A DNA stretch of 64,000 nucleotides from Nocardioides sp. T2.26MG-1 (GTDB lineage: Bacteria; Actinomycetota; Actinomycetes; Propionibacteriales; Nocardioidaceae): the NCBI RefSeq assembly GCF_950101795.1, contig NZ_CATNLZ010000032.1, forward strand, positions 434,001 to 498,000, written 5' to 3'. The notes beneath the pieces are model-generated. The model had not been told where the DNA came from. It saw only the letters and a list, made by a program, of their open reading frames with translations, and made no database searches. The position numbers and the translations under genes were made by a program. Shown here one piece after another: positions 1 through 64,000 of this stretch. How positions within the stretch are numbered: position 1 is the first letter of the stretch; the number at the start of each line of letters is the position of its first letter.

Positions 1-248
1 GGCCGGGCGGGTCGTTCCACTTCGCCGAGCACGGACTCGCCCCGGACCGGCGGGTCGAGCGGTGGCAGCATCGCCTCGACCCCCTGCAGCGGCGGCTCGG
101 CGGCGGCTGCCACCTCAGCCGCGACATCCCCGGCCTGGTCGCCGGCTCCGGTCTCGACGTGGTCGAGGTGGCGGCGGCGTACCTGCCCGGGCCGCTGGTC
201 AGCAGGCCGTGGACACACGGCTTCGTCGGCCGCGCCGTCAAACGATGA
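1..248 (+). CDS. Class I SAM-dependent methyltransferase, C-terminal part
   Basis: The 5' end lies outside the window; 81 residues remain, read from base 3. The fragment has Pro-Gly-Gly followed by FHFAEHGLAPD and a Trp-Gln-rich helix, the arrangement seen after the last motif of small-molecule class I methyltransferases (motif recognition, no substrate implied). The SAM-binding motifs are not in the window. Its TGA (246-248) overlaps the ATG of the next gene in an ATGA junction, so the two are probably translated together. Confidence 0.6.
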   Translation, partial: PGGSFHFAEHGLAPDRRVERWQHRLDPLQRRLGGGCHLSRDIPGLVAGSGLDVVEVAAAYLPGPLVSRPWTHGFVGRAVKR

Positions 249-718
249 GCGAGGCAGGCCCCGACCGCGTGGTGGCGGCCGCCGACGAGCTCGGGCTCGC
301 CCACACCGTCACCCGGCACGGGCCGGTCCGCTCCCTGGAGGAGGCGGCCGCGGCGCGCGGCGTCACACCGCACCAGCTGCTCAAGACCATGGTGGTGCGC
401 GTCCGCGACGGGGACCACCGGTTCGTGCTGGTGCCCGGCGACCGGGAGATCGCCTGGCCCAAGCTCCGGGCGCTGCTCGGCGTGAACCGGATCTCGATGC
501 CGAGCGCGGACGCGGCGTACGAGGTCACCGGCTACGTGCGCGGGACGATCACCCCGCTGGGCAGCGCCACGCCGTTGCCGGTGATCGCGGACGCGTCGAT
601 CGCGGGTGTGGTGAGCATCGGCGGCGGGGCGCCGGGCGTGGCGCTGACCGTCGACGCGGGCGAGCTGATCGCGGCGCTGGGCGCGACGGTCGCCGACGTC
701 ACCGACGACAGTCGTTGA
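245..718 (+). CDS. YbaK/EbsC-family aminoacyl-tRNA deacylase-like protein
   Basis: 157 residues forming a single YbaK/ProRS-editing-like domain. The region around LLKTMVVR (about residues 40-50) carries the conserved Lys of the family, and the Gly-rich C-terminal part (SIGGGAPGVAL) completes the fold. Family members hydrolyse mischarged aminoacyl-tRNA such as Cys-tRNA(Pro); the exact substrate cannot be read here. The start chosen is the ATG at 245, which overlaps the previous stop. The open frame continues upstream to 62, but that extension is low-complexity Arg/Pro/Ala and is the shadow of the methyltransferase gene. Confidence 0.8.
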   Translation: MSEAGPDRVVAAADELGLAHTVTRHGPVRSLEEAAAARGVTPHQLLKTMVVRVRDGDHRFVLVPGDREIAWPKLRALLGVNRISMPSADAAYEVTGYVRGTITPLGSATPLPVIADASIAGVVSIGGGAPGVALTVDAGELIAALGATVADVTDDSR

Positions 719-721
719 CCG

Positions 722-904
722 TCACATCCGGGTGCCGCCCGGCCGCTGTCCCTCACGATGGATGTGGGCCTGGTTCATCGCTCGCCCCCGGGCGGCCTCG
801 GCCGCGCCGTCAGGGCGCCCGGCGATGCGCTTGGAGCGCCCGCTGCTCCACCAGGCCAGCGCGAACAGTACGACGGCGACCGCGAGAACGATGATCCAGA
901 ACAT
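722..904 (-). CDS. Small single-pass membrane protein
   Basis: 60 residues. A hydrophobic segment at residues 2-20 (WIIVLAVAVVLFALAWW) is followed by a basic, Ala/Arg/Gly-rich cytoplasmic tail. A GGGGAG ribosome-binding sequence lies just upstream of the ATG. It converges on the YbaK gene with 3 bp between stops. I do not recognise a family. Because it is short, it could be a chance frame, but the clean transmembrane segment and ribosome-binding site argue for a real gene. Confidence 0.5.
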   Translation of the reverse strand: MFWIIVLAVAVVLFALAWWSSGRSKRIAGRPDGAAEAARGRAMNQAHIHREGQRPGGTRM

Positions 905-1011
905 GTGACGACTCCCCCGAGCTGGTGGGCGGGTGGGTCCCGACCTGCTTCGAGGCTAGGGCCTGGGCCCGAGTCTCGGAAGGGTGTCGGCCCCGGTGCC
1001 TGCGGCTTGCG

Positions 1012-1066
1012 GTTTGGTCACCAACGACGGATGGAATCGCTCCCATCGTGCCGTTGGTGACCAAAC
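1012..1066. repeat. Intergenic inverted-repeat element, copy 1
   Basis: The left arm GTTTGGTCACCAAC (1012-1025) and right arm GTTGGTGACCAAAC (1053-1066) are perfect inverted complements 27 nt apart. The element lies 44 nt downstream of the ARC stop codon. Each arm is itself nearly palindromic. It is one of eight copies in the window; see the findings. Confidence 0.9.
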
Positions 1067-1110
1067 CACCTGGGTCGGCTCAGCGCCGGCGTGCCGGCCG
1101 GGGCTCGGCC

Positions 1111-2865
1111 TCAGAGGTACTGGCCGGTGTTGGCGACCGTGTCGATCGAGCGGCCCGGCTCGGTGCCCTGCTTGCCGGTGATGAGCGTGCGGATGAACAC
1201 GATCCGCTCGCCCTTCTTGCCGGAGATGCGGGCCCAGTCGTCGGGGTTGGTGGTGTTGGGCAGGTCCTCGTTCTCCTTGAACTCGTCCACGCACGCCTGC
1301 AGCAGGTGCGAGACCCGCAGGCCGTGCTGGTCGTGGTCGAGGAAGTCCTTGATCGCCATCTTCTTCGCGCGGTCGACGATGTTCTGGATCATCGCGCCGG
1401 AGTTGAAGTCCTTGAAGTACAGGACCTCCTTGTCGCCGTTCGCATAGGTCACCTCGAGGAAGCGGTTCTCCTCGGTCTCGGTGTACATCCGCTCGACGGT
1501 CGCCCGGATCATCCCGGCCACGCAGGCCTCACGGTCGCCGCCGAACTCGGCGAGGTCGTCGGCGTGCAGCGGCAGGCTGGTGAGGAGATACTTGCTGAAG
1601 ATGTCGCGCGCCGACTCGGCGTCGGGACGCTCGATCTTGATCTTCACGTCGAGGCGTCCGGGGCGCAGGATCGCCGGGTCGATCATGTCCTCGCGGTTGG
1701 AGGCGCCGATGACCAGCACGTTCTCGAGGAGCTCGACGCCGTCGATCTCGCTGAGCAGCTGCGGGACGATCGTGTTCTCGACATCCGACGAGACCCCGGA
1801 GCCGCGGGTGCGGAACAGGGAGTCCATCTCGTCGAAGAACACGATGACCGGGGTGCCGCCGCTCGCCTTCTCGCGGGCCCGCTGGAAGACCAGCCGGATG
1901 TGCCGCTCGGTCTCGCCGACGTACTTGTTGAGCAGCTCGGGACCCTTGATGTTGAGGAAGTAGGACTTCCCCTCCTGGCCGGTCTTGGCCGCGACCTTCT
2001 TGGCCAGGGAGTTGGCCACCGCCTTGGCGATCAGCGTCTTGCCGCAGCCCGGCGGCCCGTAGAGCAGGACGCCCTTCGGGGGCTTGAGCTGGTGCTCCTT
2101 GAACAGCTCGGGGTGCAGGTAGGGCAGCTCCACCGCGTCACGGATCTGCTCGATCTGCCCGGCCAGGCCGCCGATCGACTCGTAGGCGATGTCCGGGACC
2201 TCCTCGAGGACGAGCTCCTCGACCTCGGACTTCGGCACCTTCTCGTAGACGTAGCCGGCGCGCGAGTCGAGCAGCAGCGAGTCGCCGGCCCGGATGGTGT
2301 CGCCGCGCAGGGGCTCGGCGAGCCGCACGACGCGCTCCTCGTCCGCGTTGGCGATCACCAGGGCCCGGTCGCCGTCGGCGAGCAGCTCCTTGAACATGAC
2401 GACCTCGCCGACCTCCTCGAAGTCGAGGGCTGCGACGACGTTGAGAGCCTCGTTGAGCATCACCTCCTGACCCCGCTGAAGGGTGTCGAGGTCGACGCTC
2501 GGGCTGACGTTCACGCGCAGCTTGCGGCCGCCGGTGAAGACGTCGATCGAGTCGTCCTCGTTGCGGGCGAGGAAGGTGCCGAAGCCGGCGGGCGGCTGCG
2601 CCAGCCGGTCGACCTCCTCCTTGAGCTTCATGATCTGGTCACGGGCCTCGCGCAGCGTCTGGGCCAGCCGCTCGTTCTGCGACGTCAGGCCCGCGAGCGA
2701 ACGCTGCGCATCCGCCAGACGCAGCTCCAGGCCTCGGGAGCTCCCGGGGCTCTCACTGAGCCGCCGCCGGAGGTCGGAGACCTCGTCCTCCAGGAGCCGG
2801 ACCTGGCTCGCGAGCTCCTCGGGGCTGCGACCACCCGTGCTGGACACGCCTTCTGATGTCGACAT
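1111..2865 (-). CDS. arc: Proteasome-associated AAA ATPase ARC/Mpa
   Basis: 584 residues, the usual length. The hexameric ATPase recognises pupylated proteins through its N-terminal coiled coil and feeds them to the 20S proteasome. The coiled coil spans about residues 15-90, the two OB-type domains 95-235, Walker A (GPPGCGKT) about 270-277 and Walker B ([11 protein letters not shown]) about 340-350. The C-terminus is Gln-Tyr-Leu, the gate-opening tail of this family. An in-frame GTG lies three codons upstream, but it abuts AGGAGG; the ATG at 2865 has that site at 8 nt spacing and is preferred. A TAGGGT -10 box lies at 2889-2894. No dop, pup or prcBA follows it, unlike the common actinobacterial order. 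Confidence 0.95.
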
Positions 2866-2888
2866 CAGCGCCACCTCCTGTGCGCACG

Positions 2889-2894
2889 ACCCTA
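2889..2894 (-). promoter_or_regulatory. -10 box of the ARC gene
   Basis: TAGGGT on the minus strand, about 23 nt before the ATG. A start 7 nt downstream would give a short leader containing AGGAGG. It lies after repeat copy 2, so ARC can be transcribed independently of the methyltransferase gene upstream. Confidence 0.5.
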
Positions 2895-2976
2895 CCCGCG
2901 CGCCGTGAGGAGGAAAGACCTCATTTCGCGGTGTCGATCACGATTTGGACGCGGCTCGGGTGCGGCGCTCGCTGTC

Positions 2977-3031
2977 GTTTGGTCACCAACGACAGATTCT
3001 CGGACGCAATCACTGTCGTTGGTTTACAACA
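2977..3031. repeat. Intergenic inverted-repeat element, copy 2 (degenerate right arm)
   Basis: The left arm GTTTGGTCACCAAC (2977-2990) is intact. The right arm, expected at 3018-3031, reads GTTGGTTTACAACA, so pairing is weakened. The 27-nt spacing is kept, and the inner flanks GACAG and CTGTC are perfect complements. It lies 10 nt downstream of the trmI stop codon. Confidence 0.8.
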
Positions 3032-3041
3032 CGACAAGGAC

Positions 3042-3992
3042 TCAGTCCGCGGGGTCCTCAACGGGGACGTCCGCGGGGCGGGGACCGGTGTAGTCGGGGC
3101 CGTAGGCGCCCGGCGCGGGACGCCGCCGCTTCAGCGGCGGCCTCTCCCCCGGGGCCATCCGCCGGGCGGTGACGAGGAACGCGGTGTGGCCGATCATCTT
3201 GTGGCCGGGGCGTACGGCGAGGCCCTCGACGTGCCAGTCGCGTACCAGCGACTCCCAGGCCTGCGGGTCGGTGAACCCGCCGTGCACGCGGACGGTCTCG
3301 ACGAAGCGGGACAGCTGGGTCGTGGTGGCGACGTAGGCGCACACGATGCCGCCGGGGCGGAGCGCCTCGGCGGTGGCGTCGAGGCACTCCCAGGGCGCGA
3401 GCATGTCCAGGATGACCCGGTCGGCCCTCATGCCGGACGCGGTCAGCTCCTCGGCGAGATCGCCCACCTTCAGCCGCCACGCGGGGTGGCTCTCGCCCTC
3501 GGGCGCGCCGAAGAACTGGTGGACGTTGCGGCGGGCGACGTCCGCGAACTCCTCGCGGCGCTCGTAGGAGGTGACGGTCCCGAACGGTCCGACCGCCCGC
3601 AGCAGCGAGCAGGTCAGCGCCCCGGAGCCGACCCCGGCCTCGACGACGTCCGCGCCGGGGAAGATGTCGGCGAGCGCGACGATCTGGGCGGCGTCCTTGG
3701 GGTAGACCACGGCCGCGCCGCGGGGCATCGACACCACGAACTCCGAGAGCAGCGGCCGGAAGACGAGGTACTCCCCGCCGGCCGACGAGGTGACCGTGAA
3801 GCCCTCCTCCCGGCCGATCAGCTCGTCGTGCTCGAAGTGGCCGCGGTTGGAGAAGAAGCGCTTGCCCGCCTCGAGGCAGATGTTGTGCCGGCGGCCCTTG
3901 CTGTCGGTGAGCCGCACCCACTCGCCGGCCCGTAGGGGGCCGCGGTGGACGCCGGACCAGGCCTCGGGCGGTACGTCGGGATGCTCGGACAC
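3042..3992 (-). CDS. trmI: tRNA (adenine(58)-N1)-methyltransferase
   Basis: 316 residues. It methylates N1 of A58 in the T-loop of tRNA using SAM, as a homotetramer. An N-terminal beta domain (about 1-95) is followed by a Rossmann methyltransferase domain: EAGVGSGALT (about residue 118) is the SAM loop and LDMLAPWE (about 195) the catalytic loop, both typical of TrmI. The C-terminal 40 residues are Pro/Arg-rich. The GTG start lies 7 nt after TAGGGT (4000-4005), which fits a leaderless mRNA. The TAG of that box is also the stop codon of the upstream protease gene. trmI next to ARC is a conserved actinobacterial arrangement. Confidence 0.92.
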   Translation of the reverse strand: MSEHPDVPPEAWSGVHRGPLRAGEWVRLTDSKGRRHNICLEAGKRFFSNRGHFEHDELIGREEGFTVTSSAGGEYLVFRPLLSEFVVSMPRGAAVVYPKDAAQIVALADIFPGADVVEAGVGSGALTCSLLRAVGPFGTVTSYERREEFADVARRNVHQFFGAPEGESHPAWRLKVGDLAEELTASGMRADRVILDMLAPWECLDATAEALRPGGIVCAYVATTTQLSRFVETVRVHGGFTDPQAWESLVRDWHVEGLAVRPGHKMIGHTAFLVTARRMAPGERPPLKRRRPAPGAYGPDYTGPRPADVPVEDPAD

Positions 3993-4002
3993 GGCCGGAA
4001 CC

Positions 4003-5139
4003 CTAGTGGCCCGCGGCGCGGAACGCCTTATCGACGTCGGCGGTGGCGAGCACCCCGACCATGGAGCCGTCGGGCTCGACGAGGAGGTACTCGGCGGCGG
4101 GGGTGCGGCTGATCGCCATCACGAGGTCCTCGCCGACCAGGTCTGCGGGCAGCCGCAACCCCGCCTCGAGCGAGCGGGCGACGGCCGACACGGCGACCCA
4201 GGGCCGCCGGTCGGGTGGCGTCGCCTCGACCGCGGCCTCGCTGACGATGCCTTCGGGAACGCCCCCCGACGTCACCGTGACGATGCTGCCGGCCTGGGCC
4301 TCCTGGGCGCGGCGTACCGCCTCGGCGAGCGGCAGGTCGCTGGGTACGGCGAGGGTGCGGCGCGCGAGCTGGCGGGCGACGAGGTGCGGCAGCCGGGTGC
4401 GCAGCCGGGCCGAGGCCATCGCGGCGGTCGACCCGGACCAGAGGAACGCCGAGATCACGAACGCGAGGATGTAGTCCACGGTGTCCGGCGCGGTGCCGAT
4501 CAGGTCCTCTTGGACGAACGGCCAGAACAGCACGGCCGCGGCGGTCAGGCGGCCCCCCCACCCGGCGACGATCGTGCCGCGGTGCATGTTGCCGGTGACC
4601 CCCCAGACCAGCGACTTGAGCACCCGGCCGCCGTCCAGCGGGAGCCCCGGGACGAGGTTGAGGACGCCGACGAGGAGGTTGGCGCCGGCGAGGCCTTCGA
4701 CCGCCATCAGGAGCAGGCCGTCCGGGGTGACCTCCCTGACGCCGAGGGCGAGCCCGCCGACCAGCAGCGAGGTCAGTGGGCCGACGACGGCGATGAGGAA
4801 CTCCTGCCGCGGGTTGCGTGCCTCCCCCTCGATGGCGGTCATCCCGCCGAGGAAGTGCAGCGTGATCGAGGAGACCTGGAACCCGTAGCGGCGGGCCATG
4901 ATCGCGTGCGACGCCTCGTGAAGCAGGACCGAGAGGTAGAGGATGACCGCGAACGCGAGCCCGGCGACGTACTTCCAGCCACCCAGGCCGGGCTGTGCCT
5001 CCTCGACCGCCGGTGCCACGATCACCGAGATCAGGCCGGCGACCAGGAACCAGGAGGAGGAGACGAGCACGTCGCTGCCGGCGATCGTCCCGACCTTGAG
5101 CGTGCCCGGCGGACGGGGTCGAGGCGGGGAGTCGGGCAC
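4003..5139 (-). CDS. Site-2 protease family (M50) metalloprotease with CBS domains
   Basis: 378 residues, integral membrane. It carries LLHEASHAI (zinc-binding HExxH, about residues 72-80) and NLVPGLPLDGGRV (about 160-172), the two M50 motifs, with about six transmembrane segments. A C-terminal pair of CBS repeats occupies about 250-378. This matches the Rip3/SpoIVFB-like subgroup with CBS domains, which cuts substrates within the membrane; the CBS pair may sense adenine nucleotides (family knowledge). The GTG start is 6 nt after TAGCCT (5146-5151), so it is probably leaderless. It is divergent from the RecB-like gene. Confidence 0.88.
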   Translation of the reverse strand: MPDSPPRPRPPGTLKVGTIAGSDVLVSSSWFLVAGLISVIVAPAVEEAQPGLGGWKYVAGLAFAVILYLSVLLHEASHAIMARRYGFQVSSITLHFLGGMTAIEGEARNPRQEFLIAVVGPLTSLLVGGLALGVREVTPDGLLLMAVEGLAGANLLVGVLNLVPGLPLDGGRVLKSLVWGVTGNMHRGTIVAGWGGRLTAAAVLFWPFVQEDLIGTAPDTVDYILAFVISAFLWSGSTAAMASARLRTRLPHLVARQLARRTLAVPSDLPLAEAVRRAQEAQAGSIVTVTSGGVPEGIVSEAAVEATPPDRRPWVAVSAVARSLEAGLRLPADLVGEDLVMAISRTPAAEYLLVEPDGSMVGVLATADVDKAFRAAGH

Positions 5140-5234
5140 GCGTCGAGGCTAGCCGACGGCTGCGGTCTACCCCCGCCGTGCACGAGTGCACCGCACGGCG
5201 TCGGGTGTCCACGGGCTCGCCTAGGGTGGCTCGC

Positions 5235-6128
5235 ATGAGCACGCCGTCCGAGTCGCCCGCGACGCGGATGTCGACCGCGGTCGACGGCGTGGAGGTGCTC
5301 GGAGCGCTCTCCCCGAGCCGTGCAGGCGACTTCCTGAGCTGCCCGCTGCTCTACCGGTTCCGCACGGTCGACAAGCTGTCCGAGCCGTTCTCGCCCGACG
5401 CGGTGCGCGGCACGGTGGTGCACAAGGTGCTCGAGGACCTGTTCGACCTGCCGGCCGCCGACCGCACGCCCGGTCGCGCGCAGGCGATGCTCGAGCCCGC
5501 CTGGGAGCGGCTCGTCGCGGAGGACCCCGGGCTCGAGGAGATGTTCCCGGCGGACGGCGAGGGCGCCCAGGTCGCCGACTGGCTCACGTCCTGCCGCTCG
5601 GTCCTCGAGCGCTACTTCACCCTCGAGGACCCGCGCCGGCTCGAGCCGGCGGAGCGGGAGCTCTATGTCGAGACGCTGCTGGACTCCCGGCTGCTGCTGC
5701 GCGGCTTCGTGGACCGCATCGACGTCGCTCCCGACGGGGCGATCCGAGTGGTCGACTACAAGACGGGCCGGGCGCCCCACGAGATGTTCGAGGCCAAGGC
5801 ACTGTTCCAGATGAAGTTCTACGCGCTCGTCATCTGGCGCACCCGCGGCGTCGTCCCGGCGATGCTGCAGCTGGTCTACCTCGGCAACGGCGAGATCCTG
5901 CGCTACGTGCCCGACGAGCGCGACCTGCTGGCCACCGAGCGCAAGGTCGAGGCCATCTGGCACGCCATCCGGCGAGCCCAGGAGTCGGGCGACTGGCAGC
6001 CGAGCCCGGGCCGGCTATGCGAGTGGTGCGCCCATCGGGCGATCTGCCCCGCCTGGGGCGGCACTCCCCCGCCACTACCTGTCCGCGAGGTCGAGTCCGA
6101 CCTTTCCGCCGACGAGTCCGTGGACTAG
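5235..6128 (+). CDS. RecB-family PD-(D/E)XK exonuclease (Cas4-like)
   Basis: 297 residues. The nuclease core shows GTVVHKVLEDLF near residue 60, GFVDRIDVAPDG and VVDYKTG (about 160-180), the last carrying the D...E/QxK active-site pattern. An early Cys (FLSCPLLYRF) and a C-terminal LCEWCAHRAICPAW cluster supply four Cys for an iron-sulfur cluster, as in AddB/Cas4-type nucleases. There is no helicase domain and no cas gene nearby, so this is a stand-alone nuclease probably used in repair. The ATG at 5235 is 7 nt after TAGGGT (5222-5227), which fits leaderless initiation; an in-frame upstream extension from 5178 looks non-coding. Confidence 0.87.
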   Translation: MSTPSESPATRMSTAVDGVEVLGALSPSRAGDFLSCPLLYRFRTVDKLSEPFSPDAVRGTVVHKVLEDLFDLPAADRTPGRAQAMLEPAWERLVAEDPGLEEMFPADGEGAQVADWLTSCRSVLERYFTLEDPRRLEPAERELYVETLLDSRLLLRGFVDRIDVAPDGAIRVVDYKTGRAPHEMFEAKALFQMKFYALVIWRTRGVVPAMLQLVYLGNGEILRYVPDERDLLATERKVEAIWHAIRRAQESGDWQPSPGRLCEWCAHRAICPAWGGTPPPLPVREVESDLSADESVD

Positions 6129-6150
6129 GCGCCACACCATTCGGCGTGTG

Positions 6151-6206
6151 GTTTGGTCACCAACCGCAGGTGGGAGCGCTCCCCCTATTGCCGTTGGTGA
6201 CCAAAC
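6151..6206. repeat. Intergenic inverted-repeat element, copy 3
   Basis: Arms lie at 6151-6164 and 6193-6206, perfect complements, with a 28-nt centre (the only copy not at 27). The centre holds the palindrome GGGAGCGCTCCC. It sits between the convergent stops of the RecB-like gene (6128) and the response regulator (6251). Confidence 0.9.
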
Positions 6207-6250
6207 GACAACGACACAGGGCCTGGCGGAATGGCGGTGCGCGGCCCGCG

Positions 6251-6913
6251 TCAGAGGCCGTTTCGCTCGGCCCAGAGGGCGGCCTGGGTGCGGTCGGCGA
6301 CGCCGATCCGGGCGAACGCGGAGGTGAGGTGGGCCTTGACCGTGCGCTCGCTGATGTCGAGGCGGCGAGCGATCTGCTTGTTCGCGAGGCCCTCGCGGAC
6401 CAGGGTGAGCACCTCCGTCTCGCGGGTGGTGAGCTGGACCTGGGGCGAGCCGGAGCGGACGCCGAGCAGAGCGCGGGCGGCCTTCGGGTGGAGCGGTGAC
6501 TCGCCGCGGCTCACGGCCCGGATGCCCTGGAGCACGTCCTCGGGGTCGGCGTCCTTGAGCAGGTACCCGACGGCGCCGGCGTCGAGGGCGGCGATGATCC
6601 GCTCGCTGTCGGAGAACGAGGTCAGCACGAGGACGTCGACGCCGAGCCGCTCGGCCATGATCGCCCGGGTGGCGGCGACCCCGTCGACCTGGGGCATCTG
6701 CAGGTCCATGAGCACCACGTCGGGGCGGATCCGGCGTACGACCTCGAGTGCCTCGGCACCGTTCGCCGCGGTCCCCACGACCTCCATGTCGTCGGTGCCT
6801 GAGAGCAGCTGCTCGAGGCCGGCGCGGATCACCGCGTGGTCGTCGACCAGCACCACCCGGATGGGCGCGGGGGTCGGGGTCGCGGGTGGTGTGGGCGTCG
6901 TGGGAGTCGTCAT
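6251..6913 (-). CDS. NarL/FixJ-family response regulator
   Basis: 220 residues. A Thr/Pro-rich leader (1-17) precedes a receiver domain (about 18-135) with VVLVDDH and VLMDLQMPQVDG, the latter holding the phosphorylated Asp (about residue 70), and the conserved Lys of GYLLKDA. A LuxR-type helix-turn-helix (about 155-215) has LTTRETEVLTLVREGLANKQIA. Its ATG overlaps the TGA of the histidine kinase (ATGA), so the two form a translationally coupled pair. Confidence 0.93.
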   Translation of the reverse strand: MTTPTTPTPPATPTPAPIRVVLVDDHAVIRAGLEQLLSGTDDMEVVGTAANGAEALEVVRRIRPDVVLMDLQMPQVDGVAATRAIMAERLGVDVLVLTSFSDSERIIAALDAGAVGYLLKDADPEDVLQGIRAVSRGESPLHPKAARALLGVRSGSPQVQLTTRETEVLTLVREGLANKQIARRLDISERTVKAHLTSAFARIGVADRTQAALWAERNGL

Positions 6914-8202
6914 TGAGCATCCACCTCCATGTGCACGATGGTCCCGTCGCCGGGCGCCGAGCGCACGTCGAGCAGGCCACCGTGGTCGGCGACCAGGCTG
7001 CGCAGGCCGCGCAGGCCGTAGCGGTCCGAGTCACGGACCGAGTCGGTGTCGAAGCCGACGCCGTCGTCGACGACCTCGAGGGTCAGGCGATCGCGGTCAC
7101 CGCGAACCGTGACGGCGAGGGTGGAGGCGCTCGAGTGGCGCAGTGCGTTGCGCACCGCCTCCTGGGCGACTCGCCACACGAGGGCCGCACGCCGGTCCGA
7201 GGCCATCTCGGCGCCCTCGACGCTCACCGATGCCTGCATGCCGGCAGCCCCCGCCGGGGCGGTCAGGTCGGCGAGCGCGGCGGGCAGTCCGTCGGCGCGA
7301 AGGTCGGGCGGGTGGATCTCCGCGAGCAGCGAACGCAGAGCCTTCAGGCTCGACCGCAAGGAGGTCCCGGCGCCTTCCAGCGTCTCGCGTGCGTCGTCCG
7401 ACGTGTCTGGGTTGCGCGAGATCGCGCTGACGGCGAACGCCGTGCCGGCCAGGTCTTGGACCACGCTGTCGTGCAGATCCCGCGCGATCCGGCGGCGCTC
7501 GGCGTCGGAGGCGTCCATGGCGGAGCGCAGCAGCCTCTCGCGCTCGTTGCTCGCGCTCGTGAGCTGTCGGGTGAGAACGCTGAGGATCGCGGTGGCGAGC
7601 AGGATGAGCAGCACGAGAGGGCCGAGCACGATCCAGCGGAAGGTGCGGAACAGCTCACTCTGCCGACGCTCGAGACGATCCAGCGAGTAGTAGGTGTCGA
7701 ACAGCAGCGGGTCACCCTCGGGGGACCGGATCCGGGTGTAGATCTCCACCCGCTGCGGGGCGCTGGCGGAGTTCTCCGGTCGATCGGGATCTGAGGGCTG
7801 GGAACCGGTGCCCCCGAGCGCGATGACGCGAGCCTGGTCCTCGTCGAGGGCGAAGGTCTGGCCGAGCAGCTCCTTGCCCTCCGAGGACGCGTACAGCACG
7901 GTGCCGGCTTCGCTGCGAATGGCGAAGCGATCGATCCCCTGGACGCGCGACACGCCGTCCAGGCGGTCACCCAGCGCCCGGTCCAAGCGGTCCGCAGCGC
8001 CGGCGGACGCCGCCGACAGTCTCTTGGGCAACAGCGGTTCCACCACCTGATGAGCGAGCAGCGTGTTGATGCGTCGCGCCTCGGCGGTCGACTCGTCGGC
8101 CGCCGCCCCGTGGGCGATGGAGTTGACTCCGATGAAGATCGCCGCGACGGTCACGAGACCGATGAGCAGGAACTGCGTCACCGGATTGCGGATCAGTCTC
8201 AC
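6910..8202 (-). CDS. NarL-type sensor histidine kinase (HisKA_3)
   Basis: 430 residues from the GTG at 8202. Transmembrane segment 1 is FLLIGLVTVAAIFIGV, followed by an extracytoplasmic sensor of roughly 160 residues, then transmembrane segment 2 (IVLGPLVLLILLATAIL). A HisKA_3 dimerisation helix holds the phospho-acceptor His in RDLHDSVVQDL, and the HATPase domain has NALRHSS and DDGVGFD. The open frame extends to 8307. I prefer 8202 because TATCCT (8233-8238) would start a transcript near 8226, whose leader has AAGG before this GTG; a GTG at 8229 is an alternative. The signal is unknown. Confidence 0.85.
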   Translation of the reverse strand: MRLIRNPVTQFLLIGLVTVAAIFIGVNSIAHGAAADESTAEARRINTLLAHQVVEPLLPKRLSAASAGAADRLDRALGDRLDGVSRVQGIDRFAIRSEAGTVLYASSEGKELLGQTFALDEDQARVIALGGTGSQPSDPDRPENSASAPQRVEIYTRIRSPEGDPLLFDTYYSLDRLERRQSELFRTFRWIVLGPLVLLILLATAILSVLTRQLTSASNERERLLRSAMDASDAERRRIARDLHDSVVQDLAGTAFAVSAISRNPDTSDDARETLEGAGTSLRSSLKALRSLLAEIHPPDLRADGLPAALADLTAPAGAAGMQASVSVEGAEMASDRRAALVWRVAQEAVRNALRHSSASTLAVTVRGDRDRLTLEVVDDGVGFDTDSVRDSDRYGLRGLRSLVADHGGLLDVRSAPGDGTIVHMEVDAQ

Positions 8203-8232
8203 ACGGGTGCCTTGTCGTCGGGTGCGCACCAA

Positions 8233-8238
8233 AGGATA
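8233..8238 (-). promoter_or_regulatory. -10 box before the histidine kinase
   Basis: TATCCT on the minus strand, in the 52-bp gap between the secreted-protein gene and the kinase. It would give a leader of about 24 nt. It suggests the kinase and regulator can be transcribed separately from the secreted protein. Confidence 0.4.
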
Positions 8239-8254
8239 GGTGCCAACCCGAGGA

Positions 8255-8677
8255 TCAGTAGCCCGTTGCGATGCGGCAGACCTCGCCAGTCTGCTGGTTC
8301 TCGGCACGGAAGACGACGTCGTCGGTGCCGTAGAAGTCGAGCATGGTCCGGCTCACCCGGAACGAACGGTCGATGTCGTCTCGCGCCTTGACCTCGCCCT
8401 GAGCCGACAGGTCGCCGTTGTGTCGCATCTTCCAGGACCACACGTCGTCATCGGGACTGAAGACCGCGCCGATCACCTGGAAGCGGTCGGCGTTGTTGTC
8501 GATGGACTTGACGTTGAGTCGCACCCAGGAGGTGTTGTCGCACTTGGTGCGCACCGGACCGTCGTTGCCGTCCGTAGCGCTCCCGCCATCACTCGCCAGC
8601 GCGATAGGAGCACTGGCCAGGGCCGCTGCACCCAGCACGAGGCTGAGCACGATGGCGGGAACGCGTCGGACGAGCAT
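8255..8677 (-). CDS. Small secreted protein of unknown function
   Basis: 140 residues. An N-terminal signal peptide (Arg-Arg, then IVLSLVLGAAALASAPIALAS) has a likely signal-peptidase I site near residue 29. The mature part has about 110 residues with two Cys (KCDNTSW and EVCRIATGY) that could form a disulfide, and a beta-rich look. AAAAGG lies upstream of the ATG. It is transcribed toward the histidine kinase, 52 bp away, so it may be a partner, ligand or target of that sensor; this is inference from position only. No family recognised. Confidence 0.7.
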   Translation of the reverse strand: MLVRRVPAIVLSLVLGAAALASAPIALASDGGSATDGNDGPVRTKCDNTSWVRLNVKSIDNNADRFQVIGAVFSPDDDVWSWKMRHNGDLSAQGEVKARDDIDRSFRVSRTMLDFYGTDDVVFRAENQQTGEVCRIATGY

Positions 8678-8822
8678 GATGAACCTTTTCGGACCTATCC
8701 AGGTGGAACAGCTCCCCCCCGAGATGTCCCTATCCTCTGACGTCGCGAGCGCGGACCGCCATTGTCCGGTGGTACTAGGACCATGCGGCTCGACGAGTAG
8801 TCATTCACTAGTCACGGTCTAG

Positions 8823-9492
8823 TCACTGCTGCGACCACACCTCGGCCAGGTCCAGTCCGACGAGCGTGTCGGCGAACACCCGCCGCTCGGTGGCCAGCAC
8901 CGGGACGTGGTTCTCGACGACGAGCACCAGGCAGCCGGCGGCCTCCGCGGACTTGGCGCCGGCGTTCGAGTCCTCGATCGCCAGACAGTCGGCCGGGGCG
9001 ACGCCGAGCGCCGCCGCGGCGGTCAGGTACGGCTCCGGGTGCGGCTTGGCCTGCTCGACGCCGTCACCGGTGACGATCACGCGGAAGGTCTCGGCGGGCA
9101 GCCTGGAGAGGATCGGCGCCACGAACCGCTCGTACGACGAGGTGACGAGCGCGCAGGGCAGCCCGGCGGCACGCAGCCGGTCCAGCTGGTCGACGGCCCC
9201 GGGCCTCCAGGGCACCTCGTGCTCGACCCGCGCCACCACCCCGTCGAGCAGCTCCTCGACGATCTGCTCGGGGCTCACGTCGATGCCCAGCTGGTCGCGG
9301 ATGTAGCGGCCCGACGACATCAGGTCGTTGCCGATCAGGTTCAGTGCGTGGGCGTCGCTCCAGGTGCCGCCGTACCGCTCGGCGATCTCGAACTCCGTCT
9401 GGATCCAGTAGGGCTCGGTGTCGACGAGCGTGCCGTCCATGTCCCACAGCACCGCGGCCGGGAGCCCGACCGGAGTGAGGCGCAGCGCCGGC

Positions 9493-9500
<8 letters not shown>
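8823..9500 (-). CDS. HAD-superfamily phosphatase (beta-phosphoglucomutase-like)
   Basis: 225 residues. [13 protein letters not shown] (about 20-32) supplies the nucleophile Asp and the acid/base Asp. VTSSYERF is motif [10 protein letters not shown] the motif III Lys and [12 protein letters not shown] motif IV, the set typical of subfamily IA phosphatases with a helical cap. The substrate is not identifiable. The ATG lies inside the end of metH with an 8-nt overlap, so expression is coupled to methionine synthase. Confidence 0.88.
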
Positions 9501-13224
<3,724 letters not shown>

Positions 13225-13370
13225 CGCGACTCCTCTCGGCCACCCGGAGGGCGGCGTGTGTCCAGCCTAGGAACCGTGTCCACGAACTGGACCCGACATC
13301 CAGATCGTGACACCGCGTCTCGACCCTCGGGAAATCCTCGAGCCTTCTGAGGCGGCACTAGGCTGGAGTG

Positions 13371-14219
13371 GTGATCGAGCTCGAGGACGTCCCGGACCTG
13401 GTGGACCCCGTCGTGATCGCCGCGTTCGAGGGCTGGAACGACGCCGCCGACGCGGCGTCGTCCGTGATCGACCATCTGATCCGGGTCTGGGGCGCCCGTA
13501 CCGTCGGCGCGGTCGACCCGGAGGACTTCTACGACTTCCAGGTCAACCGACCGGTCGTCGGCACGGACGAACTCGGGCACCGCCGGCTGACCTGGCCGAG
13601 CACCCAGATCGCGATCGCCTCTCCCCCGGATCTGGACCGAGACGTGATCCTGATCCGCGGGATCGAGCCGAACATGCGCTGGCGGCAGTTCTGCGCCGAG
13701 CTGCTCGCGGCCTGCGACGACCTGGGCGGCGAGCTCGTGGTCACCCTGGGCGCCCTCCTCGCCGACACTCCCCACACCCGTCCCATCCCGGTGACCGGGA
13801 CCGCCACCGAGCCCGAGCTGGTCGACCGGCTCAAACTCGAGCAGTCGACCTACGAGGGCCCCACCGGCATCGTCGGGGTGTTCCAGGACGCCTGCATGCG
13901 GGTCGACGTGCCGGCGGTGTCCTACTGGGCGGCCGTCCCCCACTACGTCGCTCAGCCGCCGTGCCCCAAGGCCACACTCGCGCTGATCGGTCAGATCGAG
14001 GACCTGCTCGAGGTGAGCATCCCGCTCGGCGACCTGCCCGAGGACGCCCGCGCCTGGGAGCGCGGCGTCGACGAGCTCGCCGAGGAGGACGAGGACATCG
14101 CCGACTACGTCCGGTCCCTCGAGGAGACCCGCGACACCACCGACCTGCCCGAGGCGTCCGGCGAGGCCATCGCCCGCGAGTTCGAGCGGTATCTCAAGCG
14201 CCGCCAAGACGAGTCGTAG
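13371..14219 (+). CDS. PAC2-family protein
   Basis: 282 residues. The opening VVIAAFEGWNDAADAAS is the hallmark of actinobacterial PAC2 proteins, which resemble proteasome-assembly chaperone 2; their biochemical role is not settled. The C-terminal part is acidic (ELAEEDEDIADYV). Two adjacent GTG codons (13368 and 13371) are possible starts; the second lies exactly 6 nt after TAGGCT (13359-13364), the spacing of a leaderless start in this window. Divergent from metH. Confidence 0.88.
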   Translation: MIELEDVPDLVDPVVIAAFEGWNDAADAASSVIDHLIRVWGARTVGAVDPEDFYDFQVNRPVVGTDELGHRRLTWPSTQIAIASPPDLDRDVILIRGIEPNMRWRQFCAELLAACDDLGGELVVTLGALLADTPHTRPIPVTGTATEPELVDRLKLEQSTYEGPTGIVGVFQDACMRVDVPAVSYWAAVPHYVAQPPCPKATLALIGQIEDLLEVSIPLGDLPEDARAWERGVDELAEEDEDIADYVRSLEETRDTTDLPEASGEAIAREFERYLKRRQDES

Positions 14220-14282
14220 CCGCCGTCCGGCATCCACGCTCGCTGCGTTGCCGCGCCTTGGTGCGGGTCCACTCCCGTTGTG

Positions 14283-14337
14283 GTTTGGTCACCAACCGCA
14301 GCTGGGAGCGTTCCCAATCTGCCGTTGGGGACCAAAC
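14283..14337. repeat. Intergenic inverted-repeat element, copy 4
   Basis: Arms lie at 14283-14296 and 14324-14337 (one mismatch, GTTGGGGACC), with a 27-nt centre containing GGGAGCGTTCCC. It sits between the convergent stops of PAC2 (14219) and the VOC protein (14353). The right flank CACACCATTTCCC is shared in similar form with copies 5 and 6. Confidence 0.9.
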
Positions 14338-14352
14338 CACACCATTTCCCGG

Positions 14353-14766
14353 TCAGCCCAGGGCCGCCCTGACCTCCTCCGGTGTCATCGTGACCGGCGT
14401 CTGCAGCAGCCACTGCACACCGAAGGGGTCGCGGACCCGGCCGCCCCGTGCGCCGTAGGGCTGGTCGGCCACCGGGAAGACCTCGACGGCGCCGTGCTCG
14501 ACCATCTCGGTCGCGACGCGGTCCGGATCATCGGTGACGACGTCGAGGATCGGGCCCGGCGCGCCCGAGGAGGCGGGCGCCGGATCGAACTCGTCCGCGT
14601 CCTTGAGGGTGACCGCGGTCCCGAAGACCTCGAGCTCCGCGAAGATCACCGATCCGTCGCTGTCGTAGCGGACGACCTCGGTGGCGTCGAGGTGTGCGAC
14701 GTACCAGCGCAGCGCCGCGTCCGCGTCGGGGACCACCAGCTTGGGGCGAAGTGCGTTGTCAGTCAT
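14353..14766 (-). CDS. VOC-family (glyoxalase/bleomycin-resistance fold) protein
   Basis: 137 residues, the usual size of a single VOC protein made of two beta-alpha-beta-beta-beta modules. It opens with LRPKLVVPDADAALRWYVAHL and closes with GARGGRVRDPFGVQWLLQT, the typical second module. This is the PhnB-like/YdeQ-type branch, often annotated only as glyoxalase-like; no substrate can be assigned. The ATG is followed by TDNALRPKL. The apparent longer frame upstream is a shadow of mshC. Confidence 0.82.
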   Translation of the reverse strand: MTDNALRPKLVVPDADAALRWYVAHLDATEVVRYDSDGSVIFAELEVFGTAVTLKDADEFDPAPASSGAPGPILDVVTDDPDRVATEMVEHGAVEVFPVADQPYGARGGRVRDPFGVQWLLQTPVTMTPEEVRAALG

Positions 14767-14842
14767 GGCATCAGCCTGCCGCCTGCGGGCCCCAGGGCGT
14801 CTTGAAGGAATGGGAGACGCCGGTGCCCCGAGCGGCCCGGCG

Positions 14843-16090
14843 TCAGCTGAGCCAGAGGGCGAGGCCGAGCGCGGCGTCGAGGGCGGCCAGCATCTGTACG
14901 CCGGCGTCGGGGTCGCTGGTGTCCGCGAGGCCGTCGGTGCCCAGGGTCGCCGCCACCCACCGGTCCACGGCTGCGGTCGCCCGAGGAGCGTCGAGGTCGT
15001 CGGCCAGGGCCGCGAGGACCTCCTCGACCACCGGGGCGGCCGGCGCGCCGGCACCCAGCGAGAGCGCCCGGCGCCAGCGGGTGACGTCGTCGACCGCGGT
15101 CCACAGCTGGTCGTCGGTCCACTCCCAGTCCGAGCGGAAGTGGTGGCGCAGCAGCGCGAGCCGGATCGCCATGGGGTCGACGTCGCTGTTGCGCAGCGCG
15201 GACACGAACACCAGGTTGCCGCGCGACTTCGACATCTTCTCGCCGTCGTAGCCGACCATGCCGGCGTGGCTGTAGACCTGCGCGAACGGCGTGCCCGGCA
15301 CGGCGACCTGCGCGTGCCCCGCGCACATCTCGTGGTGCGGGAAGACCAGGTCGCTGCCGCCGCCCTGCACGTCGAAGGCGCCGCCGAGGTGGCGCTGGGC
15401 GATCGCGGTGCACTCGATGTGCCATCCCGGCCGCCCCGATCCCCAGGGGCTGTCCCAGGACGGCTCTCCGTCGCGGCGACCGCGCCAGACCACGCAGTCG
15501 AGCGGGTCCTTCTTCCCGGCCCGGTCCGGGTCGCCACCGCGCTCGGGGTAGACCTCGAGCATCCGGGCGCGGTCCCACCCGGACTCCGCCCCGAAGGCCG
15601 GGTCGGAGGTGACCGAGAAGTAGAGGTCGTCCTCGACGCGGTAGACGGTCCCAGCCGCCTCGAGCCGCTGGATCAGCTCGATGACCAGCGGGATCGACTC
15701 GACGGCGCCGATGTAGTGGTCGGGCGGCAGCACCCTGAGGGCGGCCATGTCCTGACGGAACAGCTCGGTCTCCCGCTCGGCGAGCTCGACCCAGTCGATG
15801 TGCACCTTGGCGGCGCGCTCGAGCAGCGGGTCGTCGACGTCGGTGACGTTCTGGACGTACGTCACGTCGTGCCCTGCGTTGCGCCAGGCGCGGTTGAGGA
15901 GGTCGAAGGCGACGTACGTCGCGGCGTGCCCCAGGTGAGTGGCGTCGTACGGCGTGATCCCGCAGACGTAGAGCCGCGCGGCGCCGGTCGGCGTGGTGGT
16001 GACCTTCGCACCCGACGGGGTGTCGTGCAACGACACCGGCGGTCCCGGCACCGGCAGCGTCGGGATCTCCGGAGAAGGCCAGGCTCGCAT
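14843..16090 (-). CDS. mshC: Cysteine--GlcN-Ins ligase (mycothiol synthesis)
   Basis: 415 residues. It joins L-cysteine to glucosaminyl-inositol using ATP, the penultimate mycothiol step; it is a paralogue of cysteinyl-tRNA synthetase lacking the tRNA-binding tail. [16 protein letters not shown] (41-56) holds the first zinc Cys and the HIGH-type motif. [10 protein letters not shown] and FPHHEMC supply further zinc ligands, and KMSKS lies near 293. The length (about 410) separates MshC from true CysS (about 460). The ATG lies 7 nt after TAGGCT (16098-16103), so it is probably leaderless. Confidence 0.94.
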
Positions 16091-16134
16091 GCCGCGAAGC
16101 CTAGCCGGGCTCAGACTGGATCCGAGACAGGCTC

Positions 16135-16187
16135 GGTCTCGATACGCCCGTCGCGACCTCCTGCGTCGGTCGCGGGGCTACTCGACC
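16135..16187. repeat. Intergenic GGTCTCGATACGC-type repeat
   Basis: The 140-bp gap between mshC and the next gene holds GGTCTCGATACGCC at its left and GCTACTCGACC at its right, with an internal 7-bp stem CGCGACC/GGTCGCG (16152-16158 and 16168-16174). This resembles repetitive intergenic palindromes I associate with Nocardioides-type genomes (inference from memory). Only one copy is in the window. Confidence 0.45.
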
Positions 16188-16230
16188 TGGCTGCTGGGTC
16201 CCGGCCTTCGCGGGCTCAGGCCGGGGCAGC

Positions 16231-17031
16231 TCAGAACGGCGGCCACGGGATCGCGGGCCACTCGCCGTGGGGTGAGGGCATCACCGCGCGGTCCGCGAGC
16301 CGGTGGCAGCGCCGGCGCAGCGCCTCGATCTCGGGGTCGCTCAGATGGGCCGCGAGCACCTCGCCGAGGGCACCACCGACCTCGTCGCCGATCCGGCGCA
16401 CCGTGGCGACCTCGTCGGCCGTGAGCTCCTCCCCCAGCCACCCCCACAGCACGGTCCGGAGCTTGGGGTCGGTGTGGAAGGTGACCCCGTGGTCGACGCC
16501 GTACCGATGACCGTCGGTCATCTCCAGCACGTGGCCGCCCTTGCGGTCGGCGTTGTTGACCACGACGTCGTAGATCGCCATCCGGCGCAGCGGCGCGGAG
16601 TCCTCGTGGATCAGCGAGATCGGCCGGTCGTGGCCGTCGAGCCCGTCGAAGACGTGCCGCCAGCCGGCGGGCACCTCGCCCTCGGGCACCAGCGTGACCG
16701 CCACCTGCTCGTCGTCGGGCTCCTGCCAACGCTGCACCATCCCGTGGCCGTGCGGCCCGTCGCGCAGCCAGGTCTCGGGGACGACGTTCCACCCGAACGC
16801 CTCGGACACGAGGTACGCCGCGCGCTCCCGGTCGGCGAGCGTCCCGTCGGGGAAGTCCCACAGCGGACGCTCCCCGGCGACGGGCTTGTAGACGACCCGG
16901 ATGCCGCCGATCTCACCGACGAACGTGGCGTTGGACGCCGGCATCACCCGGCCGTGCAGCACCAGCTCCCCCTCGACCAGGTCGGGCCCCGGGTCGCCGA
17001 GGGTGCCGGGGTCGTCCCGGTCGACGGTCAC
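16231..17031 (-). CDS. SCO1664-family protein (kinase-fold, unknown function)
   Basis: 266 residues. It resembles a divergent phosphatidylinositol 3/4-kinase-type fold: GIRVVYKPVAGERPLWDFP is a nucleotide-binding Lys segment, and IYDVVVNNADRKGGHVLEM with VDHGVTFH looks like the catalytic loop and metal-binding Asp. It is regularly found with mshC in actinobacteria; no reaction is established. The GTG at 17031 overlaps the TGA of the upstream gene (GTGA), so it is translationally coupled to the DUF3090 gene. The frame open to 17304 is a shadow. Confidence 0.85.
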   Translation of the reverse strand: MTVDRDDPGTLGDPGPDLVEGELVLHGRVMPASNATFVGEIGGIRVVYKPVAGERPLWDFPDGTLADRERAAYLVSEAFGWNVVPETWLRDGPHGHGMVQRWQEPDDEQVAVTLVPEGEVPAGWRHVFDGLDGHDRPISLIHEDSAPLRRMAIYDVVVNNADRKGGHVLEMTDGHRYGVDHGVTFHTDPKLRTVLWGWLGEELTADEVATVRRIGDEVGGALGEVLAAHLSDPEIEALRRRCHRLADRAVMPSPHGEWPAIPWPPF

Positions 17032-17606
17032 GGATCGCGGCGCCGGAACCCGTTGGCGCGGACGCACAGGTGCCCGTCCGGGTCGATCGGGTTGCCGCAG
17101 AACGGGCAGCTCGGCCGTCCGGCCTCGAGGACCTGCTCGGCGCGCTTCACGAACGCCCGTGCGGGCCCGGCGGGCAGCCGCACCAGGAACACCTCGTCCG
17201 GCTCGGGCTCCTCGAAGTCCTCGTCGAGCTGGTCGGGGGTGATCACCGCGGCCTCGGTGTACGGGAAGACCTCGATGACCACCCGCTCGTCGGTCGGGTC
17301 CCAAGAGAGCGTCATCGTGCCGGCGCGGAACTCCTCCTCGATCGGCTGCTCCAGCGGGTCGGAGTCGTCGAGCCCGAGCGGCGCGACCGCGGGGATCACC
17401 GCGTCGCTGCCCACCTGGGTGGCCATCACCTCGTCGAGGAGCTCGTCGACGCGCTCCGCCAGCGCCTGCACCTGCTGCTTCTCCAGCGCGACGCTCACCA
17501 GGCGGCTGCCGGCCCGGGCCTGCAGGAAGAATGTCCGCTGCCCGGGCGGGCCGACGGTGCCCGCGACGAACCGCTCCGGGGGGTCGAATGCGTGGACGAC
17601 TGGCAT
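17028..17606 (-). CDS. DUF3090-family protein
   Basis: 192 residues. It starts MPVVHAFDPPERFVAGTVG and ends with a CPFCGNPIDPDGHLC zinc-ribbon-like Cys quartet (about 170-185), the layout of DUF3090. Function is unknown; the family is actinobacterial and sits between the SCO1664-like and phosphomutase-like genes. A GTG two codons upstream is possible, but the ATG at 17606 is exactly 6 nt after TAGGGT (17613-17618), so a leaderless start there is preferred. Confidence 0.87.
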   Translation of the reverse strand: MPVVHAFDPPERFVAGTVGPPGQRTFFLQARAGSRLVSVALEKQQVQALAERVDELLDEVMATQVGSDAVIPAVAPLGLDDSDPLEQPIEEEFRAGTMTLSWDPTDERVVIEVFPYTEAAVITPDQLDEDFEEPEPDEVFLVRLPAGPARAFVKRAEQVLEAGRPSCPFCGNPIDPDGHLCVRANGFRRRDP

Positions 17607-17615
17607 AGCCACACC

Positions 17616-18338
17616 CTAGGACCCGGCCGAAGGCCCGGCCCCGCCCCCGACGACGGCGTCCGTCGTGCGGGCCGTCCGGGACCGCTTCTTGGCCGCCGGG
17701 GGCGGTGCGAGCCAGGACAGGTCACCGGCATGGGTGTTCGTGGCGAGCACGTAGGGGCGGGTGCCGGTGTAGCGGACCACCGAGATCGACGCGGGGTCGA
17801 CGTGCAGCCGCTGGAACAGGTCCAGGTGCATCCCGAGCGCGTCGGCCAGCACCGACTTGATGATGTCGCCGTGGCTGACCGCGACCCAGACCGCGCCCGG
17901 ACCGTGCTCGTCCTCGACCGCGGCGTCGTGCCGGCGTACGGCGGTGACCGCACGCGCCTGCATGGCCGCCATCGACTCGCCCTCGGGGAAGACCGCCGCC
18001 GACGGCTGGGTCTGCACGAGCGACCAGAGCTTCTCCTTGGCGAGCTCCTTGAGCGCCCGGCCCTGCCAGGCGCCGTAGTCGCACTCGGTGATGCCGCGGT
18101 CGGTGGTGATCCGGACCGGCTCGGTGCGCGCGCTCGCGATCGCTTTGGCGGTCTGCCGGCAGCGTTCCAGCGGGCTGCTGACGATGCCCGCGAGCGGTAC
18201 GCCGGTGAGCCGGTCGCCGGCGCGAGCCGCCTGCGCCACGCCGGTCTCGTCCAGCCGCACCCCGGGGGTCCGACCGGCGAGCGTGCCCGACGCGTTGGCC
18301 GTCGTCCGGCCGTGCCGCACGAGGATCACGGTTGCCAT
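17616..18338 (-). CDS. Histidine-phosphatase-family putative phosphomutase (MSMEG_4193-like)
   Basis: 240 residues. VILVRHGRTTANASG (4-18) has the catalytic RHG, IVSSPLERCRQTA the second Arg, TECDYGAWQG the acid Glu and AVSHGDIIKSV the second His. The C-terminal 35 residues are Lys/Arg/Ala/Gly-rich. This is the third member of the mshC-linked unknown trio. It could be a phosphatase rather than a mutase. The ATG lies 7 nt after TACAGT, whose promoter is back to back with that of corA. Confidence 0.87.
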   Translation of the reverse strand: MATVILVRHGRTTANASGTLAGRTPGVRLDETGVAQAARAGDRLTGVPLAGIVSSPLERCRQTAKAIASARTEPVRITTDRGITECDYGAWQGRALKELAKEKLWSLVQTQPSAAVFPEGESMAAMQARAVTAVRRHDAAVEDEHGPGAVWVAVSHGDIIKSVLADALGMHLDLFQRLHVDPASISVVRYTGTRPYVLATNTHAGDLSWLAPPPAAKKRSRTARTTDAVVGGGAGPSAGS

Positions 18339-18345
18339 GGCGTGG

Positions 18346-18364
18346 ACTGTAGTGGGGCTACGGT
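18346..18364. promoter_or_regulatory. Back-to-back -10 boxes of two leaderless genes
   Basis: TACAGT on the minus strand (18346-18351) serves the phosphomutase gene (ATG 18338), and TACGGT on the plus strand (18359-18364) serves corA (GTG 18371). Only 32 bp separate the two start codons, so the promoters must overlap and RNA polymerase probably cannot use both at once. Confidence 0.55.
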
Positions 18365-18370
18365 GGCCGG

Positions 18371-19342
18371 GTGATCGTCGACTGCGCCCTGTACCGCGAC
18401 GGCAAGCGCACCGAGGGCGGGACGCACTGGCGCGAGCTGCGGGCGAAGGCGGACCGCGACGGTGACTTCGTGTGGATCGGGATGCACGAGCCGTCGACGG
18501 CCGAGGTGCACGAGGTCGCGGAGGTCTTCGGTCTCCACTCGCTCGCGGTCGAGGACGCCGTGAAGGCGCATCAGCGACCGAAGCTGGAGCGTTTCGACGA
18601 CATGGTCTTCCTGGTGCTCAAGACGCTCTGGTACGTCGACGAGGACGACGCGGTCGAGACCGGCGAGATCGCGATCTTCGTCGGCGACGACTTCGTGGTC
18701 ACGGTCCGCCACGGGCAGGGCAACGAGCTGCACTCGGCCCGCGAGGAGCTGGAGACCAGCCGGCGGGTGCTCAGCCACGGCCCCGGTGGCGTGCTGTACG
18801 CGGTGATCGACCGCGTCGTGGACGAGTACCTCGACGTGGTCGACGAGCTCATCGTCGACGTCGACGAGATCGAGGCCTCGGTCTTCTCCGACGACCGCAC
18901 CCATGACTCCGCCCGCATCTACGTGCTCAAGCGGGAGCTCGCGGAGGTACGCCGGGCGGTGCTGCCGCTGCGGGAGCCGCTCGTGCGGCTGGCGGGCGGC
19001 GACGTGCCGAGCGTCACGGACCAGGCAGCCCCGTTCTTCCGCGACGTCGCCGACCACCTGGCACGGGCAGCGGAGACCGTGGACTCGCTGGACGCCCTCC
19101 TGTCGACCGCCTTCGACGCCTACCTGGCCCAGATCTCGGTCCAGCAGAACGACGACATGCGCAAGATCTCGGCAGGCGCAGCGCTGGTCGTCGTTCCGAC
19201 GCTGATCGCCGGCATCTACGGCATGAACTTCCGGCACATGCCCGAGCTCGAGTGGACCTATGGCTACCCGTTCGCCCTCGGCCTGATGGCCGCAGTCGCC
19301 GTCGGGCTGTGGGTGCTGTTCAAGAAGTCCGGGTGGCTGTAG
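18371..19342 (+). CDS. corA: CorA-family magnesium/divalent cation channel
   Basis: 323 residues. A soluble N-terminal domain (about 1-260) contains the long stalk helix, followed by two transmembrane segments at the C-terminus. The first ends with GIYGMNF, the CorA selectivity signature; the short loop HMPELEWTYGYP follows. Members form pentameric Mg2+ (also Co2+, Ni2+) channels. GTG start 6 nt after TACGGT. Confidence 0.92.
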   Translation: MIVDCALYRDGKRTEGGTHWRELRAKADRDGDFVWIGMHEPSTAEVHEVAEVFGLHSLAVEDAVKAHQRPKLERFDDMVFLVLKTLWYVDEDDAVETGEIAIFVGDDFVVTVRHGQGNELHSAREELETSRRVLSHGPGGVLYAVIDRVVDEYLDVVDELIVDVDEIEASVFSDDRTHDSARIYVLKRELAEVRRAVLPLREPLVRLAGGDVPSVTDQAAPFFRDVADHLARAAETVDSLDALLSTAFDAYLAQISVQQNDDMRKISAGAALVVVPTLIAGIYGMNFRHMPELEWTYGYPFALGLMAAVAVGLWVLFKKSGWL

Positions 19343-19355
19343 TCCCGGATGGGCG

Positions 19356-20180
19356 CTAGGCCGCGATCACGCCGGTCGCGACGAGCAGCAGGGTCGCGGC
19401 ACCGAGCGCCACGCGGTAGAGCACGAACGGCGTGTACGAGTGGGTCGTGACGTAGCGCAGCAGCCACGCGATCGCGGCGTACCCGACCACGAACGAGACC
19501 ACGGTCGCCACGATCGTCGGTCCCCAGCCGTAGAGGTTGTCGCCGTTCGGCACGTCCTTGAGCTCGAAGAGCCCGGCGCCGATCACCGCGGGGATCGCGA
19601 GCAGGAAGGCGTAGCGGGTGGCCGCCTCGCGCTCGTAGCCGAGCAACCGGCCCATCGACAGGGTCGCGCCCGACCGGGAGACGCCGGGGATCAGCGCGAG
19701 CGCCTGCGCCAGGCCCATCAGGATCGCGTCGCGCAGCGAGATCTGCTTGATGGTCTTGTCGGTGCGCCCCACCCGGTCGGCGAGGCCGAGGATCAGGCCG
19801 AGCACGATCAGCGTGCAGCCGATCAGCCACAGGCTCCGGAAGTCGCGCTCGATGACGTCCTTGAGCAGGATGCCGAGCACGACGATCGGCACCGAGCCGG
19901 TGATGATGAACCAGCCCATCCGGGCGTCGAGGTGGCCGCGGTACTCCGGACGGAACAGCGAGAGCAGCCACGCCTTGCCGATCCGCCAGATGTCCTTGCG
20001 GAAGAACAGCAGCACCGCGAGCTCGGTGCCGATCTGGATGACGGCGGTGAACGCGGCGCCGGGGTCGCCCCACCCGAAGAGCTCCGGGTAGATCCGCAGG
20101 TGCGCGCTGCTGGAGATCGGGAGGAACTCGGTCAGCCCCTGGATGAGGCCGAGCACGACGGCCTGGAGGAAGTCCACCAC
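19356..20180 (-). CDS. uppP: Undecaprenyl-diphosphatase (BacA/UppP)
   Basis: 274 residues, polytopic membrane. It dephosphorylates undecaprenyl diphosphate so that the lipid carrier can be reused in peptidoglycan synthesis; overexpression gives bacitracin resistance. GLTEFLPISSSAHL (about 12-25) and IPGVSRSGATLSMG (about 165-178) are the two active-site motifs, with about seven or eight transmembrane helices. The GTG start lies 7 nt after TAGAGT; a second GTG follows directly. Stop codons of corA and uppP converge 13 bp apart. Confidence 0.95.
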   Translation of the reverse strand: MVDFLQAVVLGLIQGLTEFLPISSSAHLRIYPELFGWGDPGAAFTAVIQIGTELAVLLFFRKDIWRIGKAWLLSLFRPEYRGHLDARMGWFIITGSVPIVVLGILLKDVIERDFRSLWLIGCTLIVLGLILGLADRVGRTDKTIKQISLRDAILMGLAQALALIPGVSRSGATLSMGRLLGYEREAATRYAFLLAIPAVIGAGLFELKDVPNGDNLYGWGPTIVATVVSFVVGYAAIAWLLRYVTTHSYTPFVLYRVALGAATLLLVATGVIAA

Positions 20181-20267
20181 GGCGGGAACTCTACGGGCGG
20201 AACTCCAGGGTGGTCCGCTGGGCGTGCCGGTGCGGACCGGCGGGGCGTGGCCGACTACCTTGTCGCC

Positions 20268-21215
20268 ATGCAGCAGCGGCGTGTCGGTTCGACCGGCCTC
20301 ACCGTGTCCCGCCTCGCACTGGGGACCATGACCTGGGGCCGTGACACCGACGAGCACGAGGCTCGCGACCAGCTGATCGCGTTCACCGAGGCTGGCGGCA
20401 CCCTCGTCGACACGGCCGCCGGCTACGGCAACGGCGCCTCCGAGGAGCTGATCGGCACGCTGCTCGGCGACGTGGTCGAGCGCGACGAGGTCGTGCTCGC
20501 GACCAAGGCCGGCATCACCGCGCGCCGCGGCGGCCGCGAGTACAACACCTCCCGCGGACACCTGCTCGCCACCCTCGACGCCTCGTTGCGCCGGCTCGGC
20601 GTCGACCACGTCGACCTGTGGCAGGTGCACATCTGGTCCGAGGAGACCCCCGTCGAGGAGACGCTCGCCGCGCTGGACACGGCCGTGCAGAGCGGGCGTA
20701 CGTCGTACGTCGGCGTCTCCAACTACTCCGGCTGGCAGACCGCCCAGGCGGCGACCTGGCAGCGGGCGGTCCCGGGCCGCACCCCGCTGGCGAGCACCCA
20801 GGTGGAGTACTCCCTGCTCAACCGCGCCGTCGAGCACGAGGTGCTGCCGGCCGCGGCCGCACTCGGGCTCGGGGTGCTGCCCTGGTCGCCGCTCGGCCGG
20901 GGCGTGCTGACCGGCAAGTACCGGACGGGCACGCCCTCGGACTCGCGGGCGGCCTCCTCGCATTTCGCGAACTTCGTCGGCCCCTACCTCGACGAGCGGT
21001 CGGCCGGCATCGTCGAGGCGGTGGCCCGGGCCGCCGACGGGCTCGGGTGGACCGCCCTCGAGGTCGCGCTCACCTGGGTGCGCGACCGGCCCGGGGTGAC
21101 CGCCCCGGTCGTCGGCGCCCGCACCGCCGCGCAGCTGCGCGGCGCGCTCGGTGTCGAGGAGCTGAGCCTGCCTGCCGAGATCACCGCCGCGTTGGACGAC
21201 GTGTCCGCCGATTGA
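20268..21215 (+). CDS. Aldo/keto reductase
   Basis: 315 residues, a TIM-barrel NADPH-dependent oxidoreductase. LALGTMTWG opens the barrel, and FTEAGGTLVDTAAGYGNGASEELIG holds the catalytic Asp/Tyr. VVLATKAGI contains the catalytic Lys, and HVDLWQVHIW the His that orients substrate. The C-terminal VVGARTAAQL matches the cofactor loop. The substrate is unknown. The ATG lies 6 nt after TACCTT (20256-20261), so a leaderless transcript is likely. The DUF5703-like gene follows in the same direction. Confidence 0.9.
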   Translation: MQQRRVGSTGLTVSRLALGTMTWGRDTDEHEARDQLIAFTEAGGTLVDTAAGYGNGASEELIGTLLGDVVERDEVVLATKAGITARRGGREYNTSRGHLLATLDASLRRLGVDHVDLWQVHIWSEETPVEETLAALDTAVQSGRTSYVGVSNYSGWQTAQAATWQRAVPGRTPLASTQVEYSLLNRAVEHEVLPAAAALGLGVLPWSPLGRGVLTGKYRTGTPSDSRAASSHFANFVGPYLDERSAGIVEAVARAADGLGWTALEVALTWVRDRPGVTAPVVGARTAAQLRGALGVEELSLPAEITAALDDVSAD

Positions 21216-21239
21216 CCCCGCCGACGGAAGGGAGCCCCG

Positions 21240-21458
21240 ATGAGCCGTGCACTGCGCCGACCCCCTGCTCGAGGAGTGGAGTGGGAGTTCGACAAGGTGA
21301 CCTTCTCGCGGGAGTTCTCCCGCAACGTCGTCACCCGGATGCTCGTCGAGCGTGCCGAGCACGGCGGCTGGGAGCTCGACCGGGTGCGCATCACCGCCGA
21401 CGGCACCCGGCGCGTGGTGCTGCGCCGCAAGATCATCCGCGCCGTCCGGACCGCCTGA
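21240..21458 (+). CDS. Small DUF5703-like protein
   Basis: 72 residues, very basic. The core EWEFDKVTFSREFSRNVV plus EHGGWELDRVRITADGTRRV resembles the short actinobacterial DUF5703 family, found next to aldo/keto reductases; function unknown. GGAAGGGAG precedes the ATG. It lies 24 bp after the reductase stop, so it is probably co-transcribed with it. Confidence 0.75.
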   Translation: MSRALRRPPARGVEWEFDKVTFSREFSRNVVTRMLVERAEHGGWELDRVRITADGTRRVVLRRKIIRAVRTA

Positions 21459-21487
21459 GGCCCCGGCGGCTGGTCGGAATCCGTGCC

Positions 21488-21542
21488 GTTTGGTCACCAA
21501 CCGCAGCGTTTCGCGCCGGGAGGTTGTCGTTGGTGACCAAAC
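21488..21542. repeat. Intergenic inverted-repeat element, copy 5
   Basis: Arms at 21488-21501 and 21529-21542 are perfect complements with a 27-nt centre. It lies 29 nt downstream of the DUF5703-like stop, before the next gene on the same strand. The right flank CACATCATGTCCC matches those of copies 4 and 6. Confidence 0.9.
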
Positions 21543-21578
21543 CACATCATGTCCCGGCCGACCCGGGGTGCTGAGACC

Positions 21579-22736
21579 ATGACGCTGCCGGTCACCACGC
21601 CGATCACGCCAGACCTCGTGCGTGGTGCGATCGAGCTCGAGCGGGCCGGGCGCGGACTGCGGCCGCACCGGCTGCCGGCCTGGGCGCGTGCCCAGGGCAC
21701 GGACGGCCGGCTGGCACTGGCGCAGGCGCAGCCGTCGGGCGTGCGGCTGGTGTTCCGCACCCGGGCCGCGGCGATCGACCTGGACGTGGTGGCGACCAAG
21801 GTGACGTACGTCGGCCTCGAGGGCGGGACCGGAGCGGCGTACGACCTGGTGGTCGACGGGCAGCTCGAGCGCCGGGCGACCGCGCCGGGCGGCAACCTGC
21901 TGGTGATCGACCTGGCGACGGCGTCCACGGACCTGAGGCGTGGTGCCGTGGGCACGGTGCGGTTCCGCGGTCTCGCGCCCGAGACCAAGCACGTCGAGCT
22001 GTGGCTGCCGTACACCGAGCTGACCGAGCTGGTCGCGCTGCGCACGGATGCGCCGGTCGAGCCCGTCGCCGACGACGGCCGCCGGGTCTGGCTGCACCAC
22101 GGCAGCTCGATCAGCCAGGGCTCGAGCGCCACGAGCTCGTCGACCACGTGGCCGGCGTTGGCCGCGTACGCCGGCGGGGTCGAGCTGGTCAACCTCGGGT
22201 TCGCCGGGAGCGCCCTGCTCGACCCGTTCGTGGCGCGCACGATGCGCGACACCCCGGCCGACCTCGTGAGCCTCAAGATCGGGATCAACCTCGTCAACCA
22301 CGACCTCATGCGGCTGCGCGCGTTCGGCCCGGCCGTGCACGGCTTCCTCGACACGGTCCGCGAGGGTCACCCGACGACGCCGCTGCTGGTCGTCTCGCCG
22401 CTCCTCTGCCCCGCCCACGAGGACGTCCCCGGCCCCAGCGCACCGGACCTGACCGGGGGCGGCGTCCGCTTCGTCGCCCTGGGCGACCCGGCCGAGACCA
22501 CCGCGGGCAAGCTCACGATCCGGGCGATCCGCGCCGAGCTCGCCCGGATCGTGCGGGAGCGCGCAGGCGACGACCCGCAGCTCCACTACCTCGACGGCCT
22601 GGAGCTGTACGGCCCCACCGAGCACGCCGAGCTGCCGCTCCCCGACCAGCTGCACCCGGACCCGCTGACGCACCAGGTGATCGGCGGGCACTTCGCCCGG
22701 CTGGTCTTCGGACCGGGCGGCGCGTTCAGCGGCTGA
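21579..22736 (+). CDS. SGNH/GDSL-type hydrolase
   Basis: 385 residues. An N-terminal beta-sandwich-like region (about 1-170) precedes an SGNH hydrolase domain. VWLHHGSSISQGSSA is block I with the nucleophile Ser, LVNLGFAGSALLDP block II with Gly, SLKIGINLVNHD block III with Asn, and DQLHPDPLTHQ block V with the Asp/His pair. No signal peptide is visible, so it acts in the cytoplasm on an unidentified ester. The ATG at 21579 is preferred; an ATG at 21549 sits in the flank of repeat copy 5. Confidence 0.82.
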   Translation: MTLPVTTPITPDLVRGAIELERAGRGLRPHRLPAWARAQGTDGRLALAQAQPSGVRLVFRTRAAAIDLDVVATKVTYVGLEGGTGAAYDLVVDGQLERRATAPGGNLLVIDLATASTDLRRGAVGTVRFRGLAPETKHVELWLPYTELTELVALRTDAPVEPVADDGRRVWLHHGSSISQGSSATSSSTTWPALAAYAGGVELVNLGFAGSALLDPFVARTMRDTPADLVSLKIGINLVNHDLMRLRAFGPAVHGFLDTVREGHPTTPLLVVSPLLCPAHEDVPGPSAPDLTGGGVRFVALGDPAETTAGKLTIRAIRAELARIVRERAGDDPQLHYLDGLELYGPTEHAELPLPDQLHPDPLTHQVIGGHFARLVFGPGGAFSG

Positions 22737-22739
22737 GCG

Positions 22740-24074
22740 TCACGCGCCGTCCAGGAACCGGTCGAACACCCGTGCCCCGAACTCCAGCGCGTCCACCGGC
22801 ACCCGCTCGTCGACCCCGTGAAACAGCGCGGTGAAGTCCAGGTCGTCGGGGAGCCGGAGCGGGACGAAGCCGTAGGAGCGCAGGCCGAGGCGCCGGAAGT
22901 GCTTGGCGTCGGTGCCGGCGCTCATCAGGTACGGCGCCACGACGGCGTCGTCGTCCTCGGCGAGGATCGCCCGCGTCATCGCGTCGACCAGGTCGCCGTC
23001 GTACGGCGTCTCCCACGGCTGCTGGTGGCTGACGTGCTCGATCTCGACGCCCTCGCCCACGAGCTCGGCGAGGGTCGCGAAGAACTCGTCCTCGTAGCCG
23101 GGCAGGAACCGGCCGTCGACGTGGGCGGTGGCCTCGGTCGGGATGACGTTGACCTTGTAGCCCGCGCCGAGCATGGTCGGGTTGGCGGTGTTGCGGATCA
23201 CCGCACCGAGCATCCGGGCCGCACCGCCGAACTCCTCGATCAGAGCCGGGGCGTTGTCCGGGGTCGCCTCGGTGCCGGCCAGCTCGGCGACGGCGGCGAG
23301 CAGCGTACGCATCGTCGGGGTCAGCCGCACCGGCCAGTCGTACGCGCCGATCCGCGCCACGGCCCCGGCGAGCCGGGTGACCGCGTTGTCCGGGTTGATC
23401 ATCGACCCGTGGCCGGCGGTCCCCCGGGCCGTGAGCCGCATCCACGCCATGCCCTTCTCGGCGGCCTCGATCAGGTAGACCCGGCGACCGCGGACGGTCG
23501 CGCTGAAGCCACCGACCTCGCCGACCGCCTCCGTGCACCCCTCGAGCTCCTCGGCGTGCTCGTCGACGAGCACCTGGGCGCCGTGGTGGCCGCCGGCCTC
23601 CTCGTCGGCGGTGAAGCACAGGGTGATCGGCCGCTCCGGCACCCGTCCCGCGCGCTGGCGCGCCCGGACGACGGAGAGCAGCATCGCGTCGAAGTCCTTC
23701 ATGTCGACAGCGCCCCGGCCCCAGACGTACCCGTCCTTGACCTCGCCCGAGAACGGGTCGACCTGCCAGTCCTCCGCCGCGGCCGGCACGACGTCGAGGT
23801 GCCCGTGCAGCAGCAGCCCGCCCCGATCCGAGGCCGACCCGCCCCAGCGGGCGAGCACCGACGTGCGGCCCGGCTCCGACTCGTGGAGCCGTGCCTCGAT
23901 GCCGACCTCGTCGAGGAGTGCGGCGACGTACTCCGCGGCCTTGCGCTCCCCCGGGCCCTCCTGGTCGCCGTAGTTGGAGGTGTCCATCCGGATCAGCTCG
24001 CGGCACAGGTCGACGACCTCGCCGGCGGGGTCGTGACCGGCCTGCTGGGCGACGTTCGGGGGGTCCTGGGCCAT
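22740..24074 (-). CDS. M20-family metallopeptidase / deacylase
   Basis: 444 residues. LLLHGHLDVVPA (about 90-100) has the first zinc His and Asp, GRGAVDMKDFDAM the bridging Asp, and CFTADEEAGGHHG the catalytic Glu-Glu pair. LMSAGTDAKHFRRLG carries a further ligand region, and HGVDERVP the C-terminal His. A dimerisation domain interrupts the catalytic one, as in ArgE/DapE/carboxypeptidase-like M20 proteins. Substrate unknown. The chosen ATG gives the usual opening (VVDLCRELIRMDTSNYG) near residue 20. Confidence 0.88.
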   Translation of the reverse strand: MAQDPPNVAQQAGHDPAGEVVDLCRELIRMDTSNYGDQEGPGERKAAEYVAALLDEVGIEARLHESEPGRTSVLARWGGSASDRGGLLLHGHLDVVPAAAEDWQVDPFSGEVKDGYVWGRGAVDMKDFDAMLLSVVRARQRAGRVPERPITLCFTADEEAGGHHGAQVLVDEHAEELEGCTEAVGEVGGFSATVRGRRVYLIEAAEKGMAWMRLTARGTAGHGSMINPDNAVTRLAGAVARIGAYDWPVRLTPTMRTLLAAVAELAGTEATPDNAPALIEEFGGAARMLGAVIRNTANPTMLGAGYKVNVIPTEATAHVDGRFLPGYEDEFFATLAELVGEGVEIEHVSHQQPWETPYDGDLVDAMTRAILAEDDDAVVAPYLMSAGTDAKHFRRLGLRSYGFVPLRLPDDLDFTALFHGVDERVPVDALEFGARVFDRFLDGA

Positions 24075-24151
24075 GGTCCCAGCATGACATCCGGGGGCCC
24101 GATCCCGATGCGAGGATTGCCCGGTGCCTTTGCTACAGTTCCACCGCACTC

Positions 24152-24236
24152 GTCCGGGTGGCGGAATTGGCAGACGCGCTAGCTTGAGGTGCTAGTGCCC
24201 GTATAGGGCGTGGGGGTTCAAGTCCCCCCTCGGACA
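24152..24236 (+). tRNA. tRNA-Leu (anticodon GAG)
   Basis: 85 nt with a cloverleaf read by eye. The acceptor stem GTCCGGG pairs with CTCGGAC (one G-U). The D-arm has GGAATTGGCAGACGC. The anticodon stem CTAGC/GCTAG encloses TTGAGGT with anticodon GAG at 24186-24188. A long variable arm, typical of class II tRNAs, precedes the T-stem GGGGG/CCCCC with TTCAAGT. The 3' CCA is not fully encoded. A TACAGT -10 candidate lies at 24134-24139. Confidence 0.95.
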
Positions 24237-24241
24237 CCGAC

Positions 24242-24277
24242 GAAGACCCCGTCCCAGCTCGCTGGGACGGGGTCTTC
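24242..24277. terminator. Perfect 16-bp hairpin after tRNA-Leu
   Basis: GAAGACCCCGTCCCAG (24242-24257) pairs perfectly with 24262-24277 around a CTCG loop. It directly follows the tRNA and precedes the convergent acyl-CoA synthetase stop by 19 bp, so it can terminate in both directions. The U-tract is poor, as usual in high-GC actinobacteria. Confidence 0.85.
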
Positions 24278-24296
24278 TGCATCCGACCCGGGCGCG

Positions 24297-26129
24297 TCAG
24301 GCGGGCACGTACATCGAGTCGATCAGGTCGCGGTAGGCCGCCTCGACCACCTTGCGCCGGACCTTCATGCTCGGCGTCAGCTCGCCGTTCTCGACGCTGA
24401 GGTCGTGGTCGAGGATCCGGAACTTCTTGATGGTCTCCCACCGGTTGAGCCGGCCGTTGAGCTCCTCCACGCAGGCCTGGACGTAGTCGCGCACCTGCGG
24501 GCTGGCGGCGAGCGACTCGTAGTCGGTGTCGTGCAGGCCCTCGGCCTTGCCCCACTGCACGAGCGCCTCGGGATCCAAGGTGATCAGCGCCGTGGCATAG
24601 CTGCGTCCGTCGGCGTGCACGATCATCTGGCTGGCCAGCGGACAGACGGCCTTGAAGATGATCTCGACCGCCTGCGGCGCGATGTACTTGCCGCCGGAGG
24701 TCTTGATCAGGTCCTTCTTGCGGTCCGTGATCCGCAGCCGGCCCTGGGCATCGAGCTCGCCGACGTCGCCGGTCGCGAACCACCCGTCCTCGCTCAGCAC
24801 CTCGGCCGTCGCGTCGGGCAGATGGTGGTAGCCCCGCATCACGCCGGGTCCCCGCACGAAGATCTCGCCGTCCGAGGCGATCCGGATCTCCGTGTCGTCC
24901 AGCGGCTTGCCGACGTAGCCGAACACCGGATCCTGTGGGCGGACCATGCAGGTGCCGGCGCTGGTCTCGGTCAGGCCGTAGCCCTCGAGCACCAGCAGTC
25001 CCGCGGCGTGGAACCAGTGGGCGACGTCGGGCGAGAGCGCCGCGCTGCCCGAGACCAGGAACCGGATGCGGCCGCCGAGGCGCTCGCGGATCTTGCTGAG
25101 CACCAGGCGGTCGGCGACCGCGTGCTGCGCCGTCAACAACCGGGACGGCCGGACTCCGTCGATCCGGGCCCGGGCGACCCGGTCACCGACCCGGAAGGCC
25201 CACCGGAACAGCACGTGCTTGACGCCGCCCTCCTCCTGGATCGTCTGGACGACCTTGCCGTGGACCTTCTCGAAGATCCGCGGGGGGCCGGCCATGAAGG
25301 TCGGCCGCACGGCGGCGAGGTTCTCCACGATCCGCTCGAGGCGGCCGTCGACCGCCGTCGGGAAGCCGATCTGCAGCTGGACGGCCTCGAGCATCTTGCC
25401 GAACGAGTGGGACAGCGGCAGCCACAGGAACTGCAGGTCGTCGGGCGAGAGGATGTCGAGGTTCTCCGCCGCGCTGCCGATGTAGGTCCAGCAGCGGTGG
25501 GGCAGCTCGACACCCTTGGGCTGGCCGGTGGTCCCCGAGGTGTAGATGAGCGTCGCCAGGTGCTCCGGTCCGATGGCGGCCACGGTCTCGTCCACGACAC
25601 CCGGATGGTCCACCAGGTGCCGGGCGCCGAGCGCGACGAGGTCGTGCAGGCTGAGCACCCACCCGCCGTCGGCCTGGCCGTCGAAGGTGACGACCCGGGT
25701 CAGGTCCGGCAGGGCGTCTCGGCGTTCGCGCAGCTTGGCGATCTGCACGTCGTCCTCGGCGAACACCACCCGCGAGCCGCTGTCGGCCAGGATGAACGCC
25801 ACGTCGTCGGCGCTGGTCGTGGGGTAGACGGTCGTGGTCGCCGCCCCCGCGCACATGATCGCCAGGTCGGCCTGGAGCCACTCGACCCGGGTGTTGCTGA
25901 GGATCGCGACCCGCTCCTCGGGCCGGATGCCGAGCGCCAGGAGCCCGGCGGCCAGGGTCCGGACGGTCTCGCCGGTCTGCCGCCAGGTCACCGAGCGCCA
26001 GCCCTCCTCGCCCGGGAACCGGAAGGCCTCCAGGTCCGGTGTGGCGGCCACCCGGTCGTAGAACATCCGGGCCAGCGAGGCCGCCCGGTCCGTCCGTGGT
26101 TGCTGTCTCGACGACGTCGTCTCGCTCAC
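24297..26129 (-). CDS. Long-chain acyl-CoA synthetase (FadD15-like)
   Basis: 610 residues. It activates fatty acids via acyl-AMP to acyl-CoA. YTSGTTGQPKGVE (about 203) is the P-loop motif, GYGLTETSAGTC (about 395) the A5 motif, GWFATGDVGE the A7 Asp, and DRKKDLIKTSGGKYIAPQ the hinge and C-terminal Lys region. The size and the interrupted C-terminal region match the FadD15/Fad-CoA ligase branch with long-chain preference. Start is GTG behind GAGGGTGG. It could be co-transcribed with the GNAT gene upstream, 51 bp away. Confidence 0.92.
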   Translation of the reverse strand: MSETTSSRQQPRTDRAASLARMFYDRVAATPDLEAFRFPGEEGWRSVTWRQTGETVRTLAAGLLALGIRPEERVAILSNTRVEWLQADLAIMCAGAATTTVYPTTSADDVAFILADSGSRVVFAEDDVQIAKLRERRDALPDLTRVVTFDGQADGGWVLSLHDLVALGARHLVDHPGVVDETVAAIGPEHLATLIYTSGTTGQPKGVELPHRCWTYIGSAAENLDILSPDDLQFLWLPLSHSFGKMLEAVQLQIGFPTAVDGRLERIVENLAAVRPTFMAGPPRIFEKVHGKVVQTIQEEGGVKHVLFRWAFRVGDRVARARIDGVRPSRLLTAQHAVADRLVLSKIRERLGGRIRFLVSGSAALSPDVAHWFHAAGLLVLEGYGLTETSAGTCMVRPQDPVFGYVGKPLDDTEIRIASDGEIFVRGPGVMRGYHHLPDATAEVLSEDGWFATGDVGELDAQGRLRITDRKKDLIKTSGGKYIAPQAVEIIFKAVCPLASQMIVHADGRSYATALITLDPEALVQWGKAEGLHDTDYESLAASPQVRDYVQACVEELNGRLNRWETIKKFRILDHDLSVENGELTPSMKVRRKVVEAAYRDLIDSMYVPA

Positions 26130-26180
26130 GTTGCCACCCTCTTCCCGACGTCCACATTCATCCGGACGCCGTGGCCGGCA

Positions 26181-26732
26181 CTAGAGGATTTCGTCCTGTG
26201 GTGTGACGGTCGTCTCAGCCTCGGGAAGCTCGACCACGACGTCGAGCCGGTTGGGCCCGGCCGGCTCCGCGACCGTGTGCCCGAGTCGCCGCAGCATGGC
26301 CAGCGACGCGAGGTTGTCGGCGGTCACGGTCGTCACGAGGCGGTTCACCCCGGCCGGCCGGCGGCGCATGAGCTCGGTCAGCAGGGCGGTCGCCACGCCC
26401 TTGCGCTGCCACTCGTCGATGACGGTGACGGCGACGTCGGCGGCCTCGCGGTCGTCGGCGTACCGGATGATCCGCGCCACCCCGGCGGGGATGCCGTTGC
26501 CGTCCTCGTCGAGGGCGAGCAGCACGAGCGCCACGTGGTTGACGCCGTCGACCTCGTCGACGAGGTGGTCGAGCATCGTGTCGGTGAGGTGGGGCACCGC
26601 GGCCAGGAACCGGTGGAACCGAGTCTCGTCGGACAGCTGCTCGTAGCCCTCGCGGACCGCCTCCCGGTCGATGGGGAGCAGCTCCCAGATCAGTGCCCGG
26701 GTCCCGTCGTTGAGCTGCGCCTCGGCGAACAC
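26181..26732 (-). CDS. GNAT-family N-acetyltransferase
   Basis: 183 residues, one GNAT domain. VTVIDEWQRKGVATALLTELMRR is motif A, which binds the pyrophosphate of acetyl-CoA (Q/RxxGxA), and VTADNLASLAMLRRLGH is motif B. It resembles the small acetyltransferases fused to or near acyl-CoA ligases. A GTG at 26741 abuts AGGAGG (26741-26746); the GTG at 26732 has that site at 8 nt and is preferred. Substrate unknown. Confidence 0.85.
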   Translation of the reverse strand: MFAEAQLNDGTRALIWELLPIDREAVREGYEQLSDETRFHRFLAAVPHLTDTMLDHLVDEVDGVNHVALVLLALDEDGNGIPAGVARIIRYADDREAADVAVTVIDEWQRKGVATALLTELMRRRPAGVNRLVTTVTADNLASLAMLRRLGHTVAEPAGPNRLDVVVELPEAETTVTPQDEIL

Positions 26733-26807
26733 GCCCGTCACCTCCTGCGGCTCAAGTTACGCGCCTGCGGAGCCGCGGGAGGCCGTTTGCGACCGCCGTC
26801 ACGGACG

Positions 26808-28514
26808 TCACGGACGGTCGGTGGACTGGCCCAGCCGGCGCTGCAGCTCGTCGCGGACCTGCCTGCGCAGCACCTTGCCGATGATCGACACGGGCAGCTC
26901 GTCGACGTTGTAGACGTGGCGGGGCACCTTGTACGCCGCGACGTGCTCCCGGCAGCCCGCCCGGACCGCCTGCTCGTCGAAGGTGGCGCCGGGCGCGAGG
27001 ACGACGACCGCGACCACCTCCTCGTCACCGCCGCCCGACGGCAGTCCCACCACGGCGGCGTCGAGGATGTCGGGGAGCTCGCGCAGGGCGTGCTCGACCT
27101 CGCTCGGGTAGACGTTGAAGCCGCCGGTGATGATCAGCTCCTTGATGCGGTCGACGATCGTGAAGAAGCCGTCCTCGTCCATCACCACCACGTCCCCGGT
27201 GCGGATCCACCCGTCCGCGAGCACCACCTCCGCCGTCTCGGCCGGCCGCTCCCAGTAGCCGCCGAACACCTGGGGGCCGCGCAGCAGCAGCTCGCCCTCC
27301 TCACCGGGCGGCAGGTCGCGCGAGGGGTCGTGCCGGTCGACGACGCGGACCTCGGTGGAGGGGAAGGGCACGCCGATCGCCCCGATCCGGCGCGCGTCGC
27401 CCGCGGGGTTGCCGAGGGCGACCGGCGAGGTCTCGGTCATCCCGTAGCCCTCGACGAGCAGGCCGCCGGTGACGGACTCCCAGAGCTCGGCCGTCGCTGC
27501 CGGCAGGGACATCGCCCCCGAGATCGCGTAGCGGATCGTAGTCAGGTCGACGCCGCGCTCCTTCGCGGCCGTGGCGAGGCGCTCGTAGACGGGTGGCACC
27601 GCCGGGAGGAACGTCGCGGGCCGGCGGCCCATCGCCTCCAGCACCAGGTCGACGTCGAAGCGAGGCATCAGCACGAGCGTGGCGCCGATGCTCATGGAGA
27701 ACGTCAGGCAGAGCGTGAGGCCGTAGGCGTGGAACAGCGGCAGCACCGCGTAGACCACCTCGTGCCCGTCGACGAGCCCGGGCATCCAGGCACGCCCCTG
27801 CGCGGCGTTGGCCCGCAGGTTGCGGTGGGTGAGCACTGCGGCCTTCGGCCGGCCGGTGGTGCCGCCGGTGTACTGCAGGAGCGCCACGTCACCCGTGGTG
27901 GGCCGCGGGTGGGCCGGGTCCAGCGGGGGACCCTTGAGCAGGCGTTCCCAGCGGTCGATCCCGGGCGCGGGCCCGGTCATCGCGGCACGGGTGGCGGCCG
28001 CCCGCTTCACCGGCAGCCGGAGCGCGAGCCGCTTCACCGGCGGGAGGGCGGACGGGAGGTTGACCGAGAGCACGGCACGGGCACCGAGGGGCTCGACGAT
28101 GCCGCGCACCATCGTGGCCACCTTGTCCCAGACGACCACGACGGTGGGCCGGTGGTCGGCGAGCTGGAAGCTCATCTCCTCCTCGGTGTAGAGGGGGTTG
28201 TGCTCGACGACGACCGCGCCCAGGCGCAGGGCGGCGTAGAACGCGACCACATGCTGGGGGCAGTTGGGCAGCACCAGGGCCACCCGGTCGCCGGGGCCGA
28301 CCCCGAGCCGGCGCAGGCCCTCGGCCGCCCGGGCGACCTGCTCGCCGAGCTCGGCGTACGTCGTGGTGGCGCCGAAGAAGTCGAGCGCGGGCAGGGACGC
28401 GAACCGCGCCGCGGAGCCGTCGAGCAGGTCGACGAGCGTCTCCTCGGGCACCTGGATGTCCAGGGGCACGCCGGGCGCGTAGCTGCTCGCCCAGGGGCGT
28501 TCGTCTGGTTGCAT
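26808..28514 (-). CDS. Long-chain-fatty-acid--CoA ligase
   Basis: 568 residues. LQYTGGTTGRPKAAVLTH (about 215) is the ATP-binding motif, VEGYGMTETSPVALGNP the A5 motif, GWIRTGDVVVMDEDGFFTIVDRIKELIITGGFNVYPSEVE the adenylation-to-thioesterification hinge (A7-A8), and ISIIGKVLRRQVRDE the catalytic Lys. The reaction is ATP-dependent CoA thioesterification of a medium- or long-chain acid. A TAGGCT box about 30 nt upstream of the ATG and an ACGAGG site give a short leader; a 12-bp palindrome lies further upstream. Confidence 0.92.
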   Translation of the reverse strand: MQPDERPWASSYAPGVPLDIQVPEETLVDLLDGSAARFASLPALDFFGATTTYAELGEQVARAAEGLRRLGVGPGDRVALVLPNCPQHVVAFYAALRLGAVVVEHNPLYTEEEMSFQLADHRPTVVVVWDKVATMVRGIVEPLGARAVLSVNLPSALPPVKRLALRLPVKRAAATRAAMTGPAPGIDRWERLLKGPPLDPAHPRPTTGDVALLQYTGGTTGRPKAAVLTHRNLRANAAQGRAWMPGLVDGHEVVYAVLPLFHAYGLTLCLTFSMSIGATLVLMPRFDVDLVLEAMGRRPATFLPAVPPVYERLATAAKERGVDLTTIRYAISGAMSLPAATAELWESVTGGLLVEGYGMTETSPVALGNPAGDARRIGAIGVPFPSTEVRVVDRHDPSRDLPPGEEGELLLRGPQVFGGYWERPAETAEVVLADGWIRTGDVVVMDEDGFFTIVDRIKELIITGGFNVYPSEVEHALRELPDILDAAVVGLPSGGGDEEVVAVVVLAPGATFDEQAVRAGCREHVAAYKVPRHVYNVDELPVSIIGKVLRRQVRDELQRRLGQSTDRP

Positions 28515-28599
28515 GAGGCCTCGTTTCCGTGTCGGACCGAAGCCTAGTGGGCAGCCGATGCGCCTCGGCAGGGTCGGGCACGCGGGGATGACGGAGAAC

Positions 28600-28611
28600 T
28601 ACACCGGTGTA
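28600..28611. promoter_or_regulatory. 12-bp palindrome, possible TetR-type operator
   Basis: TACACCGGTGTA is a perfect palindrome in the 183-bp divergent region between the acyl-CoA ligase (start 28514) and the CHAP amidase (start 28698). Its regulator is not identifiable. TTGACA at 28641-28646 is also present in this region. Confidence 0.4.
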
Positions 28612-28697
28612 ACTTTAACTATCTCACACGGCGTGTCTTCTTGACAATTTGGTCACTTCGTTCCCATGAGACCTCAACTGTCCCTAGACTCCCATGC

Positions 28698-30401
28698 GTG
28701 CCACCCCGCTCCCGCCTGCTCGCGCCCCTGACCTCAGCCCTCCTCGGGGCCCTGGGGCTGCTGGTGCTCGCGCCGGCGCCCGCCGGAGCGACCACGACCG
28801 CGGCGATCGTCGCCCCAGGTGCGGGGAAGGCCGGCGCGCTCGACCGCGACCGCGATCGCGGCGAGCCCTCGGCGGTCTTCAAGCGCAGCGCCTACCTGTG
28901 CATGGGCTACACCGCGTGCCGGGACGCCGGGATGGGCAACGCAGGCTACGCGGCGAACAACCGGACGATGTACTGGCGGATGTACTCCGGCCACAACTGC
29001 ACCAACTACGCGGCGTACCGGATGGTGAAGAGCGGTCTGCCCAACGAGCGTCCCTGGTCGGGTGGCGGCAACGCGACCTACTGGGGCACCTCGATGCCCG
29101 GCATCACCGACGGCACCCCCCGGGTCGGTGCGGTCGCGTGGTGGAAGGCCAACACCGGCCCGGCGGGCTCCTCCGGGCACGTCGCGTACGTCGAGCGGGT
29201 CGTCTCGGCCGACGAGATCGTGATCTCGCAGGACAGCTGGAACGGCGACTTCTCCTGGGCGGTCGTCACCCGCAGCAGCGGCAACTGGCCCAGCGGGTTC
29301 GTGCACTTCAACGACAAGCCGCTGGTCAACATCGAGGTCCCGGCCGTGACCGGCAACGCGAAGGTCGGCGCGGTCCTGACCGCCACCTCGGGTGCGTGGC
29401 GCCCGACCGCCGTCTCTGTCGGCTACCAGTGGCTCGCCGACGGCCAGCCGATCGCAGGCGCCGTGGACACTTCGCTCAAGCTGACCCGGGCCCGGCTCGA
29501 CCAGCAGATCACGGTCCGGGCCACCGCCTCCCAGCTCGGCTACCCCACCGCCTCGGCGACCTCGGCGCCGACGGAGCCGGTCCAGCCGGGCCAGCTCAAG
29601 AACGTCGTCGCCCCGGCGATCACCGGCGAGGCGCAGGTCGACTCCTCGCTGACCCTCTCCCCCGGCACCTGGACCCCGACGCCCGACCTGACCTACCAGT
29701 GGCTCGCGGACGGGAGTCCCATCCCGGGTGCCACCGCGACCACGCTCGCGCTCGGCCCCGACCTCGTGGGCCGGACGATCACAGCCCAGGTGACCGCGAC
29801 CCGCGCGGGGTACGCCGCCGTCACGGCCTCCGCCGCACCGACCCAGCCGGTCGCTCCGGGCACCTTCGCCGTGACGACCGCACCCGCCCTGGTGGGAACC
29901 GCGCGCCTCGGCGAGACGCTGGCAGTCGACCCCGGACGGTTCAGCCCCGCGGACGCGGGCGTCCACGTCGCCATCCAGTGGCTGCGCGACGGTGAGCCGG
30001 TCCCCGACGCCACCGGGTCGACGTACCCGGTCACGAACCTCGACCTCGGCAGCCGGATCTCGGCGCGGGTCACGCTCTCCCGCCTCGGGTACACGACGGC
30101 GGCCCTCGAGACCCCCCGCTCCGCGACCGTGAAGTCCGACCCGCGGATGCGCCTGGTCGTCTCTCCCGGTGCGCACGCCGCCCGGGTCACCGTCACCCTC
30201 ACCGCGCCCGGCGTCACCGAGGTGACCGGATCGGTGGTCGTCCGGTTCGCCGGTGTCGCCCGCGAGGTCCCGCTCCGGCACGGCACCGCGACGGTCCGGC
30301 TCACGGATCTGCCGCAGGGCAAGCGCACGCTGACCGTGCGGTACGCCGGCAGCGACGCGGTCAACCGGGTGGTCGGGACCCGTACGGTCCGGATCGGCTG
30401 A
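28698..30401 (+). CDS. Secreted CHAP-domain amidase with Ig-like repeats
   Basis: 567 residues. Residues 1-32 form a signal peptide. The CHAP domain (about 70-210) has catalytic Cys in GHNCTNYAAYRM and His in SSGHVAYVERV; it hydrolyses peptidoglycan amide bonds. Three tandem beta-sandwich repeats of about 90 residues follow, each with QWL-DG-P (YQWLADGQPI, YQWLADGSPI and IQWLRDGEPV), then a C-terminal Ig-like domain. The start is GTG 7 nt after TAGACT (28685-28690); an ATG at 28694 is out of frame. Probably a cell-wall remodelling enzyme. Confidence 0.88.
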   Translation: MPPRSRLLAPLTSALLGALGLLVLAPAPAGATTTAAIVAPGAGKAGALDRDRDRGEPSAVFKRSAYLCMGYTACRDAGMGNAGYAANNRTMYWRMYSGHNCTNYAAYRMVKSGLPNERPWSGGGNATYWGTSMPGITDGTPRVGAVAWWKANTGPAGSSGHVAYVERVVSADEIVISQDSWNGDFSWAVVTRSSGNWPSGFVHFNDKPLVNIEVPAVTGNAKVGAVLTATSGAWRPTAVSVGYQWLADGQPIAGAVDTSLKLTRARLDQQITVRATASQLGYPTASATSAPTEPVQPGQLKNVVAPAITGEAQVDSSLTLSPGTWTPTPDLTYQWLADGSPIPGATATTLALGPDLVGRTITAQVTATRAGYAAVTASAAPTQPVAPGTFAVTTAPALVGTARLGETLAVDPGRFSPADAGVHVAIQWLRDGEPVPDATGSTYPVTNLDLGSRISARVTLSRLGYTTAALETPRSATVKSDPRMRLVVSPGAHAARVTVTLTAPGVTEVTGSVVVRFAGVAREVPLRHGTATVRLTDLPQGKRTLTVRYAGSDAVNRVVGTRTVRIG

Positions 30402-30416
30402 CCGCGCGCTCCTGGC

Positions 30417-31880
30417 TCAGCCCTCGGGGTGGTAGCCGCAGGCGTCGTCGGTCTTGACGGCGGTGCCGGGGTCGTCCTTCGGGCCGGCGCTGCCGCCCTG
30501 ACGAGGGGCGAGCGCCTTGGCGACCACCGACTGCATCCACGCGAAGTCGGGGTCGCCGGAGAAGAACTTGTCGGAGGACACGAAGGCCATCGACCGGATC
30601 TTCTTCTCCTTGACCTTCAGGGCGAGGTCGACGAACGCCGGCATGAGCTTGCGCGGCACGTCCGTGCGCAGGATCTCCTCCCCCGCCTTGGCCAGGTCCT
30701 GGTAGCGGCGGAGCAGGTTGAGCGGGTCGGCCTCGTCGATGATCGCGCTGACCATGCAGCGCTGGCGCAGCATCCGGTCGTAGTCATCGGAGCCCCACCG
30801 GCCGCGGGAGTACCAGAGCGCGTGGAAGCCGTCGAGGTGCTGGTCGGGTCCGGGCTCGAGATAGCCGGTCGGCGGGATGTTGAGGTCGGTGTTGCCGTTG
30901 ATCGCGATCGGCTCGTTGATGTTCACCGTCACGCCGCCGATGGCGTCGACCAGCTGCTGGAACCCCAGCAGGTTGATCAGCATGTAGTAGTCGACGCGCG
31001 TGCCGAGGCTCCCCGCGACCGCCTGCTTGACCGCGTCGGCGCCCTCGTTCTCCGAGTCGCCGAGGATGCCGGGGTAGAGCGCCGGGACCTGGCCGTACAC
31101 GGCGTTCAGCATCCAGCTGCCCGGGTCGCCCTCGCCGCGGAAGCCGTCGGGGAACACGTCGTGCAGGGGGCTGTCCTCCGGGAACTGCGCGTTCATCATG
31201 TTGCGCGGCAGGCTGAACATCACCGACTTGCCCGTGTCGGTGTCCATGCTGAGCAGGATCACCGAGTCCGTGCGGATGCCGGTGCGGCCCACGCCGCCGT
31301 CGCCGCCGAGGAGCAGCACGTTGACCCGGTTGCGCCCGCCCCACGGGTCCTCCTCGGTGACGTCCCCCGGGGTCGTCGCCGTCTGCTCGTCGTCGAACAC
31401 CGTCGCGACGAAGTGGGCCTGGGTGGTCGCGATCCGGACGCTCTGAAACGCCGGCAGCCCGACCAGGATGCACAGCAGCGTCACGACCAGCGCGCCGAGC
31501 CCGCCTTCGAGGCGGCTCATCCCGCGCGGGCGCGCCATCGCGTACGTCGTCGCCACCACGAACGCCCACGTCAGGAACAGCACCGCGATCACCACGGCGG
31601 CCACCCGGAGCCGGGTCGGGTCGAAGGCGAAGTCGACGAGCCGGTGCAGGTCGCGGGCGTAGAGAGCGAGCAGCACCAGCCCGGCCAGGAACGGCACCAG
31701 CACGACGTACCCGAGCCGCCGGCGGGTCCACAGGTAGCCGGTGCCCGGCAGGGCGGCGCCCAGCATCGTGACCCCGAGGGCGCCGGCCAGGGTGTGCGCA
31801 CGGCGGAACGGCCGCCGCAGTCGCGCGGCGCGGTGTCGTGGGCGCGCCGGCGGCGCAGGCGTCTCCACCGACGTCGCCAT
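30417..31880 (-). CDS. LCP (LytR-CpsA-Psr) family cell-wall glycopolymer ligase
   Basis: 487 residues. Four predicted transmembrane segments within the first 150 residues are more than the single anchor usual for LCP proteins. The extracellular LCP domain (about 185-430) has GIRTDSVILLSM and MFSLPRNM with the catalytic Arg/Asp residues, and YSRGRWGSDDYDRMLRQRCMV near its end. LCP enzymes transfer teichoic-acid-like or arabinogalactan polymers from undecaprenyl diphosphate to peptidoglycan. ATG behind GGAGAGGG; a TATCCT -10 box lies at 31913-31918. Confidence 0.9.
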   Translation of the reverse strand: MATSVETPAPPARPRHRAARLRRPFRRAHTLAGALGVTMLGAALPGTGYLWTRRRLGYVVLVPFLAGLVLLALYARDLHRLVDFAFDPTRLRVAAVVIAVLFLTWAFVVATTYAMARPRGMSRLEGGLGALVVTLLCILVGLPAFQSVRIATTQAHFVATVFDDEQTATTPGDVTEEDPWGGRNRVNVLLLGGDGGVGRTGIRTDSVILLSMDTDTGKSVMFSLPRNMMNAQFPEDSPLHDVFPDGFRGEGDPGSWMLNAVYGQVPALYPGILGDSENEGADAVKQAVAGSLGTRVDYYMLINLLGFQQLVDAIGGVTVNINEPIAINGNTDLNIPPTGYLEPGPDQHLDGFHALWYSRGRWGSDDYDRMLRQRCMVSAIIDEADPLNLLRRYQDLAKAGEEILRTDVPRKLMPAFVDLALKVKEKKIRSMAFVSSDKFFSGDPDFAWMQSVVAKALAPRQGGSAGPKDDPGTAVKTDDACGYHPEG

Positions 31881-31937
31881 GCGTGCACCCTCTCCGGCCG
31901 ATGTCGCCGCCGAGGATACCGGTGACGGGCCGCGGGA

Positions 31938-33527
31938 TCAGGCCGGGACGCCGACCTCCGGCGTGTACGCCGTGCCTCGCTCGGCGCGGGTCCAGAGCAC
32001 ACCGTTGCCCGGCGTCGGTCCCTGGGCGGCCAGCTCGCGCTTGAGCACCTTGTTGGTCGCGGTGCTCGGCAGGTCGGGTGCGATCCGGACGTAGCGGGGC
32101 CACGCCTTGGCGGAGAGGTCGGGCTGGTCCGCGAGGAACGCCTCGAGGCCGGCGGGGTCGAGCTCGGCTCCGTCCTGGAGCACGAGAGCGGCCATGACCT
32201 GGTCGCCGACGTGCTCGTCGGGGACCGCGTAGACCGCCACCCGGTTCACCGCCGGCAGCCGTTGCAGGATCCGCTCGATGGGAGCGGCGGCGAGGTTCTC
32301 GCCGTCGACCCGCATCCAGTCGGCGGTGCGCCCGGCCAGGTAGATCCATCCGTCGGCGTCGCGGTAGGCCAGGTCGCCGGACCAGTACATGCCGTGCCGC
32401 AGCCGCTCCGCGTTGGCCGAGTCGTCGTTGTAGTAGCCGATGAAGTAGCCGGCGCCCTGGGTGTTGACCAGCTCGCCGACGGCCCGGTCGGCGTTGGTGA
32501 GAGCGCCGTGCTCGTCGAACACCGCGACGTCGCACTCGGTGACGGTCGCGGCGTCGTACACGGCGACGCCGTCGGCACCGCGGCCGATCGAGCCGCGCGG
32601 CGTGCCGGGCTCACGGGTGATGATCACCGCCAGCTCGGTGGACCCGAAGCCGTCCCACACCTCGCACCCGAACCGCCGGCTGAACTCCTCGATGTCGCGG
32701 TCGCTGGCCTCGTTGCCGAACGCCACGCGCAGCGGGTTGTCGGCGTCGTCGGGCCGCTCCGGGGTCGCGAGCACGTAGGCGAGCGGCTTGCCGACGTAGT
32801 TCATGTAGGTGACGCCGTAGCGGCGTACGTCGTCGAGGAACCGCGACGCGCTGAACCGCGCCGGCACGATCGTGGACGCCCCGCACACGGCCGGGCTCCA
32901 CCCCGCGACCACGGCGTTGGAGTGGAACAGCGGCATGGAGACGTAGCAGACGTCGTCGGGTCCCAGGCCGTAGCGGCCCTGCAGGTTGAGCCCGGCGAAG
33001 AGGACCATGAGGTGGTTGACCTGGACCGCCTTCGGCTCGCCGCTGGTGCCGGAGGTGAAGATCATCATGAACGTGTCCATCGCGCCGACCTCGCGGTGCG
33101 GCGTGAGCGGCCCCGCGCCGGCGACCAGGTCCGCCCACTCCTGGCCGTCGGTGTCGAGGACGCGGACGCCGGCGAGGTCGAGGCCGTCGAGGAGCGGCCG
33201 GTGCTCGGCGTCGGTGACCAGCAGCTGGCACTCGGCGCGCCGGATGTCGGCGTGCAGCCCCTCCCCGCGGCGCGTGTTGTTGATGCCGCACAGGACGTAG
33301 CCGCCGAGCGCCGCTCCCGCCATCGCGCGGAGCATGTCGGGGGTGTTGCCGAGGAGAGTGCCGACGTGCAGCGGACGGTTCGGGTCGGCCGCGCCGATCA
33401 GCGCAGCGGCCACCGCCTCGGACTCGGCCACGTGCTCGCGCCAGGTCCAGGTCCGGTCGCCATACCGCACGGCCGGGTGGTCGTCGTCGGCCCGCTCCCT
33501 CAGCAGCTGCTGGACGGTCTCCGCCAC
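31938..33527 (-). CDS. Acyl-CoA synthetase (FadD17-like)
   Basis: 529 residues. FTSGTSGEPKAVQVNH (about 157) is the ATP motif, WDGFGSTELAVIITREPG the A5 region, GMYWSGDLAYRDADGWIYLAGRTADWMRVDGEN the A7-A8 hinge, and TNKVLKRELA the catalytic Lys. It resembles FadD17/FadD19-type synthetases of actinobacterial sterol side-chain degradation. The KstR-type box 64 bp upstream supports that reading, although substrate preference is not shown by sequence. GTG start behind GAGGGAG. Divergent from the 406-residue unknown protein. Confidence 0.88.
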   Translation of the reverse strand: MAETVQQLLRERADDDHPAVRYGDRTWTWREHVAESEAVAAALIGAADPNRPLHVGTLLGNTPDMLRAMAGAALGGYVLCGINNTRRGEGLHADIRRAECQLLVTDAEHRPLLDGLDLAGVRVLDTDGQEWADLVAGAGPLTPHREVGAMDTFMMIFTSGTSGEPKAVQVNHLMVLFAGLNLQGRYGLGPDDVCYVSMPLFHSNAVVAGWSPAVCGASTIVPARFSASRFLDDVRRYGVTYMNYVGKPLAYVLATPERPDDADNPLRVAFGNEASDRDIEEFSRRFGCEVWDGFGSTELAVIITREPGTPRGSIGRGADGVAVYDAATVTECDVAVFDEHGALTNADRAVGELVNTQGAGYFIGYYNDDSANAERLRHGMYWSGDLAYRDADGWIYLAGRTADWMRVDGENLAAAPIERILQRLPAVNRVAVYAVPDEHVGDQVMAALVLQDGAELDPAGLEAFLADQPDLSAKAWPRYVRIAPDLPSTATNKVLKRELAAQGPTPGNGVLWTRAERGTAYTPEVGVPA

Positions 33528-33554
33528 GTCGGCTCCCTCGGTTGTCAGGTGTTG

Positions 33555-33568
33555 TTGACGCGCGTCAA
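33555..33568. promoter_or_regulatory. 14-bp palindrome in the fadD17-like promoter region
   Basis: TTGACGCGCGTCAA is a perfect palindrome 28 bp before the synthetase GTG, next to a TAGTTT-like -10 on the minus strand. It is a candidate operator distinct from the KstR-type box; regulator unknown. Confidence 0.45.
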
Positions 33569-33590
33569 ACTAGGCGACGATCGGCTAGTC

Positions 33591-33604
33591 TGCAACACGT
33601 TCTA
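33591..33604. promoter_or_regulatory. KstR-type operator box
   Basis: TGCAACACGTTCTA matches the published KstR consensus TnnAACnnGTTnnA at every fixed position. KstR is the TetR repressor of cholesterol catabolism in mycobacteria and rhodococci. The box lies between the divergent FadD17-like gene and the unknown gene starting at 33641. Overlapping TAGTCT (33585-33590) is a plus-strand -10 candidate. Confidence 0.6.
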
Positions 33605-33640
33605 GTTCATCCCAGCGCTCACCGAGCCCCCGGAGGGTCC

Positions 33641-34861
33641 ATGCCCAGCCGCTACGCCAGCCTGACCCGGGACGAGCTGGCCGCCCTGGTGCCGGAGCTG
33701 CTGCTGATCGGCCAGCTCATCGACCGCTCGGGCATGGCGTGGTGCATCTCCGCCTGGGGCCGCGAGGAGATGGCGCAGATCGCCATCGAGGAGTGGGCGG
33801 GGTCCAGCCCGATCTACACCAAGAGGATGCAGCGCGCGCTGCGCTACGAGGGCACCGACGTCGTCACGATCTTCAAGGGGCTCCAGCTGGACATCGGCGC
33901 TCCCCCACAGTTCATGGACTTCCGCTACGAGGTGACCGACCCCTGGCACGGCACGTTCCACCTCGACCACTGCGGCGCGCTCATGGACGTCGAGCCGATG
34001 GGCGAGGAGTACGTCGTCTCGATGTGCCACGACATCGAGGACCCGACCTTCGACGCCACCGCGGTCGCGACCAACCCGCGCGCCCAGGTGCGCCCGGTGC
34101 ACCGGCCGCCTCGCGCCCCGGCCGACCGCCACCCGCACTGCGCGTGGACCGTCACCATCGATGACTCCCACCCGCCGGTCGAGCCGCTGCCGCCGTACTT
34201 CGTCATCGAGCGCACGAGGGCGGCCTCCGTCGAGCTCGACCCCATCGTCCAAGGCGGCCCGGCCGGCGGCGGCGCGTCCGACTACTCGGGGCCGCTGCTC
34301 AGCGACGTGGACTTCGGCGCGTTCTCGCGCTCCGCGCTGGTCCGGATCGCCGACGAGGTGTGCCTGCAGATGCACCTGCTGAACCTGTCGTTCGGGCTCG
34401 CCGTGCGTGCCCGCGCCGCCGACGAGCGCGAGGCCGTCGAGGTGACGACCAAGCAGCTGACCGGCATCGCCGGCATCGCCGCGGAGCGGATCGCCCGCGC
34501 GCTGGGCCTGGACGACCCGCTCCGGGTGCTCGAGCTCCACCCGCTGCTCAACCCGGCGGCGTACGTCGACGCGACGGTCGCGGACGGGGCACTGACGGTG
34601 CGGCCGTCGGCGGCCGCCGAGGACGGTGCCTGGATCACGCTGTGCGGTCCCGGCCGGGTCGGGGCCCTCCAGGCGCTGGTCCGGGCCGTCGACGCGCACC
34701 TGGACGTCGAGATCACCGGCACCGACGAGCACTGGACCGCACGCCTCGTCCGCCGGCCCGAGCCGGCGCGCGAGGCGCCGGAGGTCGCCGTGACCCGGTT
34801 CAGCACCGGCTCGACGTTCGCGTTCGAGCCGCGTCGGTCGCTGCCGATCACGCTGGTGTAG
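33641..34861 (+). CDS. Unknown protein, possible steroid/acyl metabolism
   Basis: 406 residues that I do not assign to a family. The N-terminal half is alpha-helical (MAWCISAWGREEMAQIAIEEW and YTKRMQRALRYEG), followed by FHLDHCGALMDVEPMGEEYVVSMCHDIEDPTF, where His, Cys, His and Asp cluster like a metal or catalytic site. The C-terminal half is Ala-rich. There is no signal peptide or membrane segment. The segment around the Cys/His cluster vaguely recalls L-2-amino-thiazoline-4-carboxylate hydrolase-like proteins; this is weak. ATG behind CGGAGGG. It shares the promoter region and KstR-type box with the FadD17-like gene. Confidence 0.8.
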   Translation: MPSRYASLTRDELAALVPELLLIGQLIDRSGMAWCISAWGREEMAQIAIEEWAGSSPIYTKRMQRALRYEGTDVVTIFKGLQLDIGAPPQFMDFRYEVTDPWHGTFHLDHCGALMDVEPMGEEYVVSMCHDIEDPTFDATAVATNPRAQVRPVHRPPRAPADRHPHCAWTVTIDDSHPPVEPLPPYFVIERTRAASVELDPIVQGGPAGGGASDYSGPLLSDVDFGAFSRSALVRIADEVCLQMHLLNLSFGLAVRARAADEREAVEVTTKQLTGIAGIAAERIARALGLDDPLRVLELHPLLNPAAYVDATVADGALTVRPSAAAEDGAWITLCGPGRVGALQALVRAVDAHLDVEITGTDEHWTARLVRRPEPAREAPEVAVTRFSTGSTFAFEPRRSLPITLV

Positions 34862-34887
34862 CCACCCGTCCTCCTACGCTGGCGACC

Positions 34888-35502
34888 ATGGCCGCACAAC
34901 AGAACCCTGCCCAGCTCCACGCGCCCGACGCCGCCTGGCGCCAGCGGGCGGGCGACCTGCTGGCGGACGTCCGCACGGCCGTGTCGGACCTGCCGGGTGC
35001 GGAGACCGCCGCCTTCGACCACATCGGGTCCACCTCGGTGCCCGGTCTCCGCGCGAAGCCGTACCTCGACCTGCAGATCCGCATCGACCCGCTGCCCGCC
35101 GAGGAGGACCTGACGGCGCGCCTGACGCCGCTCGGGTACCGGCGGGCGCGCGGTGCGCGACCGGACTCGCCCGGCGTCGACCGCGACCTGCCCCGTGGGG
35201 ACGAGGACGTGCCGGACGCGGTGTGGGAGAAGCTGCTGTACTTCGCCGCGCAGGAGCGGGCGATCCTCCACGTCCGCCGGTCCGACTCGCCCTGGGGCCG
35301 CTACACCGTCTGGTTCCGGGACTGGCTGCGGGCCCATCCTCCGGAGCGTCAGCGGTACGAGGCGACCAAGGTGCGCCTCGCCGCGCAGAACGCCGGCAAG
35401 GCCGACTACGACGACTACCCACGGGCGAAGACCGCCTACTTCGACGAGGTGCAGCCGGTGTTCACCGCCTGGGCACGCGCGCGGGGCGGCGTGCGGGGCT
35501 AG
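34888..35502 (+). CDS. GrpB-family (UPF0157) nucleotidyltransferase-like protein
   Basis: 204 residues. FDHIGSTSVPGLRAKPYLDLQIRI (about 45-68) is the GS-x-DxD-like signature of this minimal nucleotidyltransferase superfamily branch. WFRDWLRAHPPERQRYEATKVRLA and the final YFDEVQPVFTAW are conserved helices. Function is not established. The ATG lies 7 nt after TACGCT (34875-34880). Confidence 0.85.
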   Translation: MAAQQNPAQLHAPDAAWRQRAGDLLADVRTAVSDLPGAETAAFDHIGSTSVPGLRAKPYLDLQIRIDPLPAEEDLTARLTPLGYRRARGARPDSPGVDRDLPRGDEDVPDAVWEKLLYFAAQERAILHVRRSDSPWGRYTVWFRDWLRAHPPERQRYEATKVRLAAQNAGKADYDDYPRAKTAYFDEVQPVFTAWARARGGVRG

Positions 35503-35560
35503 ACGGCTGCTGACCGCGCCTGACCGCTCCCGGCGACCACGGCCTCGGCATACTTGGCGG

Positions 35561-36184
35561 GTGCCCATCACCCGAGGCTTCACCGGCAGAGGCCGGCCCG
35601 AGCGCCCCGACCGGCTCCCTCCCGGGCAGTACGACACCGGCAGCTCCTGGCCCACGCTGACCGCCGAGGCCACGCCCAGTCTGTCCCAGGAGCAGTGGGA
35701 GCAGGAGTGGCGGATGAGCGTGGACGGCCTGGTCGAGAGCCCGCAGAGCTGGTCCTGGCGCGAGATCCACGCGCTGCCCGGCTCGACGTACTTCGGCGAC
35801 ATCCACTGCGTCACCACGTGGTCGAAGTTCGACATGACGTTCACCGGGGTCAGCGTCGACACGCTGCTGGAGGCGGCCCGGCCGCGTCCGGAGGCGGCGT
35901 TCGTGCTCGCGCACTCCACCACCGGCTACACGACCAACCTGCCGCTCGCGGACGTGACCGGCGGCAAGGCCTGGGTGGTGTGGGAGGTCGACGGCAAGCC
36001 GCTCCCCCGCGGCCATGGCGGCCCGGTGCGGCTGCTGGTGCCCCACCTGTACTTCTGGAAGTCCGCGAAGTGGGTGACCCGCCTCGAGCTGCTCGACCGG
36101 GACCGGCCGGGCTTCTGGGAGCAGAACGGCTACCACGACCGGGGCGATCCGTGGCTGGAGCAGCGCTACCAGGGCGACCCGTGA
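35561..36184 (+). CDS. Sulfite-oxidase-like molybdopterin-dependent oxidoreductase
   Basis: 207 residues, the molybdopterin domain only. GDIHCVTTWSKFDMTFTGV contains Cys83, the expected Mo ligand of the sulfite oxidase/MsrP fold, and HGGPVRLLVPHLYFWKSAKWV is the cofactor-binding end. No heme or dimerisation domain and no Tat signal are visible, so it is probably cytoplasmic. The GTG start lies 6 nt after CATACT (35549-35554). Its TGA overlaps the GTG of the flavin reductase (GTGA); that enzyme is the likely electron partner. Confidence 0.9.
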   Translation: MPITRGFTGRGRPERPDRLPPGQYDTGSSWPTLTAEATPSLSQEQWEQEWRMSVDGLVESPQSWSWREIHALPGSTYFGDIHCVTTWSKFDMTFTGVSVDTLLEAARPRPEAAFVLAHSTTGYTTNLPLADVTGGKAWVVWEVDGKPLPRGHGGPVRLLVPHLYFWKSAKWVTRLELLDRDRPGFWEQNGYHDRGDPWLEQRYQGDP

Positions 36185-36882
36185 CGGGTCCGGCGCCGGC
36201 CGGAGGGTGGACCACGGGGACGATCATCGAGCTGGACCGCCCGACCGACCGCCTGGTCCGGGCGCGCCTGCACGTCGACGACCGGGTGGACCACCTGCCC
36301 GGCCAGCACTACGTCGTGCGACTCCGGGCGCCCGACGGCTACACCGCCCAACGGTCCTACTCGGTCGCGTCCGACCCGGACGACCCGCTGCTGGAGCTGA
36401 TGGTCGAGTGCCTGCCGGGCGGCGAGGTCTCCGGGTTCCTGCACGACGTGGCCGAGGTGGGCGACGTCCTCGAGCTGCGCGGCCCGATCGGCGGCTGGTT
36501 CGTCTGGGAGGGCGACGTGCCGGCGGTCTGCGTCGCCGGCGGGTCAGGTGTAGTGCCGATCGTGGCGATGGCGCGCTACGCCCACCGTCTCGGCCTCCAG
36601 GAGCGGCTGCGGATCGTGGCGGTGGCTCGCACCTGGGACGAGCTGCCGTACGCCGCGGAGCTGCAGCGGTACGGCGCGTTCCTGGCGCTGACTCGCGAGA
36701 ACCTGGGCGACCGGGTCGCGGCCCCGCCGTACCCCTCCGAGATGGAGCCGCTCGTCGCCGGGGCCTCGCGGGCCTACGTCTGCGGGTCGGTCGGGTTCGC
36801 GTCGTTCGCCACCCGCTTGCTCGAGGACGCCGGCGTCGCCACCGACGCCATCCGCGTCGAGCAGTTCGGCGAGACCGGCTGA
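36181..36882 (+). CDS. FAD-binding ferredoxin-reductase-type oxidoreductase
   Basis: 233 residues. RSYSVASDPDD (about 57-67) is the FAD-binding RxYS motif and AGGSGVVPIVAMARY (about 120-134) the NAD(P)-ribose loop. YVCGSVGFASFATRLLEDAGV ends the nucleotide domain. There is no C-terminal 2Fe-2S domain, unlike phthalate-dioxygenase-type reductases. It is coupled to the molybdopterin enzyme and probably passes electrons from NAD(P)H to or from it (inferred from the fused arrangement). Confidence 0.9.
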   Translation: MTGPAPAGGWTTGTIIELDRPTDRLVRARLHVDDRVDHLPGQHYVVRLRAPDGYTAQRSYSVASDPDDPLLELMVECLPGGEVSGFLHDVAEVGDVLELRGPIGGWFVWEGDVPAVCVAGGSGVVPIVAMARYAHRLGLQERLRIVAVARTWDELPYAAELQRYGAFLALTRENLGDRVAAPPYPSEMEPLVAGASRAYVCGSVGFASFATRLLEDAGVATDAIRVEQFGETG

Positions 36883-36928
36883 CCCGGGCCGTCCTGCGCG
36901 TCGGATCGCTCCGGCCCGGATGGTTGCG

Positions 36929-36983
36929 GTTTGGTCACCAACCGCAAGGAACGGCGCTCCAGGATTGTCGTTGGTGACCAAAC
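36929..36983. repeat. Intergenic inverted-repeat element, copy 6
   Basis: Arms at 36929-36942 and 36970-36983 are perfect complements with a 27-nt centre. In this copy each half is also a hairpin of its own: TTGCGG flanks CCGCAA around the left arm, and TGTC flanks GACA around the right arm. It lies 46 nt downstream of the flavin-reductase stop codon. Confidence 0.92.
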
Positions 36984-37036
36984 GACATCATTTCCCCGAG
37001 GACTGGGCCGGCGGGCGCCGCCCGTAGGGTGGTCGG

Positions 37037-37630
37037 GTGAGCGAGGCGTTCGGACACTTCAGGGTGGGGTTCGTGACCGGGGCGACCCCGGACAAGTGGG
37101 CCGGCACGTGGCGCTCCCGCTTCTCCCGCGACCCCCTCGAGCTGGTGCCGCTGACGGAGGAGGAGCAGGAGCTCCGCGTCCGCGCGGGCACCCTCGACAT
37201 GGCGATCGTGCGGCTGCCGATCGACCGCGACGGCCTGCACTGCATCCCGCTGTACGACGAGCTGCCGGTCGCGGTGATGGGCGCCGAGCACCTGCTGACC
37301 CTCGCCGAGGAGGTCACGACGTCCGACCTCGCCGACGAGCAGCTGGTGCTCCCGCACCCGTCGGGGTGGACGCCCGACGCCGAGCAGCTGGAGTGGCCGG
37401 CGATGTCGGTCAAGGACGCGGTCGAGGTCGTCGCCAGCGGCACCGGCGTGGTCATCGTGCCCATGTCGATCGCGCGGCTGCACCACCGCAAGGACGTCAC
37501 CTACCGGGTCGTGACCGACCTGCCGCCCACCACGGTCGGGCTGACCTGGCTCATCGACAACGAGGACCCGTGGGTGCAGCGCTTCATCGGGATCGTCCGC
37601 GGGCGGACTGAGCGCAGCTCGCGCGGCTGA
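37037..37630 (+). CDS. LysR-type effector-binding domain protein without DNA-binding domain
   Basis: 197 residues matching the periplasmic-binding-like effector domain of LysR regulators (GHFRVGFVTGATPDKW, AGTLDMAIVRLPIDRDGLHCIPLYDELPVAVM, EVVASGTGVVIVPMSIARL). The N-terminal winged helix is absent, and the start is firm: GTG exactly 6 nt after TAGGGT (37025-37030), just after repeat copy 6. It cannot be a normal transcription factor; it may bind a small molecule or be a relic. Confidence 0.83.
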   Translation: MSEAFGHFRVGFVTGATPDKWAGTWRSRFSRDPLELVPLTEEEQELRVRAGTLDMAIVRLPIDRDGLHCIPLYDELPVAVMGAEHLLTLAEEVTTSDLADEQLVLPHPSGWTPDAEQLEWPAMSVKDAVEVVASGTGVVIVPMSIARLHHRKDVTYRVVTDLPPTTVGLTWLIDNEDPWVQRFIGIVRGRTERSSRG

Positions 37631-37633
37631 GAT

Positions 37634-39076
<1,443 letters not shown>

Positions 39077-39112
39077 TCAGCCTACGCGGCACCCCCTCCC
39101 TAGGGTGATCCC

Positions 39113-40294
39113 ATGGCCTTCGTCGCACCCGGTGACCCCCTCGAGCTCGCGGACGTCCTCCGCACCGCCTTCGCCGAGGCGTACGACGGGCCGCCGGCGG
39201 TCGTGGCACGCGCGCCCGGCCGGGTCAACCTGATCGGCGAGCACACCGACTACAACCGCGGCCTCGTGCTCCCGGTCGCGCTCCCCCACGCCACGTACGC
39301 CGCGATGTCGCCGCGCACCGACGGCGTCGTGCGGATCGGCAGCCTCGAGGAGGAACAGCCCTGGACCGGCACGGTCGACGCTCTCGGGCCCGGCGACGTG
39401 GAGGGCTGGGCGGCGTACGCCGCGGGCGTGCTGTGGGCGATGCGCGCGTCCGGGTACGACGTGCCCGGCGTGGACGTCCTGGTCCACGGCACGGTGCCGC
39501 TCGGCGCCGGGTTGTCGAGCTCGGCCGCACTGGAGTGCTCGGTCGCGCTCGCGGTGTGCGGTGTGCTCGGCGTCGAGCCGGACGCCGCGGTGCGCGGCCG
39601 GCTCGCGGCGGCCTGCATCCGCGCCGAGTCGGAGGTGGCCGGAGCACCGACCGGCGGCATGGACCAGACGGTGTCGCTGCTGGCGTCGGCCGGGTCCGCG
39701 CTGCTGATCGACTTCGACGCGTCCGACCACTCGACGACCGACGTGGCCCTCGGCCTGGACCGCGCCGACCTCGCGCTCCTCGTCACCGACACCCGGGTCA
39801 AGCACGCCCTGGTGGACGGCGGGTACGCCGCGCGCCGCGCCGACTGCGAGGCCGCGGCCGCCGCGCTCGGCGTACCGTCGCTGCGCCAGGCGAGCCTGGA
39901 GTCGCTCGCGGGCCTCGACGACGAGCGGATCCGGCGCCGGGCCCGGCACATCGTCACGGAGATCACGCGGGTGAGCGACACGGTCGAAGCGCTCGCCGCC
40001 GGCGACTGGGCGGCGATCGGCAAGGCCTTCCGCGACTCGCACGTCTCGATGCGCGACGACTTCGAGATCTCCTGCCCCGAGCTCGACCTCGCCGTCACGA
40101 CGGCCGTCGAGGCCGGCGCCGTCGGGGCCCGGATGACCGGTGGCGGTTTCGGCGGCTCGTCGATCGCGCTGGTGCCGGTGGACCGGGTGGAGGCGGCGGT
40201 CCGGGCAATCGACGCCGCGTTCGTGGCGGCCGGGTTCGGCGCACCCCAGCACCTGCGCGTCGAGCCCGCCGGGTCCGCTGACCTGGTCGGGTAG
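39113..40294 (+). CDS. galK: Galactokinase
   Basis: 393 residues, GHMP kinase. RAPGRVNLIGEHTDYNRGLVLP (about 34-55) is the galactokinase signature. VPLGAGLSSSAALE is the ATP-binding motif, APTGGMDQ holds the catalytic Asp region, and MTGGGFGGSSIALV is motif 3. It phosphorylates galactose at C1. No galT or galE is next to it. The ATG lies exactly 6 nt after TAGGGT (39101-39106), so it is probably leaderless. Divergent from guaB1. Confidence 0.93.
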   Translation: MAFVAPGDPLELADVLRTAFAEAYDGPPAVVARAPGRVNLIGEHTDYNRGLVLPVALPHATYAAMSPRTDGVVRIGSLEEEQPWTGTVDALGPGDVEGWAAYAAGVLWAMRASGYDVPGVDVLVHGTVPLGAGLSSSAALECSVALAVCGVLGVEPDAAVRGRLAAACIRAESEVAGAPTGGMDQTVSLLASAGSALLIDFDASDHSTTDVALGLDRADLALLVTDTRVKHALVDGGYAARRADCEAAAAALGVPSLRQASLESLAGLDDERIRRRARHIVTEITRVSDTVEALAAGDWAAIGKAFRDSHVSMRDDFEISCPELDLAVTTAVEAGAVGARMTGGGFGGSSIALVPVDRVEAAVRAIDAAFVAAGFGAPQHLRVEPAGSADLVG

Positions 40295-40320
40295 GCCGGT
40301 CCGCGGCGAGAACCCTTGTC

Positions 40321-40375
40321 GTTTGGTCACCAACCGCAACGATTCGCGCTCCGGGGCTGTCGTTGGTGACCAAAC
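40321..40375. repeat. Intergenic inverted-repeat element, copy 7
   Basis: Arms at 40321-40334 and 40362-40375 are perfect complements with a 27-nt centre. The outer flanks TGTC and GACA extend the pairing to 18 bp. It sits between the convergent stops of galK (40294) and the DUF2252 gene (40413). Confidence 0.92.
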
Positions 40376-40412
40376 GACAGAGGTCCAGCGCCGACCGGCG
40401 GACGGAGCCCGC

Positions 40413-41726
40413 TCAGGTGGCGGAGACCCCGATCCGGCCCTCGCGGAACGCCGTGACGAACAGCGCGTGGTCCTCGCGGACCCGGTCTGCGTAGCCCACC
40501 GCGAAGTCGGTGACCCAGGCGATGAGCTCCTTGCGCCGGCCCTCGAGCACCGCGGCGATCGCCTCCTCGACCTGGAACTCGACGAGGTCCTGGTCGCTGT
40601 CCTCGTCGGAGGCGCAGTGGATCTTCGCGGTGGCGCGTCCGAGCAGGTCGACGACACCGTGGATCTGGTCGGGCTCGGTGAGTCCGGACCAGTCGAGGTC
40701 GACCTCGTACGGCGACAGCTCGGCTACGACGTACCCGACCCCGTCGTGGTCGGTGTAGCCGAGCAGCGGGTCGGTGTGCACCTGCAGCGCCCGCTGGCTG
40801 ACGACGGTCCGGTGCCCCTCGTGGTCGAAGTAGCGGTCCACCTCGGCCGAGTCGACGAACCGGCTCAGCGCCGGCACGTTGGCCTGCTTCATCGACAGGA
40901 CGACGTCGTTGTCCAGCGCCTGGCTGAACCCCTCGACGAGCAGGTTGTACGCCGGGAGCCCGGCGCTCCCGATCCCGAAGCCCGACTTGCCCACCACGTC
41001 GCGCAGGTCGTAGAACAGGTCGCGGTCGAAGCGCTTGTCCTCGGGGATCGAGTCGAGGTACCGCCCGAACGCCGCGACCACGGACGCGCGCTCCTTGCGG
41101 CCGAGCCTCCGGACCCCGTGGGCGTCGCGGAACGCCCGAGTGCCGTCGGTGACCATGGTGAGGCCGTCCAGCAGGTCGGCTCGCCGGCGCAGCCGCGCCG
41201 CGACCAGGGCGTCGCGGATCGGGCCCTCGGTGTTGTCCAGGTGCAGGGCGTAGTCGTCGTCGTCGCTGCGCCGGTAGGAGTCGACCTGGGCCAGGTAGGA
41301 GCGCAGGTAGCGGCCGATCAGGCGGCGCACGTCGTCCTCGGGCAGCGCCTTCTGCCAGCCGACCAACGCCAGGGAGGCGGCGAACCGCTGCAGGTCCCAG
41401 GTGAAGCGCCCGAGGTAGGCCTCGTCGAAGTCGTTGACGTCGAAGACCAGCCGCCCGTCGGAGTTCAGGTAGGTCCCGAAGTTCTCCACGTGCAGGTCGC
41501 CGTGGATCCAGATCCGGCCGCTGCGGTCGTCGCAGAACGGGTCCTCGTCGGCGGTCACGTCCGCGTAGAAGAGGCACGCCGTCCCGCGGTAGAACGCGTG
41601 CGGGTCGGACGCCATCGTCCGGTACTTGCCGCGGAACGCGACCGGGTCGGCGGCCATCAGCGGGGCGAACGCGTCGTCGAGGACGTCCACGATCAGGGCG
41701 GTGCGGTCGTCACGGGAGTGGGCCAT
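40413..41726 (-). CDS. DUF2252-family protein (kinase-like fold)
   Basis: 437 residues. IWIHGDLHVENFGTY (about 85-99) and VFDVNDFDEAYLG mimic the catalytic loop (HxDxxxxN) and metal-binding Asp of aminoglycoside phosphotransferase-type kinases, as is typical for DUF2252. VGKSGFGIGSAGLPAYNLLVEG is another conserved block. The substrate is unknown. The ATG at 41726 is chosen (CATGCT lies 7 nt before it); an ATG at 41738 is an alternative. Confidence 0.85.
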   Translation of the reverse strand: MAHSRDDRTALIVDVLDDAFAPLMAADPVAFRGKYRTMASDPHAFYRGTACLFYADVTADEDPFCDDRSGRIWIHGDLHVENFGTYLNSDGRLVFDVNDFDEAYLGRFTWDLQRFAASLALVGWQKALPEDDVRRLIGRYLRSYLAQVDSYRRSDDDDYALHLDNTEGPIRDALVAARLRRRADLLDGLTMVTDGTRAFRDAHGVRRLGRKERASVVAAFGRYLDSIPEDKRFDRDLFYDLRDVVGKSGFGIGSAGLPAYNLLVEGFSQALDNDVVLSMKQANVPALSRFVDSAEVDRYFDHEGHRTVVSQRALQVHTDPLLGYTDHDGVGYVVAELSPYEVDLDWSGLTEPDQIHGVVDLLGRATAKIHCASDEDSDQDLVEFQVEEAIAAVLEGRRKELIAWVTDFAVGYADRVREDHALFVTAFREGRIGVSAT

Positions 41727-41806
41727 GACATGCAGCATGCCCAGACACGGTGGGTACATGCTTGGGAGCAAGGCACGACCGACCTCCATCGATCGAAGGG
41801 ACCACC

Positions 41807-42502
41807 GTGGCCAGGAAGAGCCCGCTCCACAAGCTCCAGGAAACCGTCGTCGGCACCGTGAAGGGGGCGATCACGCACCCTGCCGACACCGCGGAGAAGG
41901 CAGTCGAGCAGGCCAAGGGCACGCTGTCCCTCGGCCGGATGGTGGCCGGGCAGGTCACCAAGAGCGCCGCGGGCGTCGTGGCCGGTCGGCTCCCGGGCCG
42001 CAAGGGCGGTACGCCGCCGACACCCCGGACCCCGACACCCCGGACCCCGGCACCCCGGACCCCGGAGCCGGCTCCCGCGGCGCGCGCCGAGCCGCGCCCG
42101 CCCGCCGACCAGAAGCCCGCCGACCAGACGTCTGCGGACCAGGCACCCACGGTGACCCGGCCGCCGGTGACCGATGTCGCGACCGAGGGCGCCAAGAAGC
42201 AGGCGGCCAAGCGCGCCGCGACGCCCGCGCCTGCGACCTCGATCGATGCGGCCGCCGACAGCTCGCACGTCGACGTGACCCCGGCCGACCTGGCCAAGAA
42301 GGCCGCCGCCCGACGGCCCGCCGCCACCCAGGCACCCGCGAAGAAGACGGCCAAGAAGACTCCCGCCAAGGCAGCGGCGAAGAAGGCCTCGGCCTCACCC
42401 AGCGCCAAGCTCCCGGCCAAGCCGGCCAAGAAGGCGCCGGCCAAGAAGGTGCCGGCCAAGAAGGCCCCCGCTGCCGGCCCTAGCGATCCGGGTCAGGCCT
42501 GA
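41807..42502 (+). CDS. Histone-H1-like Lys/Ala/Pro-rich protein
   Basis: 231 residues. An N-terminal helical part (HKLQETVVGTVKGAITHPADTAEKAVEQ) is followed by a low-complexity region with TPRTP repeats (about 70-90) and a C-terminal tail of AKK and PAKK repeats (about 165-225) like histone H1 and actinobacterial HU tails. That tail would bind nucleic acid non-specifically; this is inference from composition. GTG start behind GAAGGG. The TPRTP stretch is encoded by a 15-bp tandem repeat. Confidence 0.75.
   Translation: MARKSPLHKLQETVVGTVKGAITHPADTAEKAVEQAKGTLSLGRMVAGQVTKSAAGVVAGRLPGRKGGTPPTPRTPTPRTPAPRTPEPAPAARAEPRPPADQKPADQTSADQAPTVTRPPVTDVATEGAKKQAAKRAATPAPATSIDAAADSSHVDVTPADLAKKAAARRPAATQAPAKKTAKKTPAKAAAKKASASPSAKLPAKPAKKAPAKKVPAKKAPAAGPSDPGQA
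42021..42065 (+). repeat. Three tandem 15-bp repeats inside the H1-like gene
   Basis: CACCCCGGACCCCGA/G occurs three times in a row (42021-42035, 42036-42050 and 42051-42065), coding for Thr/Ala-Pro-Arg-Thr-Pro units. The period is a multiple of three, so copy-number changes keep the frame. Confidence 0.85.
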
Positions 42503-43173
42503 CCGCCACCGGGCCCTGGTGGGTCGGCCTGGACAGGTGGGTCCTCCAGGACGGCAACTACGCCGACGTCGTCTCCGGCGAGCGGCGCCAGTTCGCGCTG
42601 GAGCTCGGGTACTCCCGATCCGCGCGGCTGGCGCCGGCCACGGTGCGCCGGGTCGGCGCCCGGCACACCGGCCGGAGCACGACGTACGACGTGACCGGCC
42701 GGTTGCTGCACGCCACGTCGTCGCCACGCGACGGCGCGTTCGTGCTCGACGTCGGGCTGCTGGCCTACACGCAGTGGCTCGTGCTCGACGACCTCACCCC
42801 GCCCGCGGCCGGCGCCTGGCTGACCGGTGCGATCTCGCTGCACGTCGACCCGTTCTTCTACTTCGACGAGCTCGCCACGCTGCCCGGCATGCCGCCGCTG
42901 ATCTACACCTGGCGGATCGACGAGATCCAGGTCAGCACCACGCCCGAGGTCGTCGTCGAGTACGGCCACCCTCTCTACCGCGGTCCCGACGAGGGGCCCC
43001 AGCGGGTCCCGGACCCGGGCCGCGAGAGCTGGCGCACCGTCGAGCAGACCCGGACATGGGACGACACCGGCAACTACCGGCTGCGCTGCACGCTCGAGGA
43101 CGTGCCGCCGTCGAGCACGATGGCGCTGAGCGGGCCGCGCTCGCCGTACGGCCCGCTCCCGCGGCGATCCTGA
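42499..43173 (+). CDS. Unknown protein with no canonical start codon
   Basis: About 224 residues. The frame reads TGPWWVGLDRWVLQDGNYADV just after the H1-like stop, and this looks like a genuine N-terminus. Yet between the last in-frame stop (42481) and a GTG at 42643 there is no ATG, GTG or TTG. The best candidate is CTG at 42499, overlapping the TGA of the previous gene; the GTG at 42643 would leave 176 residues. The rest (LYRGPDEGPQRVPDPGRESW and WDDTGNYRLRCTLED) matches no family I recognise. It is soluble and rich in Trp and Tyr. Confidence 0.6.
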   Translation: MTATGPWWVGLDRWVLQDGNYADVVSGERRQFALELGYSRSARLAPATVRRVGARHTGRSTTYDVTGRLLHATSSPRDGAFVLDVGLLAYTQWLVLDDLTPPAAGAWLTGAISLHVDPFFYFDELATLPGMPPLIYTWRIDEIQVSTTPEVVVEYGHPLYRGPDEGPQRVPDPGRESWRTVEQTRTWDDTGNYRLRCTLEDVPPSSTMALSGPRSPYGPLPRRS

Positions 43174-43179
43174 CCGCCG

Positions 43180-44397
43180 CTACTTGAGCTCGGCGCTCGT
43201 GAGCCCGAGCACCCGCCGCGCCACGATGAGCTGCTGGATCTGCTGGGTGCCCTCGAAGATGTCGAGGATCTTGGCGTCCCGTGCCCACTTCTCGAGCAGC
43301 TCTGACTCGCTGTAGCCCACCGACCCGGCCAGCTCGACGCAGGACAGCGTGATGTCGGTGCCCGCGCGGCCGGCCTTGGCCTTGGCCATCGAGGCCTCCA
43401 GCGAGTTGGGCTGGCGGTTGTCAGCCATCCACGCCGCCTGGAGCATCAAGAGGTGCGCGGCCTCCCAGTCGGCCTCCATCTGGAGGAACTTCGCAGCCGC
43501 GGCCGACTGGCTCAGCGCCGGCCGGTCGTAGTCGATGACGACACCGGCCTGCTCCAGCAGCTCGCGGGTCAGGTCGAGGGCGGCCTTCGCGCAGCCCACG
43601 GCCATGGACGCGACCAGCGGGCGGGTGTTGTCGAAGGTCGCCATCGCGCCGGCGAAGCCCTGCTTGGTGTCGATCTCGGGTGAGCCGAGGAGGTTCTCAC
43701 GCGGCACCCGGCAGTCGTCGAAGATGATCGTCGCGGTGTCGGACGCCTTGATGCCGAGCTTGTGCTCGAGGCGCTCCACCCGCATGCCCGGCGTGCCCTT
43801 CGGCACGACGAACGACTTGATCGCCGCCCGGCCGAGCTCGCGGTCCAGCGTCGCCCAGACGACGACCGCGTCGGCGCGCTCGCCGGAGGTGACGAAGATC
43901 TTCTCGCCGTTGAGGACGTACTCGTCGCCGTCGAGCACCGCGGTGGTCTTGATGTTCGCCGAGTCGGACCCGGTGCCCGGCTCCGTGATCGCCATCGCGG
44001 CCCACACCCCGTCGAAGCGGGCGAGCTGCTCCTCGTCGGCGACCGACGCGATCGCGGAGTTGCCCAGACCTTGGCGGGGCATGGAGAGCAGCAGCCCGAC
44101 GTCGCCCCAGCACATCTCGGCGATCGACATCACCGAGGCGAGGTTGGACCCGTTCTTGACGCCGCCCGAGCCCTCGGGGCTCTCCTCGCGGCGTACGCCG
44201 GCGGCCCCGGCACCCTCGGCGGCGCCGGACTCCGACAGCCCGTCGATCATCGCGGCGAGCATGTCGAGCTCCTGGGGATACTCGTGCTCCCCCAAGTCAT
44301 ACTTCCGCGAGATCGGCCGCAGCATGTTCATCGCGACCTGGTGGGCCTGACCGGCCAGCGGCCGGAACTTCTTCGGGTCGTCCAAGTTGATGGCCAT
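43180..44397 (-). CDS. Acyl-CoA dehydrogenase, subunit 1
   Basis: 405 residues. AITEPGTGSDSANIKTTA (about 137) is the ACAD signature that contacts FAD and substrate. LGIKASDTATIIFDDCRVP is the second signature, and ILDIFEGTQQIQQLIVARRVLG near the C-terminus supplies the conserved EGT Glu position and FAD contacts. Its ATG overlaps the TGA of the second dehydrogenase gene (ATGA), suggesting a coupled and possibly heteromeric enzyme. It oxidises acyl-CoA to enoyl-CoA; the chain or ring substrate is not identifiable. Confidence 0.9.
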   Translation of the reverse strand: MAINLDDPKKFRPLAGQAHQVAMNMLRPISRKYDLGEHEYPQELDMLAAMIDGLSESGAAEGAGAAGVRREESPEGSGGVKNGSNLASVMSIAEMCWGDVGLLLSMPRQGLGNSAIASVADEEQLARFDGVWAAMAITEPGTGSDSANIKTTAVLDGDEYVLNGEKIFVTSGERADAVVVWATLDRELGRAAIKSFVVPKGTPGMRVERLEHKLGIKASDTATIIFDDCRVPRENLLGSPEIDTKQGFAGAMATFDNTRPLVASMAVGCAKAALDLTRELLEQAGVVIDYDRPALSQSAAAAKFLQMEADWEAAHLLMLQAAWMADNRQPNSLEASMAKAKAGRAGTDITLSCVELAGSVGYSESELLEKWARDAKILDIFEGTQQIQQLIVARRVLGLTSAELK

Positions 44398-45761
44398 CAG
44401 ATCAGCACCGCACCTTCCATGACGCCGACGGCCCGGAGGTCGCGGTACCACCGCTCCACCGGGTGCTCCTTCACGTAGCCGTGCCCACCGAGCAGCTGGA
44501 CGCCGTCCAGGCCGATCTGCATGCCCTTCTCGGCACACAGGCGACGGGCCAGGGCGACCTCCCGGGCGTAGTCCTTGCCCGCGGCGGCCCGGGAGGCGGC
44601 CTTCCAGGTCAGCAGCCGCATCGACTGCAGCTCGATGGCGATGTTGGCGACCATGAACGCCACCGACTGCCGGTGGGCGATCGGCTCCCCGAACGCCTCG
44701 CGCTCCTTGACGTACGGCGTCACGTAGTCGAGCACCGCTTGTGCCGTGCCCACGGCCAACGCACACCAGGCCAGGCGGGACAGCCGCACGCACTCCGTGT
44801 AGGTCGTGCCGTCCGTGGCGCCGAGCACCGCGTCGGCGGGCACCGTCACGTCGGTGAGCACCAGTCGGGTCAGCCCCGCCGCCCGCACACCCATGCCGGG
44901 GTCGGCGACGACCTCGAGCCCGGGAGTGCTCGACTCGACCAGGAAGAGGACGGGAGCGCCGTCCAGCTGGGCGCCGACGACGAACAGCTCGGCCTCGGCA
45001 CCGCGCGGCACGGCCGACTTGACGCCGCTGAGCACGAAGCCGTCGTCGGTGCGCCGAGCGGTGGTGGTCGGCGAGAGCGGGTCGAAGAGTACGGTCGGCT
45101 CGCCGAGCGCCAGCGACGCGGCGGGCACCTCACCGCCCGTGAACGCCGGCAGGTAGGTCTGCTGCTGCGCCTCGGTGCCCCACAGTCCGAGCGCGGTCGC
45201 GACCGAGCCGGGCGCGAGCGAGGCGACGGCGAGGCCCATGTCGCCCCGGGCGAGCGCCTCGGCCACCAGGGCGCCCGCGACCGCGGAGCGCTCCTCGGAG
45301 ATGCCCCCGAGTGCCTCGGGCACGCCCAGGATCGGCAGGCCGACCTCGAGCCCGGCCTTGAGGACCGTGTCCGGAGCTGCGCACGCCTCGTCGGCCTCGC
45401 CCGCGGCCGGGCGCAGGACCTCGTCGGCGAGCTCGGTGACCACGTCGACGAGCATCTGCTCGTCCTCGGTGGGCGTGAGGTCGAAGACGCCCCGGGCGTC
45501 GGTGCTGGCGGGGCGGGTGCCGGGCTTGCGGTGGTGCCCCACCCGGGCGAACTGGCGGCTCGCCGCGGTCGCGGTCCGGAAGCCGGTGCGGGTCACGGTG
45601 AAGACCGTGCGCTCGGCCTGCTTGCGCAGGCCGACGCGGTCGAGGACGTCGCTCTGCGCGAGCCGGCTGAGCGCGGCGACGGCGTACCCGATCGGGTCGC
45701 GCGACTCCTTCGAGGACAGCCCGTGCTTGCCGCCGGGCCTCAGGGTGTGGATCAGGGACAT
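44397..45761 (-). CDS. Acyl-CoA dehydrogenase-like protein, subunit 2
   Basis: 454 residues. An unusual N-terminal extension of about 90 residues (basic, RPGGKHGLSSKESRDP) precedes the ACAD fold (DEQMLVDVVTELADEVLRP, LGVPEALGGISEERSAVAG, GGHGYVKEHPVERWYRDLRAVG). The protein stops at VMEGAVLI, directly after the EG position, so the last helix with its FAD contacts is missing. This fits a partner subunit of a heteromeric ACAD. The ATG at 45761 lies 6 nt after TACATT, inside a 17-bp operator-like palindrome; a frame open to 45821 is ignored. Confidence 0.86.
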   Translation of the reverse strand: MSLIHTLRPGGKHGLSSKESRDPIGYAVAALSRLAQSDVLDRVGLRKQAERTVFTVTRTGFRTATAASRQFARVGHHRKPGTRPASTDARGVFDLTPTEDEQMLVDVVTELADEVLRPAAGEADEACAAPDTVLKAGLEVGLPILGVPEALGGISEERSAVAGALVAEALARGDMGLAVASLAPGSVATALGLWGTEAQQQTYLPAFTGGEVPAASLALGEPTVLFDPLSPTTTARRTDDGFVLSGVKSAVPRGAEAELFVVGAQLDGAPVLFLVESSTPGLEVVADPGMGVRAAGLTRLVLTDVTVPADAVLGATDGTTYTECVRLSRLAWCALAVGTAQAVLDYVTPYVKEREAFGEPIAHRQSVAFMVANIAIELQSMRLLTWKAASRAAAGKDYAREVALARRLCAEKGMQIGLDGVQLLGGHGYVKEHPVERWYRDLRAVGVMEGAVLI

Positions 45762-45769
45762 GCGGCAAA

Positions 45770-45786
45770 TGTAACTCGCAGTTACA
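45770..45786. promoter_or_regulatory. Palindromic operator of the acyl-CoA dehydrogenase pair
   Basis: TGTAACT-CGC-AGTTACA is a perfect 7+3+7 palindrome. The minus-strand -10 box TACATT (45768-45773) overlaps it, and the ATG follows 6 nt later, so a bound repressor would block initiation. It is probably a TetR-family site; its regulator gene is not in the window. Confidence 0.6.
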
Positions 45787-45841
45787 CCGAGCGCTACGCC
45801 CGGGTGGGTGGGTCGGGTCACACGCTGGATAGCCTGCTCCC

Positions 45842-46438
45842 ATGCCCCCCGCGGAAGACCAGGAGACCGTCCACGCGCCCCACGGCCCGCTGCCCACCGG
45901 CGGCACCGTGCGGCCGATCACCCGCTGGGGCACGCCGGTGATGCACCGCGCCCAGCAGCCGGTGACGGCGTACGACGAGGAGCTGCGCGCGCTCGCCGCC
46001 GACATGGTCGCCACCATGTACGCCGCGGACGGCGTCGGGCTCGCCGCCTGCCAGATCGGCGTCGACCTCGCGATGTTCGTCTTCGACTGCCCCGACGACT
46101 CGGGTGAGCGCACGGTCGGCGTGGTCTGCAACCCGGTGCTGACCCTCCCCGAGGGCCGCGACCGGCAGCTCGACGAGGCCGAGGAGGGCTGCCTGTCCTT
46201 CCCGGGCGCCTACGTCGAGTGCGCGCGGCCGGACCACGCGTCGGTCACCGGCACCGGACTCGACGGCGAGCCGGTCGCGTTCTCCGGCGACGGCCTGCTC
46301 GCCCGGTGCCTGCAGCACGAGACCGACCACACGGTCGGCACGGTGTTCGGCGACCGGCTCCCCACCAAGCTGCGCAAGAAGCTGCAGAAGATCCACGACC
46401 GGGCCGTCGAGGACTTCCCGCCCGACTGGCCGGCCTGA
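45842..46438 (+). CDS. def: Peptide deformylase
   Basis: 198 residues. It removes the N-formyl group from nascent proteins. GVGLAACQIGV (about 61-71), EGCLSFPGAYVE (about 112-123; Cys is a metal ligand) and CLQHETDHTVG (about 157-167; HExxH-type metal and catalytic site) are the three PDF motifs. The N-terminal extension is 20-30 residues longer than in E. coli, common in actinobacteria. ATG 6 nt after TAGCCT (45830-45835). Confidence 0.94.
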   Translation: MPPAEDQETVHAPHGPLPTGGTVRPITRWGTPVMHRAQQPVTAYDEELRALAADMVATMYAADGVGLAACQIGVDLAMFVFDCPDDSGERTVGVVCNPVLTLPEGRDRQLDEAEEGCLSFPGAYVECARPDHASVTGTGLDGEPVAFSGDGLLARCLQHETDHTVGTVFGDRLPTKLRKKLQKIHDRAVEDFPPDWPA

Positions 46439-46488
46439 CACCCGGGCCGCTGTGCGCTGGACGATGCCCGGGGCCGGCTCCTGATGTC

Positions 46489-46543
46489 GTTTGGTCACCA
46501 ACCGCGTTGTTGGAGCGCTCCCACCTGTCGTTGGTGACCAAAC
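46489..46543. repeat. Intergenic inverted-repeat element, copy 8
   Basis: Arms at 46489-46502 and 46530-46543 are perfect complements with a 27-nt centre containing GGAGCGCTCC. It sits between the convergent stops of def (46438) and the TrmH-type gene (46552). Confidence 0.92.
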
Positions 46544-46551
46544 CGCAACAC

Positions 46552-47355
46552 CTACCGACGAGCGGTGACGTAGCAGGCGACCGCAGTGGCCGCCGCGACG
46601 TTGAGGGAGTCGATGCCCTCGCGCATCGGGATGATCGCCCGGCGGTCGGCGGTCTGCTCCCAGTGGGGCGAGAGGCCGTGCCCCTCCGACCCCATCACGA
46701 GCGCCACGCGGTCCAGCCCCGCGACCGCCTCCTCGATCGGCACCGCGTCGGGCGCCAGCGTCAGCGCCACGGTCGTGAAGCCGGCCGCGGACAGCAGCGG
46801 GAGGGCGTCGTACCAGTCCGGCAGCCGGGTCCACGGCACGGCGAACACCGCGCCCATCGCGACCTTGACCGAGCGGCGGTAGAGCGGGTCGGCGCAGCGC
46901 GGGGCCAGCAGCACCGCGTCGAAGCCGAGAGCGGCCCCGGAGCGGAAGATCGCCCCGACGTTGGTGTGGTCGACGATGTCCTCGAGCACCAGCACCGACC
47001 GTGCGGAGGTGAGCACGGAGTCCACCGACGGGAGCGGTCGGCGCTCGAGCGAGGCGAGTGCACCGCGGTGCACGTGGAAGCCGGTGACCTCCTCGGCGAG
47101 CGCCTCCGAGACCACGTAGCAGGGTGCGTCCGAGCGGGACAGTACGTCGTCGAGACCGTCGAGCCAGCGCGCGGCCATCAGGAACGATCGTGGGGTGAAG
47201 CCCGCCTCGAGGGAGCGCCGGACCACCTTGGCCCCCTCGGCGAGGAACAGGCCGTGCTCGGCCTCGAGGTGCTTGCGCAGCTCGACGTCGCGCAGGTCGC
47301 GGTAGTCGGCCAGCCGCGGGTCGGCGGCGTCGGTGATCTCGATCAGGGTGGCCAT
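46552..47355 (-). CDS. TrmH/SpoU-family RNA 2'-O-methyltransferase
   Basis: 267 residues. An N-terminal substrate-binding domain (about 1-95) is followed by a SPOUT domain: VLVLEDIVDHTNVGAIFRSG is motif 1, ALVMGSEGHGLSP motif 2, and IIPMREGIDSLNVAAATAV motif 3, forming the knotted SAM site. The target could be rRNA or tRNA. The ATG overlaps the TGA of the siroheme synthase gene (ATGA). An apparent frame extending to 47787 is a shadow of that gene. Confidence 0.9.
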   Translation of the reverse strand: MATLIEITDAADPRLADYRDLRDVELRKHLEAEHGLFLAEGAKVVRRSLEAGFTPRSFLMAARWLDGLDDVLSRSDAPCYVVSEALAEEVTGFHVHRGALASLERRPLPSVDSVLTSARSVLVLEDIVDHTNVGAIFRSGAALGFDAVLLAPRCADPLYRRSVKVAMGAVFAVPWTRLPDWYDALPLLSAAGFTTVALTLAPDAVPIEEAVAGLDRVALVMGSEGHGLSPHWEQTADRRAIIPMREGIDSLNVAAATAVACYVTARR

Positions 47356-48578
47356 CACGCGAAGTGTGCCGGATGCGCCACCGCGACCACGCCGCCGACC
47401 ACGATGATCGCCGGCGGGCGTACGGCGTGGGCCGCCAGCTCGGCCGCCAGTGTGCCGAGGGTGGCGAGCACCGTCCGCTCCCCCGGCATCGTGCCGTCGC
47501 ACACGACCGCGACCGGCGTGGACGCCGGCCGGCCGCCGTCGACGAGGGCCGCCGCGATCACCGGGGCGTTCTCGACGGCCATCATCAGGATCACCGTGCC
47601 GGTGAGCCGGCCGAGGGCCGACCAGTCGACCAGCGACTCGGGGTGGCCGGGGGGCAGGTGCCCGGAGACGACCGTGAACTCGTGGGCCACGCCGCGGTGG
47701 GTGACCGGGATGCCGGCCACAGCAGGCACGGCGATCGGGCTGGTGAGGCCGGGGATCACCGTCACCGGCACCCCAGCCGCACGGCACGCGAGCACCTCCT
47801 CGTAGCCGCGGCCGAACACGAAGTTGTCGCCGCCCTTGAACCGCACCACCCGCTTGCCCGCGAGCGCCCGGGCCACGATCACCCGGTTGATCTCCTCCTG
47901 CAGCGCCGACCGCCCCCGAGGCAGCTTGGCGACGTCGATCAGCTCGACGTCGGCGGGCAGCTCGCCGAGCAGCTCGCGCGGCGCGAGCCGGTCGGCCACC
48001 ACCACGTCGGCCTCCATCAGTGCCTTGCGGCCGGCCACGGACATCAGGTCGGGGTCGCCCGGGCCGCCGCCGACGAGCACCACGCCCGGCGACCGGTCGC
48101 GCTGGTGCCGCGCGACGATCGTGCCCTCCCGCAGCCCCTCCAGGATCTCGTCGCGCACGGCCGCGGACCGTTGCGGCTCCCGCTGGCCGAGCACCGCCAC
48201 GGTGACGCCCGCGTGCCGGCCGACCGCGGGCGTCCAGGCGGTGGCCCGGGTGGCGTCGTCGGAGCGCACGCAGAAGATGCGCCGCGCCTCGGCGGCCTCG
48301 GACACCTGCTCGTTGACCGCCCGGTCGTCGGTCGCGGCGACGACGTACCAGCTCTCGTCGAGGTCGGTGTCGGTGAACCCGCGTGGGTGCCAGGTCAGCT
48401 CCCCCGATCCGACCATGCCCTCGATCGCGGGCGTCACCCGAGGGCTCACGACGTGCACGTCGGCGCCGGCCGCGATCAGGTGGGGCACCCGGCGCTGGGC
48501 GACGTGCCCGCCGCCGACCACCACGACCCGGCGCCCCGACAGCCGCAGCCCGGAGGGGTACGTCGTGTAGTCGTCCAT
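47355..48578 (-). CDS. Siroheme synthase (CysG-like, two activities)
   Basis: 407 residues. The N-terminal precorrin-2 dehydrogenase/ferrochelatase domain (about 10-170) has VVVVGGGHVAQRRVPHLIAAGA. The C-terminal uroporphyrinogen-III C-methyltransferase domain (about 175-400) has VVLVGGGPGDPDLMSVAGRKAL, VVADRLAP and FKGGDNFVFGRGYEEVLACRAAGVPVTVIPG. Together they make siroheme, the cofactor of sulfite and nitrite reductases. The ATG at 48578 has GATGAT exactly 6 nt upstream. No sulfite or nitrite reductase is nearby. Confidence 0.92.
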   Translation of the reverse strand: MDDYTTYPSGLRLSGRRVVVVGGGHVAQRRVPHLIAAGADVHVVSPRVTPAIEGMVGSGELTWHPRGFTDTDLDESWYVVAATDDRAVNEQVSEAAEARRIFCVRSDDATRATAWTPAVGRHAGVTVAVLGQREPQRSAAVRDEILEGLREGTIVARHQRDRSPGVVLVGGGPGDPDLMSVAGRKALMEADVVVADRLAPRELLGELPADVELIDVAKLPRGRSALQEEINRVIVARALAGKRVVRFKGGDNFVFGRGYEEVLACRAAGVPVTVIPGLTSPIAVPAVAGIPVTHRGVAHEFTVVSGHLPPGHPESLVDWSALGRLTGTVILMMAVENAPVIAAALVDGGRPASTPVAVVCDGTMPGERTVLATLGTLAAELAAHAVRPPAIIVVGGVVAVAHPAHFA

Positions 48579-48679
48579 CCGGACATCATCCCGGCCGCCG
48601 TGCTCACGACCGTGGCGGGCGTTCAGCCACCGGACTACGTTGAAGGCGTTCCGCACTCTGAGCTAGCCCCAGGAGCGTC

Positions 48680-49207
48680 ATGAGCCTCGACCGACCCGTC
48701 AGCCCGAACCCCTACGACCTGCTGCCCGCCGTCCCGTCGTTCACGGTGACGAGCACCGACGTCACCGACGGCCAGCCGCTGAAGGACGACCAGGTCGCCC
48801 ACCTGGGCAACACCTCGCCCCAGCTGTCCTGGGAGGGCGCACCCGAGGGCACCAAGAGCTACACGGTGACGTGCTTCGACCCGGACGCCCCGACGCCCAG
48901 CGGCTTCTGGCACTGGGTGCTGGTCGACCTGCCGGCCGACGTGACGTCGCTCGACGCCGGTGCCGGCGACGAGGGCGGGACGCTCCCGGGCGGTGCGTTC
49001 ATGTGCCGGAACGACGTCGGCACCAAGGCGTTCGGGGGCGCGGCACCGCCGCAGGGCGACCAGGTGCACCGGTACTTCTTCGTCGTGCATGCCGTGCGCG
49101 AGGAGTCCCTCGGCGTCGACTCGGACGCGTCGCCGGCGGTGGTGTCGTTCAACCTCGCGTTCAAGACCGCGGGGCGGGCGATCATCCACGGCACGTACCA
49201 ACACTGA
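48680..49207 (+). CDS. YbhB/YbcL (PEBP) family protein
   Basis: 175 residues. [23 protein letters not shown] is the PEBP signature with the ligand-pocket Asp-Pro-Asp, [16 protein letters not shown] contains the pocket His, and [17 protein letters not shown] completes the fold. Bacterial members resemble the Raf kinase inhibitor protein, but their role is unclear. ATG behind AGGAGC. Confidence 0.9.
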
Positions 49208-49209
49208 CG

Positions 49210-49803
49210 TCAGGCGCCGCGGAGCAGGTCCTCGAACGGCGTCGGGTCGTCGAACCCGTCCTCTACGGAGCGAGCCCGCCGGCGCGGTGCGCCCATGAGC
49301 AGCGTGGCCAGCTCGCCGGCGGCGCGCCCGACCCGCGCCTCCAGGCCGGGCTCGCCGAAGTCCTCGCTCGCCGCGAACACCCCGGTCGGCACCACGGTCG
49401 CGTGGAGGTAGGTGAACAGCGGTCGCAGCGCGTGCTCGAGGACCAGGGAGTGCCGCGCGGTCCCGGCGGTCGCGCCGATCAGGACCGGCATCCCGCTGAG
49501 CAGGTCGGGCTCGAGCACGTCGAAGAACGTCTTGAACAGCCCGCTGTACGACGCCGAGAACACCGGCGTGACCGCGATCATCGCGTCGGCGTGGCGCACG
49601 AGCTCGACGGCCTCGGCCAGCTCACCGGAGGGGAAGCCGGTGAGCAGGTGGTCGGCGAGCGCGTGGGCGAGCGGTCGCAGCTCGACGACGTCGACCTCGA
49701 CCGGCCCGTGCAGCGCGCCGACGGCGGCCCCGGCCAGCTGGTCGGCGAGGATCCGGGTCGATGAGGGCACGCTCATCCCGGCGCTGACCACGACGATCCT
49801 CAT
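49210..49803 (-). CDS. NADPH-dependent FMN reductase (CE1759-like)
   Basis: 197 residues, flavodoxin-like fold. MRIVVVSAGMSVPSSTRILADQL holds the FMN phosphate loop (SxxSxTR), and AVTPVFSASYSGLFKTFFDVL the flavin-ring contact. It supplies reduced FMN to the LLM monooxygenase directly upstream, to which it is coupled by an ATGA overlap. This gene pair is a recognised actinobacterial arrangement. Confidence 0.9.
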   Translation of the reverse strand: MRIVVVSAGMSVPSSTRILADQLAGAAVGALHGPVEVDVVELRPLAHALADHLLTGFPSGELAEAVELVRHADAMIAVTPVFSASYSGLFKTFFDVLEPDLLSGMPVLIGATAGTARHSLVLEHALRPLFTYLHATVVPTGVFAASEDFGEPGLEARVGRAAGELATLLMGAPRRRARSVEDGFDDPTPFEDLLRGA

Positions 49804-50924
49804 ACCGAGACCCCCGTGACGTCGTCGACGGCGTGCAGCGTGGTGTCGTGCGGACCGCCGGCCGCGGCCACGAGCGAGCCGTGCGTCGGCGCCTCCGGCA
49901 CGTGCGCCGGACGTCCCTCCGCGAAGCCCGCCCGCAGGTCGGGCAGGATCTCGCCCAGCAGGTCGAGCTGCTCGAGCACGGTCTGCAGGGGCAGCCCGGC
50001 GTGGTCGACGAGGAACAGCTGGCGCTGGTAGTCGCCGACGTACTCTCGGAAGCCGAGGGTGCGCTCGAGCACCTCCTGCGGCGACCCGACGGTCAGCGGG
50101 GTCTGCGAGGTGAAGTCCTCGAGGGAGGGCCCGTGGCCGTAGACGGGAGCGTTGTCGAAGTAGGGGCGGAACTCGCGGACCGCGTCCTGGCTGCTCTTGC
50201 GCATGAAGAACTGGCCGCCGAGCCCGACGATCGCCTGGTCGGCGGTGCCGTGGCCGTAGTGCTCGAAGCGGCGCCGGTAGAGCGCGACCATCTGGCGGGT
50301 GTGGGACGCGGGCCAGAAGATGTGGTTGGAGAAGAAGCCGTCGCCGTAGTACGCCGCCTGCTCCGCGATCTCGGGAGTGCGGATCGAGCCGTGCCAGACG
50401 AACGGCGGCACGCCGTCGAGGGGCCGGGGGGTCGCGGTGAAACCCTGCAGCGGGGTGCGGAACCTGCCCTCCCAGCTCACGACGTCCTCGCGCCAGAGCC
50501 GGTGCAGCAGCGCGTAGTTCTCGATCGCCAGGTTGACGCCCTCGCGGATGTCCTTGCCGAACCACGGGTAGACCGGGCCGGTGTTGCCGCGGCCGAGCAT
50601 GAGGTCCATCCGGCCGTCGGTGAGGTGCTGGAGCGTGCCGTAGTCCTCGGCGATCCGCACCGGGTCCGTGGTGGTGATCAGCGTCGTCGACGTCGAGAGG
50701 ATGATTCGCTCGGTCTGCGCCGCGATGTAGGCCATCGTCGTGGTGGGCGAGGACGCCACGAACGGCGGGTTGTGGTGCTGGCCGACCGCGACCACGTCCA
50801 GGCCGACGTCCTCGGCCTTCTTCGCGATCTCCACCTGCGCCTTGATGCGCTCGTGCTCGGACGGCGTGCGCCCGGTGGTGGGGTCGGTCGTCACGTCGCC
50901 GACGGAGAAGATCCCGAACTGCAT
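49800..50924 (-). CDS. LLM-class flavin-dependent oxidoreductase (CE1758-like)
   Basis: 374 residues, luciferase-like TIM barrel. GLDVVAVGQHHNPPFVASSPTTTMAYIAAQTERI is the N-terminal flavin and substrate motif, LTDGRMDLMLGRGNTGPVYPWFGKD the family-specific block, and WHGSIRTPEIAEQAAYYGDGFFSNHIFWP the later FMN contact. The substrate is unknown. ATG behind GAGGAAG. The promoter contains a long perfect inverted repeat around the -10 box. Confidence 0.9.
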   Translation of the reverse strand: MQFGIFSVGDVTTDPTTGRTPSEHERIKAQVEIAKKAEDVGLDVVAVGQHHNPPFVASSPTTTMAYIAAQTERIILSTSTTLITTTDPVRIAEDYGTLQHLTDGRMDLMLGRGNTGPVYPWFGKDIREGVNLAIENYALLHRLWREDVVSWEGRFRTPLQGFTATPRPLDGVPPFVWHGSIRTPEIAEQAAYYGDGFFSNHIFWPASHTRQMVALYRRRFEHYGHGTADQAIVGLGGQFFMRKSSQDAVREFRPYFDNAPVYGHGPSLEDFTSQTPLTVGSPQEVLERTLGFREYVGDYQRQLFLVDHAGLPLQTVLEQLDLLGEILPDLRAGFAEGRPAHVPEAPTHGSLVAAAGGPHDTTLHAVDDVTGVSV

Positions 50925-50951
50925 GACCACTCGCTTCCTCGGAGCTGCCTT

Positions 50952-50980
50952 GGTTGAATGTCGAACTATCACATTCAACC
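50952..50980. promoter_or_regulatory. Inverted-repeat operator enclosing the LLM -10 box
   Basis: GGTTGAATGT (50952-50961) and ACATTCAACC (50971-50980) are perfect 10-bp inverted repeats separated by 9 bp. The spacer contains GATAGT on the minus strand (50965-50970), a -10 candidate for the LLM/FMN-reductase pair. This geometry suits a MarR- or Rrf2-like repressor; the regulator is not in the window. Confidence 0.6.
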
Positions 50981-51026
50981 GGGGCGGGGACGGGGCTATT
51001 CCTCCCCGCGCTGGCAGCATGCACGC

Positions 51027-51611
51027 GTGACGAACCGCCGCTGCCCCGCCTGGGTGCCCGTGCTCGTGCTGCTCCTGACCGTGGTCCAGCTCGCGGTCGC
51101 GGAGTGGGTGCCCGGCATCGACCGGTTCGCGGACAAGGCGTTCGGCGCGCGGTTGATCGCCTATCCGCTGCTGATGCTGCTCACGCCGGTCCTCTGGTGG
51201 CTGGCCATCCGCCGGACGACGCCGCGGCCCGCGCCGCTGTACGGCGCGTTCACGCTGGTGATGGTGCCGTTCCTGGTGGACGTGACCGGGAACAGCCTCG
51301 ACCTCTACGACGCGATCGGGTGGTGGGACGACCTCAACCACTTCGCGAACTGGGCCCTGCTCCTGACCGGCATCGGGCTGATCGTCTGTCGTGACGTGCG
51401 TCCGCCGTGGGCCGTGGTCGTGCTCGTCGCCGGGCTCGGCGCCGTGCTGGCCATCGGGTGGGAGGTCGGTGAGTGGTTCACGTTCATCCGGCACGGCACC
51501 GAGATCGACACGGCCTACGAGGACACGCTGGGCGACGAGACGCTCGGCACCCTCGGGGCGCTGGTCGCCGGACTGGTCGTGGCGCGGGCTACCCGCGCGG
51601 TGTCGCGGTGA
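51027..51611 (+). CDS. Polytopic membrane protein (YjdF/DUF2238-like)
   Basis: 194 residues with about five or six transmembrane segments. The block GNSLDLYDAIGWWDDLNHFANWALL between segments 3 and 4 has the Asp/His-rich pattern seen in DUF2238/YjdF proteins; family assignment is tentative. GWEVGEWFTFIRHGTEIDTAYEDTLGD is a second conserved loop. The GTG start has CAGCAT 6 nt upstream. It overlaps the convergent sortase gene by 23 bp. Confidence 0.72.
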   Translation: MTNRRCPAWVPVLVLLLTVVQLAVAEWVPGIDRFADKAFGARLIAYPLLMLLTPVLWWLAIRRTTPRPAPLYGAFTLVMVPFLVDVTGNSLDLYDAIGWWDDLNHFANWALLLTGIGLIVCRDVRPPWAVVVLVAGLGAVLAIGWEVGEWFTFIRHGTEIDTAYEDTLGDETLGTLGALVAGLVVARATRAVSR

Positions 51612-52230
51612 CGACGACGTTGCTCAGGTAGCGCTCGCCGTCCCAGTCCTCGCAGGTGACCAGCACCAGACGCCCGGGCACCTCCTGGCTGAACAGCCGG
51701 GTCGCGTGGTCCGCGATCCGGCCCTTGCTGAAGACGCGGACGCGGCGTACGTCGTAGCGCAGCGACCCGCGATCGGTGCGCACCACGACCAGGTCACCCG
51801 GCTCGAGGTCCTCGAGGTGGTCCAGCGCTCCGCCTCCGGTGTGCACGGTGTGGCCGGCCACGAGGGCGCTGCCCCGGGAGGCGCCCGGCTGGGCGCCGTC
51901 GGCCCACCACCCGAGTCGCTGCGGGTCGCTCGGCGGGACGAGCGTGCGCCCCGGGGCGCGCACCGGCAGCACCGGGGCGTCCACGTGTAGGGCCGGGATG
52001 CGGACTCGCTCGGGGTCACCCGGCTCGCGTGGCGCGCGGACGGGCCTCGCCGTCGACCCGGTCTCCGGGGACGCGCTGGGAGGGCCGGCCGGGTCGGCGG
52101 TCATGGCCTGCGTGCCACTGGTCTGCACCCACCACAGCACCGCGCCGACCGCGATCAGCGCGGCGCCCGCCGCCGCCACCCAGCCGGGGTGGCGGCCGGT
52201 GGACGCCCTCTGCGTCCCTCCGTCAGGCAC
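51589..52230 (-). CDS. Sortase (class E/F type)
   Basis: 213 residues. A membrane anchor at about 15-37 (WVAAAGAALIAVGAVLWWVQ) is followed by a Ser/Pro/Arg-rich stalk and the sortase barrel: ALVAGHTVH has the catalytic His, LVLVTCEDW the catalytic Cys, and GERYLSNVVV the catalytic Arg. Sortases cut a C-terminal sorting signal and anchor proteins to the cell wall. The GTG start overlaps the stop of the secreted His-rich gene by 8 nt, which makes that protein its probable substrate. Confidence 0.88.
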   Translation of the reverse strand: MPDGGTQRASTGRHPGWVAAAGAALIAVGAVLWWVQTSGTQAMTADPAGPPSASPETGSTARPVRAPREPGDPERVRIPALHVDAPVLPVRAPGRTLVPPSDPQRLGWWADGAQPGASRGSALVAGHTVHTGGGALDHLEDLEPGDLVVVRTDRGSLRYDVRRVRVFSKGRIADHATRLFSQEVPGRLVLVTCEDWDGERYLSNVVVTATPRG

Positions 52231-53203
52231 GCGACCGGTTGCGCAGGACGATGCCGACCCCGGCCAGCACCAGGGCGAACGAGACCAGGGTCATCGGGAG
52301 CGGCGAGCGTGCCCACCCGGGCAGCGCCCCGTCGCCGGCGTCGACCGCGGTCGGCACCGCGGCGCTGGCCGCGACGTCGGCGGTGTCGCCGGTGGTCACA
52401 TCGGCGGAGTCCGCCGTGTACGTCTCACCCAGGACTCCCTGGTCGGCGGACGAGTGGACACCCCGGGCGCCGTTGGAGACGCCGCCGACGCCGGCGGCCG
52501 TCCCGCCGGCGGCACTCGGGCTCGGGGCGGCGCAGGGCTCGACCCAGAAGACCCTCGACTTCGTGTCGTTGCCCAGCGAGTGCGGCGTCGCCACGGTCAG
52601 CTTCACGTGGTAGCCCTGCTGCGGGTGCGGCTCTCCCTGGAACGTCACGGTGTAGGCCTGTCGACCGTCGAGGTCGGTGCCGCCGCCGGCGGCATCCCCG
52701 CCGACGAACACCTGGGCGGGAGCGGTCCCGCCCAGGACGACGTCCGAGGTCGGCGCCTGCGGCGCGAACGTGACGGTGGAGACGACGTCGGCTCCCTCGT
52801 CGAAGCCGAACCACGCGACGAGGAACGTGCATCCGGGCTGCGGGTTGTTGCTCGGGTGGCCGACCGCATCGCCGGGCCCGGCGATCTTGACCGTGCCGTT
52901 GTTGCCGGCCGGGTCGCCGTGGCCGCTCTTGGGGCCCTGGGCGCCCTGGTGCCCGTGGCCGGCCTGCTGCCCGGGCGCGTGGGTGTGTCCGTGGTGGCGG
53001 CCGTGGTTGCGCGTGGCCCGGTCCTTGGTCTTGTCCTTCTGCCGGCCGGGCGCCTGGTGCTCGTCCGTGGTCTGACCGAGGTGCTGCCCCTGGTCCGTGT
53101 GGTCGGACGTGGGGTCCGCGGCGGCAGCGCCTCCGAACGACCAGGTACCGAGAATGCCGACGGTGACGAGCGCGAGGGCGCGCAAACGTACCGAGTTCCC
53201 CAT
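52223..53203 (-). CDS. Secreted His/Gly-rich protein with C-terminal membrane anchor
   Basis: 326 residues. A signal peptide occupies 1-29. A hydrophilic region (about 35-100) is rich in His, Gln, Gly and Lys (RNHGRHHGHTHAPGQQ), able in principle to bind metal. A beta-rich domain (about 105-230) has two Cys (PQPGCTFLVAWFGF and VEPCAAPSP), and an Ala/Gly/Thr-rich linker follows. The C-terminus is a membrane segment (LVSFALVLAGVGIVL) with the basic tail RNRSRA, like a sortase substrate. No LPXTG or LAXTG is present; LPGWARSPLP precedes the segment. Function unknown. ATG behind GGAGCAG. Confidence 0.75.
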   Translation of the reverse strand: MGNSVRLRALALVTVGILGTWSFGGAAAADPTSDHTDQGQHLGQTTDEHQAPGRQKDKTKDRATRNHGRHHGHTHAPGQQAGHGHQGAQGPKSGHGDPAGNNGTVKIAGPGDAVGHPSNNPQPGCTFLVAWFGFDEGADVVSTVTFAPQAPTSDVVLGGTAPAQVFVGGDAAGGGTDLDGRQAYTVTFQGEPHPQQGYHVKLTVATPHSLGNDTKSRVFWVEPCAAPSPSAAGGTAAGVGGVSNGARGVHSSADQGVLGETYTADSADVTTGDTADVAASAAVPTAVDAGDGALPGWARSPLPMTLVSFALVLAGVGIVLRNRSRA

Positions 53204-53297
53204 GAACTGCTCCGATGTCCAGGCCGCGATGAGCGGCGATCAGTCCCCAACGACCCGGAGGTTGCCTGTGGGTTACCCGCCGGAAACCTAGGACCCA

Positions 53298-53313
53298 AGT
53301 GGTCTAGACCGGT
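53298..53313. promoter_or_regulatory. DasR-type dre site
   Basis: AGTGGTCTAGACCGGT fits the Streptomyces dre consensus (A[C/G]TGGTCTAGACCA[C/G]T) with one deviation. It lies 8 bp upstream of a minus-strand TAGGTT -10 box (53285-53290) of the His-rich protein/sortase pair, over the -35 region. DasR is the GntR-type regulator of GlcNAc and chitin use. Confidence 0.6.
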
Positions 53314-53319
53314 TGTGGG

Positions 53320-54438
53320 TCACACCCGAGCGAGGATCAGCACCGCGCGGTCGTCGTCGCCGCGGGCGACCCGGCGCACGATCCGCCTGGCCGCACCGTC
53401 GAACCCGTCGGCCACCGCGTCGCGGGCGGTCCGCTGCAGCCAGGCGATCCCCTGGTCGAGGTCTGAGCCGCGCGACTCGACCACGCCGTCGGTGTAGAAC
53501 AGCAGCGCCTCTCCGGGCGCCAGCACGCCCGTGCTCGCCACCAGCTCGGGACGGCGGGTGATGCCGAGGGCGGTCCCGCGCGCGTTGTCGATGACCCACT
53601 CGTTCTGCGCCCCGCACCAGCGGAGCGCGGGCGGGTGGCCCGCGCTGACGATCGAGTAGCCACCGCCCTCCAGGTCGACCAGGACGTGCACCGCGGTGGC
53701 GAACGACTCGTCGGAGAACTGGCGCAGCAGGAACCCGTTGGCCGCCTCGAGAAGGGCGATGGGGGGCAGTGAGCCGATCAGCCCCCCGAGCGCACCGGCG
53801 AACTGCAGAGCCTCCGTGGCCGCGGCGACCCCCTTGCCGCAGACGTCCACCAGGATCATCTCCAGGTGGCGGGCGTCGTCGTCGAGGTCGGCGACCAGGA
53901 AGTCGCCGGCGTACCCCGCGCCGTGGGCCGCGAGCATGGCCGACTGCGAGGTCCACCCGGCCGGCAGCGGCGGCACCTTGCCCTGAGCCTGGAGCCGGTC
54001 GCGCAGGTCGGCCAGCATCGCCTCGCCCAGGGATCCGGGCAGTCCGCTGCGCTGTCGACTCGACTGCAGGAGGAGCAGCATCGCGGCGACCACCATCGTC
54101 GCGAGCGCACTGAGCCGGACGCCGGACACCGGACCCTCGTGCAGGACCGCCCCGAAGGCGGCCGCCAGCGTGCACCCGGTCAGCACGAGCATCGGCACGA
54201 ACCGGAGCAGCAGCATGCCGAGCAGGAGCCAGACGAAGTACGCCGTGAGCGGCATCAGCTCGTAGTGGTTGAGCGAGATGCCCAGCGAGACGACGACCCC
54301 GGCGAGGAGCACCGCGAGCGCGAGGGCCTGGCTGGACCGGCTGCCGGTGCGCCAGGCGGCCACCCGCTCGTTGACGCGCTCGTTGACGAAGCCCGCCGCT
54401 CGACGGACGGCGCCCGAGACCCCTGCCGCTCCTGCCAC
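53320..54438 (-). CDS. Membrane PP2C (SpoIIE-type) serine phosphatase
   Basis: 372 residues. Three or four transmembrane segments (about 35-130) precede a cytoplasmic SpoIIE/PP2C domain: GDFLVADLDDDARHLEMILVDVCGKG carries the metal Asp residues, LFYTDGVVESRG the third, and DDRAVLILARV the last. Such phosphatases act on anti-anti-sigma factors or similar phosphoproteins. No sensory PAS or GAF domain is present. Two adjacent GTG codons are possible starts; the second (54438) is 6 nt after TAGGCT and preferred. Confidence 0.9.
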   Translation of the reverse strand: MAGAAGVSGAVRRAAGFVNERVNERVAAWRTGSRSSQALALAVLLAGVVVSLGISLNHYELMPLTAYFVWLLLGMLLLRFVPMLVLTGCTLAAAFGAVLHEGPVSGVRLSALATMVVAAMLLLLQSSRQRSGLPGSLGEAMLADLRDRLQAQGKVPPLPAGWTSQSAMLAAHGAGYAGDFLVADLDDDARHLEMILVDVCGKGVAAATEALQFAGALGGLIGSLPPIALLEAANGFLLRQFSDESFATAVHVLVDLEGGGYSIVSAGHPPALRWCGAQNEWVIDNARGTALGITRRPELVASTGVLAPGEALLFYTDGVVESRGSDLDQGIAWLQRTARDAVADGFDGAARRIVRRVARGDDDRAVLILARV

Positions 54439-54485
54439 CACGCGAGCCTAGCGAGCGCGGCGGGCGCCGGAGCCCTCTCGTTCAG

Positions 54486-54494
54486 TTATCCACA
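54486..54494 (+). promoter_or_regulatory. Single DnaA-box match
   Basis: TTATCCACA is an exact DnaA box, 9 bp before the TAGCCT -10 box (54503-54508) of the chitosanase gene, in the divergent region with the phosphatase. There is no cluster of boxes and no origin-type gene nearby, so it is not an origin; it may be chance. Confidence 0.3.
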
Positions 54495-54515
54495 GGACGA
54501 CCTAGCCTCGGGTCC

Positions 54516-55301
54516 ATGAGATGGCTCGGACTCGTCCTCGTCGTGGTCCTGCTGCAGGGAGCGCCCGCGTCGGCGGGCGCGCCCACGGGCCTGGACCGGC
54601 CGGATCGCAAGGAGATCGCGATGCAGCTGGTGTCCAGCGCCGAGAACTCCTCGCTGGAGTGGCGCCGGCAGTTCCGCTACCTCGAGGACATCGGCGACGG
54701 GCGTGGCTACACCGGCGGGATCATCGGCTTCTGCTCGGGCACCGGCGACCTGCTCGAGCTCGTCGATCGCTACACCCATGACCACCCGAGCAACCCGTTG
54801 GCGCGCTTCCTCCCCGCGCTGCGCCGCGTCGACGGCACCGACTCGCACGAGGGGCTCGGCCGCCCGTTCGTCCGGGCCTGGCACCGTGCGGCCCGGGCCG
54901 CCGGGTTTCGGCAGGCCCAGGAGGCGGAGCGCGACCGCGTCTACTTCGACCCGGCGGTGCGGCGTGCCAGGTGGGACGGCCTGCGCACACTGGGGCAGTT
55001 CGTCTACTACGACGCCATCGTCGTGCACGGGCCCGGCGCCGACGCGCTGAGCTTCGGCGGCATCCGCCGCGCGGCCATGCGGCACGCGGACACCCCGGCG
55101 GAGGGTGGGTCGGAGGCCCGCTACCTCGAGGCATTCCTGGCGGCCCGGAAGCGGGTGATGCGCACCGAGGAGGCGCACGAGGACACCTCGCGGATCGACA
55201 CCGCGCAGCGCCGGTTCCTGCGCGAGCGCAACCTCGGTCTCCGGCCGCCGCTGACCTGGCACGTGTACGGCGACCGGTTCCACATCCCGGCTACGGCGTG
55301 A
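54516..55301 (+). CDS. Secreted GH46 chitosanase
   Basis: 261 residues. A signal peptide occupies about 1-20. QLVSSAENSSLEWRRQFRYLEDIGDG matches the GH46 core, with Glu43 as general acid and Asp61 as general base at the same 18-residue spacing as in the Streptomyces N174 enzyme; RGYTGGIIGFCSGTGDLLEL follows. It cleaves chitosan between glucosamine units outside the cell. The ATG is 7 nt after TAGCCT. A DasR-type site lies 1.2 kb away, before the sortase pair. The 3' end overlaps the permease gene by 11 bp. Confidence 0.92.
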   Translation: MRWLGLVLVVVLLQGAPASAGAPTGLDRPDRKEIAMQLVSSAENSSLEWRRQFRYLEDIGDGRGYTGGIIGFCSGTGDLLELVDRYTHDHPSNPLARFLPALRRVDGTDSHEGLGRPFVRAWHRAARAAGFRQAQEAERDRVYFDPAVRRARWDGLRTLGQFVYYDAIVVHGPGADALSFGGIRRAAMRHADTPAEGGSEARYLEAFLAARKRVMRTEEAHEDTSRIDTAQRRFLRERNLGLRPPLTWHVYGDRFHIPATA

Positions 55302-56865
55302 AGTCCTCGGGCGGCAGCTCGGCCTCGAGCTCCACGCCGCCATAGTGCTCGACGCTCGGGTCGCGGTGCAGGCCGCCGCTCATGGCGTACTCCTCCTCCG
55401 GCGACAGCACGAGGTAGTGGCGCCCGAAGATCGCGAAGCCGCCGAGTGCGATGACGTAGAGGACCGCGATGCCGAGGATGGCCGTGCGCGCGTCGTCGTT
55501 GTAGAACAGCCCGACGAACGTGATCGCCGCGATCAGCCCGGCGACGGCAGCGCCGGCGACACCCGCGGGACTGCGGTACGGACGCTCGGCGTTGGGGAAC
55601 TTCCGCCGCAGCAGGACGAACGCCACCATCTGCAGGATGTAGGCCAGCACGGCCCCCCAGACGGCCACGTTGAGGACGATGGCGTTGGCCTTCTCCCCGA
55701 TGGTGTCGGTGTTCTTCGCGAGGTAGTCGACCACCACGAGCACCACGAACCCGAAGGCGGCGCCCGCGACCAGCGCGACGTACGGCGTCTTGCGGGTCCC
55801 GGTGACCGACAGGAACTTCGGGTAGTAGCCGGCCCGTGACAGCGAGTACATGTTGCGCCCGTAGGCGAACATGATCCCCTGCAGGCTCGCGAGCAGGCCG
55901 ATCAGCGCGAAGATCGAGAGCACCGCTGCCCAGTCGTCGGACATGAACGCCCGGAAGCCGTCCAGGAGCGGCTCGTCCGACCCGCCGAGCTCGGACGCGC
56001 CCGTCACCGCCGGGTTCAGGAAGAAGACCAGGGCTGCGCAGCCCACGAGCGTGATCATCCCGATGATCCCGGCCCGCGGGATGTCCTTGGCGGGGTCGTG
56101 CGCCTCCTCGGCCGCGAGCGGCAGTTCCTCGATGCCGAGGAAGAACCACATCGCGAACGGCAGCGCGTAGAGCACGCCCTCCCAGCCGAACGGCATGAAG
56201 GTGCCGTTGCCGCCCTCGGGCGCGATGTTGTCGAGCTGGCCGAAGTCGACCGCGCCGTTCGCGATCGCGAGGACGGCGAACAGGACGAGGATGCCGATGG
56301 AGATGACCGCGACCGCGATCGCGAACTTGAAGGAGATCTCCGCACCCGAGGCGTTCAGCGCCACGAACGCCGTGTAGAGCACCAGCCACCAGAGCCACAT
56401 GTGGTCGCTCAGGTCGAGACCGAAGAGCTCGTCGGTGGCGGCGTTGGCGTATCCGGCCGAGAACAGGACGATCACGCCGGTGGTGAAGACGTACTCGATC
56501 GTCTCGGCGAGACCGGTGATGAAGCCTCCCCACGGACCCATCGACGCACGGGCGAAGGAGTAGGCCCCGCCGGTGTGCGGCATCGCCGCCGACATCTCGC
56601 CGATCGAGAACAGCATCCCGAAGTACATGGCGACGATCGCGACGGTGGCGATCAGCAGGCCGCCCCAGCCGGCCTCTCCGATGCCGAGGTTCCAGCCGGA
56701 GAAGTCGCCGGAGATGACCGCGGCCACCCCGATCCCCCAGAGGCCCCAGAAGCCGGCGGAGCGTTGGAGCTGGCGCTTCTCGAAGTAGCCCTCGCCCGCG
56801 TGGGCGTAGGTGACGCCGCGCAGTCGCGGCGGTGCGCTCTTGGTGCCCTTCACGTCGTCGGTCAC
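55291..56865 (-). CDS. APC-superfamily ethanolamine/amino acid permease (EAT-like)
   Basis: 524 residues with about 12 transmembrane segments. GFWGLWGIGVAAVISGDFSGWNLG (about 38-61) and EMSAAMPHTGGAYSFARASMGPWGGFITGLAETIEYVF match the ethanolamine permease (EAT/EutP-type) branch. AMWFFLGIEELPLAAEEAHDPAKDIPRA is the amphipathic consensus loop. The C-terminal tail of about 45 residues is acidic. GTG behind GAGAGGA. It is divergent from the FCD regulator, whose operator-like palindrome lies between them. I expect uptake of ethanolamine or a similar amine. Confidence 0.85.
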   Translation of the reverse strand: MTDDVKGTKSAPPRLRGVTYAHAGEGYFEKRQLQRSAGFWGLWGIGVAAVISGDFSGWNLGIGEAGWGGLLIATVAIVAMYFGMLFSIGEMSAAMPHTGGAYSFARASMGPWGGFITGLAETIEYVFTTGVIVLFSAGYANAATDELFGLDLSDHMWLWWLVLYTAFVALNASGAEISFKFAIAVAVISIGILVLFAVLAIANGAVDFGQLDNIAPEGGNGTFMPFGWEGVLYALPFAMWFFLGIEELPLAAEEAHDPAKDIPRAGIIGMITLVGCAALVFFLNPAVTGASELGGSDEPLLDGFRAFMSDDWAAVLSIFALIGLLASLQGIMFAYGRNMYSLSRAGYYPKFLSVTGTRKTPYVALVAGAAFGFVVLVVVDYLAKNTDTIGEKANAIVLNVAVWGAVLAYILQMVAFVLLRRKFPNAERPYRSPAGVAGAAVAGLIAAITFVGLFYNDDARTAILGIAVLYVIALGGFAIFGRHYLVLSPEEEYAMSGGLHRDPSVEHYGGVELEAELPPEDFTP

Positions 56866-56966
56866 GGTAGGTCCTCTCGCGAGCTGGTCCGAGGTGGGCT
56901 GATCGTGCGAATGTGAACGGACGCTAGACCCGGCCGGATCCGGGTGTAAATGCTTGCTCGTAAAAT

Positions 56967-56984
56967 TGGTATGAACTCAGACCA
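56967..56984. promoter_or_regulatory. Operator-like palindrome for the FCD regulator
   Basis: TGGTATGAACTCAGACCA is an 18-bp palindrome with one mismatched pair, built on the TGGT...ACCA half-sites typical of FadR/FCD GntR proteins. It lies 41 bp before the regulator GTG, between it and the divergent permease, so it could control both. Confidence 0.55.
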
Positions 56985-57024
56985 TTGATTGACAGGCCCA
57001 TCCCGGCCGTCGAAGGTTGAGCCC

Positions 57025-57759
57025 GTGACCGCCTCCCCTGACGATCGGCTTCCCGAGGCGGTGCTGCGTCCGGTACGTGGTCACCACGCCTTCGAAGCGT
57101 GCGTCGGGCAGCTGGCGACCGCGATCCGGCTGGGCGTCTACCCGCTCGGCACCACGCTGCCGGCGGAGCGCGTGCTGGCCGAGCGCCTGGGCGTGTCGCG
57201 CGCGACCCTGCGCGAGGCGATGGCCGCGCTGCGAGAGGCCGGGCTCGTCGAGACCACGCGCGGCAGAGGCGGCGGGACCGTCGTCACCCTCAAGCCGCGG
57301 CTGCCCAGCGCCCGCAAGGCGGCTCGGCTCGGCCCGGCCCAGCGTCTCGACTGGTTCGACGCCCTGGAGTACCGCCGCATCGTCGAGCCGGGCGCCGCCT
57401 ACCTGGCCGCCCAGACCGACCTGGACGAGGGCAGGCGCGAGCAGCTGGAGACCGCGTTGCGCGAGGTCACCGAGGCGCGCAGGCCGGCCGCCCACCGCCA
57501 GGCCGACTCCCGGTTCCACCTGACGGTCGCGTCATTGGCCGAGTCGCCCCGCGTGATCGAGGCCGTCACCTCGGTGCAGTCCACGCTGCACGAGATGCTG
57601 CTGGCGATCCCGGTCCTCGACACCAACATCGCCCACTCCGACCGCCAGCACGCGGCGCTGGTCAAGGCGATCCTCGCCGGCGACGTCGAGCGCGCGCGCC
57701 GGGTCATGGAAGAGCACTGCGACGACACGGCCGCGCTGCTGCGCGGGCTCGTGGGATAG
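57025..57759 (+). CDS. GntR-family regulator, FCD subfamily
   Basis: 244 residues. The winged helix (about 18-80) has TLPAERVLAERLGVSRATLREAMAALREAGLVETTRGRGGG. The all-helical FCD ligand domain (about 95-235) has ADSRFHLTVASLAESPRV with the metal-binding Asp/His, and IAHSDRQHAALVKAILAGDVERARRVMEEH with the other His ligands. It probably represses the flanking permease and catabolic genes and responds to a pathway acid. GTG start behind GAAGGTTGA. Confidence 0.9.
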   Translation: MTASPDDRLPEAVLRPVRGHHAFEACVGQLATAIRLGVYPLGTTLPAERVLAERLGVSRATLREAMAALREAGLVETTRGRGGGTVVTLKPRLPSARKAARLGPAQRLDWFDALEYRRIVEPGAAYLAAQTDLDEGRREQLETALREVTEARRPAAHRQADSRFHLTVASLAESPRVIEAVTSVQSTLHEMLLAIPVLDTNIAHSDRQHAALVKAILAGDVERARRVMEEHCDDTAALLRGLVG

Positions 57760-57767
57760 GGGACAGC

Positions 57768-59150
57768 ATGGCCCAGGCCGAGCGCGAGCTCCGCAACAGC
57801 CGGCACCTGACGATGCACCAGCTCGTCGACCGCATCGAGAGCGGTGTGATCGACACCGTCGTCGTCGCGATCACCGACATGCAGGGCCGCCTCCAGGGCA
57901 AGCGGCTGCACGGCCGCTACTTCATCGACCACGTCGCCAAGCACGGCACCGAGGGCTGCAACTACCTGCTCGCCGTCGACGTCGACATGAACACCGTCGA
58001 CGGCTACGCCATGTCCTCGTGGGAGAAGGGCTACGGCGACATGGAGTTCCGCCTCGACGAGCGCACGATCCGGGTGCTCACCCACCTGCCGGCCACCGCG
58101 ATGATCCAGTGCGACCTCGAGTGGTCCGACCACTCCCCCGTGACCCAGTCGCCGCGCGGCATCCTGCGCCGCCAGCTCGACAGGTGCGCGGCCCAGGGAT
58201 GGACCGCTCTCGCCGGCACCGAGCTGGAGTTCATCGCGTTCGACACGACGTACGAGCAGGCGCACGCGGACGGCTACCGCGACCTGACGCCCGTCAACCA
58301 GTACAACGTCGACTACTCCATCCTCGGCACCAGCCGGATCGAGCCGCTGCTGCGGGCACTGCGCAACCACATGTACGCCGCGGGTCTCGACGTCGAGGGC
58401 GCGAAGGGCGAGTGCAACTTCGGCCAGCACGAGGTCGGCTTCCTCTACGCCGACGCGCTCACCACCGCCGACAACCACGCGGTCTACAAGACCGCCGCCA
58501 AGGAGATCGCAGCCCAGCAGGGCAAGGCGATCACGTTCATGGCGAAGTACGACCACCGCGAGGGAAGCTCCTGCCACATCCACCTCTCGCTGCGCGGCAC
58601 CGACGGGTCACTGGTCTTCTGGGATGAGGAGACCGGCACCCGCACCCCGCTCTACGACCAGTTCATCGCCGGCGTGCTCGCCACCATCCCCGACTTCACG
58701 CTGCTCTACGCGCCGAACATCAACTCCTACAAGCGCTTCGCGGACGGGTCGTTCGCGCCCACGACGATCGGCTGGGGCCTGGACAACCGCACCTGCGCGG
58801 TCCGGCTCGTGGGCCACGGACCGAGCGCCCGGATGGAGAACCGGCTCCCGGGAGCGGACGTGAACCCCTACCTCGCGCTGGCCGCCATGGTCGCCGGTGG
58901 CCTGCATGGCATCGAGCACGAGCTGCCCCTCGAGGAGGAGCTCGTGGGCAACGCCTACACGTCCGGCCGACCGCACGTGCCACGCACCATGGCCGCCGCC
59001 CGGGACCGGTTCGCGGGCTCCGAGATCGCCCGTGCCGCCCTGGGTGACGACGTCGTGGACCACTACGTCAACATGGCCGACGTGGAGCTCGCGGCGTACG
59101 CCGCTGCCGTGACCGACTGGGAGCTCCGCCGCGGATTCGAGAGGCTGTAA
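57768..59150 (+). CDS. Glutamine-synthetase-like gamma-glutamyl-amine ligase (GlnA4/PuuA-like)
   Basis: 460 residues. GTELEFIAFDTTYEQA holds the metal-binding ExE, YDHREGSSCHIHLSLRG the His/Ser of the ATP and metal site, and NRTCAVRLVGHGPSARMENRLPGADVNPYLALAA the glutamate-binding and catalytic end. True GlnA has a different loop there; the sequence fits the GlnA3/GlnA4 and PuuA branch that ligates glutamate to polyamines or ethanolamine. It follows the regulator by 8 bp and is followed by the aldehyde dehydrogenase without a gap, so they form one operon. Confidence 0.88.
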   Translation: MAQAERELRNSRHLTMHQLVDRIESGVIDTVVVAITDMQGRLQGKRLHGRYFIDHVAKHGTEGCNYLLAVDVDMNTVDGYAMSSWEKGYGDMEFRLDERTIRVLTHLPATAMIQCDLEWSDHSPVTQSPRGILRRQLDRCAAQGWTALAGTELEFIAFDTTYEQAHADGYRDLTPVNQYNVDYSILGTSRIEPLLRALRNHMYAAGLDVEGAKGECNFGQHEVGFLYADALTTADNHAVYKTAAKEIAAQQGKAITFMAKYDHREGSSCHIHLSLRGTDGSLVFWDEETGTRTPLYDQFIAGVLATIPDFTLLYAPNINSYKRFADGSFAPTTIGWGLDNRTCAVRLVGHGPSARMENRLPGADVNPYLALAAMVAGGLHGIEHELPLEEELVGNAYTSGRPHVPRTMAAARDRFAGSEIARAALGDDVVDHYVNMADVELAAYAAAVTDWELRRGFERL

Positions 59151-60521
59151 GTGAGCGCTGAGACCTACACCGTCATCAACCCCGCCACCGCTGCGCCCGT
59201 CACCGACGTGCACCTGGCCTCGGTCGCCGAGACCGACACCGCCATCGAGGGCGCACACGGCGCCTTCCCCGCGTGGAAGGCGATGCCGCCCGGTGAGCGC
59301 GCGACGCTGCTGCGCCGCTTCGCCGCCGTGGTCGACGCCCACGTCGAGGAGCTCGCGGAGCTCGAGGTCCGCAATGCCGGTCACACGTGGGGCAACGCGC
59401 GCTGGGAGGCGGGCAACGTCCGCGACTGCCTGAACTACTACGCCGGGGCGCCCGAGCGGCTCTTCGGCCGGCAGATCCCGGTGCCCGGCGGCGTCGACGT
59501 GACGTTCCGTGAGCCGCTGGGCGTCGTCGGCGTCATCGTGCCCTGGAACTTCCCGATGCCGATCGCCGGCTGGGGGTTCGCCCCGGCCCTGGCCGCCGGG
59601 AACACCGTGGTGCTCAAGCCCGCGGAGCTGACGCCGCTCACCGCGATCCGGCTCGGCGAGCTGGCGCTGGAGGCCGGTCTGTCCGAGCACGTGCTGACCG
59701 TGATCCCCGGCAAGGGCTCGGTCGTCGGCGAGCGGTTCGTGACCCACCCGCTGGTGCGCAAGGTCTGCTTCACCGGGTCGACCGAGGTCGGCAAGCGGAT
59801 CATGGCCGGCTGCGCCGACCAGGTGAAGCGGGTGACGCTCGAGCTGGGTGGCAAGAGCTCCAACATCGTGTTCGCCGACGCCGACATCGATGCCGCGGCC
59901 GCGAGCGCGCCGTACGCCGTCTTCGACAACGCCGGCCAGGACTGCTGCGCGCGGTCCCGGATCCTCGTGGAGCGCTCGGTGTACGACGAGTTCCTCGCCA
60001 AGCTGCAGCCGGCGGTCGAGGGGCTCCGCGTGCTCGACCCCGGCGACGAGTCCAGCGAGATGGGCCCGCTGATCTCCGCGCACCAGCGGGCCACGGTCAC
60101 CGGCTACCTCGACGAGGTCGAGGTGGTGTTCGCGGGCTCGACGCCCGGCGGCTCGGTGTCGGAGGGGTTCTGGGTGCCGCCGTCGGTGGTGACCGTGGAC
60201 GACCCCGCGACCCGGATCTGGCGCGAGGAGGTGTTCGGGCCGGTCGTCGCGGTAATGCCGTTCGACGACGAGGCGGACGCGGTCGCCAAGGCCAACGACA
60301 CCGAGTACGGCCTGTCCGGCTCGATCTTCACCCGCGACCTCGGCCGCGGGCTGCGCGTGGCCCGCGGTGTCGAAGCGGGCAACCTCAGCGTGAACTCGCA
60401 CTCCTCGGTGCGCTACTGGACGCCGTTCGGCGGCTACAAGCAGTCCGGCCTCGGCCGGGAGCTCGGCCCGGACGCCCCGATGGCGTTCACCGAGGAGAAG
60501 AACGTCTTCATCAGTCACTAG
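59151..60521 (+). CDS. NAD(P)-dependent aldehyde dehydrogenase
   Basis: 456 residues. VPWNFPMPIAGWGFAPALAAGN is the cofactor site, TLELGGKSSNIVF holds the general-base Glu231, and NAGQDCCARSRILVE the nucleophile Cys265. It is somewhat shorter than the usual 480-500 residues. In this operon it would oxidise a gamma-glutamyl-amino-aldehyde (PuuC-like role) to the acid. The GTG start is the base after the stop of the ligase gene. Confidence 0.92.
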   Translation: MSAETYTVINPATAAPVTDVHLASVAETDTAIEGAHGAFPAWKAMPPGERATLLRRFAAVVDAHVEELAELEVRNAGHTWGNARWEAGNVRDCLNYYAGAPERLFGRQIPVPGGVDVTFREPLGVVGVIVPWNFPMPIAGWGFAPALAAGNTVVLKPAELTPLTAIRLGELALEAGLSEHVLTVIPGKGSVVGERFVTHPLVRKVCFTGSTEVGKRIMAGCADQVKRVTLELGGKSSNIVFADADIDAAAASAPYAVFDNAGQDCCARSRILVERSVYDEFLAKLQPAVEGLRVLDPGDESSEMGPLISAHQRATVTGYLDEVEVVFAGSTPGGSVSEGFWVPPSVVTVDDPATRIWREEVFGPVVAVMPFDDEADAVAKANDTEYGLSGSIFTRDLGRGLRVARGVEAGNLSVNSHSSVRYWTPFGGYKQSGLGRELGPDAPMAFTEEKNVFISH

Positions 60522-60527
60522 GAGGAT

Positions 60528-60617
60528 GGTGGTTTCGAGGCTCGCTTCGCTCGCACCTCGACCACCGTCACGGTGGTCGAGGTGCGAAGGCCGCCAGGCC
60601 TGAGCCTCGCAACCACC
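60528..60617. repeat. Nested cruciform-type intergenic repeat
   Basis: The outer arms (60528-60543 and 60602-60617) pair with one mismatch. Inside, CGCACCTCGACCACC (60552-60566) pairs perfectly with 60572-60586 around a GTCAC loop. GGCTCGCTTCGCTCGC lies between them. It falls inside the operon, between the aldehyde dehydrogenase and the SDR, and resembles REP-like palindromes common in Nocardioides-type genomes (inference from memory). Confidence 0.85.
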
Positions 60618-60633
60618 CCGACAAGGAGAGAAC

Positions 60634-61413
60634 ATGGCAGGACGCATCCAGGACCGGGTCGCGGTCGTCACCGGCGGCTGCTCGGGCATCGGCCTGGCGA
60701 CCGTCCAGCGGTTCGTCGAGGAGGGCGCGAAGGTCGTCATCGGCGACATCGACGACGCCCGCGGGGCGGAGCTGGTCGCGGAGCTCGGTGGCGCCGAGGT
60801 GGCGACCTACGTCCACGTCGACGTCACGGACAAGGAGCAGGTCGACGCGCTGTTCCAAACCGCGAAGGACACCTACGGCTCCGTGGACATCGCGTTCAAC
60901 AACGCCGGCATCAGCCCGCCCGAGGACGACTCGATCCTCGACACGGACCTGGACGCGTGGCGCCGGGTGCAGGAGGTCAACCTCACCAGCGTGTACCTGT
61001 GCTGCAAGGCCGCACTCCCCCACATGCTCGAGCAGGGCAGGGGCTCGATCATCAACACCGCGTCGTTCGTGGCGGTGATGGGCGCGGCTACCTCGCAGAT
61101 CTCCTACTCCGCCTCCAAGGGCGGCGTGCTCTCGATGACCCGCGAGCTCGGGGTCCAGTTCGCCCGCCAGGGCGTGCGGGTCAACGCGCTGTGTCCGGGG
61201 CCGGTCAACACCCCGCTGCTGCAGGAGCTGTTCGCCAAGGACGAGGAGCGGGCCGCCCGCCGGCTCGTGCACGTGCCGATGGGCCGCTTCGGCGAGCCGG
61301 AGGAGATGGCGGCCGCCGTGCTGTTCCTCGCCTCGGACGACTCGTCGTTCATGACCGCCAGCACCTTCCTGGTCGACGGTGGCATCTCCGGCGCCTACGT
61401 CACCCCGCTGTAG
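60634..61413 (+). CDS. SDR-family oxidoreductase
   Basis: 259 residues, classical short-chain dehydrogenase. VVTGGCSGIGLAT (about 12-24) is the cofactor motif, with Asp38/Asp40-type residues favouring NAD. NNAGISPPED, the SFVAVMGAATSQISYSASKGG block with YxxxK, and the C-terminal MTASTFLVDGGISGAY follow. It is annotated like 3-oxoacyl-ACP reductase, but in this operon it more likely oxidises a hydroxyl group, for example of a gamma-glutamylated amino alcohol. ATG behind AAGGAGAG, after the nested repeat. Confidence 0.9.
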   Translation: MAGRIQDRVAVVTGGCSGIGLATVQRFVEEGAKVVIGDIDDARGAELVAELGGAEVATYVHVDVTDKEQVDALFQTAKDTYGSVDIAFNNAGISPPEDDSILDTDLDAWRRVQEVNLTSVYLCCKAALPHMLEQGRGSIINTASFVAVMGAATSQISYSASKGGVLSMTRELGVQFARQGVRVNALCPGPVNTPLLQELFAKDEERAARRLVHVPMGRFGEPEEMAAAVLFLASDDSSFMTASTFLVDGGISGAYVTPL

Positions 61414-61415
61414 CC

Positions 61416-62132
61416 GTGGTCGCACCCGTCATCGGGCTCACCACCTACCGCGAGGACGCGGCCTGGGGGGTGTGGCAGCAGCGCGCCGACCTGCTGCCGA
61501 CGCAGTACGCCGCCGCGGTCGAGGAGACCGGCGGCGTACCCCTGCTGCTGCCGCCAGTCGGCCGCCCGGGCGCCGCGGACATCGTCGTCGCCCGGCTCGA
61601 CGCGCTGGTGATCAGCGGGGGTGCCGACGTCGACCCGACCCGCTACGGAGCCGACCCGCACCCTCGGACGGCCGGCTGGCGACCCGACCGGGACTCCTGG
61701 GAGCACGCCCTGCTCGACGCCGCGGACGCGTGCGGGTTGCCGGTGCTCGGCGTCTGCCGCGGGATGCAGGTCCTCGCCGTGCACGGCGGCGGCACCCTCC
61801 AGCAGCACGTGCCGGACCTCGTCGGCCACGACGGCCACAGCCCCGGAGGAGACGAGTTCGGGATCGTCGAGGTCGCCACCACCCCCGGGACCCGGGTCTC
61901 CGGCCTCGTCGGGGATCATCTGACCGTGAGCTGCCACCACCACCAGTCGGTGCTCGAGCATCCCGGCCTCGTCGCCGCCGCCCACGCGGGCGACGGGACG
62001 CTGGAGGCGATCGAGTGGCCCGGCGAGCGGTTCGTCGTCGGGGTGCAGTGGCACCCGGAGACCGCGTCCGACGTGGGGCTGCTCGCGGGCCTGGTGCGCG
62101 CCGCGGCGTCGTACGCCGAAGGCCGCGGATGA
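61416..62132 (+). CDS. Class I glutamine-amidotransferase-like gamma-glutamyl hydrolase (PuuD-like)
   Basis: 238 residues. LDALVISGGADVDPTRYG (about 61-78) and VLGVCRGMQVLAVHGGG with nucleophile Cys114, followed by GVQWHPE with His/Glu, form the peptidase C26 triad. PuuD-type enzymes release GABA from gamma-glutamyl-GABA; here the product may be gamma-glutamylglycine or similar. The GTG start lies 2 nt after the SDR stop. Its TGA overlaps the ATG of the next gene. Confidence 0.9.
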   Translation: MVAPVIGLTTYREDAAWGVWQQRADLLPTQYAAAVEETGGVPLLLPPVGRPGAADIVVARLDALVISGGADVDPTRYGADPHPRTAGWRPDRDSWEHALLDAADACGLPVLGVCRGMQVLAVHGGGTLQQHVPDLVGHDGHSPGGDEFGIVEVATTPGTRVSGLVGDHLTVSCHHHQSVLEHPGLVAAAHAGDGTLEAIEWPGERFVVGVQWHPETASDVGLLAGLVRAAASYAEGRG

Positions 62133-62794
62133 CGCTGATCAGCGCGCACCGCTGCCTGACCGCGGCGGAGATCGAGCACGCGATCGCCCTCGGCGCCGAC
62201 TACGTCGAGTTCGACGTGCAGCGCATCGCGGACGGCTCGCTGATGCTCCTCCACGACCTGGTCGACGACCCGCCGCCGGCCACGCTCGGCTACGCCGAGG
62301 CCCTGGACCTGCTCGCCGGCCGGGCGCGCGCCCACCTCGACCTCAAGCTGCGCGGGGGCGAGATCCCGCTCGTCGCGGAGGCGATCGAGCGGCTCGGCAC
62401 CGACCGCCTGCTCGTGACGACCGGCCACGACGACGCGGTGCGGGCGCTGCGCAGGTGGGCGCGCCGCGAGGGCCACGAGCTGCAGGTGGGCCTCTCCCTG
62501 GGCCGTGGTGTGAAGGGCTTCTCGCTGTGGCACGCCCTGCGGGTGCGCACCTCCGAGCTGTTCCCGGGGGTGCGCTACCGGAGCACCGGTGCGAACGTCG
62601 TGGTCGCACACCACTGGCTTGCCCGGCTCCGGGTGCGGCGCTTCGCCGACCAGCACGAGCTGCCGCTGCTGGTGTGGACGGTCGACACCCCGCGCTCGCT
62701 CGCGTACTGGATCCGCCCGGGCCGGGCGTGGCTGGTGACCACCAACCAACCGGAGCTCGCCCTGCGGCTGAGGGCTGACAGACTCGGCACATGA
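62129..62794 (+). CDS. Glycerophosphodiester phosphodiesterase
   Basis: 221 residues, short GDPD TIM barrel. ISAHR with His7, VEFDVQRIADGSLMLLHD with Glu27, Asp29 and His42, and AHLDLKLRGG with the metal Glu/Lys-type positions are visible; LVWTVDTPRSLAYW closes the barrel. It hydrolyses glycerophosphodiesters to glycerol-3-phosphate and the head-group alcohol, which could be ethanolamine here. ATGA overlaps on both sides couple it to the hydrolases. Confidence 0.87.
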   Translation: MTLISAHRCLTAAEIEHAIALGADYVEFDVQRIADGSLMLLHDLVDDPPPATLGYAEALDLLAGRARAHLDLKLRGGEIPLVAEAIERLGTDRLLVTTGHDDAVRALRRWARREGHELQVGLSLGRGVKGFSLWHALRVRTSELFPGVRYRSTGANVVVAHHWLARLRVRRFADQHELPLLVWTVDTPRSLAYWIRPGRAWLVTTNQPELALRLRADRLGT

Positions 62795-63762
62795 CCAGCG
62801 GTGCCTTCGACGAGCTGCTGCCCGACGTGCTCGGCGAGCCGTACCTCGCCGAGACCATCAACCTGCCGCCCGACGAGGAGGGCCCGGTCGTCGCGACGCT
62901 CGTCGTACGCCGTGCGGCACAGCCGACCGGCCGCGCCGTGCTGCACGTGCACGGCTTCGCGGACTACTTCTTCCAGACCCAGTACGCCGAGTGGTGGAAC
63001 GAGCGCGGCTACGACTTCTACGCGATCGACCTGCGCAAGTACGGCCGGTCGATCCGGCCGCACCAGACCCCCACCTACGTCACCGACCTGCGCGACTACT
63101 TCGCCGACCTCGACGCCGCCCGGCACCGGATCGTCGAGCGCGACCGCCACGACCAGCTCGTGATCAGTGCCCACTCCACCGGCGGGCTGATCGTGGCGCT
63201 GTGGGCCGACGCCCGCAGGCCGCCGCTGGCCGGCATGGTGCTGAACTCGCCGTGGCTCGACATGCAGGGCGGCATGATGCTCCGCACCATCGGCACCCAG
63301 ATCGTCATGCGGGTCGGGGCGCGGTCACCGAAGCGGGTCGTGCCGCGCAGGGTCGAGGGCTTCTACGCGCGCAGCCTGCACATCGACCACGAGGGCGAGT
63401 GGGACTTCAACACCGAGTGGAAGCCGCTCGACCCGTGGCCGGTCTACTTCGGGTGGCTGCGGGCGATCCGCATCGGTCACGGCCAGCTCCACCGGGGCCT
63501 CGACGTGGGCTGCCCGGTGCTGGTGCTCTCCTCGGGCGGCACGCACTGGCCCAAGGAGATGGGGCCGGACGTGCACAACTTCGACACGGTCCTCGAGGTG
63601 CCCCAGATCCGGCGCTGGGCGGTCGCGCTCGGCCGCCACGTGACCTACGTGGCCATCGAGGGCGCCCGGCACGACGTCGTCCTGTCGCTCCCCGAGCCGA
63701 GGGAGGCGGCGTACTCCGCCCTCGAGCGCTGGGCGAGGGCCTACCTCACCGACGAGTCCTGA
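62791..63762 (+). CDS. Alpha/beta hydrolase (lysophospholipase/monoglyceride lipase-like)
   Basis: 323 residues. AVLHVHGFADYFFQTQYAEWWNERGYDFYAIDLRKYGRS is the oxyanion and strand region, LVISAHSTGGLIVALWAD the nucleophile elbow with Ser, and EGARHDVVLSLPEPRE the C-terminal His. The shape matches serine aminopeptidase S33/lysophospholipase proteins. In this operon it may deacylate lysophospholipids. The ATG overlaps the preceding TGA. Confidence 0.88.
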   Translation: MTSGAFDELLPDVLGEPYLAETINLPPDEEGPVVATLVVRRAAQPTGRAVLHVHGFADYFFQTQYAEWWNERGYDFYAIDLRKYGRSIRPHQTPTYVTDLRDYFADLDAARHRIVERDRHDQLVISAHSTGGLIVALWADARRPPLAGMVLNSPWLDMQGGMMLRTIGTQIVMRVGARSPKRVVPRRVEGFYARSLHIDHEGEWDFNTEWKPLDPWPVYFGWLRAIRIGHGQLHRGLDVGCPVLVLSSGGTHWPKEMGPDVHNFDTVLEVPQIRRWAVALGRHVTYVAIEGARHDVVLSLPEPREAAYSALERWARAYLTDES

Positions 63763-64000
63763 CCCGGCGAGCTGGCCGCGAGCGGCGGTCCGTCGAAGGT
63801 CTCCCACGTCGCCAGCTCCTCCACCGACCGCCGGCGCAGGCGGGTGACCTCGCGGACCGGCTTGCCCAGCGGCACGACCGCGGCGAGCGCGAACCGGTCG
63901 GGGACGTGCAGCAGCTCGCGTACCGCGGGCTCCTCCGCAACGGCCATGGTGGTGATCGTGCCGCCGTAGCCCTCGTTGCGGGCGGCGAGCAGGAGGTTCC
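63741..64000 (-). CDS. Nitroreductase-family protein, C-terminal part
   Basis: The N-terminus lies beyond the window; 85 residues remain. NLLLAARNEGYGGTITTM, then ELLHVPDRFALAAVVPLGKPVREVTRLRRRSVEEL, are the C-terminal half of an FMN-dependent nitroreductase (the AARxxGYG and P-G-P blocks). The stop codon lies within the end of the hydrolase gene, a 22-bp convergent overlap. Confidence 0.8.
   Translation of the reverse strand, partial: NLLLAARNEGYGGTITTMAVAEEPAVRELLHVPDRFALAAVVPLGKPVREVTRLRRRSVEELATWETFDGPPLAASSPGQDSSVR

Follow-up and report, generated by a model that had tools for sequence, protein, structure and literature searches.

The locus described here, in a 64,000-nucleotide (64-kb) stretch of Nocardioides DNA (the window), raises the question of whether one operon both degrades ethanolamine and frees it from phospholipid, as a first-pass annotation of the same DNA had proposed.

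Gene content and the predicted ethanolamine route

The window sequence and a Pfam profile search placed all eight genes where they had been annotated, confirming their content, order and coordinates, with core Pfam scores well over the cut-offs. The features of the locus were as follows:

55291..56865, minus strand: EAT-type APC permease, predicted ethanolamine uptake (TIGR00908)
56964..56988, no strand: predicted FCD operator, imperfect palindrome AATTGGTATGAACTCAGACCATTGA, from its recurrence in cluster promoters
57025..57759, plus strand: FCD/GntR regulator, corresponding to EpuRI (SCO1614) in position and similar to it (PF07729 65.2 bits, PF00392 55 bits)
57768..59150, plus strand: GlnA4-like protein, predicted gamma-glutamylethanolamide synthetase (PF00120, 312 bits)
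59151..60521, plus strand: aldehyde dehydrogenase (ALDH), predicted to convert gamma-glutamyl-aminoacetaldehyde to gamma-glutamylglycine (PF00171, 520 bits)
60551..60587, no strand: inverted repeat in the sequence, perfect over 18 nt with a 1-nt loop, inside the ALDH-SDR gap
60634..61413, plus strand: SDR, predicted gamma-glutamylethanolamide dehydrogenase (NF004713/PRK06057, 491.6 bits, exceeding the cut-off of 404)
61416..62132, plus strand: C26 gamma-glutamyl hydrolase, predicted to act on gamma-glutamylglycine (PF07722, 183 bits)
62129..62794, plus strand: divergent GDPD with H7-R8, E27-x-D29 and H42 kept and two loops lost (PF03009)
62791..63762, plus strand: alpha/beta hydrolase with a monoacylglycerol-lipase-like fold and candidate triad S129-D265-H294 (PF12146, 75 bits)

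The tight packing claimed earlier was also borne out. The gaps were 8 bp between the FCD and GlnA genes, 0 bp between GlnA and ALDH, and 2 bp between SDR and C26, and 4-bp ATGA overlaps were present at both the C26-GDPD and GDPD-hydrolase junctions; the sole real gap within the operon was the 112 bp between ALDH and SDR.

Cys265 and Glu231 were located in the ALDH, Ser144, Tyr158 and Lys162 in the SDR, and Cys114 and His213 in the C26 hydrolase, which we take to be the residues with known roles in these enzymes. The ligase kept all 13 residues that published Streptomyces work lists for GlnA4 (metal, glutamate, nucleotide and pocket positions), with an offset of -4 for the first eight and -2 for the last five. 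The permease scored 353.9 bits against the TIGR00908 ethanolamine permease model and did not reach its curated cut-off (381.75). In the proposed route, the permease would import ethanolamine, GlnA4 would join it to glutamate, the SDR would oxidise the alcohol of the glutamylated product to an aldehyde, the ALDH would make gamma-glutamylglycine, and the C26 enzyme would release glutamate and glycine. This gamma-glutamyl route, with its SDR, ALDH and amidotransferase reactions, is the pathway already published for Streptomyces (PMC6529630). This part of the earlier pathway reading was well supported, whereas the release of ethanolamine from phosphatidylethanolamine (PE) by the lipase and the GDPD was not established.

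Recurrence of the cluster and choice of substrate

Gene maps of relatives, read from tblastn, placed GlnA, ALDH, SDR and C26 together in 76 of the 80 named loci and a relative of the FCD regulator in 75 of them, and the order in most named Streptomyces loci was C26< FCD< GlnA> ALDH> SDR>. The regulator, glnA4, ALDH, SDR and amidotransferase genes all lie together in the window, as in the Streptomyces-type cluster. A palindrome model, derived from 8-mers common to the promoters and built on 24 close loci, was tested on 68 held-out loci; its best match, at any score, fell in the cluster promoter in 56 of them against 2.9 expected. Cluster promoters in many genera, Streptomyces among them, carry the palindrome, and positions 56964-56988 were its only match at ≤8 mismatches in the 64-kb window. 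Through this site the FCD regulator would control the divergent promoter of the permease gene and the operon. The short FCD site TNGT-N(2-5)-ACNA was matched in just 3 of 47 promoters and was rejected.

Among 118 genomes of the genus Nocardioides, GlnA4 was found in only 1 of the 21 with EutB against 50 of the 97 without it (Fisher p 4.8e-5), and keeping only the 49 GlnA4 matches of at least 70% identity gave p 1.3e-4, these and all other Fisher tests here being uncorrected for kinship. The genome under study had no match to EutB (PF06751). The TIGR00907-type permease (two copies tested) was found with glnA4 or with eutBC, and the eut-linked copies fell at two places among the glnA4-linked ones; a 71% relative of the window permease, a partial gene of 222 aa with TIGR00908 as its one match, adjoined glnA4 in locus L099. 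The near-exclusion of EutB and GlnA4, together with a permease type common to both, favours ethanolamine as the substrate.

Another amino alcohol (serinol, alaninol or N-methylethanolamine) might instead be the main substrate, as the SDR step needs only an alcohol on the amine and GlnA-like ligases, which include enzymes for other amines, can accept several amines. A dimethylglycine/sarcosine-dehydrogenase-like gene, which may hint at N-methylated substrates, was close to the cluster in 20 of the 80 named loci; none was found in the searched part of the window. However, the ethanolamine-type permease, the occurrence of this permease type with eutBC, the near-exclusion and the complete set of GlnA4 residues all point the other way, and we regard such a main substrate as improbable. 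Far less probable still is polyamine catabolism as in the E. coli Puu pathway. Families related to PuuA, PuuC and PuuD were all matched, but under their cut-offs, and the ligase scored only 172 bits against the gamma-glutamylputrescine synthetase model NF045547 (cut-off 650); its best PDB chain was 5dm3 (423 bits), against 64 bits for PauA7 (4hpp). No amine oxidase of the PuuB-type FAD kind was present among the eight proteins. An SDR in its place, together with the low synthetase score, argues against a polyamine substrate, and the polyamine reading was rejected on these grounds.

We consider it likely that the window carries a Nocardioides copy of the published actinobacterial glnA4 ethanolamine cluster, with the GDPD and hydrolase genes as a separate, optional accessory pair. 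Observed directly were the genes present, the residues of their products, the order of the genes in many genomes and the common site; the reactions of all the enzymes, their regulation, co-transcription and whatever the tail does are inferred.

The GDPD/hydrolase tail

The match of the window GDPD to PF03009 covered residues 11-43 only (43.2 bits, cut-off 23.6). Its HR, ExD and H residues were invariant in two alignments (10 and 8 sequences) and presumably have their known GDPD roles. Its predicted fold (pLDDT 92.8) resembled the canonical GDPDs 2pz0, 3no3 and GlpQ (Z 21.4-23.5), the nearest being 3no3 (Z 23.5, rmsd 2.2, 197 aligned). Unlike these, the window protein has neither the EN-motif loop after HR nor the loop following the second His, and Asp71 stands at the usual position of a Glu that we take to be metal-binding. 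The EN-motif loop was also absent from the L100 protein; it was present in 6 of 8 proteins in one alignment and 1 of 10 in the other. Five canonical GDPDs are encoded elsewhere in the genome, and the window GDPD had the lowest score of the six.

In the hydrolase, S129, D265 and H294 were invariant in 16 sequences, the triad being assigned by inspection, and the predicted fold was nearest to 6eic, the Rv0183 monoacylglycerol lipase (Z 28.1, rmsd 2.6, 270 aligned), at an identity of only 20%. By fold and Ser-Asp-His triad, the hydrolase is predicted to be monoacylglycerol-lipase-like. Its earlier label, lysophospholipase-like, has behind it a weak match to NF008019 (30.3 bits against a cut-off of 362), and the nearest folds were monoacylglycerol lipases; an assignment as lysophospholipase L2 (PldB) was rejected on the same score. 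Neither the GDPD nor the hydrolase had an obvious signal peptide at its N-terminus, as judged by eye.

A hydrolase match was present in 117 of the 118 genomes. Distances to it were compiled for genomes with GlnA4, GDPD or EutB, taking the better copy only where a genome has two. The hydrolase lay ≤8 kb from GlnA4 in 30 of the 51 GlnA4 genomes; in the other 21 it was on another contig (8), at 24-36 kb (11) or far away (2). It lay ≤2.6 kb from EutB in 6 of the 21 EutB genomes, in one of which (G128) the GDPD was there too, and in the other 15 the two were on different contigs (11) or far apart (4). The GDPD was found 3′ of GlnA, across a gap of 2.9-3.3 kb, in 15 of the 51 GlnA4 genomes, and ≤213 bp from the hydrolase in 11 of the 14 GDPD-positive, GlnA4-negative genomes, the latter count leaving aside nine weaker GDPD matches. 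N. mangrovi (L120) is one species that shares the gene order of the window. Neither gene was detected in 58 glnA4 loci from outside Nocardioides. With kinship ignored, GDPD occurred in 21/51 GlnA4 genomes against 14/67 others (p 0.025), or 23/51 against 21/67 (p 0.18) when nine weaker matches (36-39% identity, out of 44) were included. With either ethanolamine pathway, again ignoring kinship, it occurred in 26/71 genomes against 9/47 without (p 0.063), or 32/71 against 12/47 (p 0.035) with the weaker matches added.

In a class survey, the Mycobacterium-like genus g30 had 11 genomes with GlnA4, 10 of them with a hydrolase match, in all 10 on the same contig and about 7 to 38 kb off. Several kb separated the two genes in three g30 loci (L097-L099), and this proximity was treated as regional synteny, not as an operon. 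The region presumably resembles Rv2851c-Rv2860c. Rv2854 is given as a probable lipase (PMC8964833).

That the hydrolase and GDPD free ethanolamine from PE or glycerophosphoethanolamine for degradation by the same operon would fit the ATGA overlaps from C26 to the hydrolase, the GDPD downstream of GlnA in 15 genomes, the retained GDPD fold and residues, the hydrolase (once with GDPD) near EutB, and the co-occurrence of GDPD with either pathway. A supply of GDPD-released ethanolamine to GlnA4 has already been proposed in print, including in a review, and growth on PE induces a similar operon in Phaeobacter. On the other side stand the pairing without glnA4 in 11 of 14 genomes, the weak co-occurrence of GDPD with GlnA4, the five canonical GDPDs elsewhere, the lack of obvious signal peptides, and the absence of a glycerophosphodiester transporter among the eight genes. 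In addition, 15 hydrolase, GDPD or eutBC stretches without glnA4 yielded no operator of the glnA4 type. The genome gave no match to PS decarboxylase, which disfavours recycling of its own PE. On balance we think this release unlikely. A strict coupling of GDPD to glnA4 was ruled out by the gene order and the weak co-occurrence.

The GDPD and hydrolase genes stand as a pair of their own, coupled in translation, and the operon adjoins this pair in some members of the genus; here the two genes are probably co-transcribed with the operon. In the preferred reading, the tail is probably an optional accessory for intracellular turnover of glycerophosphodiesters or of lysolipids/acylglycerols, not a required step. 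It may be more than an accessory, given the closeness of the hydrolase to GlnA4 and to EutB. A doubtful extension is that, inside Nocardioides cells, the hydrolase and the reduced GDPD together salvage lysolipids or glycerophosphodiesters that bear ethanolamine and feed GlnA4 or EutBC, depending on which of the two a lineage has, which would explain the same hydrolase beside two unrelated ethanolamine cassettes.

Relation to known systems

The closest known system is the Streptomyces glnA4 ethanolamine cluster, SCO1611-SCO1615, with the regulator EpuRI; it shares with the window the SDR, ALDH, GlnA4, regulator, amidotransferase and, in some species, a transporter (PMC6529630). The listed GlnA4 residues and the promoter palindrome are also shared. 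In contrast to Streptomyces, the regulator and C26 genes here are co-directional with glnA, an EatP-type permease is divergent, and GDPD and lipase-like genes stand at the operon end. A search that was mostly short of full text and covered subscription journals thinly turned up no glnA4 operon described as containing GDPD or lipase genes. The PE-induced gamma-glutamyl ethanolamine operon of Phaeobacter MED193, which is described as akin to operons of Chromohalobacter salexigens and Agrobacterium, likewise has a ligase, two dehydrogenases and an amidohydrolase, but it has a TRAP transporter and an RpiR regulator, and neither GDPD nor lipase appears in the operon figure legend (PMC10132767).

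With this locus, the range of an ethanolamine route that does without a microcompartment, and that has been tested in Streptomyces, grows to include Nocardioides and many other actinobacteria. Positions 56964-56988 offer a concrete candidate operator for the regulator of the glnA4 cluster. If the tail does free ethanolamine, the glutamylation route would have a lipid-salvage step built onto it. With EutB and GlnA4 nearly exclusive inside a single genus, it becomes possible to test how one of two ethanolamine strategies is chosen over the other.

Core enzymes and relatives of the cluster

The eight genes listed by the first-pass annotation (permease, FCD regulator, GlnA-like ligase, ALDH, SDR, C26, GDPD and alpha/beta hydrolase) were confirmed at their positions in the host genome (5.14 Mb in 37 contigs), and their coding overlaps were real. 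The cluster is of an already published kind, the Streptomyces glnA4 cluster, for which PMC6529630 gives the same kinds of ligase (glnA4), SDR, ALDH and amidotransferase along with a regulator and a transporter. In the scheme put forward there, ethanolamine is converted via gamma-glutamylethanolamide and gamma-glutamylglycine to glycine and glutamate.

The ligase carried a Gln-synt_C domain (312 bits) and scored below the cut-off of every glutamine synthetase or gamma-glutamylputrescine synthetase model that it matched. Its nearest PDB entry was 5dm3 (423 bits), the C. salexigens protein. In the ALDH, SDR and C26 proteins the expected catalytic residues were located, and the SDR exceeded the PRK06057 cut-off. 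Finding an SDR next to such a ligase would suggest that the substrate is an amino alcohol. When the 13 GlnA4 residues listed in section 12 of PMC6529630 were compared, all 13 were present in the window ligase, with numbering offset by -4 over the first eight and by -2 over the remaining five.

Among the best 80 named loci of the GlnA scan, GlnA, ALDH, SDR and C26 were co-present in 76, and FCD as well in 71; one locus without ALDH and SDR (L128) lies on a contig of just 4 kb. The ten closest named relatives listed for the window GlnA were all from Nocardioides (81-92% identity), and we assign the host to this genus accordingly. Nocardioides oceani has two glnA4 clusters (L114, L134), one of Nocardioides type; the other shares the layout found in Tetrasphaera (L132) and has a permease of a different kind. 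A sarcosine/dimethylglycine-dehydrogenase-like gene was found near the cluster in 20 of the 80 loci, which hints at N-methylated substrates or glycine supply; an 807-aa DAO/FAO_M/GCV_T protein of this type is encoded at L101:2080-4503(-).

At its borders, the cluster meets a convergent nitroreductase-like gene (judged by inspection) 3' of the hydrolase, and a chitosanase gene whose 3' end overlaps the tail of the permease gene by 11 bp:

54516-55301, + strand, GH46 chitosanase gene (317 bits)

Within the ALDH-SDR gap, at 60528-60587, lie an 18-nt perfect inverted repeat (loop of 1 nt) and the element GGCTCGCTTCGCTCGC, perhaps a dispersed repeat, which three other loci (L100, L124, L018) carry once each.

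Promoter palindrome and support for ethanolamine

A putative operator was predicted between the permease and regulator genes:

56964-56988, predicted operator AATTGGTATGAACTCAGACCATTGA

The model was built from 24 close loci and tested on 68 held-out loci, with the best hit accepted at any score. This hit fell inside the cluster promoter in 56 of the 68 (2.9 expected), Microbacterium, Kribbella and Streptomyces among them, and outside cluster promoters in 12; the 56 hits scored between 45.7 and about -1, the weakest being no evidence singly. No such site was observed in 15 hydrolase, GDPD or eutBC stretches without GlnA4 (L079-L082, L087-L094, L096, L103, L104), where best scores were at most 8.5 and shuffled-window maxima reached 15.4. 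The main text of PMC6529630 makes no mention of "palindrom-", operator or EMSA.

In the genus survey (118 genomes), EutB was detected in 21 genomes, GlnA4 in 51 and both in just one, that is, GlnA4 in 1/21 EutB-positive vs 50/97 EutB-negative genomes (Fisher p 4.8e-5, kinship ignored). Judged from gene content, this near-exclusion offers new support for ethanolamine as the substrate. A TIGR00907-type permease (type assigned from two copies) adjoins glnA4 in many loci and EutC in 5/6 fetched eutBC loci, whereas the window permease is of EatP type. In a midpoint-rooted FastTree tree, read for topology alone, the eut-linked copies fell in two places among the glnA4-linked ones. One permease type keeping company with both glnA4 and EutC would likewise be new support for ethanolamine.

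GDPD and hydrolase as an optional tail

The window GDPD retained the HR, ExD and H motifs, and its EN-motif loop and a second loop were gone. Its predicted structure (pLDDT 92.8) aligned with 3no3 (Z 23.5, rmsd 2.2, 197 aligned), as fits GDPDs; it scored 32.6 bits against the family profile, which five further GDPDs of the host cover nearly fully (138-152 bits). The hydrolase model (pLDDT 82.6) was nearest the monoacylglycerol lipase Rv0183 (Z 28.1, rmsd 2.6, 270 aligned), a fold that says nothing on substrate.

A GDPD ortholog (strict set, omitting nine weaker hits of 36-39% identity) was present in 21/51 GlnA4 genomes, and 15 of these have it downstream of GlnA at a distance of 2.9-3.3 kb. 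Where this ortholog was lacking, seven GlnA4 genomes had the hydrolase 2.9-3.05 kb after GlnA, the span taken up by the three remaining core genes. The hydrolase query matched in 117/118 genomes at E 1e-40; in five (G079, G120, G138, G165, G173) the sole match had 38-50% identity, so that it could be a paralog. Among the 80 named loci, the hydrolase occurred in 15 and GDPD in 9 of the 21 from Nocardioides, GDPD was also found in a MAG labelled only Actinomycetota (L121), and neither was found at the other 58, some on short contigs. The first-pass annotation had the pair release ethanolamine for the glutamylation pathway within one operon; that neither gene was found at those 58 loci, and that the pair stands together (hydrolase within 213 bp of GDPD) in 11/14 GDPD-positive genomes lacking GlnA4, speak against this, and we regard the tail as an optional addition to the glnA4 cluster. 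At L103 and L104 the two called genes share 4 bp. In Mycobacterium-like genomes (L097-L099) a hydrolase relative lies about 7-38 kb from glnA4, in L099 adjoining a malate:quinone oxidoreductase gene.

Tail and lipid-derived ethanolamine

Release of ethanolamine from PE by the lipase and GDPD, as initially suggested, is the less likely reading. Recycling of the host's own PE is doubtful because PS decarboxylase had no match in its genome (found in 10/118 genomes). The hydrolase lay within 8 kb of GlnA4 in 30/51 genomes (upstream in G137; a 38% relative in G165) and within 2.6 kb of EutB in 6/21 (L087-L092), in more than one orientation; GDPD was present too in one of these six (G128). Such proximity to two unrelated ethanolamine cassettes could reflect a functional tie, or equally could mark a favoured insertion site. 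EutB and hydrolase were on separate contigs in 11/21 genomes and far apart in 4/21, and GDPD presence vs having either pathway gave p 0.063 (strict) or 0.035 with the nine weaker hits. Either pathway was present in 71/118 genomes; since 46 genomes carry a hydrolase match without GlnA4 or EutB, their gene content would suggest an additional job for the hydrolase besides ethanolamine.

Joining head-group release to glutamylation had been called unusual. The link is in print, as the available parts of PMC6529630 and of the review PMC9397018 already tie glycerophosphoethanolamine cleavage to ethanolamine use, and that of PMC10132767 describes Phaeobacter on PE inducing the same kind of operon; the genomic juxtaposition of the tail with the glnA4 cluster, observed here in part of one genus, was not found in those parts of the three sources.
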